Source of the DNA: Letharia columbiana
Taxonomy: Eukaryota; Ascomycota; Lecanoromycetes; Lecanorales; Parmeliaceae
Length of the DNA: 64,000 bases
Reading direction: 5' to 3'
Assembly (NCBI RefSeq): GCF_014066305.1
Contig: NW_023501047.1
Location: 1,054,001 to 1,118,000 of the forward strand
In this document: positions 1-64,000 of the stretch, one piece after another
Numbering within the stretch: position 1 is the first letter of the stretch
Layout of the letters: each line of letters begins with the position of its first letter
Notes under the pieces: generated by a model
Told to the model about the DNA's origin: nothing
Database searches by the model: none
Seen by the model: only the letters and a program-made list of their open reading frames with translations
Program-made: the position numbers and the translations under genes

Positions 1-272
1 CTTCGAGGCTGCCGAAGGAGAAAGGGGTGGGAAACTGGGTAATCATCGAAGTTGGGGTAAGTCACGAGATCTTGCTATCATAGCCCTAAATTACTGACCC
101 ATGGCCTCTAGGGCAGATCGGAAGATCTTGTGGTCCTCTATTATTCTGTAGCCTATATTGGTGGGCAGGCCGAGATATTGCATACGCCATCGGAGGGGCC
201 GGCATGTTAGGTGTTTGTGCAATTGTTTTTGGAGCCTTGAAGGCTCCTCCGAAATCCCTACCCCAGAAATGA
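1..272 (+). CDS. MFS-type transporter, 3' end only (partial)
   Basis: Two exons are visible, 1-56 (frame starts at base 2) and 112-272, joined across an intron at 57-111 (gtaagt donor, ag acceptor). Joined, they read about 20 hydrophilic residues and then one strongly hydrophobic segment with the string YWWAGRDIAYAIGGAGMLG, ending in a short basic tail before TGA at 270-272. This looks like the last loop and last membrane helix of a major facilitator superfamily transporter; the glycine-rich final helix and short cytoplasmic tail are typical. The rest of the gene lies outside the window, so the substrate cannot be inferred. The frame and splice are well supported; the family call rests on one helix. 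Confidence 0.6.
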
Positions 273-1323
273 AACACAGTACTAGAGACAATTCAGAAAG
301 TGCCTTTCCCAGAGGGTGGCCTTGTTGTAGTGTTGCTATTACTTGGCAATAATTCTGTGGATATACCTGAAGGTCCTGTAACATGAGAATAACACCTTGT
401 ATTTGAGACCCCAATAGCAGTTAAGAGTCAACGCTCCATATCAAGAGAGATGTAGAAGAAGACATTGTTGTCCTCCAAAATTTCCTACTTTAAGTCTCTG
501 AAAGTCTGAAGTCTACCTTAATTGGCAGCTTGCTTTCTCATTACTCAAGACTTGAAATCACAAAATGTTCGCAACTAATTTAAGTTGACCAATCAGTCTT
601 AGTTTCGTGATTTTAAGTCTAAAACTCACCTTATTTCTTCATTTCTGAGCTAAAGGAGCACGGGTACGTCCAAAAGAGGAAGCTGGAAAAGAACTTCAAA
701 ATCCTCAAGTCTACCTTTTTTGATTCCTTTTCTTTATCAAAAATATGATAATAAACTTAAATACGTAGAGTTATAGAGTTAATATTTTAAAACTAGCGGA
801 GATGAAATTTAATAAAGTATTCGTAAAGATATACTAAGAACAATTTTTTAAATTATCTTCGATTCTCAGTGAAATACTTTTGTCAGGGTGACCCTTAAAT
901 CCCTTAAGCCCTTCGGAGCTCTTTAAGTCCACCGCGATCATCGAAGCGCCAAAGTAAAGTACTCGAAATATATATTAAATAAATTTTAAAAAGGGTCCGA
1001 GGGATTTTAGGGGTCTCCTGAGAATTAAATAGTCAAAACCAGTACTCGGCAAGCTTTTCCTACTGGGAAGCCCGCGCCCCAGCACATATTTGGCTATACG
1101 GGTGGACTTCGGATCTCTCAGACTTTTGTCGCGGTCCACCGCGATCACGAAACACCAAAGTATGCCTGCCTACAATCACCTCTCTACTCATATGTCTTGT
1201 CAGCGCTCACCTCTCAGGTCAACACCTTAGCCCGCGAGGTCGACATCATGAAATGACTGAGCTCAGTCTCTCTTCATTTGCCCTTACGAGGCAGTCTCAG
1301 ATCCTGTCTTTGAAGCCTTCACT
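273..1323. other. Intergenic region with an AT-rich core
   Basis: No coding potential seen. Roughly 540-1060 is AT-rich with many TpA steps and short A/T runs, in contrast to both flanks. This composition is what repeat-induced point mutation leaves behind in fungal genomes, but no recognisable element remains. The last 150 bases before 1324 are of normal composition and presumably hold the promoter of the WD40 gene. Confidence 0.5.
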
Positions 1324-4300
1324 ATGGCACAAGCCGTACAAAGTAATATCATCGATCTAACTGGTGAAGATGACAATGACGACAGCATCGCAAGGGCGCA
1401 TGCTGCTTGTCAGAAGGCCTTTGCAGCCGCATCACGATTGACTAACCACTTTGAATCCCTGAAAACGAATCCTCTCCCAGCCGTTGCTCCCAAACCGCTG
1501 GTGCCGCCTCGGCTTGGAACATTTTCCAATCCCGCTAGGAATGAAACGAATGGGCTCAAGAAGGATGGGATTAATAATACTATACAACGACAAGATTCCA
1601 TGATCCCCAGCCTCGGTGTCTCATTCCCTCAGTCAGCTCTAGGGATAGCGGCTTCAAGGCCAGCGAAATCTCCCTCAATATTAGAGAGACCGAAAGGAGA
1701 CGAGCGACAGCCAAGGGAGAACACATCTGTCACTCCTAGGGCCGATACCTCCACTATCCGCACGCCACGCTCAGCTGCTGTCTCCGCCAAGCAGAATATA
1801 GCTGACACATGCAATGAAATGGAAGATTGGGTCAACAAAGATCCAAACCTAGTACCACAGCAGGCTGGCGTCAGTACACCAAGGAAACCGGGGAGACCGA
1901 AGAAAGATCCCGATGAATGGTCACCCAGTTCGACTACGAAGAACAACGTAGAAGAGCGAAAGGGACTGGGCAGAGTTGTCACCAACGCACCGACACCATC
2001 CGCTGACGGACACGAAGACTTGAGAGCCAACGAAGACAATGGCTTGTTCCCCATCAAAGGAGTATTGACCTCATTAGGTACAAAGAAGCGGAAGCTCTCA
2101 GGATCGTTCCAATCCCATCCTTCTCCTGTCAAATTGGCTCGATGGAATGCAGAGCCGAGCGCTCCTCATCCGTCTACCCCTCCGAATGTGGCTGAGCCCG
2201 CCCGCAGTGAGCATGTGCACGATGGAACAGGTAACATTTCTCCCGCTGGTTGCTTCCCAAGGTGTGTGTATCCTGCTCTCAAAGCAGCGAAAGCAGTATA
2301 CAAGCAAAGCCTTACAGAGGACGAATTGACTGGCATCGGAAACAGCGTAAGTCTTCTCTTGGAGCCCTAGGGTGAAAATCCTATGTCCAAAGGGAAAAAA
2401 ATAACGGACGGACTAGATTACCAACCAAATTTTGGAGCAAGGAGTAGAGGCATTTTGTCCAGCAAGTGCTAATTGTCCTAAGAATCAACGAACGGAATTG
2501 ATATTGAAATCCGTATCGGAGAATTTTCATGAAAAAGCACTGAAGGTTAGAAGTGGGCTCCCTGTCAACTTGATTGCCTTCGCAGAGGATTCCTCGAAAG
2601 GTGTCACTGATCCTCCCTTCAACCGCGATCCTAAAGCATCTCCACTCGAGCGCGATTCGTCTATCAAGAATATCGTCAAGACGAACAATGAGTCGCGATC
2701 GAAGCCATCGACTACAAAGTCTAGGGAGAATAGCGCATCGACAGACCAGGCAGACGCTGGTCTCTTCGGACGATCCAAGCCATCAATGCTGCACACGCAA
2801 GAGAAGATAGATCCTAGGCTCCACCCCAGATTCCACGAAGCTGCTAGTCCTACTACATCTGAGCCTATACTGTCATCGGCATCCACCGGGCTCGTCGCAT
2901 ATGCTGCCCTGTTCGAATCAGTAGTGTATCCTGCCATGAAGAAGTCAAAAAAGCGTCACAAAGACAGTCTTCCTCGAGAAGAGTTAGATGCTATCGGCAA
3001 AACTGTAAGTCTTACTTCGATGTTAGGATTGAAGAAAATGAGCCTTAATAGACATGCACTAATCCTTTAGATTGTCAACGATGTTCTGGACAAATTAGCA
3101 TCTCACTCAGAGAATTCATACCAGCTGGACGAGAATACAAAGAAGAAAATCAAGCACTTCGTGAAGAAGTCTTTTCGTCAAAAGGTTCGGAGGACTAATG
3201 CGCAATCTTCACATAACCCAACTACTCCTGTAAATGGTTCAAGACTTGATATAGCTACGCTTTCATCCGGTTCTCCAGATCTAGAAGGCACGACTGGAGG
3301 TCCTCGTGCTCGTGTACCCGGTTTAAATGACTCTGAGAATGCCTCCGTGAGTCAGGCCATTGCAGTAAACGAAAAAGAAGAGGCACAGGCACCGCCTCCC
3401 ATACCCCTAGATCAACAACAGTCTTTGTCGTTACAAACCTCACCAACTGAGTCTTCAACATCCCCTTTCGGACCCAATTTTGATCGTGGTCGGTACCCTG
3501 CTCTGCGCCGTAAACGCGGCAATAAATATTATACTCCAGCCAGGACTTCAAAAACCACCCCCAAACTCAAACAAAATCATTTTATACCTTCTGATGATTA
3601 CTTGCGTTCGCGGCCTGTCACAAGACTCCCGACTGATCCAAGCTTGACTGCTCCAGCTTCAAACCAGCATAGCAATAATTTGGGAGTATCGAATGGCAAA
3701 GACCAGGTGCGGCTTTTAAAAGCTTTAGCAAGTCAACCTACGACCTTCCGGGTGAGTGAGACGCAGCTGATAACCTTGGCGACTGCTGCCGAAAAGAAAA
3801 GGACTCCTACAACTCAAAAATCGGCTTTGGAGCTTCTTGCCAGCATAGAAGAATCAACAAACGTGGGGCCTGTCGCACCTCAGTCCGCAAGCTACGACGA
3901 CGCCTCGAACGCACTGCGAGAAGCTCCGGCCGAGGGTCAAGGAAGGATGACAGACGTGGGAGAGACGCCCGCCGGTGGCCGCGGACCGGTTTTCTCCCAT
4001 CTTGCAAATCACCGAAACAACACTACAACCCATCAATCAGTCCAGCAAATTCCAAGAAACTGGCCATTGGAAGACACTGGTCCCCCAAAAGAACCTCGAC
4101 CAAGATGCCGTCCTAACCCCGCCACAGCGCTCGATCCAAGTCTCGAGCACGTCATGGCAGTCTTGGTCACTGATACGTCCAGCCGGCCATATAAGGATGG
4201 ACAGAGATACTATATTACACCCACAGATCGAATGCAGCTCGTTGCTGATCAAAGCATCGTGAAACATGCTGATCTCACCTCCAAAGTTGGGAAACCAAAG

Positions 4301-6439
4301 GTTGTTAGAGTTGAGACAAAGGTTATCGATACTGTCCGCTACCCAGGACGTTGCATTTCGTCATTGCTTCGGAACCGCGAGCTCGGCCTAAACTCTCGTG
4401 GACGACATGTCGGAACGATGGGTGAGCTCCGTCAATTGAAGAGTGAGATGATTGAGCCATGGAAAAATTGGAAAGGAGCATCTGGTGATGTGGTCGCTGT
4501 TGCATGGAGCCCAGATTCCAATGTGTATGCGTTTGGGGCAGCCGCACATACAAATGTTGAGGATATACAGTACAACCGTCCTTGCAACCTATTACTCGGT
4601 AATCTCACTTCGAACCAAATTCGAGAGCTACCCGATCACAGGGTCGATCGGCCGAAACCTGAAACCATTCCCAATGGACCCAATGCTACTCGAGCTGTCT
4701 ACGACGCTTGCGATCCTAAAGTATACGAGACCGTTACCTCAATTGCGTTCTCACCCACCGGAGATCGAATGTTCACTGCGAGTCATGACTGTACCGTAAA
4801 GATCTGGGATATCTCTGCCGGGAAACACCAATGTCTGAGCACTCTCCGCCACGAAGCCTGGGTGACTAGCGTCGAGATCTCAGGGAACCGACCAAGTCTT
4901 TTTGCAACTGCCTCGAAGTGTGTCAACGGCGCCGTTCGAATCTATTACAATCCTGCAGAACCTTCGCGTTACGAGAAATTCTCGGCCTCGCGTGCAGAAA
5001 CAAGGCCCAATTGGAAAATATATCCAGAATGTTTAAGGTGGGGCCCAAACTCTTACAACAATCATCTACTACTGGCAGGCTTCCAACAATGGGAGCAGCA
5101 GGGGGATTTGCTTTCCGGTGGGGGACAGCTCTGCCTCTGGGACGCCAATGTTTTCGAGAGCATCAAAGTCACGCCATCGTCACAAAGCGTTTATGCTGCA
5201 GCTTGGCATCCCACGGAGCCTTTCTTTGCTACGGGTGGCGCTCCCGGTAATCACATCATTGACAAAACCAACACCAAAACTGTTGTTCGCACTTGGGATG
5301 TCCGAACGCCGAAACGTTGTCAAGTCGAGTATGAGTGTCCTGCTATAGACATGCAAGACATCACTTTCTCTCCATTAAATTCAAATATTGTAACTGCTGG
5401 CTGTACAGACGGCATTTCTTACGTTTGGGATTGGCGTTGGCCAGATCAGCCACTCCATTGCTTGAAGCACGGCAGGCCCCTGGTGGATTTGGATCACACC
5501 AGAGAACGGGAAGAAGCTGATACCGGAGTGATGCTGAGCCTTTGGGGTCCTGGTGGCTCTCTGTTCTACACTGGTTCTTCCGACGGCATGATCAAGGCAT
5601 GGGATGTTCGACGCCATCCCAAAGATGTGCTGATCAGCAATGTTGCCAATTTTGATGTTAGTATACAAAGCGGAGCCTTCTCGCCAGACGGTAACAATCT
5701 ACTTGTCGGTGATGCTGAAGGAGGCATTCACGTTCTCTCATCTGCTCCTTGTGGGCCACGTTCAAATGTCCAAAGCACAGACGCGTATATTGATCTCGTG
5801 AGAGCCTCTGATGGAAGCGGCTTAAAACTTGATCAAAACGATGACAATCCTGGCACAGAGGGTATTGAAGCTGCTAAATCGCTTATCGAATCAGGTCAAC
5901 TGGAGCATCATAAAGAACTTGGAGTTGGACAGGGGCTTAATTACCAAGGTCCCTACGCTACATACGCTCGAAAAGCAGTCGTCGAGTGTGGTATTGGCCG
6001 CCTGCGCAGAAGGTTCGAGAAGAAGCAACCAATTTCGAAGAGGGGTGAGAAGCGATGGGATATAGCAATTCCAATGACTTCTTTGCTCTACGAGAGGAAG
6101 GAAACATTGGATCGTGAGAAGGATGGCGACAAGATGGCGAACCTTAATGAGCATGAACCGAAGGCAATGCAGCAACCGAAGGATGGAGACAGCCTCCAGA
6201 CAAGTCCCTTTTTCTCGACACCGCAAGGAGCATCTGCCGTCGTTCATCCGTCTTCCACAAGCCTCGTCGATTCCGTAGATAGCGAAAGTGTTGGCGCGAC
6301 TGTTGTCGATGTTAACGAGGATCATAGCGTTGAGTACAATGCTATTCCCGAAAGTGAGATGGTTGAGGAAAATTACTGGTGGGTGAGGATGGGTGAGGAG
6401 GAGATCGCTCAGGCGAGGGCTGGACGAGTGAAATACTAG
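1324..6439 (+). CDS. Large WD40-repeat protein with SUMO-interacting motif and AT-hook, likely chromatin-associated
   Basis: Exons 1324-2346, 2417-3004 and 3071-6439 (introns of 70 and 66 nt, both phase 0) give about 1659 residues. The N-terminus carries IIDLTGEDD near residue 9, a textbook SUMO-interacting motif with acidic flank, and an AT-hook-like KPGRPKKDP near residue 190. A short motif beginning YPAxK occurs twice, each time immediately before one of the two introns. The C-terminal half holds WD repeats (GDVVAVAWSPD, VTSIAFSPTGDRMFTASHDCTVKIWDIS, FYTGSSDGMIKAWDVR), forming a beta-propeller. The long N-terminus is disordered and Ser/Thr/Pro-rich. A SUMO-binding, DNA-binding propeller protein is likely nuclear. 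The propeller region resembles what I remember of fungal RAF1/DIM-9-type DCAFs of the heterochromatin CUL4 ligase, but that is an inference from memory. WD40 identity is firm; the pathway is not. Confidence 0.85.
2263..3115 (+). repeat. Duplicated protein module with an intron at the same position in each copy
   Basis: Copy 1 ends exon 1 and begins exon 2: YPALKAAKAV, SLTEDEL and GIGNS, then the intron at 2347, then ITNQILEQ. Copy 2 ends exon 2 and begins exon 3: YPAMKKSKKR, SLPREEL and AIGKT, then the intron at 3005, then IVNDVLDK. Spacing is the same and both introns are phase 0 after the equivalent residue, so the duplication appears to have included the intron. The two intron sequences share their gtaagtctt starts. 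Confidence 0.7.
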
Positions 6440-7099
6440 GTGGTCTTACTGGAGCTTCGAGGCTTTCAGTAACAGCTGCGATGCGCTCAGTCATTATCGA
6501 TAGATCGTGACAATCCGAACAGGCTGAGCCATACGTACCCAGCATTGCCTATCCCTAGATCATTTATAATATAGCTCAATAAACGCCACTACCTTGGCTA
6601 GGTTTGCATAAGAGATTCTGCGTGTATTCGTTATTCTAAAGTGATCGTAGAACCGCCTGTGCTCCTGATATCAAGCTCGAAACTTCTCCCGTTGGAAGAA
6701 GCCATTGTGTACTTTCAAAAAATTCCTTTCCAACACTTTCACTAGAGAACAGGACATTTTAGAACGAAGAGCCTGAGTAGAAGCGTACACCGATTCCACA
6801 GTTAACAATTGCCGATATTTTTAACACGAATGGTCCACGGGCTGGGCGATCCATGCACCATTCGGAAGTTCTACACACTCTCTGGCCTCCGTGCAACTGT
6901 AACGTACTGCACCGTCTCTTAAATCTGCACAGATTCCTGTGTGCCAACCCAACCCGCGTGGGTCTGCTCGCCGGAGCCGCGGCGCGTGCGCATGATGTGT
7001 AGCGACGCTAGGAGCGTGGTCGCGAGGAAAGTCGCCCTGGAACCCAATTAGCCTCTCCTTCCCCTTCTCTCTCCCCCCAACACCGAGTCTCGGGGAGTT
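6440..7099. other. Intergenic region between convergent genes
   Basis: No convincing coding sequence. If the stop at 7100-7102 of the neighbouring minus-strand gene were removed by splicing at an adjacent GTAAAA, its reading frame could extend into 6898-6760, but the downstream sequence shows no membrane or domain character, so I treat this as non-coding 3' flanks. Confidence 0.5.
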
Positions 7100-7566
7100 T
7101 TACCACGCAAGGGCACCGACGATCACGGCCCCGACCATCACATCACACGGTCCGCACAGGATCAATCCCCGGTGGAACACCGCCAGTGCCACGAACCCGG
7201 CGAACCAGAGCAGGCAGGTCGCGGAGTCCAGGGCGAGGATGAGCCATTTGTTGAAGAAGCGGCCGTTGGGCTTGTTGCCGCCCGCGAGGACGGGGTTGAG
7301 GAAGAGGTAGGGGAGGGTGAGGAGGGTGGAGGTTCCGACGGAGACGAGGTAGGGGGGCGCGGAGGGGGTGGTGGAGGGATGGGTGTGGTGGAGATACCAG
7401 GATGTTACTGAGGAGGGGGGGGGGGAGATGTCAGCTTTTATTTCCTGGGGCCGGGGTAAGGCAGCTTTGGTAGGGAGGGGAGGTGAATACCGTGGCCGTT
7501 CAAGCCGAGCGCGATGATGGCGAGGATGAGCTGGAAGATGCGAAGGGGAAGGTTGAAGTTAAACAT
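7100..7566 (-). CDS. MARVEL-like four-helix membrane protein
   Basis: Exons 7566-7491 and 7407-7100 (intron 83 nt, phase 1) give 127 residues. The N-terminus MFNFNLPLRIFQLILAIIAL is a membrane helix that follows a short amphipathic start, as in fungal MARVEL-domain proteins. Three further hydrophobic stretches follow: around PYLVSVGTSTLLTLPYLF, LILALDSATCLLWFAGFVAL and CDVMVGAVIVGALAW. The loop with NGRFFNKW before helix 3 also fits the family. These proteins sit in plasma membrane or secretory membranes; the exact role is unknown. The stop directly follows helix 4; a GTAAAA donor overlapping it could allow a longer form. The gene lies tail to tail with the WD40 gene. Confidence 0.65.
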
Positions 7567-9217
7567 CGTCGCGTGTCGTGTATCGTGATTCTAAGATCGT
7601 GGCTTGCGGTATGTGGAGTTGGAATGTGGGGTAGGTGTTCGTTTGGATAAGGGAGTGTGCGTATGTTGATTGTGGAATAGATGAAAGAGTGAAAAGAGAT
7701 CCTGTCAAAGGATGTGCGGGTTTATTTGTTAAGCGATAATGAGCGTCAAGCTATATGAAAGAAAAGAAGAGTGAGTGAGTGAATGAATGAATGAAAGAAA
7801 GATTGAAAGTGTTGTTGCGAAAACTGGGCGACGAGAGGATACTTTGTTTTCGGAGGAGATCGCTTGGCGAAATTGCAGGGATGTGATTTGTTGGCGCTAT
7901 GTTTCAGGACTGAGGACTCTGACCGTTATTTTTGGTCTTGATCTGGTATATCTCCTTGTCTTTTAACGCCTTTGGTCAGAAGAGCTTCTTCTTCAAGGCG
8001 CTTCGATCATGGACCGTCTGCAAAAGAACCCTACCGCCTCTGTATTGCCTCAAATCCACTGCCAAGCCAAAAATTGAAGGCCAGAGACTGAGGCTATTAC
8101 TGGCCACATTGCCTTGACCTGAACTCTTCATCTAGATACAGCATGATTAATGCATTGTCATCATTGAAGGTAAGGTCCATTTTACTATCCATGCATTCCT
8201 ACTCGTGCAGGCCACGTAGTGTTTCTCAGGTATTGTGCAGCGCTGCTTTCGGTGCTCTTGTGGGACTTTTGTTGACACTGGCACCTATACTCTATAACCT
8301 AGAGGAATTGTGCTCCAGAATAGGTATGTGAATATGCGCCTGCTTTGCTGTTGAATCGTTGTCTCGTGTGAACAGCAAAAAGTTCATCTCCAAAAAGATT
8401 CTCGCGTGCTAAGTATGTTCAACATGGATGAGCACTTTACCATGCTTCAAATTGCAAAGACCGATGTTTCACGATGCGGAAGAGTGATGAGAAAGTGCTC
8501 CGACCTTCCGGATGTTTTCTCCGTCACGAAGTTCAACACAAGCAGTGGTCAAAACCCCAAAGGAGTGTAGCCTGAGGGCTTGCGAGGAGTTGTCATGAGT
8601 GGTCAAGTACAATGCTACATCTTGATACGAGTAAGGGGGGCTCGAGAGGCGGAAAGGTTGGTGTCAATCGTGTATGAGTCCATGACAGGCTTAGGCTCCG
8701 CTGCGCCTCAGGCCTGAGGCGCTTACTCGTAAGCCACACTATGGACCCTGAGACTTCTAGCTGGTACTTTAGCGATGCCTTTATCTTTATCATAAGCGAG
8801 CAGATAAGATGTTTTGAAGAGTTAGGTACTGTACCTAGGTATTCATTATTCTCCGAACCATGCTATTCCGGCGGCATCAGAATCTTCTTCCACAGCTTCA
8901 TGAATCATGATACTGAAGTCCAGGTTGAGAGAAGCAGTCATCACTAGGTACATGATGCCACCATTCCGAGGCTCTTCTGCCCCGTTGGAAGTCTGACACG
9001 ATGACACCATCCCCGCTAAGCCCGAGTGCGGGGGGATATGGGCGGCAGCCAAAGACGCAATAATGCGGCTTCACGTCGTCAATAGTGCGACTTTTAAAAG
9101 CGACGCGGTCTTTTTCTTGCTTCAATTGAACTGATACTCATCGTGCCTTCAACATATCTGCTCAATCATCGATTTCACACCTCAACGTAATCTTACGTTG
9201 AATTTCTACTTGCCAGT
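7567..9217. other. Long intergenic region with short repeats
   Basis: No supported gene in 1.65 kb. A degenerate tetranucleotide run of GAGT, GAAT and GAAA units lies at about 7769-7806. An exact 20-bp palindrome lies at 8703-8722. Small open frames at 7932 and 8143 lack any domain, codon bias or splice context. The last 150 bases before 9218 probably contain the promoter of the sulfhydrylase gene. Confidence 0.45.
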
Positions 9218-10707
<1,490 letters not shown>

Positions 10708-11338
10708 AACGAATACGGATTCTAATATAGCCGTTGTGGACTCGATGATGGTGCCTTTGTTTCACAAAAGAGAATGCTTTAATCACAGTCGCATCATGAC
10801 GAAGGCTATAATCCTGATGAATCCCGTTCTTTGCCCGGGACACAGCAATTCACAGCAAACCACAGCAACCTTTAATTGGTAAGACTAACGCTTGCACTAA
10901 TACCGACCACCAAAGACTTCGAAGATTGCCAAACACAGCAGCTTTTATAACATTGTTCATGACAAAGCATTCTCCTTTTGTTGGTTATTCCGAACACATG
11001 TAGTCTATGAAAGGATGCTTCATGGGCTTCCATCGGCCATCACACGAGGCCATCATGATCTCGTCTCATCCGGCACCAGATACAATGAGCGTCATTCACC
11101 TATGCCCGAATTGATAAAGTCTCTTTAAGAGTTGAGGCTCAGAGCACGAATAAGCATTAACCTATTACTGCAGTCGACTATCTAGACACTGCTCCTATAT
11201 ATTGAGACACCAAACCCTCGAAATAGAACAGGTTTATCCATCACACCAAGAACAATTGACTAATCTTACCATACATGATTTAATCGACTACTTGAATATT
11301 CACCATCACCACACCTTTACAAGAGCAGAGCCATATAT
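10708..11338. other. Intergenic region
   Basis: 3' flank of the sulfhydrylase gene and 5' flank of a decayed secreted-protein gene. Nothing supported; one short CACAGCAA repeat cluster near 10845-10870. Confidence 0.4.
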
Positions 11339-11886
11339 ACCCTATTGCTCGCCTTCCTCTCATCTTGACTGCCCTATCCGTGCCTGCCGCCGCATCCAAT
11401 TCCACCAACGCCAGTTCCACTCTCACGTTTACAGCATTTGGGTCTTATGCGTGTGATCAGGGCGTGCTCACATTCAACTCAATGGCCTACGATCAAGCGT
11501 ATACCATGCCGTCCAATGAGACTTTCCACTCCTTCACGCTCAGCCGCTCCCTGCTACCCAACGAAACGCTCACTTTTGCGCGAATGCCCGCTGTTTCTTG
11601 ATATAACGAGCCCGCCCCTCCCCGATAATCCCCAGTGCGCGTACGCTCTTGGCTCGCTAACGCAGGAGAATGGCGGTGCCTGGATTCGAACCGGGACCAA
11701 CAACTGCCGGCAGATGATGGGGGTGATGTCGTGTGTCTCAGCTATCGATGGACAATTCCACGGTCGGTGTCCCGCCCAGTCCAATCTCCAGCAGCTCGTC
11801 GATTTCCAGCTCGCCTACCTCCACCGTGTCTTCCACTTCGCTGTCCGCGGTTTCCGTCCCTGCTGCTACAACTACACATTAAGGTA
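11339..11886 (+). pseudogene. Broken small secreted cysteine-containing protein gene
   Basis: One frame from about 11341 reads a hydrophobic leader (LPLILTALSVPAAAS) and then Thr/Asn-rich sequence with FGSYACDQGVLTFNS, stopping at TGA near 11600. The continuation lies in another frame: PPLPDNPQCAYALGSLTQ, TGTNNCRQMMG and a stop near 11882. No GT-AG intron joins the two frames, and no in-frame ATG precedes the leader before an upstream TGA near 11290. The signal-peptide-like start, spaced cysteines and N-glycosylation sites suggest a former small secreted (effector-like) protein with a lost start and a frameshift. An undetected intron upstream of the leader could supply a start, so it may be less broken than it seems. 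Confidence 0.45.
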
Positions 11887-12950
11887 GGCTTTGCGAGGCC
11901 AAGGTGGGTCATTGCGTTGGCACTTTGCGATGAATCAGAGATCAAAGGCTGGTAAAGCGTATTGGGAGTTGTTCGTCAAGCGGAATCTTGACTAGGTTTT
12001 CAATGGGTTGGAGCTGTTGATAGACAGCGCGAGAGCGGATTTGATCTATACCACTTCCAGTTAACAATCTCCCCAATAATGATAGAATCCCTTCACCCCC
12101 GATGTCTAGAGCCCCATCTTCGTACTCAATGCATGAGCAGCACGAAGCTGTGTCGCCTGAAATGCCTCTTTCAAGGAGTGTAAATCTGGACATCTCAACG
12201 AGCGTTTCCTTCTCTCCGCATATCCATCCAGTTGCCGCGCTAGCGAATACCGACCATTGCGAGCCAAGAGCCATGAAGCATCACTGTCGCGGAAGCCACC
12301 ATCATCCAACAGGCGCATAGAATCTGGACCTGCCGGACGGATCGGATGCCTTGTTGGGCTCGAAGCCGTAACACTCCTGTAGACCATACTACCTCTCTCC
12401 CCTGTGCTTCCACACATATCTCCCACTACGAACAGTCAACGCTGACCCTGCCCCCTGGGCGCCACATAAGATGCTCAGCTCAATCACGACAGTGAGTATG
12501 TCCGTGTGTACGTCGATGTTGCGGGCTCTGCGGGTCAAGGGTTTAATACATTGTACGACAAGGATCTTAGCGGAGGTATTGGTTCAGTGCGTGGAGCTTG
12601 GGGTAAAGACATATTCTAAGTCTGTGTGAAACAGGTAGATGGAGAATTTACGAAGAGAAACGACGATTATTCGCGGAGAGACTCTGATGCCCATCACGAA
12701 GCAGTCGGAGCGAGGTCCATGTCGACCCGCAACGTCATCATCGGCAACACGAAACTGGTACTTCAGCTGAGAACAAGCTCCGAGACTGTTGGCGAAATGC
12801 TTCCACTCTTCCCAGGACAGCGTCCATGTGGCACGCACCATGAGCTAGAGACAGCTTCTGTTCAGCCACTCGGTCTCCAGGAGTGGCTCTGTCCGGTCTC
12901 CATCTGATCGCCATCAACCTTGAGACACAAGAACGGTTCCTAGGGCGCGG
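11887..12950. other. Intergenic region
   Basis: No supported gene. A minus-strand frame at about 11945-12100 reads a protein-like stretch (TGSGIDQIRSRAVYQQLQPI) but has no start, splice sites or continuation, so at most it is a relic. Confidence 0.35.
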
Positions 12951-14111
12951 TCAGCAACGATGGAGCTGGGTAGAAAGCGGATCACAGGGGGTATAGTACA
13001 GACCGTCCAGAGCTATCTTCATACTTTCCGCGATGAAACGCGCGGCCGTGCTGTAGATCGCCAGCGAATCTTTTGCACGACGGGACGACTCAGCTTGCTC
13101 TTGTGCATCATCGAAAGCCCGAGACGCGTTTGGTATGATTGCAGATCTCACTCACCAGGATTCGCCGGGTCCTTCGCCGTTACGCAATCATCCCATCTGT
13201 ATGCTTCACCGGTTTCATCACTGTTCATCGTACCGAGGAGGGGGCTATGAGCCATTTCGTGTAACAAGTAATGGTCCAGCCAGCGCCAGCTGTCCATCGA
13301 TGAATGCCGGCCGCCTCGAAGCCATTTTTCCAGGTCCTCAATTTGGGCTGAGATGGTCATCAAACTAGGGTCGTGCACCATTACATCGAGCGTGGCCTTG
13401 CAGATGTGGATCACATTAAGAGATTGGACGTTTTGTGTGTTTGAGCTGACGCTCGTGGCGTAGAGTGCTGGTGCACGTAACACTATATTTGGGTTCAGGC
13501 ACCCGGTGTAAGCCTCGTTGGTGATGTCCTCGAACGTATTGGAAAAGGTGTCGTAGACGTAGCTCGGGTCATCTCCGAGTATCAAGTACTCGACACCGCA
13601 AGTGATCATGGTGGGGTCGATTCCGACTGCCGCATCATAACGAATGGCGTGAGGAAAGTCGTTGAGTATTCCTATTCGTTCTAGATGACAGATTGAAGAG
13701 TCAGCACTCCGGACCGTATCATGGCATGTTGCGGAGAGGAGATGAGAATTATGCATGCAAAATATGAGTCGCCTCAGAGTTGGAACAAGGGAAGCGCACA
13801 CTCACGCCTAGCTAACTGCTGGTTTGCTTCGCTACCGAACAACCATCCAGAAACTTCAATGAGATCCTCATCAACTTCCGTTGGCATATCTGCACCATAC
13901 TCTGCCGTCTCAAAAGCGGAACCTAGCGCTTGGCTTATCAGGTCGGTATATCCTGGGTCATGTTCAGTGAATGCACTGGTAAGACATGAGCAAAGCTGGA
14001 GGACTCACGAGGCACGCATGAGTCATGCAAGATAACGCAGTCGCATAGAAACGCGAGAGAAAGTGAAAGCAGAATAGGGAGACCGGAAGGACGAAAAGGA
14101 GTCAACAGCAT
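12951..14111 (-). CDS. Secreted aspzincin-like (M35-type) metalloprotease
   Basis: Exons 14111-14009, 13952-13806, 13680-13156 and 13099-12951 give 307 residues; introns are 56, 125 and 56 nt, all phase 1. The N-terminus MLLTPFRPSGLPILLSLSLA is a signal peptide. The zinc motif HEMAH is at about residues 224-228, followed within 10 residues by a GT and later an Asp-rich YRWDDC, as in deuterolysin-like aspzincins. The C-terminal RAKDSLAIYSTAARF matches the conserved A-DSLA-Y-family helix. Intron 3 was recognised because splicing gtgagt to cacaag joins this helix in frame past a TGA. Role: extracellular protein degradation. The metalloprotease call is good; the exact MEROPS family is less certain. 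Intron 2 ends with TGCTGACTC, as the introner-like elements elsewhere in the window do. Confidence 0.75.
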
Positions 14112-15352
14112 CGCGATACACTCGGCGGGATTTCAATACATATACTGGTTGGTAAGTGACTGCCTCTTGTGCACTCCGTGGCTTTGGCAGGAAGGCAGGA
14201 ATCGAGCTTATCTGCGGGTCCTCGAGAACAGTACAGAACTAGAGCGAGCTTTCCGAGCAAGAGAAAGCGGAAGGGGTGAGTGTGGTCTCATATAAACACA
14301 AAAAAGGGCCTGTCGTTTCTCGTTGTTGCCATCTCTTGACCTACGTCGTTGCTCTTTCATAGGCGGACAGGGGAGTAAGAGCGACAGGAGACTCAGCCGC
14401 TGCCGATACCATAGTATGGATGTTTCAAATAGAGATATCACATGCGAATCAAATACACAGACAGGCATTTACACAGTCGGCATACGAAAACCTCATGAGC
14501 TAACCCTAAGTGGTCAAATTTGCGAAAAGCTCCAGCTCCGCAATACTGCAAACGCTTCGTTGAGTTGAGGTTTCATACCTGAGTCTCCACTCTTTCCGTC
14601 TCGCATGTCTTAGCTTCGCGAACAGCTGGACTGTCTGGGGAGAGCGAAATTAAGGGCCACTCGCAGCATCGATGATGGCATGATCAAGGGAGCCGGAAGG
14701 GTGGAGCAAATTCTGCGCAAAAGCTGATTACCCGTCGTCTGAAATGTTCAAGTCATCAATTAGGCAAGGATGGAGGAGCGACCAATAAGGTCCCCCACTT
14801 GTTTGCGGCACAGCATGGGCTGTGCGTCAAGACAAGCTTAGACGAACTGCAAGACAACAACAACATCTTGGGCGCCCAGTGGAGAACACGTCTGTTGGTA
14901 ATACGTTTCATTCAAGGTATACCATCTCGTCTGAGCTTCACGGATAATCGTGCGGCTGCAGCATCAACATATACCTGAACCTGATCCCTGTGCTTCCATT
15001 CAGAAGCTCAGAGTGGGAAGGAATTGCCAGTTGAAGGTTGAAAGGCATTATTCTCAACTTCTGTGCACTACTGCCGCCATGAATGAAATTCGTACTCTAT
15101 CCCAAACATCGACTTGATGACTTCAGTTGCGATTGGCTCTCGAGATGACCCATAGAAGACTCCCTTCATTCGAAGACAACATGTTGCTCGGCTGCTCTTA
15201 CCCCTAGGAGTATCAACCTGTAAATCGTCAAGGTATTGGTACGATGCATCAATTAAAAGGCTCGATCTTGCCACATAGCTCACCATATGTCGAATTGCGC
15301 ATTTTCAGCCAAATCTGCCCAATCCCATAGAATCTTTCGCTCAATAGCAATC
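14112..15352. other. Intergenic region between divergent secreted-protein genes
   Basis: No supported gene in 1.24 kb. The region is a shared upstream region of the minus-strand metalloprotease and the plus-strand secreted protein. Short frames on both strands lack domain character. Confidence 0.45.
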
Positions 15353-17190
15353 ATGATGGCGCTTCGTACCTTGGCCTCTCGAACGTCTGTATTATGTTTG
15401 TCTTGGTTAGCTATTTTTATGTCTCAAGTACTGGGACAGACCATCTCCATTGGGACAGACTTCATCACTTCTACAGCGGTGAGCCGACTCCAAGGACGTG
15501 CTCGGGCTTTTCGTGTGGCTCATCGCTGATATCTTGTAGTCTGCGAGCTCTGCACAGTTGACGGGTGTATCGTGCGCCATTCATATTTATCCCAATGGCG
15601 ACTTTGGCCTTGACATGAGCGATGGCTTGAGAGACCAGATCCAAACAATCAAGTCAAGTGCCACAAATGGCACTAGCGTTGAGACGAAGATCCAGAATGC
15701 CATCATCGCTGCCAACTACAACATACAAAAGAAACAACTTGGCAGTGCCGCACTTGCGGAAGGGGCTTTCATTCTCGGAACTATCTCGTACTTGTTCAAT
15801 TCTCACCCAGCGGTTCCGATCCACGTACAGATCCTTTCCGAAGATGTCGCACAGATGTCTTCAGCTCAGGCTGCGTTTGCGAATCCGACCGTGATGTACA
15901 TCGAGACCGCGAGTGCGGGCCCGGTAGCGACTGTGCTATTGGCTGATTCGTCACCGACGGTGGCACCTTCCGTCGCAGTATCCAGTGCGGCATCCTGTCC
16001 CTCACAGATAGTAAGCGGTGACTTGGTAAGGAAACGGGATTTTGTGTCACTGATGTAAGTTGTCCAGATAAGGTGTGAAACCGATGGTTGTGGGGGTCAG
16101 TATCCAAAAGATGTTTGCGAAAAGGTCAGATAATGTTGCCATGGGCAGAACCGTTGTTATGGACTAACAACTATCACGAGTAGCCAGAGAAAAAGGGTTG
16201 TAAATGCGGACCTACACTGATAGATCCCATTGGTGAATAAAAGGTCATTGATCGCTGCTATTCTACGCATTGTTAACAGGACTATAGCCGAACCACCATT
16301 CGATGCCAACGCATGGACAGCCGGCTTGGCCTCGTGGGCCTTAATTCTTTCTAGTCTCTCAACGATGACAACTGCGCCGAGCGCTCTACCTTCTTGCACG
16401 TCAGTTGCTCCCAAACGTCAAGCGCGCAGATGCTTGAAGAGCGCGACTGATAGACCACTTCAGGCTTGTTGCTCCCGGTTCGAACGATGGGTGCGCCAAC
16501 CAGCACTGCTACTGCCCGTCCGGAGGCGGAGTCGTTGTCCCTCCTTTGACAAGTGTTATCTCCGGCACTACAACTACCGACTGCTCCTACACCACCCAGC
16601 CCTCAATCGACAGTTGTCCGCCAGCACCATTGACCAGCACGACGTCGTCAACCACCCTCACAACTAGCACTACAGCAGCTGCCTCACCTACTGTTGGACC
16701 GATAACCTGCAACACATACGAGACCAGCTACAGCCACTGCTGGACCGACATCGACGCCAAAACAGTCAACACAACGGCCGATGCGATGATTGGAACCCAA
16801 CTTCCGAACGGGCCAATGACGTCGGGGACTCCGAATAGCACTGAGGTCGTGACGGTGAAAGGGTTGAATTACTTTATAAATATTGGCTGGATTCCCGGAT
16901 GTGTTGCGGTGGACTCACAAAATCCAGCCAATCCTATTGCGAGTGATCAGTCCATTGCAACAAGGGACATCCTATGGCAAACTTATAATGACTGTAAGCC
17001 ATTTATTGTCGCTTGAATCTATCTCTCGACATCGTTGGCTGACATCCGATAAGGTCCTGACAATCATGGAATTGGCGGCTATTCAGACACCGTTTGCTTG
17101 AGGATCGGGTTCTTCCCAACCAAGGTTGAAAAGGTGGGCGGTAATCCTCCTGCTGTAACGAACTATTGGAACGACCCAGTATACTGCTAG
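15353..17190 (+). CDS. Secreted Cys- and Thr-rich protein, central exons uncertain
   Basis: Exon 1 (15353-15478) begins MMALRTLASRTSVLCLSWLA, a signal peptide ending near SQVLGQ. Exon 2 is 15540-16010 and reads a folded-looking domain with VSCAIHIYPNGDFGLD. Small exons 16101-16124 and 16184 onward add CEKPEKKGCKCGP. The 3' part is clear: 16464-16993 (CANQHCYCPSGGG, a Thr/Ser linker, then CNTYETSYSHCWTDIDA) and 17054-17190 (NDC, GIGGYSDTVCLRIGFFPT, stop at 17188). Between about 16238 and 16463 I cannot fix the splicing: one path stops at 16238-16240, another uses a GTGAAT donor at 16232. It may therefore be one gene or two adjacent ones. The function is unknown; evenly spaced cysteines and glycosylation sites point to an extracellular or wall role. 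Confidence 0.55.
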
Positions 17191-18322
17191 TTGAATCCGC
17201 TGTCCTGCCTTTCCCCTGAAACTTTGATGGGAGAAGAGAGAGATCTTAGTCTTCGCAAACAAAGGCGCGTGGTAAGTTGAGCTATGTGACAGTAGCAAAA
17301 AGATTCGTAGTCGCACATCCTTTTAAAGGGTCATGTCGGACAACGCCTTGAATGTGCTTTTCCAAGTCATAGCGCCAACCGTTGAAGCTATTACTCGCAG
17401 TTACCTAGGCTCGTACGCTTGGACTTCAGTGGCGGCAACGCCCTCATACTGACAGGTGGGGCTGATCCATCCAACGATCTTTGGGCAGACTAGCGATCAA
17501 CTTTGGCCTCTCAGTTTTGTACGTAAGCATATTAATCTCAGATACCGCTTCTCCTGATACAAAGACACTCTTCCTGCCAAAAACCTCCAGCCCGCCATGG
17601 CGCGTGGCAGCCCTGGGTCTTGGTCGGGGTTCTTGGAGGAATGCCATAAACGCTCGACCATCGAACGACTTAGGCCAGCATTACTGCATCACCAGTGGCG
17701 GCAAGAGCCTGGAAATCTAAAGCAAGCGACAGTAAAGTCATACTCGATGAGTTCCTAGACGCTGTAAAGGGGTGCATAGAAGGAAAGCTCGATATGTGGT
17801 GAAGTGGTTGTGGCAGCATGATGCCTGTCTGCGTGTATTGCCCCAGCGATCCGGATGGAAGGATGGTGTGCAATGGATGTTGACATTTGACATTTTTGTT
17901 GCTTTGGTTAATGTCGAAGGGGAAGCTTCCTTTTGATGGCTAATCAAGGCTCTTCAACACTTCAATACCCTAAGGTAGGTATGCTGCTTGCGCGGGAATG
18001 CTGACGTTTACTCTAGCACTTTGCTCCGAGAGGCGGGGTTTACAGTTGGGCAGGGGTGAAAAGAAAATTCGGCTGGGGTGAAGCTAGCATATCCCGAATT
18101 TTCACGGATGACAAAGCGAATGCGGACAACCTACCGCAGGTTCCAAAGCCGACAGGACACAAAACCTCAATTAGGTTAGTCTCCAATTTAGTGTTATCTT
18201 TAGTTCACCATGAGTCTGAATTCTGAGACTAAGGTATGAATCTGACTGCTAAACCACCGTATTGACTCACGATCCAGCTTCATCAAAGATTAAGTGAAAA
18301 TTCCCAACAGATTGTGTCCGTC
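17191..18322. other. Intergenic region
   Basis: No supported gene. Short open stretches near 17334-17500 have no start-to-stop structure. The 100 bases before 18323 lead into the next gene. Confidence 0.4.
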
Positions 18323-20355
18323 ATGGACCCAGTCTCATTGAGTGCCTCAGCTGCGGCGCTTATCACAATCTTTGTTCAAGCTGTGAAGGTCTTAAAGCAG
18401 ACAATCGAGACTATTCGGAATGCTAAGAGCTTCCTTCTAAGGCTCTTGAGCCAAACGGAACGCATCCGCATTTTCCTGGAGCAACTTCGCGCCCTCACAG
18501 CACAGCTTGGCCCTCGAGCTGGCATTCTTCTGAACTTCAATGATAGCGGCCCCAAAGAAACGATCAACGAGCTTCATGCTTTCGTTCAAAGTATTGCTCA
18601 AACACCTGCGTTGATCAGGATCAAAGTACTGCTGAACCGAAGTGCCGCTGATCATTTGGTTGAGAGGCTTCATCGTCACGAAGAAGAAATTATGCAGACG
18701 TTGTTATCAGTTGCAGCGTAAGTCCCAAGCTGGAAATGATTGTTCTTGTGACTGAAATCGCCATCGCAGGTCCGCAGCCGTTAGGACGGAGGACGAGATC
18801 CGCCGAATACGCGAAGATGCGATTCTTCATTCTAGAATCACGGCCCCTTTCAGCTCCGAAGCACCTGTTGCCGTTGACGCGCCTGACCTTCAAGCCGATA
18901 ACCTCAGGCCGAGAGTTTCAGGAATGGGAAATTCTGTGGTAGGCTCTGTGGATAGTCAGAAAAAGTCTAGCATACCAAGTCACTGGGAGCCGTCCATGAA
19001 TGGCTTCTCTTCATTGCAGATCTCAGACACGCAGACACTGGCTGAAGAAGAATATGACGATACAATACCTCAGACCAACGATGATCAGAGCCATGTATCA
19101 CGAATTCCGAAGGAATCTCAAGATTTTATGCAAGACCACGACCCCGAGTCAGCCATCTTTGAAGCAGATTTATTCAACAACGACGAGAGCATAGAAGTAG
19201 AGCAGCTTAGTAAGCTCCCGGTCTGGTTTGGCGATCTCTCACCTGTAGGTTTTGACAGAAGGTATCTTGCGTTGAGAGATAAACTTTCAGATGCGGCTTA
19301 CTCCGGCCAATTCGAGTCACTGTTCCAAGTATTAGCTGATGTGGAACACGCCTATGCGCAGTCATGGGCAAACGCACCACGACTCAGTAAGCAGTGCCTT
19401 GTCTTTGGTGTCCTACAAACGATATTCCCGAGCGTCCGATCGCCATGTCGATTGATGTGACGTAAAATTTATTCCTCTCACAGCTCATCGACTATGTTTC
19501 TGAAGGACTTCCTTCTACTCATTAGTGAAGCAAACGAAGGGACTTCCTTGCTGAATGTTACAAGCTTGATTCCACCGCTGATACACAGGTATCAATAGGC
19601 AGGACACCTCAGCAAGCGTCCGGATGGATCCCTCTTCATCAAGCTGTCTACATGGGAGCATCCAAAGACCACATCACCCGCCTAGTTCGGGATTTTGGCT
19701 CTCTGCGTGAGGCTTTTTTCTTCAGCCTCAAATGTACCTCCTATCTCTCTACCATACTGCCACTAATCTCTTGCCTCCAGGTCTCCTCCGCACTGCCTGG
19801 ACCAGCTCATCCGAACTTCCGAATCGTAACATGACCGCGCTCGAGATAGCTATGGCAATTGGACGCTGGGAACTCGTTGACGTGCTCAATTCGGAAATTC
19901 TTTACCCCATTTCGCACCCCATTCTCACGACTCTACAAATACACTTCCATAACCTCATTCGCAGCAATTTGTCTGCGCGTCCGAACGAGCTTGCCGCCCT
20001 GAGGCTCCCCGATCTTTTAGTACTGACAGAGTTGGAACTTCCAATGATGTGGTTCCCCCTAAAATCGGAGGGACCAACAAAAAGCCCGCGAATGGAAATG
20101 AGGGATTCGGGTCCCGATATTCGAAAAGAGAAAGCTCGAGAAAGGGTCAGGGTGAGACCCGATATCTTAAGATTGACTTTCCCTGATGTTGGACCGTACT
20201 AACATGGCGATGCCGCGTAGGGATATCTCTATCGACTAGATGGAAAAGAGATTCTTGTGAAGACTTTCAACATCGAGCGGGAAATGGTGAAGTTATATCG
20301 GATTTCGGAATTCGGCCACTGTGAAATTGATAACGCGATTGCTTTCCACATCTAG
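18323..20355 (+). CDS. Fungal PigL_N/ankyrin-type protein, intracellular
   Basis: Exon 1, 18323-18717, starts MDPVSLSASAAALITIFVQA, the helical N-terminal domain common to fungal ankyrin/NACHT-type proteins (PigL_N-like). Exon 2 is 18770-19386 (phase 2 then 1). Intron placement between 19387 and about 19617 is unresolved; splicing to CG at about 19618 would restore SGWIPLHQAVYMGA. A later intron starts with gtgagg near 19707 and joins FGSLR to LLRTAWTSSSELPNRNMTALEIA. Another phase-0 intron from gtgaga (about 20150) to tag at 20219 joins to GYLYRLDGKEILVKTFN, the conserved C-terminal block; stop at 20353. Family members have TPLHQAV and LELARxLG ankyrin-like helices and a WFP-GYLYRLDG end. 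The role is unknown, possibly signalling or incompatibility. The gene looks intact apart from the unresolved stretch. Confidence 0.65.
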
Positions 20356-20739
20356 ATCTGTGACCTTGTAGGAGATACCAATCAATGGTCGCTCCTCTCC
20401 AAGCACGTTCCTCCGCATTTCCATTACCTGCACCTCCATCTTCTCGAGATATGTATTGAAAAAATACAACAGAGGGACTACTCAGTTCTAATACTATTAT
20501 TTTAAGAGTTAAGAGTTAAGAGTTAAAAGTTAAAAAGTAAAGAATAACTTAGAAAAAGTATTTATATATAAGTATTATTAATATCTAGTAATAATATAAT
20601 CTTTATATATATAACGAATTTATAATATATAATTTAAACGTATTATTATAATAATAATATAACGCTTTTATATTAATAAACTTTACGCGTATATTATCTC
20701 TATTATACTTATAGTAATTATAGAATAAATAACTGACTG
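20356..20739. other. AT-rich island (RIP-like)
   Basis: From about 20480 to 20735 the sequence is almost entirely A and T, dense in TATA, TAAT and ATTA steps, starting with a tandem 7-mer (AGAGTTA repeated about four times near 20510). It ends abruptly where the reading frame of the wax-synthase-like pseudogene begins, as if it replaced that gene's 5' part. Such islands are typical end products of repeat-induced point mutation. Confidence 0.6.
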
Positions 20740-21300
20740 TCATGCCACGCTAGGAAGTTCTTGCATCAGAATCTGCAACTCAATCTCCTAGGACCAGCTC
20801 GATTCATAACATACGATGTATTGCGCCTTCCACGGGTGGGGCTCATCCAGCGCTACACTCTCATTTTCTTCGTTTTTCTCGTCTCCGGGTACGTACATTT
20901 CGGAGCCGATACTTCTTGAAGCTGAGTCGCAAGACATGTTTCGAAGCAAGCGGACCTTTTTACTCCCGAGACCTGTCTCGCAACTTCATTACCTACCTCG
21001 TATAAGCAATGCTGACTCCGAAATCCGCGCAGCTTCTTCTATATAGTATCGGACCTCGGTGCCAATATCCCCCCAAGTCAGTCAGATGCACTACGGTTTT
21101 TCATCACGCAAGCTCTCGGTATCGTGCTTGAGGACGGAGTACAGGAGACCTATCGGCACATCCGTGGAGGTGAAAGAGCTGCTTTATGGTCCAGAGTCGT
21201 GGGCTATGTTTGGGTTTTGGCGTTCTTGTCCTAGTCTACAGGCGTCTGGCAGTATCCGGCGGTGTTAATTGCAAAAAAAGGGATGCCGGTGTCAAATTGA
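20740..21300 (+). pseudogene. Truncated wax-synthase-like (MBOAT) acyltransferase pseudogene
   Basis: Frame 20740-20888 plus 21033-21300, joined over an intron at 20889-21032 (phase 2), reads HARKFLHQNL, LGPARFITYDVLRLPR, RYTLIFFVFLVSGFFYIVSD, QALGIVLEDGVQETYRHI and VWQYPAVL. This is the C-terminal half of fungal wax-synthase-domain membrane acyltransferases: the H-containing catalytic helix region, the V-SG-F-Y helix and the ED motif. The gene is broken: upstream sequence is the AT-rich island, and TAG at 21232-21234 sits where family members have Trp (the frame continues STGVWQYPAVL). A TGG-to-TAG change is a C-to-T change in a CpA context on the other strand, the RIP preference. The intron is an introner-like element. 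Confidence 0.7.
20889..21032 (+). repeat. Introner-like element, family 1 (intron of the wax-synthase-like pseudogene)
   Basis: A 144-nt intron. Its first 18 bases, gtacgtacatttcggagc, are identical to the start of the carrier-gene intron 55411-55257. Its branch region gctgactccgaaat (21011-21024) is identical over 14 bases to the 3' part of intron 34509-34668. It also shares a GAGTC-x(3-5)-GA-x-ATG block in the middle. Removal restores the acyltransferase frame exactly. Confidence 0.85.
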
Positions 21301-22208
21301 GTGCTTTTCGTTCGCTGAATTCGCCGAGGAATTCATGAACTTTGCAGAAAGGACTTGATCGATGGCTTTCCGCGGCTTTTCGTATGCATAAGCTCTTCGG
21401 ATTATGGCTCAAACGCAACAAGAAAGCCAATTTCCCAACCAGAGTCTTGTTTTGGCGCAGTACAATTAGACTTAGCGCCATTCGCTCCACACATGACATG
21501 CACGCCGACTGTAGTAGTAGTAGTACTACTACATAGTAATAGTAAATGTATATATAGCTGTATTCTGATCATACTGCAGCACAAATTTCATAGCGCATCC
21601 ATTGAGCCCCTGGCATAGAGAAACTTGATAGACTTGAGATGTAGAGTAGGAAAGCAGACATGGAAAAGCACGGACAAAAACTTGTGGCTTGGCTTTGTAA
21701 GCGCGCCGAAGCGAAGCACCCCTGCAGCAAATACATTCATCGAGCACATGAACGCTACCAACGACATTGAGTGCAAAAACTTTCAATTCATAAAAATTAT
21801 CTCGAGAGGGAACATGGTGAAGAAGGTCCGACTCCGATTGGGACTGAGATTGAGACTCACAATCCATCGCTTATTCTTCAATCCAAAGTCTTTTTATACT
21901 TCGATGAAACGCCCCCGGAGTTGCCGAGGTCCAGATGGAAGAGGCGTCGAGGAGCTCCTACTGCGCTGGATGCGATAGTGTCATCTCCACCCCTCTTTTG
22001 CCTCAATTGTTCCTGTCTTCCAAACCTCCATGTGCGGGCTCAACACTACTTTTCTAATTCCAGTAACACGCATGCACCGGTAAGATGCGAAGGACCCATG
22101 GTCCAAGCCCCTCAACACTCGAAGCTAATCTTGTAATGCAGATAGACAGCCTTCCATTCTTCTTGCATCAGCTCTAAGAAAAGACAACAATTATTGTCAC
22201 CCAACATC
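21301..22208. other. Intergenic region
   Basis: No supported gene. A self-complementary GTA/TAC trinucleotide run lies at 21511-21532. The final 100 bases precede the acyl-CoA synthetase start. Confidence 0.4.
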
Positions 22209-24553
22209 ATGGCCGCCTACCTCGAGCTTGCCAAAGACTACCATACCCCTCCTCCAGCAGGCGGCCCCTACTCAGTGACCGTTCCAGGCACGGAGCAACC
22301 GGGACGGAGTGCGACATACAGACATTGGAGGTTCAGGGATGGACTACTCAAGAGTCTGGATCCAAATGTTGGTAGAGTCTTTTCGGAATGTTTTGGGATG
22401 CCTCAATTGACTCTTCAGCTAGGTCACCAACGCCCACCAAATGTTTGAGAACACAGGTATGTCAACACCACCTAGGTGGACTTGGATATACGCTAAATCC
22501 GAGTCCTAGCGAATCGTCAACCGTCAGCCAAATGTCTTGGCTCCCGACCCTACAATCCAGCCACCAAGACGTTCGGCAAATATGAGTTCATGGACTACGC
22601 TACCGTTCAGAAGCGAAGAGCGAACTTTGGTGTTGGCATCAAATACGTGGTCAAAGAAGCTGGAGTACTGGATCAGAAATATGGGGTTGGGCTCTGGTGC
22701 CAGAATAGGCCAGAATGGCAGATAACAGGTATTGGGCCCCAACAGCTTGCGGATGGATCTGCCATCTTACATTGCTTTCAGACTTGGCTTGTATGTCACA
22801 AGCACTGTACACCGTTTCGCTATACGACACTCTCGGGCCCTCGGCAACCGAGTATATTGCCAACCATGCCTCCCTTCCCTGTATTGCAACCTCGTTACCT
22901 CATATCCCAACCCTTTTGAAGCTCAAGCCAAGATTACCCTCCCTAAAGGTCATCATATCTCTAGATCCCCTTGACGATGGGGAGAGGGAAGGGCATTCAA
23001 AGCATGCTCTGCTGAGTGCAATGGCGTTGGAAATAGGTCTCAAGATTTACTCTATAGAACAGGTGGAAGCTATTGGAGCATCTTTCGGCCCGCCTCAGTA
23101 CAATTCCGCATTGCCAACAGACATAATAACAATCAACTATACCTCGGGTACCACAGGGCCCCCCAAGGGTGTGGTACTGACGCACGCGGCGGCAGTGGTT
23201 GCAGCTTCCTGTGCACTTGTCTCGTGCCAACAAGGCCCTACTGATAGGTTCATTTCTTATCTTCCTTTGGCACATATCTACGCTCGAATGACCGAGCATG
23301 GCGCGCTTTGGTCTGGCGGCTCAATCGGATACTTTCATGGCGACATTCTTGCCTTGGTCGATGACATGCAGAATCTCCGTCCTACTGCTTTCACTTCTGT
23401 CCCCCGGCTCTACAACCGCTTCGGCGGTGCGATCCGCGCTGCTACAGTCCAGCAACCAGGCGTGAAAGGGGCAGTGGCCCGTCACGTAATTTCCACCAAG
23501 CTGGCAAATATGGAGCCCGCCGACTCCCCATCCGCAACAAACACGCACGCAATCTACGACCGCATTTGGGGCCGCAAGGTCGCCGCAGCTCTCGGTCTTG
23601 ATCATGTGCACGACATGGTATCGGGTTCAGCACCCCTGGACCCGACTCTCCATAAATTCTTCCGCGCAGCATTTGGAAACAGGTTTGTCCAAGGCTACGG
23701 GCTCACCGAGACATATGCTCAAGGTCTTTGCCAACAGAAGGGAGATCTTTCAGTCGGAAATTGTGGCGCCTGTGCTCCTACTCTTGAGCTGATGCTACTA
23801 GACGTACCAGACATGGAGTACTTTTCGACCGACAAACCTCAACCCCGCGGCGAGCTCTGCATTCGAGGTGGCTCGCTCTTTTCCGGCTACTACAAAAACG
23901 AAGAAGAGACGAAGAAAGCTATGCTACCTGATGGATGGTTCTGTACCGGCGATATCTGTACCATTGACTCGCGCGGTCGTTTCCAGATTATCGATCGTCG
24001 GAAAAATGTTCTCAAGCTCGCTCAAGGCGAGTACATCTCGCCTGAACGTATTGAGAACATCTACCTGTCGCATCTCAGCTTCCTGGCCATGGCGTATGTG
24101 CATGGTGATTCGATGCAGACCTTCTTGGTCGCCATTTTTGCGGTGCAGCCGGACATGTTTGCGCCTTTTGCTAGCAAGGTGCTTGGTCGAACGATTGAAG
24201 CTACGGATTCGCAGGCCGTGGCTGCAGCTTGTAGAGATGTCAAGATCAGAAAAGCGGTCATGAAAGAGCTGGATAAGGTGGGAAGGAAGAATTCATTTGC
24301 CGGTTACGAGCGGGTCCGGAATTGCTACTTGATGGTGGATCCTTTTACGATTGAAAATGAGCTTCTGACGCCAACGTGAGTTCTAACCTTGGTAATTTGA
24401 ATCGCGAACGGAGTATCGTGCTGACACTATTCAATTAGTCTGAAGATGAAGCGTCCACCAACGGCCAAGGTGTATAGGAAGCATCTTGATGAGCTATATG
24501 CTGAAGCGCTGGCAGAGGAGAAGTCGGGCAAGAACGTCCAAGCGAAGCTGTGA
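22209..24553 (+). CDS. Long-chain acyl-CoA synthetase, peroxisomal type
   Basis: Exons 22209-22367, 22423-22456, 22510-22728, 22782-24375 and 24439-24553 encode 706 residues. It is an ANL-family adenylating enzyme that activates fatty acids to CoA thioesters. The P-loop-like AMP motif NYTSGTTGPPKGV is near residues 256-268. Later come VSGSAPLDP, QGYGLTET, GELCIRGGSLFSGYYKN, DGWFCTGDI and the hinge DRRKNVLKLAQGEYI. The protein ends QAKL; AKL is a peroxisomal targeting signal type 1 variant, so a role in beta-oxidation (Faa2-like) is likely. The first intron has an unusual GTTGGT donor: phase and the conserved DPNVTNAHQMFEN junction require it, although a better-looking GTAGAG lies three bases on. 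Tiny exon 2 is 34 nt. Confidence 0.92.
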
Positions 24554-24780
24554 TGAGAAATTTTGCCCTCGAGATCCCGCATTTGCATCAATAGATTTTG
24601 GCACCAATTTCCACAATGGGTTGGGCTTTCCGGCATTTCTTACACAGAGCATAGCGAAAGTCGGCATGCAGCTTTTGGCATGTAAAACATGTAGAAATTG
24701 ATACACTGAGATACTCAACCCTCTTTGTGCACCAACGTCTTCATCTCCGTAGCAATTTCTTTGACAACATTCACAGCCTC
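24554..24780. other. Short region between convergent genes
   Basis: 3' flanks of the acyl-CoA synthetase gene and of the esterase pseudogene. No further feature seen. Confidence 0.4.
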
Positions 24781-25659
24781 CTAAGACCAGGACATCATCT
24801 GAAGCCATCCGTGCGTCATCTCAGCATAATGATGCCACTGCACAGTGTTCCCAGCACACTCCAACTGGTGGGAATATTCCACACCGACATCCCTCAACGG
24901 GTCAAACCCCGCCGTAAACACCGCCGCCGGAGGCACTCCCTCCAAGTACTCCAAACTCCGCACACCCAACGAAACATGCTCGAACGCAGGCGTCATCCCC
25001 CCTGGGCAAATAATGGTCCGCAAACGAGGAAAAGGTCCCATTACACCCGAGATACAACCCCCGTGTCGATCTCCGGTCTCGGCCGGAGTGCCGAAAGATG
25101 GGGATCCTGGGACGTTCATTCTTCCCCTCGTCCCGTCCGGCGAAGGCGCGATGGCGGCCGTCATGTTCTCACCCGCCGAGTCGGCCCCTCCGCAGACAAG
25201 GTCGGGATCGACGCCTCGAGAGTCCCCCGCCGTCGCCGTGGAGTCCGGTCGATGATGGAGGGGTCTGCGTCGAGTTGGGTTGGGTAGCGGAATTCGGGGG
25301 CGAGGTGGTATTCGTTGGCGTAGATCTGGGTGTGTGCTTGCTGTATTAACATGGAGGCCCTTATCATGGTGGTTGTTGTTGTTGTTCTTTTGCTAGGCGG
25401 TGGCGGTGGTGGTGATGATGGTAAAGTAGCTGAGCACCCGACTCCTCGGCCAACAACCCTCAATCCGTTTTCGAACTCATCCACACTCCCCCACCGTATA
25501 CTCGCCTCCGTGGAAATAGATCGAGGCCGCCGCCTTGCCCTCCTTCCTCTTCCCCTCCCCTGACTTCGGATAAAGTACCCGTACGGGTATCGTGCCTAGG
25601 AATCGAATCTGTAACCTCTGGTGAAGCGTTATGGCGGTCATGTTGAAGGCCAACTCCAC
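24781..25659 (-). pseudogene. Decayed alpha/beta-hydrolase (hormone-sensitive-lipase-type esterase)
   Basis: Reading leftwards from 25659: KAAASIYFHGGEYTVG carries the HGG oxyanion motif, then VDEFENGLRVV lies in another frame after an extra G near 25486-25490. An intron to about 25330 leads to IYANEYHLAPEFRYPTQLDA. The nucleophile motif GGADSAGEN (about 25190) is again in a different frame, with no intron to explain it. The rest of the frame to 24781 has VFTAGFDPLRDVG (catalytic Asp) and AEMTHGW (catalytic His). All triad motifs of the family are present, but at least two frameshifts separate them, and the segment after the nucleophile is poorly conserved. It is most likely a pseudogene; sequencing error in this GC-rich stretch is the alternative. 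Confidence 0.65.
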
Positions 25660-26293
25660 ATCGTCACGTCATTGCAAAGGCTTCTCCGCCTTCGACGTCA
25701 TGTAACTGGTGCTACAAGTGTTGTGTATGCATCCTTGTGACAGCGAAGGATGAGGATGGAGAGCGGGTTCTGTAGAGACTAAAAGGTACGGTGATGGGAG
25801 ATGGGAGCAACGCCAACATCAGCTCGGGCCATATCGAAACATCCCAAGCGACCGCTGTTCAGAATATGGGATATATGATAGACAAATGTCTGACAATCGC
25901 ATGATCTGAACGATCTCGAATTTGAAATTACATCATCGTCTATGACCACACTTTCTCTGAGGTTTTCTCACATTAGATCCCTATTGCACTCTCTCTTCTG
26001 GTGTCCTTGCCATTTGGTGCGGTTTGAAAGGAATTTTGCTCCTTTTCAGGTTTTGGTTGGTGATGAGCTCGTGTCGTTCCTGTTTGACGGGATGGTGCCC
26101 TTCAAGTGCGGATCCATCGGCTCCTTCTCCAAACACTACACTACACTCGAAATGCCCCTGTCCTTTGCCCTCTTTTTTTTTGACAGAATCTTTTGGCAAA
26201 TTTCCGCAGCGCGCGCCACACGGACATGATCATTGCCGCGCAGCCCAGACTTATCAGGCCGATGTTCAGTCATCAGCCAGATATGGGAAGGCA
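25660..26293. other. Intergenic region
   Basis: Nothing supported; small frames near 25942 and 26024 have no family resemblance. Confidence 0.4.
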
Positions 26294-27633
26294 TCATTTG
26301 ACACGCCGACGAAATCGTCGGACTATGAAAGCCGTCAAAGCAAGACCGAGGCCAAATCTTGCGAAAAGGGCCACATAGAGAGCCTTGAACAGGCGATCAA
26401 AGTAGCCTTCAAGCAAGAGCCCACCAGCAATACCAGACTCTGACCCTTTACTCTGTCGCCTGACCGATGTCGTGAAAGTCGTGGCATCGAACCCGCTAAT
26501 CCGGACATCGTTGGGCCTAGGCCTAGCGGTTGTCGCAGTCAATTCTTGCAGCTTCTGTGAACGGAATCTGTAGGTAAGCAGCATTACCACTACACGCAGA
26601 TCCCAAGGTGAAAACTGGGGCCAGTACCATAGCTTTGACGTTCCATGTATGTCAAGCATTTCGAGGAAGTCTGCCATAATTCCCATAGTCAAACCCCACA
26701 GCACTAGAGAACGATCATTCTCAACATGCTGGGTAGGATCTCCTGTGAAAGCGTTCCTGATCATAATATTTGCAGACTCGGTCCAAGTAGCTGGACTCCT
26801 GGTTTCAGGGATGAAGCCGCTGGCTGCACTGTTGTATAAACTCTCGGTTGGTATCAGTTTAATCCCACCAAAAAGCATATAACCAGCTGTGGCCCGAGTA
26901 AGCATTTGCGCAACGTAGCCTTTCCGCGGTGAGCCCTTAGAAAGGTCCCATCGTTCAACAGTCCGAAGCGAAGGCGCCAAAAGCCCTCTCAATGCCACCC
27001 AATGGGCCGAATGCACTTCAGAAGGCTGGAGGGTTAAGGGAGGAAGGTCATGCCGCAGAGCAAGATAGACAAATGGACAGAGTACCATTAGCCTGCTTAA
27101 TTGATCAGAAACAGAGATATCGAGCAGAAATAGAAAACCCACGGCGTTTTACCCCAAGGTGACTTGATTATCCTCTCAGGCAAATTGCCGACTTCAAGAC
27201 AATGTTCACTGTCAAGCTCAAGGCCCGTCTCTTCCCTTGTTTCCCTTGAGCTTGTTGCACGATCATCCAAATCAGCCGGCTCCCTCTTCCCACCTGGAAG
27301 GGCAATGTGACCAGTCCATCTGTCGCCTACCCTAGCAGCTCGTTTGATAAAAAGAACCTCGGCATCTCCTTCCTGGACCCATGCTTGCGAGAAAAAGCTG
27401 TCCAAGCATTCCTGGAACGGCTGGGCTACTGAGGAGCATTGCTTCTTGTCGTAGACTGCCTGGTGAGGGTATGTGGGTCGGATTCGTAGAACCAAAGCGA
27501 CTGCTGCCCGTTTCGTACATCCTGGAGGATTTGGAATTTGGGGACAATCTTCTTGGTGAATCTGCTCAAGTACGGCTTTGAGACGAAGAGGATGCGAGCC
27601 TGGAGCCTCGGGTCCGCTATCAACTAGTCCCAT
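26294..27633 (-). CDS. Nudix hydrolase with C-terminal membrane-associated region
   Basis: Exons 27633-27143 and 27092-26294 (intron 50 nt, phase 2, gtgggt donor) encode 429 residues. The Nudix domain is N-terminal: AAVALVLRIRP, VLFIKRAARVGDRWTGHIALPGG and the Nudix helix ending RETREETGL, which binds the metal. The usual upstream Glu of the box is replaced by Asp-rich sequence, as in CoA-diphosphatase-like members. The C-terminal part is unusual for a soluble Nudix enzyme: hydrophobic runs such as LFKALYVALFARFGLGLALTAF end in an Arg/Lys-rich tail (RRFRRRVK). Such fungal proteins probably hydrolyse nucleoside diphosphate derivatives, possibly CoA, at a membrane. The Nudix call is firm; the substrate is inferred. 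Confidence 0.85.
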
Positions 27634-28566
27634 TGTTGCAGAATATCATGTGCGGATGAGGAACAGGATAACAGATATTCAGGAAGTCCGTCAACCGCGC
27701 CTAGCGCGCTTCTCCCGGGGGAACCTCCGTACGCCGAAAGTAAATCACAATCTACGTCGGAGCGCCGTTCTCTTCCTGTGCACCGTATTGAATTGTTTGG
27801 AAGTAAGGTTACCTCCTGGTATCTCTGAAGTCAGTCTATTTGGTACTGCTGGTCCCGTCGATCTCCGGGCGCTCGTCAGAGACACCTTTCTTGCGAATCG
27901 CCACTTCTCCACGATGAAGCACTCGAGGACAAAAACACTCAGGCTCTTACCTCTGGAACATCGCTACCGCATCGCAGATAGTCACTGCGTCTCCCTCTCT
28001 AACTCAATCTAACAATGGGTCCGCAGGTTATAGCCCATGCCAAATAATGGTCGCTTGGACTTCCATGGATCGAGTGTATTGGTACGAACATCTAAAGATT
28101 TAACTTTGTCCGCTTTGGAAGAGCGAAAAGATTGGTCGAGCGATGTCCAAAAAGGAATCGATAGCCAAGCTTCCGCCTTTATGGGGATTCAAGGTCGATG
28201 ACCATCAGATGGACCAGACAAGACCACGTCGCTTTCCCCTTTATGTGCAGAGACACGATGATATCACCACATCATAGTAAGCAGGGTAGGTCTCTATGAG
28301 GTCTTGGAATTTTGGCTGAGTCGGGCTGGTGTTGGCCAATTCGATTCCAATGGTTGGTAAATTGGCCAATTTGTGACCATACGGGTTCTGCACATTCATT
28401 GTCATTCAGTTTATCATATTGATCGCAAAAATCCTCTCGTAAAGATGAATTCCCTTTTTTTTGATTATCGTCTTTACTTCACCTAATTGCACCTCACCTC
28501 ATTTTATCCTCACCTCATTTCACCGTTTTCCACCCTCTTCCTTCCCCCACAAACACTCTCTAGAAC
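27634..28566. other. Intergenic region with pyrimidine-rich promoter
   Basis: No supported gene in 930 bp. The last 110 bases (28455-28566) are strongly C/T-rich with repeated CACCTCA/CACCTCATTT units, a common core-promoter layout upstream of fungal genes. Confidence 0.45.
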
Positions 28567-28866
28567 ATGAAGTATACCATCCATGAAACGGATTGTTTCG
28601 CACCTCATCGTCTAGCTATCGTGCCATATATTAGGGATATTCTGCTAGAGGGTGGCGAGTATGACAACGGTTTAGCCAAAGCCACGGATATTGAAGCAGC
28701 TCTCGATGCGTGCGATAATAAAATTTCTCAAGCGGAGCTTACTGTCTTGCGGGAAATACTCAACAAGGTTTTGAAGGGCGATGCGGTAACCGTTGCCGAT
28801 ACGACTGCCGCTGAAGCAGCAATGCTTAGGAGAGGAGGGAGAGGAGGAGGGAGGGGATGTGCATAG
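28567..28866 (+). CDS. Small hypothetical protein (99 aa)
   Basis: A single open frame begins MKYTIHETDCFAPHRLAIVP. It is acidic and mostly helical in appearance (EAALDACDNKISQAELTVLREILNKVLKG), ending in a Gly/Arg-rich RGGRGGGRGCA tail that resembles RGG boxes. It has no family I recognise. Support for reality comes from the pyrimidine-rich tract and CACCTCA repeats just upstream of the ATG, and from codon use like the neighbours. It could be an orphan gene; without transcript data it stays tentative. Confidence 0.45.
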   Translation: MKYTIHETDCFAPHRLAIVPYIRDILLEGGEYDNGLAKATDIEAALDACDNKISQAELTVLREILNKVLKGDAVTVADTTAAEAAMLRRGGRGGGRGCA

Positions 28867-29651
28867 GTTTTAAAACCGACCTTGGCATAAGTTCATGCAG
28901 TGAATTTCCTACGCCATGCTTTGCAATTTGAGCGTGGTGGACGATCAGAACGATGGCCCGAAAATTCTACTTTTTCTTATGTTACACCAGCACACCCGCG
29001 ACTGACATAGCATGCCTCGGGTATACTTCTCATAAAAAGACAGATTTTCCGCTCGATCTGGTCATAACGTTCTCAGCATCTCCGGATATGAAGAGGAAAG
29101 CGACTCTACTTGTCCTCATGTTATATCACCACACACGCAACCAACATAGCATGCCTCGGGCATAATTCCCTTATACAGACAGCTTCCCACTCGATCTGGT
29201 TGTAAAATCCCCCTGTATGGTAGTATCATTGTTCCTCAATAGACCTATTCAGGACGTCGCTGTCACCGTCGTTATGGCTTTTCGAGGTGTTTTGAACCTG
29301 GGTCCCCATGGTTTAGGCCCATGAATCCCCCTTTATTGGTGGGGAGACTTGTGTCTCCGACCATTTTAACCCCCTTATTAGTGATGACAATCTGTGTACT
29401 TACGTAGAGACAGACACAAGTTGGGTCTCCGACCATGGGGATGATATTGGGGCCCAGAATAGTTTAGGGGAAAAGCATTATAAGCGACGCGCTTCTCGCG
29501 GGGAAGCTCCCTCCTAGTCGCTAGGTACCCCGCCAAAAGCAAGTAAGTATGCTCCCATCTCGACTCGTTGGGATCTCTTCTATTAGCATTGCACTCTTAC
29601 CGCTGATGCGTCTACGGGTGCGCTGTATTGAGTGATTCGCTTCCTATCACA
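28867..29651. other. Repeat-containing region upstream of the VTC4-like gene
   Basis: Holds an imperfect direct repeat (28968-29209, listed separately). It also has a 12-mer gtctccgaccat occurring twice (29353-29364 and 29425-29436) amid CCATGG-containing inverted segments around 29300-29470. No coding sequence seen. The region may be remnants of a small mobile element. Confidence 0.45.
28968..29209. repeat. Imperfect tandem duplication of about 104 bp
   Basis: Copy 1 at about 28968-29071 and copy 2 at about 29106-29209 share CATAGCATGCCTCGGG exactly (about 29006-29021 and 29145-29160). They also share the flanking CACCxxCACACxCGC, GACAG-TT-CC-CTCGATCTGGT blocks. Differences are mostly transitions. 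A 34-bp spacer separates them. Confidence 0.7.
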
Positions 29652-32152
29652 ATGCGTTTCGGCAAGACATTGAAAAAATCGATCTACGAGCCGTGGGCCT
29701 CCAACTACATTGACTATGCAAAGCTAAAGCAGCTTCTTCGGGAAGATGATCCTTCAGAGGAAGAATACGGAGAGTGGACCGAGGATGATGAGGGTAGATT
29801 CGTGGAGGAACTCGTCAATGTTCAGCTAGAAAAGGTCAATGCCTTCCAAGCCGAGACGTACACAGGCCTCCGTGAGCAAACCTCCGATTGCGAGACTCGG
29901 CTTGAAAAAGAAGCAGGATCAGAGACAAAGGGCGAGGAGGCTTCGGGTCAGAATCATGACCAAGACGAGCAGCAGGACGAGAAGCAGGATGAAAAGAAGG
30001 ATGAGAAGAGCCAGGAAGACGGCAAGCTGCAACAGGTGCTCAAGGAGCTGGACGGCATCATGAAGGAAATCAACGAGCTAGAGAAGTACAGCCGTATCAA
30101 TTATACCGGCTTTCTGAAGGCTGTAAAGAAACACGACCGAAGACGCGGGTCAAAGTATAAGGTCCGACCGTTGCTCCAAGTCAGATTGGCAGCATTGCCT
30201 TTCAATTCGGAGGATTATTCGCCCTTGCTCTACAGGCACGTGACCCAATGATCCATCACTCCACAAGTCATTTGGATTGAGGCTCATGTCGATACTAGAA
30301 TATCTACGATGTACTCATTCGTTAGACAGAGAATGAATGGTAGTAATGAAAGATCCAAGTCTTTGGCAGGGACTACAAGCGGCAAAGAGACTTACGCATC
30401 ACACAAATGCAAGTGGCCTGCCAAAACCATCATGCAAAGGCATCCATGCTGACTATGACTTCAGTCTGGGTACACCCTGAGAATCTCCTCGAAGTCAAGA
30501 CGTACATTCTCCGCCGCCTTCCGGTCCTAGTTTATAACCTCCAGACATCCAAGGTTGTGGAAAGTGGCCAGTCCGACCCTACCATAACTTCATTATACTT
30601 TGACAACCCCCAATTTGGCCTTTATAATAAGAAAGTCGAAAAGACTTCAAATGCTTCCTCTTTAAGGCTCAGGTGGTTTGGCCAGCTTGATGAAAAGCCT
30701 GAAGTCTTCTTGGAAAAGAAGACACTCGAAGAAAGCGGAGATAGCGAAGATTCCCGCTTCCCTATCAAGCAGAAGTATATTCAACCCTTCATCAAAGGTG
30801 ACTACAGGATGGAGAAGAGTGTAGAGAAGCTCCGAGATCGGGAAGGCACCGAAGGCAATGGCGTTGCCAGCCTCCAGCGGAGTGTCGAAGACATTCAACA
30901 GTTTATTAAGGATTACGAGCTGCAACCTGTGCTGAGAGCTAACTACACTCGCACGGCGTTCCAGATTCCTGGCGATGACAAGGTGCGAATATCCATCGAC
31001 ACCAATGTGGCTTTCATTCGAGAAGACTCGCTTGATGAAGATCGACCGTGTCGAGACCCCGAGGACTGGCATCGTGGAGATATTGACAGACTTGGCATTA
31101 AGTACCCCTTCTCCGCAGTCAGGCAAGGAGAGATCTCAAGATTCCCACATGCGCTCCTAGAGATCAAAGTGAAAGATGGCTCCAGCAAGAAGACCAATGA
31201 CTGGGTGTCGGAATTAATGTCGTCACATCTCCTCAAAGAAGAACCAAGATTCTCAAAATTCGTTCATGGGGTGGCCCAGCTTTTTGAAGATCAAGTCAAC
31301 AGCTTCCCCTTCTGGCTAAGCGATTTGGAGACAGACATTAGGCAAGATCCCGTGGCTGCCTTCCAAGAGGAGCAAGAGAAGAAGGCCAAGCAAGCGGAAG
31401 ACCAAACAGCGGTCGGCAGTTTTCTTGGATCAAAGTCCGTCCCTTCGTTCAAAGCTGCGGTAGGATCCCCAGCAGGTAAAACAGCCACCGACTTTGGGAA
31501 ACGAGGATCAAAGACCGGCACCGAAGACGTCGCTGAAGAGGCCGACACTGACGATGAAACCGATCAGCCAACTCATTCGGAGCCCGGCGTTCTTTCCGGT
31601 CTTCTTTCCTTGTCGCCTTTCTCGAATTCCAAGTATGCACGCGCACATCGACAAGGATCGGTGCAGTTGCCTCCTGGAGTCAGAGAACCTGGCAAGCTCA
31701 TTAAAGATATGAACCCAGTCCGAGTGGAGCCTAAAGTGTGGCTTGCAAACCAGCGGACATTCATCAAGTGGCAGCACGTATCGGTGCTGCTGGCTTCCCT
31801 ATCTCTCGGTCTGTACAACGCGGCTGGAGAATCCAACAACGTCGCTCGGGCCTTGGCAGTTGTCTATACTCTGATTGCGCTCTTTGCTGGAGCCTGGGGG
31901 TGGTGGATGTATATCGTCCGCAGTCGGATGATTCAGGAGCGTAGCGGCAAGGATTTCGACAACGTGATAGGTCCAATTGTCGTTTGCATTGGACTTGTCA
32001 TCGCTCTATGTCTCAATTTTGGGTTCAAGTATCAAGCAGCATCGGAACAGAAGGGACATAATGACCCTGCAAGTCAGATATTGGGTTTGTTAGATTTGGC
32101 GACCGGGAACACGTCTGACGGGACCACAGCCATACATCAGGAGTTGCGCTGA
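29652..32152 (+). CDS. VTC4: Vacuolar transporter chaperone 4 (polyphosphate polymerase)
   Basis: Exons 29652-30235, 30299-30408 and 30465-32152 encode 793 residues. The protein has an N-terminal SPX domain (MRFGKTLKKSIYEPWASNYI, then KYSRINYTGFLKAVKKHD), which senses inositol pyrophosphates. The central VTC catalytic tunnel domain (KFWVHPENLLEVKTYILRRLP, SLYFDNPQFGLY, SLRLRWFG, VFLEKKT, AFQIPGDDKVRISIDTNVAFIRED, ALLEIKV) makes polyphosphate from ATP. A C-terminal DUF202 region has three membrane helices (LANQRTFIKWQHVSVLLASL onwards). It acts in the VTC complex on the vacuole membrane. Both introns have GC donors (gcacgt and gcaagt); no GT alternative keeps the frame or the conserved YR-STMYSFVRQ and HKFWVHP junctions. 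It shares the window with a Pho80-type cyclin, another phosphate-pathway gene. Confidence 0.95.
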
Positions 32153-32591
32153 TGGTGTAAAATTGTGGTACATCGTGAGTGAAGTTGAGAAATAAGACCC
32201 TTTCTCCTACTAAACAAGCAGGGTTTAGGAATAAAACCCTGTAATTAAGTATTTCCTCCAATATGAATCCATGTGTGACACGAATGAGGAGTTGTAATTC
32301 TAAAGAGAGATGGTCTACCGGGATTGAGCCACTTCCAATTCTGATTATGCATGTGCAAGCTGCTGCAATATGCTAATGATTTAAAGTGACTGTAGTTACA
32401 TGAGAGCTAGATCAAGTGATAAGTTGAGCTTTTCTTTGCCACCGAGGCCTCATTTCCCGGTCTATTTACCATCGATTTCCCATTTGTTGCAATTTCCATT
32501 GCTTTTGCTCCAAAACTAGGGTATAGTACGTGCTGACGTGAAAGGAGGCGCAAGCACTCGATGTGTACCACGCCGAATCGCAGCAATCAAC
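32153..32591. other. Intergenic region
   Basis: No supported feature. It contains the 3' flank of VTC4 and the promoter of the next gene. Confidence 0.4.
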
Positions 32592-34753
32592 ATGTCCTGG
32601 CCACCTCATAGCTTGAGTCGAGAGTCTGAGCTTCCTGAAGAAAAAGCTGAGCTGCTAATTTCTAGAGGCGCCGCCTTCTTCGGAGGTCTCTTCTTACAAG
32701 CTAATCATACCCTCATTCGCCAACCTCGCTTTTACGCGACTGTGAGCTTTGCAGCTGCTGGAAAGCATTTGGAAGCTTCTCCTCAGCCTAGCGCCACTCT
32801 TGCAGATGCGTCGCTTGTGTTGAGTGGCCAGCCGCTCGAAAAGCCCAGCATGGAGCAATGTTTTGGCGCGCTACCAGGAACAGTCACACTCAATCGCTAC
32901 GTAAACGCGATCAGCTGTCCTCGGCATCCGGACCGCTTGCCCAAGTATGAAATTCAGCCTCGCGCCACGGACAACTTGCTCGTGCTACAGCGCCTGCACT
33001 ACTTGATGAGGAATGGCTGGGACAAGGACGTAAGCTAGAGGGAACCCCTCACTGATTCGAGAGACACTGATAGGTACCGGGGTCTAGATCGAGATTGCAG
33101 AGGAATTCCTGTGCACACAACTTGTCTATGACCCTCTCTGGCAGAAAGGAGCACCTCCGCAGCTGGCGAGGCAGATTATGGTTCTCATCGCTGCATTGAG
33201 CAACCCTAGTTGGATCGATTTTCGCGAGCCCACATCTCAGGTACTAGCAAATTATTACGACACAGAGGACGTCGACGTGGAAAAGCACTTCTGGCAACAG
33301 TTGCTTCTGAGTGTTGAACTCGACCTTCGTTTGCGGGCAGCAGGAGACCAGGAACATTCCATGATTTCTCACGTCCCTGACAAAGTCGCTTGGGACCTCG
33401 CATTGAGTAAAGTCTGGCTGTCGAAGATGGCTCTGGTGCCGATTGATGAAGGTTTTTTGCGACCTGCTACCCATTTCCATGTCACAGCTCTCACCAAAGA
33501 TGCTCAAAGGGAGAGGCTCCTAAACTTCGCACGCAGCATGAAGTGGGTGGGCATGCACGATGTTGAATCCATGCTCGAAGAGGACGGCGATGGTGGCATC
33601 CCTCTCGAATTCCAAAACGCACATACATCTTCCTGGATCACCGGCACAATCTTACCGGGCCCATCCGTATGTTGGCTAGCGATGAGATGCCTGATCGACT
33701 GCGATCCTACCATAATCAACCCGCCCCATGGCTTCGACAAGATGGAGTCCAGTTTCGGCTTTCAGTACGGCGGCTGCACCTACTGGTACTTCCAGAACAT
33801 TGTCGGAAAAGTCTTGGGGGCTTCGCGAGGCGTCAACCAGGACCACGGCTGGGTTGGTCCCTGCATCCCCAGCGATGATCTCTTCAAACTTCAGACAGTG
33901 CTCACACACACGGAAGACGTCCCCGTCAAACCGAGCAAGAGTCGTGTGCAAAAAATGGCAGCACGCAGCGCGCCCCTCGGTCCACCAGCTCACCGCTACC
34001 CTGTCCGCGACTACGTGCTGCCACGACCAGACTCCACCAACATCGTCGACTGCGTCAGAGTCCAAAAACTAGCCTTCAACATGCACTCCCTTCCAATCTC
34101 AGCCGATGACCCGACCACCTACGACGCAGCCATCGTTTTCGCCATCGCAAACGAGATCGTCCCCATCCGCCTCCGCTACAACGTCTCCTTCATCTACGCC
34201 CCTCCCTGCCGCGGTCAGCATCCTCTGTTCTGGGACTACGCATACCGAACCATCAAAGCGGATGAGCTCCTTCTGGATCTCCGATGCTGGAACGGCGTCT
34301 TCGTCGATGCGAAGACACCCAGCGAGAACAGCAGCTGTGCCTCTAGCTCTACGGGCTCGAGCGGTGCGGACGCCAAGGGCAAGAAGATGCCGGGACCCGA
34401 GTCCATCCTTGTGGTGGAGGCGTACGGGGTGGAGGATAATGAGGTCTTGGCCAGAGCGTGGGCTTCGCATATTGGGTTTTCGGCCGTCGTGGCGACTGGC
34501 GGGGAGACGTAAGTGCACTTTTTGGAGCGTTTTCCCCTCCCCACCGGTCTATATCATGGTTGAGTCCCAGGACATGGCTTGGGGGAAAAGTTACTCATAA
34601 TGTTTCCCAACCTTGCTCGACTTGAGTTTTCTGCTTCGACGAAGTCTTGCTGACTCCGAAATGGGCAGGTGTGTGGCATGTGCGGTTCGGATGGCTTATG
34701 CGGCTTCGGTACATATGGTTATTTTGGGGGAAGGATGTAGGGAGGGCGATTGA
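32592..34753 (+). CDS. Conserved-looking fungal protein of unknown function (647 aa)
   Basis: Exons 32592-33029, 33088-34508 and 34669-34753. It is not a family I can name. The sequence is that of a globular, mostly helical cytosolic protein without signal peptide or membrane segments: LQRLHYLMRNGWDKD, EHFxxQLLLSVELDLRLRA, WLAMRCLIDCDPTI, FGFQYGGCTYWYFQNIVGKVLGA, VFAIANEIVPIRLRYNVSFI. A Ser-rich linker (NSSCASSSTGSSG) precedes a C-terminal block, ESILVVEAYGVEDNEVLARAW, ending ETCVACAVRMAYAAS across the last intron. That last intron (34509-34668, 160 nt) is an introner-like element copy. The ATG at 32592 is preferred over an upstream GTG because it is the first ATG in frame. Confidence 0.7.
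34509..34668 (+). repeat. Introner-like element, family 1 (last intron of the unknown-function gene)
   Basis: A 160-nt intron, phase 2, gtaagt donor. It shares with the copy at 20889-21032 an identical 14-mer gctgactccgaaat (34649-34662) just before the acceptor, a central GAGTCCCAGGACATG block matching GAGTCGCAAGACATG, and a TTTTGGAGC block near the start matching TTTCGGAGC. It is more diverged than the other copies. Confidence 0.7.
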
Positions 34754-35128
34754 CTTGTGTAGAGCTTTAGGGGGAACGCTGGCGGATTTTTCGGACATGA
34801 TACCCTCTTCTTCGCTATAGCCGTGGACTTCTCACGGTCCTTTTTTCCAGGGGTATGTAGTTCTACGTCTTTACGTTGAACGAATCATGGAGATTTTTGT
34901 CCGATCAGGTAGTCGATCAATAGTAGGAGCATTAAGACAAGATGAACAAGTTTCAGTATTGTATTTATCAATTGGATTTCGAAATCCCACTCACCGCCAT
35001 GGCTCTGTGACCTGGACTGCCGCGATACTCCATGACCTATGTACAATGGCTCTCGTATTGGGCCTTCACCCACGCCCGAGCTTCGCTTCCTAGTCAAAGG
35101 CCCCGTACTTTCTTGGAATCAATAGGTA
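34754..35128. other. Short intergenic region between convergent genes
   Basis: 3' flanks only; nothing else seen. Confidence 0.4.
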
Positions 35129-36565
35129 TCATTTCTGAGCTTCCTCTTCGCCTTTCTCCTTGTCCTCCTTTTTGTCCACGACATCCATCTCTTCTTCACT
35201 TGACGAGGATTTGGACGAGGATTTATCGCTCGCCGACTCTTCCTCGATCTTGAATCCCTCACTCCTTTCGACCAAGCTTCGATAGTAGTCGACCAGCACC
35301 TCCGGCTTCGGTACAATCCTCCACTCCACCCTCCACAAGAACTCCAGTTCCAGCAAGGCCAATTCCTTCAAACTCACACCGCCTACTCGAGCATATGTGT
35401 TGTTTGTCCAGAAACTGTCGCTAAGCCCTTTGCTTGCTACCGTAGCGCTTGTGATGAGGAATCGATGGACTGTAAGGGATGAAATAGTAAAAGCGGGGTA
35501 GAGGGCGCATAAGCGGTCGATATAGTATACCATACTCAACAATATTGGTGGGGAGAGCGTAGCGTGTGTCGTCAGTCGTTGTAAATAGTCTTTGACGCCA
35601 ATGCCGGGAGGGGCTCGAGAGTGGAATCTGGTCAGCCGGCCATCTTTCAGTGGGATTTCGTCATTGAATTTGATTAGCTCGAGGAGCATGTTGCTAATCA
35701 GAAGTACCAGATCTTTCACATCGCAGGTTTCATACTGCAACGGCATGAGCTTCACCCTGGGTCTGAGGTGGCGGGCACGTTTTGGTGAGGAGCCTTGTGA
35801 GGACGAAGAAGATTTCGCAAGTGTAGTTGAGGATACCGAAGCAATTTGTGGATCTGCGACGGCTTCAGCAGCACGCTTGGACGGCAGTTGCGGTTCCAAA
35901 GCGGGCTCCGGTGGTGGCAGTGCTGGTCGTGGTGGACTGGGAGTACCACGCCGCTTGCCCGCCTTTCTGGGAGGATCGGGCATTGGCGCGGAGGGAGGAG
36001 AGTATTGTGTACCTGCATCTACTGTAGCATTCTTTGTGGAAGGTGTGGATAGATATCTTTTATGCGGGTTTGCGGTCACCGTAGGCGACTGAGAGACGTG
36101 CCGTGGAAAAGCTGCTGGCGAAGGCGGTTTAATGAACGGACGTGGGGAGTGTGAGGAGGGAAAGCGAAATGTTCCATCGTAGGAAGATCGTGGAGAACAT
36201 GATGTGGTGCTGCTGGCGTGGATCGTTGGCGAGGGAGAGGAGGTTATCATCTCAATATCAGAGGTGGAGTGGCCGTCGCCACTACTGCCACTACTGCCAC
36301 TGGCGTTGGAGAGAGGACTCCGCTGTAAGAAAGTGCCGTTCGTCTGGGCGAGGAAGTCACGCGCATACTTGTAGAGGCGAGTGAGCAAGGTGCGTTCGTC
36401 GTATGTACAAGGGACGAAGTCGGAGTAGCAGGATTCTCTAGCAGCGTATGGATTGTACCACGAGCCGTTGGAGTAATAATGTCGTGCCTGGCCAGAGTAA
36501 GGCGGTGGGTGATGCTGACGCCGGCGGATACCCGTGGGCCGCATGCCGTTAGTGGGGCTTGGCAT
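35129..36565 (-). CDS. Pho80-type (PCL) cyclin
   Basis: A single exon, 478 residues. The N-terminal two thirds are disordered and rich in Ser/Pro, with a polar PPLSNASGSSGSSG-type linker. The cyclin box lies at about residues 285-440: DVKDLVLLISNMLLELIKFND, FHSRAPPGIGVKDYLQRL, LSPPILLSMVYYIDRL, LTVHRFLITSATVASKGLSDSFW, NTYARVGGVSLKELALLELEFL. These are the hallmark Pho80 cyclin strings (RAPPGISVxDYLxRL; FLIxxxxVAxKxxxDxxxTNxxYAxVGG). It binds a Pho85-type CDK and represses the phosphate-starvation response or other PCL targets. The C-terminus is a short Glu/Lys-rich tail. The Pho80/PCL family call is firm; true Pho80 orthology versus another PCL is not settled. Confidence 0.9.
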   Translation of the reverse strand: MPSPTNGMRPTGIRRRQHHPPPYSGQARHYYSNGSWYNPYAARESCYSDFVPCTYDERTLLTRLYKYARDFLAQTNGTFLQRSPLSNASGSSGSSGDGHSTSDIEMITSSPSPTIHASSTTSCSPRSSYDGTFRFPSSHSPRPFIKPPSPAAFPRHVSQSPTVTANPHKRYLSTPSTKNATVDAGTQYSPPSAPMPDPPRKAGKRRGTPSPPRPALPPPEPALEPQLPSKRAAEAVADPQIASVSSTTLAKSSSSSQGSSPKRARHLRPRVKLMPLQYETCDVKDLVLLISNMLLELIKFNDEIPLKDGRLTRFHSRAPPGIGVKDYLQRLTTHATLSPPILLSMVYYIDRLCALYPAFTISSLTVHRFLITSATVASKGLSDSFWTNNTYARVGGVSLKELALLELEFLWRVEWRIVPKPEVLVDYYRSLVERSEGFKIEEESASDKSSSKSSSSEEEMDVVDKKEDKEKGEEEAQK

Positions 36566-37876
36566 TATCTAAGGTATCAAACTCTAGGGTAGTTGAAGAA
36601 TCGGATGAAAACGCTTTCTCTCTCTGCGGCGCAAGAGAATAAATCTCAAAGTCAAGGGTTGATGTTCAGACTATCATGATTGTTCTAATACCTGAAGAGA
36701 TCAAGGAAAGGGCAGAGAAAGACTACTGTATGCTGTTCAGACGACCAAGATCCACATATCTAGCACATCCACTTATTATATACATCTCCAGGTGGCAACT
36801 TAATAGACCTCTCTTCCGCTGTAGCCTTGCGCAACGTCTTCGACCTTTCGTCAACTGTTTGGAGAGCTCCTTGACATGTACCCCAGATTGTCTCCCCGCA
36901 AAAGCTTGAGCATTGCGGGAAGCGCACCGCAGACATAATGTCTAACGACAGGCGAACCGTGTTCCGCATTTACCGAGGGGCTGCCGTTGAATGCGAAGGA
37001 AGAAAATATAGACACCAGTACCACAGTGACAAGGAAATTGTTTGTGTTTCAGATGTTGATCTGGAGAGAAAGAGCCGCAAGATTATCATAGCGACCCATG
37101 TTAGCCGCCCGGCAAAACGATCAGGTCGGATGATTACCGTACCCAATGACTAGCATGAAGAGGCCCACGTGCAAAGCGATCAGATCAAAGAGAATTCGAG
37201 CAATGACAACTTCACTGAACTTTGTTGAATTGAACCTTGTAACGGGTCACGGAAGGAGAAAAAGAAAATGAGCACTTCGCTGTTGAACAACTGCTCAGTA
37301 TTCTCAGCAAAAGGGCTGCTTTCAAATGTAGCAACGCAAGGTGGATGTCCGTCAGATAGAGAGTATACATGTGCAGGTAGTCGCAGACAAAGACTTCTTT
37401 TCTTATATAAGTCGTTTGGGATAAAGAGAGACAGATGGTTTCGGCAAGTCGGATTTACCCCGGATTCCGCTAACCCTACAGAGATTAGCGTTGTTGAGTA
37501 TGTCAACTTCGTCTACAATTTACTGGTGTAAAAGTACATCTACGTTATGCACTCGACGTGGTTTGATAACCTCTGGCGCAAATAAAATATATACCTGGGT
37601 CAAGCTGCGCAGATTCGTTGATCAAAGCTGCAGGACCATCTGGATCAGATCTGGCGGCAGCCAATTTCACGGCCTATCCTAAATTTCCCGGTCACGCTTC
37701 TGCACTTTCCGCCGCTGGGCATCATCCCCAACTACTAATTTGACTCACTGCACATTCATTGCGCTTGCAGCGATTTATTATTACGTTTTGATCGACTTAC
37801 ACCCCCATATTCTATGACCCTTCATACTCGGCAAGCCTATCCCATCCGCACCTGACGCTCCTGCACTGCCCTAGGC
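36566..37876. other. Intergenic region between divergent genes
   Basis: A 1.3-kb divergent upstream region of the cyclin and the Vid28-like gene. It contains one CACGTG at 37166-37171 (the core bound by Pho4/NUC-1-type bHLH factors). No coding sequence supported. Confidence 0.45.
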
Positions 37877-40800
37877 ATGACACGACCATCGACCCCTCCT
37901 ATCCTATCTGAGCTACGAAGTGCTTCTTCCCCCGCCAGTCAAGTTGCAGCATTACGGGCTCTCAAAAATGAAGTCATTGGACACGAGCAGAAGAAGGAGA
38001 TGTGGGTTGGTCTCGGGGTGCTGGCGCCTATAGCGCGTATCTTGAATACGCACAAAGGAAATGGGAAGAGAAGGCACCGAGATGTCAACAGCAGTACCAA
38101 TCAGTCCAAGCAGAGGGGTGGCAGAAGCGACGAGGAGGAAGCTCGACTCCAAGCAATCATCATTGTCGGTAGCTTGGCACATGGTCAGTAGGGAACAGCT
38201 GCTCTCTCGAAGCTTCTCGCGGATTCAATTCTGACATTGCAATGGCCAACAGGCGGTCCAGGTTACGTCTCGCCTATCTTTGCTGGACTTGTCATATCCC
38301 CCTTGCTCGCCCTACTCTCGCCCGCAGAGTCTTCACCTCTCCTGGTATTAAATGCCTTGAGATCTCTCAATGCTGTGGCCGATTCGCTCTCCCTATCCTA
38401 TTCAGATCATGGTACAAGTGAGGATGGCTTGCTCAACTTACTGTATACGGAACAGCATCTGCCAACCATAGCGAATTTGTTACTACAGACGTCGCCTTCG
38501 TTAGTAGTTCAACAACAGATTGCTCTGACAGCGGCGCTGATAAGTAAAACATGTCCAGACGAGCACCATCAGGCAATGCTGGCTCAGACCGGGGTCTTGG
38601 AAGCCCTTGCAGTCAGGCTGGCATCCTTCGTCGTGACTACCGGATGTTCTCTCAACACTGGTAATGGAGGATCCAAATATATCGGCGATATTGCTCCCGC
38701 AACCTCAAGATCGAGGATATCACCAATATTGCAAGCTATTGGAGCTATTATTCAACACTCAAAACCCAGAGCTATACAGTTCCTGAACGCGCCAGCCTTC
38801 GCTTCTGTATTCCAAAAACCTGACGCGGATGTCACTTCATCATTTGAAAAGAAGCCCACCGTTTGGGGTCCTAATGCTTCCAACATGTTCAATGCCCGCC
38901 AGACACCTCCCAACGCCATTGATGTTCTGATACCTCCCCTTCCAAGCACCCATTTTCGGAGCTCCTTGGCGCCAAATTCCAGCTTCCCTCCTCTTGGGGC
39001 TCTTGGGTCCTCGAGTAAGCAAACCCAGATGTCGAGAAGTTTTAGCTCTGCTATTGAAGTCATTCAGAGCCAAGGACTCGAATTCATAGAAGAAGAGGAG
39101 AGCACTCTGATCGGATGGTTGCTGTATATTGCTAGAATAGAGAATGAAGTAACGGGATTGACGGCCGCTCGGGTCCTCGCAATCCTGTACCAGCACGGAT
39201 TGACGAAACGCGGCCGAGAGGCAGCATTTGCGCTCCTACTTGTACCTTCGCTTGTACGCATGCTGGACAAAGATTCGAGGACCTCAGACGCTTCAAATAC
39301 CTACGACACCAGCCTCATTGCTTCTCCTGACAGGCTCGTTAAGGAGCAAGCTCCTTCGGTCTTGGCTATGCTCGCAGTGAATAGCTTGGAGATACAAAAG
39401 GCGGCAGCTGATGCTGGAGCTATTAAGAAGCTGTCTCAGCTTCTCAAGGAGTCATACGATGAGATGCCAGCCAATTCTTCAGTGGCTATGTGGACGCCGG
39501 AGTCATCTACTTCTAGACATTCTGAGGGCCGAGATGACGGCTCAAAGCTTGGTTCTGCTGGACTGTCAGCTACAGCTTATCACGTGATGAGGCTGAGGGA
39601 ATCGGTACTTACCGCTCTTGCTGCTATTGCCTCGGAAAAGGACGATTACAGGAGATTGATTATAGACAATGGAGTCGTACCCTTTGTCATCAAGACTCTG
39701 AAACCGGAAGAGAGTGAGACTGTTGCGCAAGCCGATGGCCAGGCCGAGGGGACTTCGCGGTATCGAAGAGCGTTCACAGGAAACTGCAAATATGCTATTT
39801 TGGCTGCTTGTGGAGCAGCCAGGGCCTTGTCAAGATCAGTCAGTACATTGAGGACGAGCCTCATGGATGCTGGTCTTCCAGCCCCTCTCTTTGTTTTGAT
39901 CAAGTGCCAAGACATGGAGCTCCAGATTGCAGCAACTGCCGTTGTGACTAATCTCGTCCTCCAATTTAGCCCCATGCGAGAGGTTCTTATCTCTGTATCC
40001 TAATATTTCTTCCAACTTATCCGCTGACCAAATGCTAGGCTATCATGGAAGCTGGTGCATTGAAGATCTTGTGCGAGCATGCTCATTCGATGGATGCAAA
40101 ACTGCGTCTAAACTCAGTATGGGCGCTTAAGCATGTTGTGCTTGAGGCATCGAACGCTATCAAGATGAGCTGCCTAGAGGAGCTTGGACCTGGCTGGTTA
40201 AAGCAAATAGTCAACAATGACGTCGAGGCTTCAAATCACGGCATGACGTCGAGGAGTGGAGATCGCGAGGATGGTTCGTCGACTCCAATTAGGATGAGTA
40301 CTCCCAACGCCGCTGGCGAGCAAGTGGACCTACTCAACGCGGTTGAAGAAGATTCCCGAGAGTCTAGTCAAGATGTTGAGGAGGATGGTGAGGAAGACCT
40401 CAAGATGGCCGACAGCATCGGAGCTTTGAGCAGAGCAGAGCTGGATCGAAAACTGTTTTCGCATTCGAGCAGTGGCCGCGGCCCAATCTCGGAGACCGCA
40501 GGTCTGACAGGTAGGCGACCCTCCTCACAGCCGGTGCTCACAGACGAGCTGGCGATACAGCAGCAAGGTCTGGACTTCATTCGAAACCTCATCTGCGGAT
40601 CAGGTGCTTCCGATATGATCGAGCACATCTTCAGAGAACTTGGTCAGGATAAAATTTTCGAGCTACTGGCCGCGAAGCTGAGACCCAGAGTGTTCAACGC
40701 CTTCAATCGCGAACGAAGATCATCTGAAAACGGAGTGCGGCATGTCCAACCACAGACTGGCATTGTTGTCTCTGTGTGCTACATCATTGTCCACATCGCT

Positions 40801-41097
40801 GCAGGGAGTACACGCCAACGCCAACTGCTCATCTCGCAGACAGAGCTCTTGAAGCTTATTGTCCCACTCTTCAGCCACCCAAGCAAGGAAGTCCGCGCTT
40901 GCTGCTTGTGGATTGTCATCAACCTTACCTGGATCGATGACGCATCTGACAACATGAATTGCAAGGCGCGGGCTCGCGAGTTGACGAAGCTTGGGGTATC
41001 TGAGAAGCTCGAGCTTATGGAGCAGGATGCTGATCTGGATTGTCGAGAGCGTGCACGGACTGCCAAAAATCAAATGTCGACCCTGCTACGGCAATAG
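37877..41097 (+). CDS. Armadillo-repeat protein, Vid28/Gid5 (ARMC8) type
   Basis: Exons 37877-38183, 38253-39994 and 40039-41097 encode 1035 residues. Tandem armadillo/HEAT-like helices run through the protein: VLAPIARILN, QAIIIVGSLAHGGPGY, PLLALLSPAESSPLLVLNALRSLNAVAD, QEQAPSVLAMLAVNSLEIQKAAADAGAIKKLSQLL-like blocks, and a C-terminal IMEAGALKILCEHAHSMDAKLRLNSVWALKHVV. The last 150 residues (VPLFSHPSKEVRACCLWIVINLTW) match the conserved ARMC8/Vid28 end. The protein is the scaffold and substrate-receptor adaptor of the GID/CTLH E3 ubiquitin ligase, which degrades gluconeogenic enzymes in yeast. Acidic, low-complexity inserts (DVEEDGEEDLK) are species-typical. Confidence 0.85.
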
Positions 41098-41644
41098 AGT
41101 GGTTGCTGCTCTTACAGCTTCCCGGACGCTGAGGGTACATTTCCTCAGGACGCATGTGACGCCATTGCGGTTCTGATGACAGCCAAATATCGTGCTGCAT
41201 TTAGCTCGTTCGTTTGGCGTTTGTGCACTCGTTTCGAAGGGTGCTTTTCCAGCAATGTACATACTGTATGACTAACGTGAGCAAGAACGATCATTGGGTT
41301 CGACGATTCCACGACTTTGACTGTGATGCACTCTTGTTGTATATCATACATTGTTTCGCTTTGTTCATCATAGCTTGCCTTGACGGTTGACTTTTCCAAC
41401 GAAACAACTCTTAGATATTATCTTCTTTCCGTGCTTTCGAGTTCTACGATTACTATCCTGTCAGAAATACGATGATAACATGTGCCTTTGGCAGCTTTGT
41501 AGGGCTAGGGTTAGGGTTAGAATTACTATCGATAAATTATTATGACGTAGACTATGCATTCCTCTCGTTTCAAATGATCTCCTTTTGTACAGAGGTACAC
41601 TCTTAATATTTCTCAATTGCCTCGTAGACATTCATACCAGCAAA
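41098..41644. other. Intergenic region with telomere-like motif
   Basis: No gene seen. At about 41502-41520 the sequence runs TAGGGCTAGGGTTAGGGTTAG, i.e. two exact TTAGGG units with two degenerate neighbours, in the middle of the contig. Confidence 0.5.
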
Positions 41645-42741
41645 ATGAAAATCGACTCTGCAGTCATCAAGGCATTGAGCCTCGACCCAGTCAGAACAAC
41701 AGTTGCCAGACACGGAGGATCCGGGTTTTCGACCACTGCGAAGATTACCACGACGCTGGAAGATGGCACTGAAAAGCACTTCTTCATGAAGACGGGCAAA
41801 GGCAAAGACGCCGAAGTCATGTTTGCAGGTGAACACGCCTCGCTTAATGCGATTCACATGGTGCCATCACTATGCCCTGCCAGCTTCGCACACGGGCCCC
41901 TTGAGGACGCTGTAGGGGGTGCATTCTTGGTCACGGATTTTCTGGATATGAGTGGAACGTCGTTGGGGAGCGAAAAGGGGTCTGGGATGTCATTGGCGGC
42001 GAAGTTGGCGAAGCTGCACACCACGGCTGCTCCGATTCCAGAAGGCTTTCAGAAACCTGTCTTTGGCTTTCCGGTGCCGAGTAAGTGGAAGCATCATGCA
42101 ACTATCAAATTCTCCTGACGCGCCCCTTTACAGCCTGCTGCGGCGACACAGAACAGCCCAACGACTACACAGAGTCCTGGGCCGATTTCTACGCCCAACA
42201 TCGTCTCCTGGCAATTCTGAAGAAAAGCGAACGCACGAACGGGAAGGACCCTACCCTTCGCTCTCTGGTAGAAAAGACGGTCGCAGAGACCGTGCCGAGA
42301 CTCATAGGAGACAAACACCTAAACAGTGGGAAGGGAATCAACCCTGTCGTGGTTCACGGCGATTTGTGGAGCGGGAATAAGGGAAGAGGAAGAATAGGTG
42401 GCAAAGGGGCTGTCGAAGACGTCGTTTTTGATCCGAGTGCTTGCTATGCCCATAGCGAGTATGAGTTGGGGATAATGAGGATGTTCGGGGGGTTTGGGGG
42501 AAGCTTTCTGCAGGAGTATCATCAAATTTGTCCTAAGACGGAGCCGGTGGACGAGTATGAGGATCGGGTCAATTTATACGAACTGTAAGTGTGATCAGAA
42601 GGCCTGCGAGGATGAAGCTAATCTGAGAGTAGGTATCATCACCTGAATCATCATGCGATTTTCGGCGGGGGCTACAAGTCTGGGGCTGTTTCGATTATGA
42701 GGGCTTTGCATCGGAAATACAGTGGGAAGAGTGAGATCTGA
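41645..42741 (+). CDS. Fructosamine/ketosamine-3-kinase-like protein
   Basis: Exons 41645-42080, 42134-42584 and 42633-42741 encode 331 residues, the usual length. It has the protein-kinase-like fold of the fructosamine kinase family: GGSGFSTTAKI as nucleotide loop, FFMKTGKGKDAEVMFAGEHASLNAI with the ATP-binding Lys, HGPLED and AFLVTDFL, the FGFPVPTCCGDTEQPNDYTESWADFY family signature formed across the first intron, VVVHGDLWSGN as catalytic loop, and VVFDPSACYAHSEYELG with the metal-binding Asp. The end is YHHLNHHAIFGGGY across the last intron. The family phosphorylates protein-bound ketosamines for deglycation. No key residue seems missing. Confidence 0.92.
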
Positions 42742-42939
42742 CGACGACATTCTCCAACGGACCAAAGCGACAGACCCGAGCAAAGTGTCGAGCTGCAATC
42801 GCCTGTGTTCCAGACGCAGGCTGACTCCATTTCGAAATGGGGCTGGCTGAATGAGGAAGGTAGAAGCTTCTCGTTCACATCCATGAAACTCTTCGCTACC
42901 TTTCTGCAACCGAAATCATTTCAGGATTTGCCCAACGTG

Positions 42940-43552
42940 GCGTTCACCACGCTTGCTTTACCAACGCTGCTCCCTAATTTCAGCCTCGCAGATCAGAGGC
43001 TTTTACGAAACCTCGCCCGCGCAAAAAGGGTCCTCGAATCATACGCACACCAGTTACTCTACTTCCTCTCACAGATCGAAGACCAAATTTTCATCTACAT
43101 CACTGGCGCCTGGGACCCTTCCGAATGACACTGGAGAGACTTCATCCCATCACCCGCGGACCAGAACCTTCTCAACCTTCGCAAAGACCAAGGAGCCGTC
43201 GGATACCTCTTCCACATCGACCTTCCTCAATCATCTCTATCACTCCACGCGCCCGCCATATCAATTGTCCGCCAATCTGTCAACCCTGGACACAGAGAGA
43301 TCTACAACATAATGACCCATTCCGCGAAGCGCTTATTAGGAGTGGTCACCCAGCAAAAAGCGACATCGCATGGTATAAATCATGTTTGGCGCATAGAGAA
43401 AGAGGATGAGGGCAAAAGGGAGGAAGTGGTGCCGTTTGCAGGATGGACTAGTGTGCGAGCTCTCGAGGACGCCAAGGTTTGAGGAGTTCGGTAAAGTTAC
43501 CGGGCTGATGGATGGGATGGAAGTTGAGCATGCTTGGAAGATTGAGCTCTAA
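42940..43552 (+). pseudogene. Decayed ABM-like (dimeric alpha/beta barrel) protein gene
   Basis: From about 42940 one frame reads TTLALPTLLPN, LRNLARAKRVLESYAHQLLYF, SQIEDQIFIYITGAWDPSE, then TGA at 43126-43128, then continues in the same frame with HWRDFIPSPADQNLLNLRKD through VVPFAGWTSVRALEDAKV to a TGA at 43480-43482. One base later another frame carries on with FEEFGKVTGLMDGMEVEHAW and stops at 43550-43552. The whole resembles fungal two-domain ABM-type proteins (IEDPTYIYIIGEW, WGSVExHxxF, FEVRHA). It thus has one internal stop and one frameshift, and no clear ATG at the start (GTG where ATG is expected). This is a recent-looking pseudogene, or an assembly error at two places. Confidence 0.65.
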
Positions 43553-44083
43553 GCCGGTTTGAAACAGTACACCAATATCGGCCTACTTAGTTCCTGCTTC
43601 CAGGATTCGAGTCCCAAATCTTTTGAAGGGTCACTTCCAATACCGTACCACCAAGTTATGCTTCCTCGCTTATATCTAACCGCTGCCATGGTTACCAACG
43701 GGTTGTTGACCGGACCTTTAACTCGACGTGGTGCTCGCTGAATCCCGCACTTCGTTGGGTTGTTGGGGGGTGGAGTGGGGATATCCATGTAGGTAATCAA
43801 CGTGTTCTATCTCAAAGGCTTTTGGGAATTGCTACACGCAATAGGCTGTTCGCCGAGAGTACCTAAGCTTCACATACATTTTGGCCGCCAACGACCCATG
43901 ATGTTGGACAGATGCAATGGGCGATGGACGTTGAAAACACCAAGATCCTGCACGTGGACGGAGTCAGGATATTCATGCTCAAGTAGGAGAAAGCCTTTTC
44001 AAATCGGACACAAGTTTCCGTTGCATCATCGAGACGCAATCGGATCTATGAACAAGCAGATAAGGGTTATCGAGGTATCACAC
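43553..44083. other. Intergenic region
   Basis: Nothing supported. Confidence 0.4.
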
Positions 44084-45187
44084 TTAACAAACATCTTCAA
44101 CCTTCTCCCGCCCGCCATCCCTCGGCCCCAGATCAGCCCTCAACGCCCTCCCAAACACCTCCAACAACATCTCGAAGCAAACCTTCGACACGAACGGATC
44201 GTACCGCCCCTTGCTCAACTCGTCCCGTATAAACGCGTGCTGGGCGTGCGCCACCTCGTAAAAGGAGAAGCAGACGCCCTCCTCATGCAACGTCTTCCGG
44301 ATCAAATCCCTGCCGGCGGGCGGGACGTGGTTGTCTTTCTTGCCGAATATCTGCACGCACCCTCCATCAATCAATCAATCAACCACCATCCGGCGTCCGA
44401 TTGCGGGCCCGAGAGGCACAAAAGGGCGACAAACTCGCTTCGGCGAAAACAAAGACTCACCATCACGAGCTCGCCCTCGATGTCGCCCACGCGCTCCAGG
44501 CTGTCGTCTCCGCCGGCGCCGAGGGTCTTGGAGTGTATGTCCGTGGCGAAGTAGCACACGGCGGCGGCGACGCGCTTGTCGAATGCGCAGCGGAATGCCA
44601 AATGCCCGCCCAAGCACATGCCCGTTGTGCCGACGCGGCCGTTGCAGGAGGGGAGGGAGAGGAGGGCCGTGACGGCGAGAGCGGCGTCTTCGTCGTACGC
44701 GTGCACTTTCTGAGCGCAGTCGGGAGTCAGTCGGGGGCGTGCCGCCGGTTGCAGGGACCGGGTGGGGACGGGGCGGACCTTTTCGATTTTGTACCTGTTT
44801 CCATCGTCGGTGCCTCGGACGTCGTAGGCGAGGGGTTCCGGGCCCGTGAATTCGTGGTAGGAGGAGGGGGCGGCGACTATGTAGCCGTGGCCGGCCATTT
44901 GGCGGGCGAAGCGGGCGACGGGACCGGTCACTGGGGGTTTTGGGTCAGTTGAAGGGTTGGGGGTTGGAGAGGAAGGGAAGCGGGCCTTGGTAGATTTCGC
45001 TGAAGATGACGACGCCGGGGAATTTGGCTTGGGAAAAGCCGGGGATGACGGGGTGGTAGAGGTATATGCCTGAAATTGTTTAATAGATGTGTGATACGTA
45101 GGAACGAAGGGTGGGGGGGTCGGTACGCATGCTTCCTTTGCCATCTGCGGAAGTCTCCACATCTTGGTGGGTTTCGTGGATCAACAT
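44084..45187 (-). CDS. Dienelactone hydrolase-family protein
   Basis: Exons 45187-45127, 45069-44986, 44930-44779, 44709-44461 and 44350-44084 encode 270 residues. The alpha/beta-hydrolase triad of the family is visible: Cys131 in GTTGMCLGGHLAFR, Asp188 in FGKKDNHVPP and His220 in HAQHAF. Other family strings are FPGVVIFSEIYQVTGPVARFARQMA and YIVAAPSSYHEF. Such enzymes hydrolyse dienelactones or related esters in the cytosol; the natural substrate here is unknown. Intron 2 (44985-44931) has a GC donor (gcccgc): the conserved EIYQ-VTGPV junction leaves no GT option. A C-terminal acidic tail is short. The 5' end lies about 500 bp from the 3' end of the ERG4-like gene on the same strand. Confidence 0.85.
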
Positions 45188-45685
45188 GGTACGATTTCGA
45201 CAATAAGTAGCTGTTGAGTGGTTCTGTCAAGTTGAAATATCAACGTGAAAGAGAAGACGGTTGTTGACCCGCGTTTCTGCGTCAAAGCGGTTTCCTTCCG
45301 CAGAGCCCCACCATAGAGCTCTCCGATAGCACATTTTCTGCCTTTCGAGACATCTCCATATGGCAATCCAAAGGTGCTTGTGCCGCTGACCAATGTTTGG
45401 AGGAGTTGGCTTTCCTTACCAAAAGATATTGTACCTTCGCCTTCAATCCCTTCCAGAGTAGCTGAAGGAGAAACCGCCAATGAGCATTTGACATACTAAA
45501 CGAAGTAAAGTATGGACCATGCAGACGTCTTCTGGACAGTATCCTCGTCCGCTGTTAGGTGGCTCATGAGGAATATGTGGAGTTTCTTATCAATTCGGAT
45601 CCGTCAGCATCTTTGCTTAAAACAGAACACAATCAAATTTTATCAATTGAACACTATTGCGTGCTATATAGTCATAGAAGGGTAT
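45188..45685. other. Intergenic region
   Basis: Between two minus-strand genes. An open minus-strand frame at 45181-45480 shows no family features and overlaps the promoter of the dienelactone-hydrolase-like gene, so it is not called. Confidence 0.4.
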
Positions 45686-47571
45686 CTAAAAAACATACTA
45701 GAAGCGGTCAGCCAGAGGCGCCATCTGTAAGGTGGAGGACAACTTACTGGAATGAATAGATAAGGAACTTGTCGTTCATACTCTTTCCAAGCATCACCGT
45801 ACTTGGCAGAACATTTCTGGATATCTCTGTAGGCTCGATGCAGAATCATCGGGGTGAAGAACGCAGCGTAGAACCAAGGAAATGGGCTATTAAAGCCAGT
45901 GACGAGGCCCCACATCAATGCCTAGCATGTCCTGTCAGCGAAACCGGGCGCTGAGAATGAGAAGCCACCCACAAAGTACAGATCACAAGTGTAGTGGATT
46001 TTGCGAGCCTTTCCATCTGTTAAGCTGATTAGTATACTTTCTAAACACCACAAACGATCAACATACACCAGCCGTCTGCCAGAAGAGCGACACCCTGATC
46101 GGTCGGAATAGTTTTTGGGTTATCGAGGTCTTGCCATGGCAGTTGGGGGAATGTCTTTCTGCTAGAAAGAGTACCGCGTTCCCATTGTCTGAATCGATTC
46201 TTTTGCGCATTGGCGGTGTCCCAAACCCAATAGACGAACAGGTAAGAGATGTAAAGAAGAGTCAGAGCAATAGAATTCCAGTGGTAATCCGAAGGTGAAT
46301 GGTTGGCTAGGTAGATTGAGCAGTGGCAATAGCTGAGCGGTACACCAGCAAGATTCCAGAAGATAAGCATGAAGCCCCATTTCTCGTAGTACATGTCCCT
46401 ATCATCCGAATTAGCAAGATGCTAATGTCGATATTAGGGCCATGCCTACCACGTGGTGACGATCGATTCCTCTGCCTTGGAGCAGGCGTTCGCATATAAG
46501 AAGTGGGCCATGATGAGAAAGCCCACTTCACCAGACACGTAACCGTACCGCTCATATTGACGTGCTGCGGCGCCGCATGATACCAAGAAGAGGATATACC
46601 ATGGCAACCTGACTTCGAAGAACATCTTAAAGTCCAACCATCCGAACATCCTTGGGTTCAACTCTGCGCCCATGAAGAAGTCATAGACGTGATATCCGGT
46701 CATCCTGTGCTCAGCGCCTCGGTACAAGGCGGAAACGTAGGCCACAATGGAGACGATGAATCCAGAGATGATGGCAACGGACATGAGCGGTCCAAACTCG
46801 TCAATAATGGTATAAAGCTTGAAAATTCCAGAGACATGTAGTACTGCAGCAGTGACAATGGTCGTATACCAGGACCACTGTCCCGAGCAATAATATTTCA
46901 AGCTCTTGCCCCCTTCATGTTCCAATGGTTTGCCAGCCGAGTAGATACCCGGTAGATAGAGATAACATGCGGCTTGGAAGAGCAAGAAGCCCCAGTACAA
47001 GATCCAGGCCTTCATTTTTGGGAAAGCACCGTCGTAGACCAAGCCGACCAGATATGTGACGAATTCTAATTTGCTCTCTCCTTGCTTCGGCAGCGGAAGG
47101 TGGCCATCGTAATATGTCGCTCCAATCCACATATACCACATCAAGAGAGGGAAGCCAATCATCATGGCAGTGACGCCCCATGATCCGCCGAATTCAAAGT
47201 GTCCAGTGTAGTCAATGCGAGGGTCTTTGCCTTTCTGAGAGGATTTTGCATGTCCATTCGCGCTCCCATTGAGGTTTGCGCTTCCGTTTACCTGTTTCGT
47301 TTTGCTAGCGGCCTTATTGTCACCCCTTTTTTGCATAGCATCTGGAGAGACCTCTGAGCTTCCATCCCTTGCTGTGGACTTCCGAGCCTTGGATCGTCGC
47401 GTGGGCGTTTCAACGTAGCCAGGACGCTCTGTCTTCCTAGAAGATAGTCAGTCGCCGACTCAAGAAACAAGTTATGATAAGAGGATGACGTGCGATCAGC
47501 CTGTACTAATGCAGTGGTGCAATGGGATCGTACTTAGGGGTTTCTCCCAATTGAGAACGCGTCAATGTCAT
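45686..47571 (-). CDS. ERG4: Delta(24(24(1)))-sterol reductase, last step of ergosterol synthesis
   Basis: Exons 47571-47534, 47436-46450, 46398-46067, 46016-45973, 45921-45748 and 45697-45686 encode 528 residues. The enzyme reduces the C24(28) double bond in the endoplasmic reticulum with NADPH. Signatures: [12 protein letters not shown], many membrane helices, [32 protein letters not shown], the end block [39 protein letters not shown] (built across two introns), [31 protein letters not shown] and the terminal VPYLFIPYVF. The last exon holds only YVF and the stop. The first intron (gtacga donor) and the short first exon are the least certain. The N-terminus is Lys/Ser/Asn-rich and disordered. 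Confidence 0.93.
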
Positions 47572-48245
47572 ACTGATGTTACGGTCCCCTATCCCAGTCT
47601 CAGTACGAAGGGTGGCTGAATATAGCGATTAGCATGAAAACTAACAGGTTGACCTCTACTTGTGTTTGGCAGAAGAATGAAAGTAATACATAAGAATGGG
47701 CATAGGAATAAATTATAAACGTTGTGGAACGCGATTTATTTCTTAACAGGGAGAGAGGCGTGCGGAGCAAGCTCCGCCGCTAAAACATCGTCATTGATGG
47801 ACATGGTCATCTACTCGTATAATCCAGAAGTGAGTTCTTTGATAGAGTAAGGACACCAATAGATTAACCGATATCCGGCTAAGTGGAAGAAATTATTGGT
47901 GTCCTCGCTCTATCAAAGGACTCACTTCTGGATTGTACTGAGTACTTCCGACTACCTACTTACTCTATTCCAAGGTATAAAACATATGAATCTGGTAACA
48001 ACGACAACAATAGAAAGTTTCGGGTAATGTACCTTTATCAAAGTGCTCGTGTTTGTATCGTCACGGTAACACAAATACCTGTCAAGTATCATATGAATAA
48101 GGCTTGGTCCAAAAGTGATACTTCTGAGTCCGCTCAAAGGCACAAAATTGAAGGAGAAATTTACAAGTGAATTGCTTGATATGCAATTAATACCTATATA
48201 CACCCAAAATGTCCTCCGAAAATGGTGTCAACTAACACTTTGTCA
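47572..48245. other. Intergenic region holding a fold-back element
   Basis: No coding sequence seen. It contains the long inverted repeat listed separately. Confidence 0.45.
47823..47932. repeat. Long imperfect inverted repeat (38-bp arms, 34-bp loop)
   Basis: The left arm 47823-47860 and right arm 47895-47932 are complementary except for three positions, all transitions. Complementarity continues less perfectly outward for about a dozen bases (ACTCGTATAATCC against GGATTGTACTGAGT). An RNA copy would form a nearly perfect stem; in the plus-strand transcript two of the three mismatches become G-U pairs. It may be a MITE-like fold-back element or a hairpin RNA source. Confidence 0.8.
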
Positions 48246-50666
48246 CTATGCGCCCCTGCGCACATTCGTAGACATTAACGTGATCTTCTTGCCCTTTTTC
48301 TTCTTGTTGCTCGCATTTGGGAATGCTTGGTTGGAACTGCTGGCTTCGAGACTACTTGCTTCAACCTGAGCAACCAAATCCTCTTCTTGTAAAAGATCTC
48401 GCTCCCATCCCTGAAGCCAGCCATCGTTCTCTGACGGCTCATGCTCGTCCCGAACTGCAGGCATGTCTGGTGACGTGGGCACAATCATTCTTGTGCCCCA
48501 TACAGTCTTGGAGGCAACAGGGCTGGTAGATGGGGACGCTAAAGAGGCAAATCCAGAGCCACCTTGAGTCCTTGACGAGGACCAAGGTGGTGATGAGGAG
48601 GCTGCTGCGAGGTCTATAGCTGACGCATCAGGTAGTGGCTGGAAATCGGATTCGGTGATAAGATCATGGGATGGGATAGGGCGTCGCCTTCTTGCAGCGG
48701 CCCATCTTTTGTCGTCCTCCTCTTTCTCTGCTCTTATACGTTCCTTCTCTTCACGGAATTCCTTTTCCCGATTCTTCTTCCGTCGTCGCTCGATCTCAAC
48801 CGCAAATCCCTCGAGGACTTCCGGACTTACAACGTCGGTCCAATTACATTCGAGGAATCCGACCTCGCATCCATGAGGGAGATGTGCGAGGTATTTTGCG
48901 CGCCGTCGAAGCTCATCGTCGATGATATGTCCTGTGGAGACCCGCTCTACTCGTGGAAGTATGGTTGTAGGAAAAGAAGAATAATCTCCGAACGCAGCTT
49001 TCAGAATGCGAATATCAAGGGGGGATAAGTAGTAGTGCATAAGAGCCTCATAGAAGAAGAAAGGTGGATCGTTGTGGGCATGACGAGAGGCAGCGCCAGA
49101 TCTGTCTCGGAAGCGCGACGACGACGCTTGGTCAGTGCTTGATGCTAGAGGTTGTGAGCGAGAAGTAGCTGAACTCTGGGACTCAGTAGACACTGTTGCC
49201 GAAGATGTCCTTTCGTTACTCTGGCTGGTTGATGTGGCTGTCGGCGACGGATCCAATGAAGAACCAGACCGACTTTGTGGACCAACGGAGCTTCCAGACA
49301 GAGATTGACCAGACTTTGTAGCATGTTGTATTGAATAGAAATCGTGGACACTCGTGCCATCACTGCTTCTAACGAAGTCGAGTAGTGGGCGCCGTGGTTT
49401 CCTTTCGCTGGGCTGCTTGGGCGCACTCGGAGGATTGCCGATGCCCTTAACTCTCTCTTTAGCTTCCAAAATGGATGACACAGCCTTCTTTGTCCATTGA
49501 GTTTCCTCCCCAAACATGAGCTCGTCCTCTTTCTCTTGCTGCTGCAGCGCCTCAATTTCCTCGTCGTACTGGTCAGTCACATATTCCTCGCTCCCTTTCA
49601 TCACACGTGCGTAGTCCATGACCTCCGCAGCAAAGTACCAAGGGATGTCTTCAGCTTTTTCCAAAGATTCAGCCCCGTCTCGAGGCAAAGCAAGCGTACT
49701 TCCAGGCTGCCGCATTATCAGTCTAAGCACAACATCGGCCCCTTCTCGGGGTCGCTCTCCCTCTTGTCCAGTGAACCATCGGACAGGCCGAGTCTCCGAG
49801 ATGTATATACTGTCCCAACAAATGGGACACTTTTTCCATCTTGCTTTCTTCTCAGGTGTTGGGCCGGTATCATCAGACGAGTGCATGAATCGAATCAGGC
49901 ATGGTAGACAGAAAATATGCCCACATTTGGCCATTCGAGGAGCCACCGGGGTCGACAAGCATATGGGACAATTGGTTGATTGTGATTGAGCAGAAACAAG
50001 GATCTGCAAAACGTTACTCCAGTCTAAATGCACATCTGCGTCCACGCCTTGGGCTTGGTAAGCCCCGTTCGGATTGACAATGAAGCGGTAGTTGGCATGT
50101 ATGTATCTTGCTGTTTATGAGCGTCGAATTTCAACCACATGTGCACGGAAGATCTGCCTACTTGGCCTTATCCTCAGCATGATAGCCAGATCCCAGCCCC
50201 CAAGTGGGGTTTCGTCTTGTGTTGCGACCGAAGTGATGAGGTTGGTAAGACTGAGGTCGAGGGGGTAAAGTGAAGTTCATCAAATGGGTTATCGAAGTCC
50301 GTCCTTTCCGACTATTGGTAGACTGCATGGCCGCCTATCCATCACGAGGTGTCAGTCGGCGTCTGTAACATTTCTGTCTCAGGAACGTGGGGTCTGGCTC
50401 ACGGATTCAGCAGCAGCATCCTCATCCGCAAGCCTGGGCCGCCTTTGGCCTTTGTGTTGTTTCTTCAGGGGCTGGTTGTTCCTCGCAGTGGAGGATATGG
50501 ACCGCGACGTCGATCCTATGCCGAAGCTTCCCGAACCACCAATCCGGCGCTGTGTATGACCCTCGATCCCAATGGAAGACCCGCTTTGCGATTGTGAAGG
50601 CGAAGGCGTCTGGGATGGATTGCACGCGTTCTTTGAAGCCAGAGAGACCGACGAGTTTGCTGACAT
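48246..50666 (-). CDS. RING-finger protein of the Mag2/RNF10 type
   Basis: Exons 50666-50403, 50334-50162 and 50106-48246 encode 765 residues. The conserved family start is built across introns: RKGRTSITHLMNFTLPPRP, then YIHANYRFIV and DWSNVLQ. The C3HC4 RING follows at about residues 192-245 (CPICLSTPVAPRMAKCGHIFCLPCLIRFM and later KKCPICWD). Downstream are a FFFYEALMHYYLSPLDIRILK block, PRVERVSTGHIIDDELRRRAKYLAHLP typical of RNF10, a Glu/Arg-rich coiled coil (RRRKKNREKEFREEKERIRAEKEE) and a Lys-rich tail. RNF10/Mag2 proteins are E3 ligases acting on stalled 40S ribosomal subunits. The N-terminal 90 residues are Ser/Gln/Gly-rich. The start at 50666 is the last plausible ATG; an upstream one in frame at 50786 is possible. 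Confidence 0.88.
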
Positions 50667-51118
50667 CGCGTTCAGTTGAGGTCCTAGTAGGGCCCGAATG
50701 TGATTTATGTACAAGGTATGAGATATACAGGAACAAGTATTGAACGCACTTTCATCTGTGTGTCTTATGGGGTGTACAGGCCCCAAAAGGGACGTTGTTG
50801 TTGGTAGGGTGGAGGGGCAAGATGACTCGCAGTCGAGGTCTAGCCTAGCGCCGTTTGGTGCTTGGCGGTTTGGATAGACGGAAAATAACCTAAGTAGATA
50901 ATACCGTCCAGCAAACGATAGCCTCGACCATCATTGTTTGACGCCTGCTCGCAAGACTATCCCAGATATCTTCTGCGAAAGGCACGTATAGGCATACCTC
51001 CTGCTTTACCGCTTCCACAATGACATCTCAATGCCGCACGGCATATGCCATGTTGACTTAGAAAAGAGATTGTTGCGCGCGGAGAGTCGTTCTACGTCCC
51101 CCTCTGGGGCACACGGCC
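50667..51118. other. Divergent promoter region
   Basis: Shared upstream region of the Mag2-like and Ubp3-like genes; no other feature seen. Confidence 0.4.
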
Positions 51119-53904
51119 ATGAACTCTCAGCAACCCATGTTACCACAGGTGCAGCCAGCTATACCTCTTTCCAATGGCCGACCTGGGCACAATGCTCCCT
51201 ACGCCCCTTCCCCTCATCCTCCGCAGCAGCCGCCATACTACCAAGGCTATCAATATCAATACCCTGTCCATTACCAGCGGCCTCCGCAGCAATGGACGCC
51301 CTATCCAGTACCCATGTCCATGGGAAGGGGCTACCAGCAATATCCTTCGATAACACCCTATCCAATACCACCACACCTGCCACCTATGCGTCCATCATCA
51401 CAACAAGCCCCCTCATCATCTTCGATACGTTCGGTCCAAGGCATGCTCTCACCATCTTCGTCCAACACGTCCGTACACGTACCTTCATCCACACCCATGA
51501 CTGTGTCGAACCCGTACCGTGCTCCTCCGACACCTCCACCACCTCCATCCGTGCCACAGCCGTCTCAACGGACTCCTTTTTACCCACCTCTTCCTTGGCA
51601 ATCATTCGAAGGCGCCTTCCCTTCTAGAGCATCTCGAAGAAGAAGAAAAACGCCCGCTCCGCAGTCATCAAGCGTTCCTGTTGAGCTTCCTTCTCGTCGA
51701 GCATCCATCGGCGATGCTGAGACTGTACCTGACGAAGCTATGTTAGCTGTCGAAGCTCCACCTCCCATGCAAGAATCCTTACGCGACCCTCCTGTTTTTG
51801 AGACCCCCTTGACATCACAACCTCCATCAGAAGCTCTGTCTACCCAGCCGACCACTCCTTCCTCTGAAATTACTCCAAAGATGAATGCCTCAAGTCGACC
51901 GAGCATCCCTTTACTTCCTATAGTGCCTGCGGTCCCAAACCTTCCATTAGCCTCGCGGCCATCCAAGCGAGCCTCAGCTAGTGCCGCTTCCGATGTAATG
52001 AATGGCGTACCAGCGAACGCTGATCACCTCGCCAATGCTGTCGAGACTGCTGCTAAAGTCAATGCGGAGGGGAGCGAAGACCCGGCCAAGTCTGCAGAGA
52101 CTGTAACTTTGCCTCCTGTTAAAGCCGCACCAAAGTCTTGGGCAGACCTCGTTCGAACTATGGGACAGAACACTACAGCTAGAACAGATCAAGCTCCTAG
52201 TGACTCCGCAGCTCAGACCAACGGCTTTACCCCAACCAAAGCCGGGTCTTTGGCCGACGCCCTTAGCTCATACAGCGTGAAGGAGAATAACGAGAATGCG
52301 AAAATAGCTTTCCTGGAGCCGAGAGGCCTTGTTAATACTGGCAACATGTGCTACATGAATTCTGTAAGTCCTAGTTGCTCCTCGGTATTTTTAAACGCCT
52401 CTAATCAGTCCAATAGATTCTGCAGGTCCTTGTTTTTTGTATACCATTCTACAATTTTCTCGAGAAAATCGGAAGACAAGCGGCACATAGCTTCAAAAGT
52501 GATACTCCACTCATGGACGCCATGTAAGCCAGTAGTGAAGCCATGTTTCAGCTGAGTAGTATTGACCTATTCTCAGGATTATGTTCATGCGTGAATTCCC
52601 TGTCATCGATGCAGCAGCTTCTGTTGACCAGCTTCGGATGCGTCTGAAAGAAAATGAGCTTGAGCAATATGGCGTAGCTTTCATTCCAGAGTTCGTGTAC
52701 GAGGTCATTCGCCGACTACCTCGATTCTCGTCTATGCGAGTAAGTCTTTTGCTTATCTTGGATCGCCAAGACATTTACTGACCTCCATCAGCGTGGACAC
52801 CAGCAAGACGCAGAAGAGTTCCTCGGCTTCATTCTGGAAGAGATGCATGATGAGTGCAGTCGGGCGATGAGATCACCCAATGCGAAAATGTCCTCTGGAG
52901 CGTCAACTCCTACTAACGGAGTGACATCCCCGACCAGCGAATCTACTGATCCTCATGCAATAGATGATGGGGTTTGGCAGGAAGTTGGACCGAAGCAGAG
53001 AGCTGCCATTACTAGATCATCAGGAGCGATTGCCACTGAATCACCGGTTACCAAGATCTTCGGTGGAAAACTTCGCTCAGAATTGCGTGTACCAGGCATG
53101 AAGAACTCGGTCACACTGGAACCATACCAGCCCTTACAGCTTGACATTGGCGCACCGCACGTCAGCAATATCATAGACGCATTGAAAGGGTTGACTAAGC
53201 CAGAAACGCTTCATGGCGATTTCAACTCACCGAGGGGCCCAGGTTCAACGGCCACCAAACAGGTCACCGTTGAAACTCTGCCACAAGTGCTCATCCTTCA
53301 TCTGAAGCGCTTTCAGTACGACAGTAGTGGCGGAACTCAGAAGATTTGGAAGAAAGTGGGCTACCCCTTGGACCTTGAGATTCCGAAGGAGGTCTTCCCG
53401 CAACACAAAAGGGGAGGTTTGCTCGCTCATGGAGGCTTGCCAAAATATCGTCTCATTAGTGTTGTATATCATCACGGGAAGAATGCTAGCGGAGGTCACT
53501 ACACTGTCGACGTGCGGCGGCAAGAGGGACGGGAGTGGATTCGACTCGATGACACGGTCATAAGGCGAATTCGAAGCGAAGATGTGGCGGAAGGCGGGAG
53601 CGAAGAGGATCCTAAAGTTCTAGCTGCTGCGCTGGAGCAGCACAAAAACGGTCAGCATCAGAGCAGCAACGTTTATGAACAGTTTGCAGCGGAAGAAGAG
53701 GAGCAGAAGCAGGCGGAGAAAGGATGGAGTCAGGTCAATGGCGTGGCCTCGACTTCGTCTTCAGTCGGCAAGAAGTGGTCAGGGGTTGCTAATGGGAATG
53801 AGATACCCAAGATTTCATCTGGAAAGATGACTCCTGTTCATCGGGCGTCCGTCAAGGACAACAAAGTCGCATACATTCTTTTCTATCAGAGGGTGAATAC
53901 ATAG
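51119..53904 (+). CDS. Ubiquitin-specific protease, Ubp3/USP10 type
   Basis: Exons 51119-52363, 52417-52523, 52577-52739 and 52792-53904 encode 875 residues. The first 390 are disordered and rich in Pro, Gln and Tyr (PHPPQQPPYYQGYQYQYPVHY). The catalytic domain starts with the Cys box GLVNTGNMCYMNS (Cys411) and includes RGHQQDAEEFLGFILEEMHDEC, TLPQVLILHLKRFQYDS and the His box YHHGKNASGGHYTVDV (His741), followed by WIRLDDTVIRRI. The protein ends AYILFYQRVNT, as usual for the family. Yeast Ubp3 works with Bre5 in ribophagy and COPII recycling; USP10 acts in stress granules. A central insert (about 485-560) is typical. All catalytic residues are present. Confidence 0.93.
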
Positions 53905-54388
53905 GGAAAAAGTCGACTGTTGCAGTCCTCGTGTGCTTGGATGCATATACCCAGAGGAAAGGAAAAGCGCATTCATTTTGGTAGAGCAAGTTGGCGATGT
54001 AGAAGAGTCGCAGCAGGTGGGCACATGTTGGCAGCAGCTTGTACTAATGCACACAGCTTGCTGTGTATGCTATACTTTACATATGATTGTATATACTTTA
54101 ATTGAGTGGATACAATGATTGCTACTCTGTACGTTCATTCGTGTGGAACTCCAGGAGGTGCACGCGAGGGCTACCGGACTCGAAACAAAGGACAAAGCGG
54201 TTCATTGCCGTGATCACACGGTCAACGCTGCTTTTTGAGTGAGTTGTGTGACCACTTCCATCTCTAATTGTACATTAAATTGGAAAACCCTCTAGGCCAG
54301 CAGGGGATATCGTCCCATTGAAGAGTAGGCCAGGTTGGCTATCCACCGCTTGAGTGCTCCATAGTCAGACCACCAATCCGGGCCCTTA
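53905..54388. other. Region between convergent genes
   Basis: 3' flanks of the deubiquitinase and carrier genes; nothing else supported. Confidence 0.4.
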
Positions 54389-56359
54389 TCACGTTAAAAG
54401 GATATCATAACCGTGCTTCTTGATCTTTACAGTTTCCGCTTCATTACCATACCGTCTCCTAACGAGCTCAAAGATCACAAGGCCGGCACTAGTACTTGGG
54501 ACTTGCTTGATAGTGTTCACGAGAAACCCCTTGTAAAGCCACCCTAGCCAACCGCCAGAACGGCGGGCGTACACCAGACATTGGTCATAAGTCTTCTTGT
54601 AAGCCCCGTAATAGCTCCGCAACATCGCGGCCTTGGGTTGATCAATCTTGGCCTGTGAGTCTAAGAACGCGAGCGACTTGTAGTGGACGTTCTGGATTAG
54701 ATTGAGTGGATGCTGGACGATCTGTTGACTGATTGAGGCTGCGATTCCGGCAAGCATCAAAAAGGTCGGCTCGATGGCGTAGTGCGGTTTGATGACATCG
54801 ATGGGCCCAGTCCCATCCAATTTGGGACTCAGAATTGGGGAAAGTAGGTTGCTCTGTAAGTCGCCGTAGTATTTGGCCACGAAGCCGTAGTAAGCCTGGG
54901 CTTTGACATACTCGAAGGTTGCGAAAAAGGCCGCATAGCCGAGTGAATCTTTGACAAGAGGCAGGCCCCAACCCGCGAATACACCACGAGGACCGATCTC
55001 GCGGAGCTTGCTGCGGCCGTATTGCCACATCGTGTTATATTTGCCGCTCAAGACCTCGCTGGTACGGAAGCGAACGGACAGAGCGTCAAGAGGAGCCGCT
55101 ATCACTGATCTGCATCCAGATTGCGGGTCAGTATCTGCCTTTTCAGGGGGAATACCGAGCCTTGGAAAATCTTTAAGGTGCAAACACTCCCAAGACGGGT
55201 TTAAGACTCGAATCTCTGTTCACGAAGAAAGGACATGTGAACCGAGGATACGTACTCTACGCAGATCTCGGAGTCAGCATTATTTATTCGGGGTAGGAAA
55301 TGGAGTTGCAAAACAGGTCTGAGGAGAAGAAAGATCTTCTGGCTCTCGAAACATATCTTTCGACTCAACTTCATTACGAAATAGGAAGGATCAGCTCCGA
55401 AATGTACGTACGGATTACGCCGGCAGAAAATCCGGCTACGGCTGTGCAGTAGACTGGTGGAGGTGGATAGATTCTCTTCAGCGATTGCGAAGAGGGGTGG
55501 TGCAGAGTACCTAAGATCTGGAGATAAGACGTGTACAGAACTGCTCCAACTCTACCACTTGTCAGGCATTCAAGGCTAATAGCGTGGAGAGAAGAGGAGG
55601 CATTACCCAACATTTGCAAGCATGGGCGGGAGCACATGGTTGGGAATGAAGGTCCATCCGTACTATCCAATACGTCAGAGTCAGAATGTTGTCTTTCTTC
55701 GAGGCTAAGGACTGTTCTTATAACGACTGCGGCAGTAAGAAGGAGCTCTCGCCCCCCAAACAGGCCTTGCACTCATACAATGGTCTCTGATATGAAAATA
55801 TTGCTGAAATGTACATACAGTTCGAACGGCATGAGTACTGGATTATGAATTCAGGGTCAGTCTTGCTTGTTTGAGGGGGCATGGCGAGCCTTGGAACACG
55901 TCTAGAGAGTGAACACTCCCAAGACATCTCTCAAGCCTCAAAATTTAGTTCAGAAGAACAAATATGGACTCCGAAAATACGTACAGAAGCCCAGGCGTAC
56001 TCATTCGGAGAGACCAACTTTCCTGAGCCTGAACTCGAGGATTGATAGCCCTTGCAAAGGCCTGACACTGGCTTCAGCAGCTCCTCAAAAACATCAAGAA
56101 TGCATCGTACTAGGTAGCTACACAGAGATAAGCATGGCCATCTCTTCTACACGTAACACTGAACTCACTCAACACGAGTACGAAAGAAGGCCTTCGCTGG
56201 AGCCCTGAAATAGAAGGCTACCGTCTGAGAGGCAACAGCTCGCACTCCTGATGCGGATGCTCCGGTGGCGGCATTGCTTTTTTTGTCTCTTCGAGGACTG
56301 TTTGGTATATCCGAAGCCGAATCTGTGTTTGATAATCCTTTGGTCGACGTCCCAAACAT
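54389..56359 (-). CDS. Mitochondrial carrier-like protein with four introner-like introns and a putative 1-nt exon
   Basis: Exons 56359-56169, 56071-55985, 55837-55819, 55662-55607, 55551-55412, 55256 (one base) and 55109-54389 give 404 residues. The frame builds family strings across every junction: ASQTVAFYFRAPAKAFFRTRV, FARAINPRVQAQESWSL, MSTPGLLTHAVRTYGWTFIP, LPPMLANVGVGAVLYTSYLQ, SLKRIYPPPP, AGVIQSVIAAPLDALSVRF, GPRGVFAGWGLPLVKDSLGYAAFFATFEYVKAQ and GWLGWLYKGFLVNTIKQVPSTSAGL. The PLDAL and P-x-D/E-type turns and the G-FAGW signature are those of mitochondrial carriers; the substrate is unknown. Introns 2, 3, 5 and 6 (147, 156, 155 and 146 nt) are repeat copies of two families. Introns 5 and 6 are separated only by A at 55256, giving the codon C-A-A from three exons. 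The first intron's acceptor is the weakest choice. Confidence 0.82.
55110..55255 (-). repeat. Introner-like element, family 2 (carrier gene intron 6)
   Basis: A 146-nt intron, gtacgtat start, gatgcag end, with ACTGACCC before the acceptor. It shares with intron 55984-55838 the identical 14-mer gtcttgggagtgtt (plus-strand 55184-55197) and CCAAGGCTCG (plus-strand 55157-55166), in the same order and spacing. Confidence 0.8.
55256..55256 (-). other. Putative one-nucleotide exon (A, middle base of a Gln codon)
   Basis: Lies between the tag acceptor of intron 55411-55257 and the gtacgt donor of intron 55255-55110. Exon 5 ends in phase 1 (C) and exon 7 begins with the last base of a codon (A), so this base is needed to give CAA and keep the frame. 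Sequential removal of the two introns would work without exon definition. The alternative is a single 298-nt intron from 55407, giving Arg-Thr in place of Gln. Confidence 0.55.
55257..55411 (-). repeat. Introner-like element, family 1 (carrier gene intron 5)
   Basis: A 155-nt intron. It begins with the same 18 bases as the intron at 20889 (gtacgtacatttcggagc) and ends with GCTGACTCCGAGAT (plus-strand 55265-55278) and gcgtag. The middle has GAGTCGAAAGATATG, matching GAGTCGCAAGACATG in the copy at 20.9 kb. Similarity is seen along the whole length. Confidence 0.85.
55663..55818 (-). repeat. Introner-like element, family 1 (carrier gene intron 3)
   Basis: A 156-nt intron. It starts gtatgtacatttcagc (compare gtacgtacatttcggagc), has GAGTGCAAGGC and TGTTT in the middle, and ends with TCTGACTCTGAC (plus-strand 55674-55685) before ggatag. 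It is open in one frame by chance, which can mislead gene finders into reading through it. Confidence 0.75.
55838..55984 (-). repeat. Introner-like element, family 2 (carrier gene intron 2)
   Basis: A 147-nt intron, gtacgtat start, aatccag end. It shares gtcttgggagtgtt (plus-strand 55912-55925), CCAAGGCTCG (plus-strand 55885-55894) and ACTGACCC with intron 55255-55110. A 19-nt exon (55837-55819, T-HAVRT) separates it from intron 3. Confidence 0.8.
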
Positions 56360-56672
56360 CCTACTCCCAAGCCATCTGTGTCACTGGATAGGAATATCAC
56401 TTGCTCCTTACCTAGTTCTGATCTCAAGGAAACACGCATCTAACGGTTCTGTGATTGCCTGCGAGGTTGAGATGAAGTGAAGGTCGGTGCCTGCCACGCT
56501 ATACCCGTTTCATAATAGGGCGCTAAGCTTCATCGGCGTCTGCAGCCATTTTACGCGCTTCGCGCTTTCCACCTTTCACCTTTCACTGACACTTCTCCAC
56601 CTTACTATTCACAACACTATCATTCTTTTTTCATTTTCCTCCCACCATAGTTCGTCTAGAGCCCTCGAGAAA
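56360..56672. promoter_or_regulatory. Divergent promoter of the carrier and SPT16 genes
   Basis: A 313-bp intergenic stretch. Its right half (about 56570-56660) is C/T-rich with CACCTTTCACCTTTCACTG-like repeats, a common fungal core-promoter feature just upstream of the SPT16 ATG. Confidence 0.45.
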
Positions 56673-59600
56673 ATGGGAGACGAAGTCAAGATAGACAAGG
56701 ACACCTTCAACAATCGGCTCTCACACTTTGTTTCGACATGGAAGGGCGACAAACGACAGTCGAACGACGCGTTGTTCGGCGGCGTGGGATCCATAGTGGT
56801 TCTCTTGGGTAGGAATGAGGATAGTCAGTCGTTTCAGAAGAACAACGCCATGCACGTATGTGCTACTACTAGAATGTCCCTTGACGTCAAGAGCTTACAC
56901 AGGTGATTGCAGTTCTGGCTACTTGGATATGAGTTTCCTGCTACTCTAATGATCTTCACATTGGAGTCCCTCTATATCGTCACTACTTCGAAGAAAGGTA
57001 CGTGGCAGCCGAGCTGCGCGCGGCTTCTGGACTGACTTGAAATTTTCTAGCTAAACACCTTGAGCCTCTGAAGGGTGGCAAGGTCCCGATCGAGATCCTT
57101 GTCCGCGGCAAGGACGCGGAACAGAATGCGAAGCAGTTTGAGAAGTGCCTCGATGTCATCAAAGGCGCAGGAGTACGTTACATGGTCCATTGTAGTTGCT
57201 GTACAGGTTCGCTGACATCGTTCAGAAGAAAGTTGGGATCATTGCCAAGGATGCCTCAGCAGGGCCATTTGCGGAGGAGTGGAAGAAGGCTTATGGTGAC
57301 ATCTCAAAAGAGGTTGAAGAAGTCGACATCTCCCTGGCTCTTTCAGGAGCCGCCTTTGCAGTGAAGGATGAAAACGAGCTGGTGGGTCCCCCAATGCGTA
57401 TCCATGTTCAGCTCAGAAGGTCGCTTATACTGAGCAGCGGAATATGCGAAACGCGTCAAGGGCTTGTACGGGACTTCTATCAGAGTTCTTCGTCGAGGAG
57501 ATGTCAGGAATCCTGGATGCGGAGAAGAAAGTGACGCATAAAGAACTCTCGGATAAGATTGACCAGAAGCTCGATGACCAGAAATTTTTCCGAAATCTGA
57601 AGACCAAGCTACCATCTGATTTCGACAACAGCCAGCTTGACTTTATGTACGGACCAATGGTTCAGAGCGGTGGGAACTACGACCTTAAATTATCAGCGGC
57701 TTCTGACACTAACAATCTACATCCCGGTATTATCATCGCTGGTCTTGGCCTTCGGTACAAGAGCTACAGCTCGATGGTAGCTCGCACGTTCTTGGTGGAT
57801 CCCAACTCGTCTCAGGAAGCGAATTACAAAGTGCTTCACAGCATACAAGATACGCTCATTCAGGAGGCGAGGGAGGGTGTTGTCATCAAAGACCTTTACA
57901 ACAAAGCCCTGAATATCATCAAGACAAAGAAGCCGGAACTGGAGAAACATTTCCTGAAGAGTATAGGTGGGGGGATTGGTATCGAGAGTCGGGACTCAAC
58001 CCTCATTATAAACGCAAAGAATACCAGACAGCTTAAGGATGGAATGACACTGAATATCGCCCCTGGCTTCACCGACATTGAGAACCCAAGTCCTCAGGAC
58101 AAGAAAAGCAAAGCTTATACACTCTTCGTATCGGACACTATCCGCGTCAAGGGACGATCCGAAGGCTCTGCCAACTTTACCAATGCCGCGGCATTGGAGC
58201 TCGGGGCAGTATCATTCTACTTCAAGGATGAAGAGGAAGAAGAAACGCCGGCGCAGAAGTCGAAAGCCAAGAAAGATCCCAAAATTGGAGCTGTGGCATC
58301 TAGCAACGTGGTGAAGACGAAGCTTCGTGCTGACCGCGCAAAACAGGTGGACGAAGGAGCAGAAGCACGGAGACGAGAGCATCAGAAGGAACTCTCCCAG
58401 AAGATCCAGCAGAATGGCTTGGAGCAGTACAGCGAGGCAATCGGCGATGCGAATGGGGTGACACAGAAGAAATTCAAGAAATTTGAGTCTTACAAACGGG
58501 ACAATCAGTTTCCTTCAAGGGTGGCAGACCTCTCGATCGTAGTCGATGTCAAGGCTTCAACAATTGTATTGCCAATCATGGGCCGGCCTGTGCCATTCCA
58601 TATCAATACGATCAAGAACGCCAGCAAAAGTGACGAAGGAGAATTCTCCTATCTGCGAATCAATTTTCTCTCGCCTGGGCAGGGTGTTGGCAGGAAAGAC
58701 GACCAGCCTTTCGAGGATGCAACAGCACACTTTGTGAGAAGCTTGACTTTCAGATCTACGGATTCAGATCGAATGCAGGATATCGCACAGCAGATAACCG
58801 ACCTCCGAAAGAACGCTGTGCGTCGAGAACAGGAGAAGAAAGAGCTGGAAGACGTGGTTGAGCAGGACAAGCTCAGTGTTGTCCGAAGTATGTATTTTGA
58901 TCCTGTCTTGAAGACAGATTACTAACATCACCCAGACCGTAAGCCAGTGGGTCTCGACAATGTCTTCGCCCGGCCTGGCCTTGACGGCAAGCGTATCGCT
59001 GGTGAACTGGAGATCCATAATAACGGTCTCCGCTACCACGACCATCGTGGCAGTCAAATTGACATCCTCTTCAGTAACATGAAGCATCTCTTCTTTCAAC
59101 CCTCTACGCACGAGCTGATCGTCATCATACACATTCATCTGAGAGATCCGATCATGATTGGAAAGAAGAAGGCCAAAGATGTGCAATTTTATCGCGAAGC
59201 CACGGATATGGCGTTTGATGAGACCGGAAACCGAAAGCGGAAGCACCGTTATGGTGATGAAGAGGAGTTCGAGCAGGAGCAGGAGGAGAGAAGACGACGA
59301 GCGCAGCTTGACAAAGTCTTCAAGAATTTCGCAGAGAAGATAACGGCCGCTGATTCAGATTCCAAGGGGGTCGACATTCCATTCCGAGATCTGGGCTTTA
59401 GCGGTGTACCTAACCGCTCGAACGTGCTATGCCAGCCCACTACTGACTGCCTGGTGCAACTGACGGAGCCGCCTTTCATGGTACTCACCCTAGAAGAGAT
59501 TGAGATCGTCCATCTGGAACGTGTACAATTTGGCTTGAAGAACTTTGATATGGTCTGCATCTTCAAAGATTTCAATCGACCGCCTGTCCACATCAACACA

Positions 59601-60017
59601 GTACCAGTGGAGAGCCTGGAGGCTGTCAAAGACTGGCTCGACTCCGTCAATATCCCATACAGCGAAGGTCCTCTGAATCTCAATTGGGGCACTATCATGA
59701 AGACTGTGATTGCGGACCCTCACCAGTTCTTTGTCGACGGTGGTTGGTCGTTCCTGACCATGGAATCTGACAATGAAGACGAGGAAGACGAGGAGGAAGA
59801 GTCCGCGTTCGAAATGTCGGACTCTGATCTCGCTGCTGACGTGTCTGAGTCCGAGGACGAATCGGAGTTCGATGACGACGCTTCTGCTGATGAAGGTGAC
59901 GCAAGCGACGATGAGAGTGGTGGAGAGGACTGGGATGAGCTTGAGAAGAAAGCTAAGAAGAAGGACAGAGAGGGTGGTTTGGAAGATGAGGATTCCGGAA
60001 GGAAGAAGAAGCGGTAG
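56673..60017 (+). CDS. SPT16: FACT complex subunit Spt16 (histone chaperone)
   Basis: Exons 56673-56855, 56913-56997, 57051-57172, 57226-57381, 57438-58887 and 58936-60017 encode 1025 residues, the normal length. Domains in order: the N-terminal aminopeptidase-like domain ([14 protein letters not shown], then [55 protein letters not shown]), the dimerisation/Pob3-binding middle domain ([34 protein letters not shown]), the tandem PH-like histone-binding domain ([63 protein letters not shown]) and a strongly acidic C-terminal tail (about 955-1010) followed by a basic KKKR end. FACT moves nucleosomes during transcription and replication. Intron 4 is placed to join DENEL to RNMRNASRA. Confidence 0.97.
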
Positions 60018-61346
60018 ATTGCCTTTACTGATTGGGGAACATTTACCTTTGATCATCCACTTGATACGAGACTCGTCCTGGGCAGTTGTGTGTTTGACAG
60101 CCCACAGACGCAAGTTTCTCGGGCATTAAGCGTTGGTTAATTCCATCTGACGACGTGGTGTTAGTCATTGAGCAGCCTTTTGAATAGACAAGGATCACGA
60201 TGAAATACCCTTTGCATATTGAGTCATTTCAGACCCAGCACGGATTGGATTGAGGCATGGTCTCGGCGCTTCGTCTTTCAGATCCCGAACGTGTCCACTA
60301 CTGGCTGCCACCAAGCTCCAGAGGTCCTTCCAGCCTAGCCACGACCGTCCTTATTCCTTCTCCAGCATCAAACCCACCAACTGGACTCGCGTCCACACGC
60401 CCTGAACAGACGGTCCAGACCCACGCTACTGCAAAGCACTTCGAACGGCTCGCTAGACAATTAGACAATGTCCCTATCATTCATGAAGCTGTTTATGAAT
60501 CTGCTCCAACCTTCCAATGCGAAGCAATGGGGAAGGGTGCCCATAGGCACATTTTGTTTTTTCACTCCATCCAAGTCTGTGTTCAATGGCTCCCTCACCT
60601 CCAGCAGTGTCCCTTGCCAAAAGACCAAACCCCTCCCTCTATCGAAAACCGTGCCCGTTGATCGAAGCCACCGGAACTGTGCCGCCGCCTGTGAGATCTC
60701 CCACAGCTTCAAACCCGGCTCAGAACCAACGATGTCTCGCAATCCAATCAGATCTACATTCAAACCCAACCAACATCAATACCCACCCCAAAAAAAACAA
60801 AAACCAACCCATCCATCCAAAACCCAATCTCCAAAATGGCCTCCGCATTCCTCCCCCCAACTCCCCTCCGTCCCAGACACCGCACTCCCAGACCGCCAAT
60901 GCCCCCCCCCCCCCTCCAGCTGCCACGAGCCCGCCCTACTCCCCCACCCTCCCCTCCTCCCACCCCATCGACTCCACCCGCCTCTCCCACCGGCTCCACC
61001 CCAGCCCCGCCTCTCAACCACCCGCCTCCCCGCCGCCCCAACCCCCTCAACCCCCCACGTGCCGCCGCCGCCGCCCCACCGCCGATCACTCATCCCCTCC
61101 TCCTCGGCCCCCGCGATCCAGCATCATCATCATCATCATCATCATCATCGTCCCCGCCGCCGACAACGGCGCGCTCTTTGCGAAAGGACGCCGGCAGCCG
61201 GCAGCTCTCGCGCTCCTGTCGGGATCTTTTGGCCGTTGACGGGTTCTCGGTCCGTCGGCGTCGGTTTGGGGGGTTTTTGTGCCTTGAGTGCGGTTGGGGT
61301 GGGGGCGGGGGCTGAGGTTGGGGTTGGGGTTGGATTTGGATTTTAA

Positions 61347-61387
<41 letters not shown>

Positions 61388-61787
61388 GGGGGACGGGGGA
61401 CGGGGGACGGGTTTTGATGAGGTTGGGGTGGGTGTTGGGTGAGGGTGTAGAGGGGGGGGTTGATGAGGTTGGGGTGTTGGGTGGGGGTGTTAGGTGAGGG
61501 TGTAGAAGGGGGAAGGGGGAAAAATTGGTAAGGAGGGTGGAAGTGACGAGTGGGAACACGGTAGGTAGACAAATCCTCGCGCACTCGACAATCTTTCCAA
61601 AGCAGCGGTGCCGCTCACCGTAATTTCCAAACGCCGAACGCAACAACGGGGCGGTACGTTCGACACGTGCATGTGTTTTTCCTACCCCATCCTCCTTCCT
61701 ATAAAGAGAAAAAAGCGCTGCAATATCCCCCTATCCCCCCCCCCCCGCCCACAACCGATGCTCCCATCCCCCATCCCCCAATCGACC
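60018..61787. repeat. Low-complexity intergenic region with long homopolymer runs
   Basis: No gene supported; long open frames here are artefacts of C- or G-rich composition. It contains C runs near 60903-60914 and 61735-61746, a CAT trinucleotide repeat at about 61121-61149, a 39-base G run at 61347-61385 followed by four GGGGAC units, and G-rich GGGTTGGGGTGTTGGGT-like sequence to about 61530. The G-rich strand has strong G-quadruplex potential. Confidence 0.7.
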
Positions 61788-62337
61788 TCAAAACCCCAAC
61801 CGGAACAGACCGAACATATTCTTCATCCGCGCCAACTGATCCGGCGAAAACCGACTGTAGCTATACCGCACCGAGCGAGTGCAGATGTCAGTCCCTGTTT
61901 TTTGCAAATGTTCCCAATTCCCAATCCCCCAACCCCCCCCCCCCCCCCCCCCCCACACCCTCCCGTGTTCTCCCCACGGTTCGCACATTTTCAGGGTTCG
62001 CAGCGGGGGTGGGGTGGGGGGAAGAAGAGAAGAGAGAGAGAAGGAGAGCGGATCCGAGACTTACCACGCGTCGGTCGAGTAATCCATGTAGTTGCTGACC
62101 GGGTCCAGACCCGGCGAGCCGGGACAGCTGTCCTTGCCCGTGGGACAGCCCGTCGTGCTCTGGCTCTCCTGCGGCGTGTCGTCGCAGTAATCGCCCGGGT
62201 CGCCGGTCGCGCACGTGTTGTCCTGGGCGGACGGGCGAGTCAGTCGGTCGGTCGGTCAGTTGGTCAGAACCCATTTTCTCGAAACGAGCACGACGGCCAT
62301 CGGGATTGTTGTTCGGGGTGATGGAGAGAGAGAAAGA

Positions 62338-62370
<33 letters not shown>

Positions 62371-63223
62371 AAAGGCGACGAAACAGACCTGAAAAGTATG
62401 CAACAAGCCGAACCAATGCCCCACCTCATGCACGGCCGTCTTCCCCAAATTGTACCCGAAGGCCGGGACCGGGGCCTTGGGCATGCTGCCCGCGAGCACG
62501 TTGCACCCGTCGGTGGCGTAGTCCAGGGTCGGGTACTCGAGCGCCAGCCCGGCCGGGCCCGGGTACGTGATGGTGGTCGGCAGGGTGCAGTAGCCGAGCA
62601 GGGTGGAGGCGGCCGTGTAGGCGTAGGGGGCGGCCGAGAGGTTGGTCTGGAAGTAGAGGTTCAGGGCCTCGTAGCTGCCGCGGCGGAGGGAGCGCTTCAT
62701 CGGGGTCGAGGAGGCGTCCGTGGCCCAGGCGTCGTTGACGGTCCAGGTCGTCGAGATGAGTTTGAAGGCGATGCCGGCGGGGCGGTAGAGGCTGGTGAGG
62801 ATGGAGACCTGGCGGGTTTGTCAATTCACAAGGAGAGTGGAGAGTGAGGAGGGGGGGGGAGATGGGTGAGAAGAGGAGTACCTGGCTGGAAACCATGGCG
62901 GTCCGCACGCTGGGTGGGTAGTGGTCCATTTGGTCGATTGTGGAGACGAAGTGTATGTATGTTTGTACCACGATCGGCGAGCTTGCCTGTCGTTCCTGGT
63001 TGCCGTGTCGGGACTGCTCGAGGAAATCGGCGTGTGCTTGGCGGAGCTCATCGCTGGGGCCACGAGTGCCGCATACTTGGGTGACGTTTTGAAAAAGGTT
63101 GACATTTCGACCTACAGTGCCGAGGGTTCGCTTGTCAAGAAGGTCGACACTAGCACCAGCGGGATGGGCAGAGCTGGGAATGGCAGCAGTGGAGAGGAAA
63201 ATGAACACTATTGGAAGAAGCAT
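61788..63223 (-). CDS. Secreted M43-family (pappalysin-like) metalloprotease
   Basis: Exons 63223-62882, 62808-62389, 62222-62065 and 61854-61788 encode 328 residues. The N-terminus [20 protein letters not shown] is a signal peptide. The zinc site [11 protein letters not shown] (His241, Glu242, His245, His251) is the HExxHxxGxxH of metzincins. [20 protein letters not shown] and the Met-turn [10 protein letters not shown] place it in the fungal MEP1-like M43 family. The C-terminus [17 protein letters not shown] is rebuilt by splicing over a 210-nt last intron that contains a 22-base C run (61933-61954). Intron 2 (166 nt) is rich in CT repeats and GACC repeats. Role: extracellular protein degradation, often linked to host or litter colonisation. 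The last acceptor (gctacag) was chosen because a nearer one gives an immediate stop. Confidence 0.88.
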
Positions 63224-63757
63224 GATGCAATCGTCCTATATTTCTGAGGGAATCGGTCGGCAAGGGGTAACCTTGGAACGCAAAGTAGACGTTTATGAAG
63301 TATCAAAAGGAGAGAAGTCTTTGTCGTGTTATACACCTCTACAGGAGAAGAGCTCAAAAGGGCATCTCAGAGCATCGGAGGTGGTACCGCTGGGGCTTCC
63401 ACAATGTCAACCGAAGCAAAGATTGCAAAGGTCCTCTGCTCTCAGCGGCGCCTTCCTGTGTGCATGAACCTTGCATTGAATCTGAAGCTCAGTGGACTGC
63501 ATCCGGATTCCCTAGGGTGAGTACAAAGGGATTCTTGTTGCTTTCCCAACGCCACCACCACCACTACCACCACTCCCCATCTTTAGGGCAGATCAACATC
63601 CCAGGCCAAAAATGTTGCAAACGAGGTTGTTTGGAAAGGAAATACCAAATTCTAGATTGCTATGCCCTTTTCAGCTGCGCCTGTTCAAAATATCACCAGA
63701 ACGCCAAACATTATTCCGGCAAAACGCACGTCGAGACGACGACGTTATATAAGTAGG
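63224..63757. other. Intergenic region
   Basis: Nothing supported; a CCACCACCACTACCACCACT-like run lies at about 63551-63572. Confidence 0.4.
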
Positions 63758-64000
63758 TCATGCTGCATCATTACCTGGTCTTGAAATCCCGGTTGCGGTC
63801 GCTGTGCTGGGTTGGTCATTGTTCCATGACAAATAGGTATGGTCTCCGAGTTTGCTACATGGACGATATCGTCAGTCCGGCCAGCCACGATGTAGGAAAG
63901 TCTCCATTATACGTACCGGGGCTTAATGAGATGGGTCACTGTGAATAAGGCGCCGAGGACAATGCAGATGCCACCAACTGCCACATACGCTATCCCAAGG
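63758..64000 (-). CDS. Cdc50/Lem3-family flippase subunit, 3' end (partial)
   Basis: Two exons are visible: 64000-63917 (continuing outside the window) and 63854-63758, with a 62-nt intron (phase 2, gtacgt donor). The joined reading LGIAYVAVGGICIVLGALF is the second membrane helix and it runs on through TVTHLIKPRKLGDHTYLSWN, the signature C-terminus of Cdc50 proteins (helix, then I-x-PRKLGDHxYLSWN). A 20-residue Ser/Thr-rich tail follows. These proteins are obligate partners of P4-ATPases that flip phospholipids. Only the end is present, so the subtype cannot be told. Confidence 0.85.

Follow-up and report, generated by a model that had tools for sequence, protein, structure and literature searches.

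Background

Can a single nucleotide be an exon of a fungal gene and, if so, how could such an exon arise? The question is raised by a gene for a mitochondrial carrier in the lichen fungus Letharia columbiana. It lies in a stretch of 64,000 nucleotides (positions 1,054,001 to 1,118,000 of contig NW_023501047.1, assembly GCF_014066305.1), here called the window, and positions below are those of the window unless a locus is named. On the minus strand of this gene a lone A at position 55256 stands between two introns, both with the appearance of mobile elements. Comparisons of the gene, its homologues and the genome indicate that two introner-like elements of different families very probably entered a conserved glutamine codon with one nucleotide between their insertion points, and that the leftover base is spliced as a one-nucleotide exon.

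The carrier gene

The gene occupies positions 54389-56359 on the minus strand. Eight exons, at 56359-56169, 56117-56111, 56061-55985, 55837-55819, 55662-55607, 55551-55412, 55256 and 55109-54389, were assembled by script, and their lengths from 5' to 3' are 191, 7, 77, 19, 56, 140, 1 and 721 nt. The assembly gives an open reading frame of 403 residues without an inner stop, and the product matches Pfam Mito_carr (2.3e-18). It has full-length homologues with identities of up to 70%, and lichen fungi are found among the best full-length relatives, for example Pseudocyphellaria aurata with 69% (both among the best 120 of 1136 proteins). The closest named fragment, from Alectoria fallacina, is 88% identical over 86% of a 276-residue query (best 120 of 1124). 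The gene contains a second tiny exon, the 7-nt CTACCTA at 56117-56111 with flanking introns of 51 and 49 nt, which is matched by the string RVDYLA in homologue P0003.

Exon 6 (55412-55551, minus strand) ends with ATC C in phase 1, and homologues match it up to its last full codon, while exon 8 (54389-55109) starts with A TCA GTG. In this model the A between them is exon 7 (55256) and supplies the middle base of a Gln codon, CAA. Both by direct reading and after assembly, the junction on the minus strand is GGC GTA ATC C, the intron 55411-55257, the A at 55256, the intron 55255-55110, and A TCA GTG. At TAG/A/GTACGT one base is flanked by two complete introns. Intron 6 (55257-55411) is 155 nt long with the donor GTACGT and the acceptor TAG, and intron 7 (55110-55255) is 146 nt long, running from GTACGT to CAG. 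Both have the branch motif CTGAC, its A lying 17 nt before the end of intron 6 and 18 nt before the end of intron 7. A further AG, a possible decoy acceptor, follows the branch A of intron 6 at 7 nt. The two introns, the lone A and the flanking phases 1 and 2 had all been proposed in an earlier note on this DNA, and the assembly reproduces them; the exon numbers of that note were one lower than ours, and its boundaries are the same.

The lone A in a conserved glutamine codon

The lone A is needed at the Gln codon because any contiguous excision that keeps the length of the protein leaves AGA, CGA, CGA or CGT between ATC and TCA, which always encodes Arg. The homologues were counted at this site: 217 proteins were fetched and 215 aligned, with P0121 and P0122 left out as reading into an intron, and 178 of the aligned proteins cover the site. 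These have Gln in 173 cases and Ser in five, with no Arg and no change of length. The upstream side is not covered in the other 37 of the 215, which include P0115 and P0124; in these two the residue before the Ser is an Arg that comes from read-through of the intron end.

Enumeration of splicing around the site gave 890 combinations of donor and acceptor, 264 of which stay in frame to the natural stop. Their products were scored with a profile built from those of the best 120 of 1136 homologues that are 370 aa or longer, 109 in all. The product containing the one-nucleotide exon ranks first of the 264 with 670.7 bits; the next, at 666.4 bits and 4.3 bits behind, uses a 6-nt mini-exon inside intron 7. 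The residue count and the top score both bear out the earlier proposal that keeping the A yields a glutamine suited to the carrier family, and skipping it, with the donor of intron 6 joined to the last acceptor, does shift the frame as had been stated. On these sequence comparisons the reading of position 55256 as a one-nucleotide exon appears well supported.

Intron 6 and its family

Intron 6 is one copy of an introner family, here called family 1. A search of the genome (52.2 Mb in 161 contigs) returned 39 other matches with 75-88% identity (40 scored of 76 candidates), and the first 17 bases of the intron have 35 exact occurrences in the genome, compared with 0 for the control. The many copies lie at unrelated positions, and four unrelated host genes could be named. 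Thirty of the 40 scored matches were taken as loci, 24 of them with a CGYAG end; L023, L024, L025, L027, L033 and L034, having no CGYAG acceptor, were excluded from the analyses of 24 copies. The acceptor was thus a condition of selection for the 24, which start with GTACGT in 22 cases and all have CTRAY with the A 17-18 nt before the end.

The family behaves as spliceosomal introns that are removed without loss of the frame, both in a comparison of frames and in spliced copies. A donor 4 nt further in would shift the frame in single copies, and the two donors were compared by the length of the open frame. Among the 23 other copies, 15 have a longer open frame with GTACGT, three are tied, and in five GTACGT is the shorter by 1-4 codons. 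When the intron 6 locus is treated as a lone intron the frame of the inner donor is the longer one (27 vs 17 codons), because intron 7 follows. Seven copies of the family were spliced and four of these scanned, and in all four the junction residue falls within a Pfam match. The FMO-like, Peptidase_S10 and PMI_typeI_cat matches extend well past the junction, residue 121. For the ABC transporter copy, ABC_tran stops before the junction and ABC2_membrane_7 starts at residue 119.

Intron 6 is both longer than introns 1, 2 and 5 of the same gene (155 nt vs 49-55 nt) and strongly folded, its predicted structure being a full-length hairpin that pairs the ends of the intron (z -4.5; -3.6 and -4.8 in two other copies). 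The consensus fold of the 24 copies has an energy of -65.1 kcal/mol, and the ends are paired with each other in 23 of the 24 predicted folds. No covariation was found in the consensus hairpin of the 24 copies: the score is 0.102, compared with 0.104 in shuffles, and 88.0% of the cells are paired, compared with 88.1%. Slid versions of the hairpin have only 28-47% paired cells. RNAalifold on the same copies gave 10 pairs at -2.7 kcal/mol, none of them compensated. Because covariation is absent, the hairpin seems to belong to the element as it multiplies rather than to reflect later selection.

Family 1 is an imperfect palindrome along its whole length, and some copies can be aligned with their own reverse strand. 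Fungal introners are described as symmetrical (PMC8469720), and a passage in PMC9860276 has ascomycete introners without terminal inverted repeats. Of the 24 copies, 14 have a C and 10 a G before the insertion, and 19 have an A after it; all 14 sites preceded by C are C^A, like that of intron 6. Inspection by eye of the flanks of 30 copies revealed no target site duplication. The window has further introner copies on the plus strand at 20889-21032 and, weakly, at 34519-34662.

Intron 7 as a probable second introner

By sequence likeness, intron 7 appears to be a different and more diverged introner than intron 6. Its best likeness is to intron 3 of this gene (55838-55984, minus strand), with 70% identity over 138 nt (E 7e-15), and we place intron 3 in the same second family; the locus L003 is weakly like intron 7. 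The profile of family 1 does not reach it. A search of the genome with intron 7 returned only itself; since intron 3, which is 70% alike, was missed as well, copies may have been overlooked. The fold of intron 7 (z -1.7) does not stand out. The nearest copy of intron 6 differs from it by 11.6%, and intron 7 is probably the older of the two introns.

Relatives with one intron or none

Protein records of related fungi that read into an intron give some information on the state of the site elsewhere. The query was the open frame that starts before exon 6 and extends into intron 6, and two proteins, P0121 and P0122, were found among five candidates. After the exon both read Gln-Tyr-Val, as CA/GTAYGT would, and neither continues like intron 6. 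They fit an intron at CA/A, the position of intron 7, in a gene lacking intron 6. Only these two bear on the absence of intron 6, and both show the 5' side only. P0115 (60 members) and P0124 instead show only the 3' side, where an intron end at the acceptor of intron 7 leads into the exon, and as fragments they do not show the state of intron 6.

The tails of these fragments were matched to intron DNA by back-translation and compared with the maximum from shuffles. The tail of P0115 fits best with intron 7 (38.3; maximum 18.0 in 60 shuffles), and that of P0122 fits intron 7 and a family 1 copy equally (24.5 each; shuffled maximum 18.3). The match of P0124 to intron 7 is weak (22.1; shuffled maximum 19.3), and that of P0121 is within chance (13.9; maximum 14.2), intron 3 being a better match at 16.3.

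The opposite state is suggested by P0123 from Alectoria fallacina, which starts Met-Cys-Val-Glu-Ser as if an intron end TGYGTAG stood directly before AR TCN. This fits an intron at C/AR, the position of intron 6, without intron 7. The Alectoria intron was called family 1 from about 10 bases, and intron 1 of the carrier gene itself also ends in tgtgtag.

A tree was constructed with 31 rows, namely the L. columbiana gene and 30 of the 217 proteins, P0121 and P0122 not among them. The L. columbiana gene, P0115, P0124 and P0123 are found in one clade of 15 (95/98), which contains a weakly supported inner clade of ten (88/67). The clade next to it has five members: P0026, P0114, P0131 and P0117 are uninterrupted at the site, and P0136 does not extend over it. 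Alectoria, whose fragment fits a gene lacking intron 7, lies in the same clade as the L. columbiana gene, so that the introns may have been gained in either order. Judging by these fragments, each of the two introns seems to occur by itself in relatives.

Alternative readings of the site

The earlier note had itself named a competing reading, a single intron of 298 nt (55407-55110) that replaces Gln by Arg-Thr. The stretch 55407-55410 on the minus strand leads from the family donor, GTACGT at 55411, to the donor of this intron, GTACAT at 55407, 4 nt further in. The intron exists as described and would probably be the choice of a gene predictor; its product is in frame to the natural stop and, with 662.3 bits, is the best of the single-intron products and sixth overall. 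That score is nevertheless 8.4 bits under the product with the one-nucleotide exon, and neither Arg nor an extra residue occurs in any of the 178 covering homologues, so that orthologues with Arg-Thr, which were to have decided against the lone A, are absent from this set. The frame comparison in the other family copies favours the donor 4 nt upstream (15 of 23, with three ties and five against), and P0121 and P0122 read into what looks like an intron with its donor at CA/GTAYGT. The single intron was rejected on the product score and the homologue residues, and we regard it as improbable. The lone A could also be used poorly: in a recent pseudogene or partly unproductive locus it would often be skipped, with 55411 joined to 55109, and the resulting frameshift would lead to degradation of the message and dampen expression. 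Very small exons are described as prone to skipping (PMC4674806), but the protein is uninterrupted and can be aligned with homologues over nearly its full length, as under selection, which makes this reading highly improbable.

A Gln codon assembled from three exons had been called exceptional in the earlier note and likened to stwintrons, in which a splice signal of one intron is split by the other and the block is removed as a nested unit. The exceptional codon stands in the form of a one-nucleotide exon, a kind of exon that has precedents; the likeness to stwintrons does not hold at the level of the splice signals. Two adjacent introns that are removed in sequence would suit a stwintron, and fungal introners and stwintrons share a symmetrical structure (PMC8469720). 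Against this, donor, branch motif and acceptor are complete in both introns, neither interrupting the other, and removal of a nested unit would amount to one contiguous gap, which leaves Arg at this codon if the length is kept. With intact signals in introns 6 and 7 and a retained A that is needed for Gln, a true stwintron was rejected and has hardly any probability.

Adjacent introners elsewhere in the genome

How often introners meet was assessed in 39 loci, excluding the site in the window; these had been collected by likeness or by the pattern of the 3' end rather than by looking for pairs. They consist of 29 likeness matches and 10 of 15 later ones, the other five being repeats of earlier loci. 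Introners were found next to each other in two of the 39, L025 and L063. A random model, which is crude and applied to a small sample, predicts 0.012 pairs (P 7e-5, or 0.007 at tenfold density).

At L025 (1278-1649) the introners abut with zero bases between them (TACGTAG/GTACGT), giving a site like those of recursive splicing. At L063 (1338-1711, minus strand) one G separates GCGTAG from GTAAGG when the letters are read, and the gap is 8 nt by the profile; this pair sits past the stop codon of another carrier-like gene, the host being judged by eye. A third abutting pair, also with 0 nt between (GCGCAG/GTACGT), was found with a pair-seeking pattern at L058 (1343-1641), where the downstream exon resembles what we take to be a DNA polymerase X. 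A search for more one-nucleotide exons with GCGTAG N0-12 GTACGT, a pattern that covers one exact family end only, gave 20 matches and no enrichment (87 in the backward control). Introners on both sides were present only at the site in the window among these 20; at L049 a single introner lies on the 3' side.

It is conceivable, and we put it forward tentatively with rather less than even confidence, that the introners of this fungus preferentially enter existing intron ends or sites one base away, as they might exon-exon junctions of spliced RNA, and so repeatedly make exons of zero and one base. The Gln codon would then have received two or more insertions within a single fungal family, both precursors surviving in relatives, and this would be a birth route for one-nucleotide exons and recursive-splicing sites.

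Proposed origin and splicing

Two separate insertions one base apart, in either order, are the likeliest origin of the arrangement and the simplest account of the sequences. In the lineage of L. columbiana the older introner, intron 7, might have been present at CA/A before a family 1 introner was inserted into C/A just upstream; C^A sites account for 14 of the 24 sampled copies. By intron definition, introns 6 and 7 would each be recognised as a unit. Because the acceptor and the donor are one base apart, simultaneous binding of both introns should be impossible and they would be removed one after the other. Intron 6 would most likely be removed first because its hairpin brings its own ends together, although a helping role of the hairpin in splicing is a guess. 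Its removal would produce CCA/GTACGT, an intact donor for intron 7, and the reverse order would also be workable. A skipped A would shift the frame.

Comparison with known systems

Exons of one nucleotide have been described in plants, in Arabidopsis APC11 and in plant VPS55 (PMC4674806, PMC8831610), and in Fusarium CYP621A, the first fungal case according to its authors (PMC12940212). The plant exons share with the present one that a coding exon of 1 nt lies between two spliceosomal introns. They differ in their wide conservation among plants and in the RT-PCR and RNA-seq evidence for them, and the accounts of them in these reports do not trace them to mobile introns (PMC4674806, PMC8831610).

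The Fusarium exon is closer: it also lies in a fungal nuclear gene, between phases 1 and 2, where 1 nt keeps a conserved codon, and it was likewise found by comparison with an intron-free homologue (PMC12940212). It is a G, is common to the orthologues of many Fusarium species and is supported by 18 RNA reads, and its authors suggest that a cryptic AGGGT was adopted after the loss of a base (PMC12940212). In the carrier gene, by contrast, the flanks appear to be introners, relatives with one intron are indicated, the base is A and the support is sequence-based (cf. PMC12940212).

Intron 6 resembles described fungal introner-like elements in that similar introns occur at unrelated positions, are longer than ordinary introns and fold through inverted repeats (PMC4457414, PMC8469720). 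Introners have been reported to lie 1, 8 and 3 nt away from where other species have ordinary introns (PMC4457414). Those near-coincident introns belong to different species, whereas here two stand in one gene one base apart; by analogy, the reported case resembles the present situation before both introns meet in one gene (PMC4457414). The [D1,2] stwintrons of Xylariales are similar in their sequential removal and in near-terminal inverted repeats that join the intron ends, and dissimilar in that the splice signals here are uninterrupted and one exon base is kept (PMC12403724).

No one-nucleotide exon made by introners was found among the listed papers of the open-licence PubMed Central literature on one-nucleotide exons, introners (in fungi, in lichens and next to other introns), stwintrons, and intron gain with microexons. 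The introner route to such an exon and its visible precursors look new, while one-nucleotide exons as such were already known from plants and Fusarium.

Conclusions

The birth of a one-nucleotide exon may be traceable at this locus, as the introns appear to be mobile elements with known family boundaries and relatives are apparently in one-intron states. The route differs from that of the published fungal one-nucleotide exon, which is explained by base loss and cryptic rescue. The site also takes the spliceosome to its limit, with an acceptor and a donor one base apart and an order of removal that can be measured. For the annotation of fungi, the arrangement suggests that introner-rich genomes may contain mis-annotated genes of this sort.
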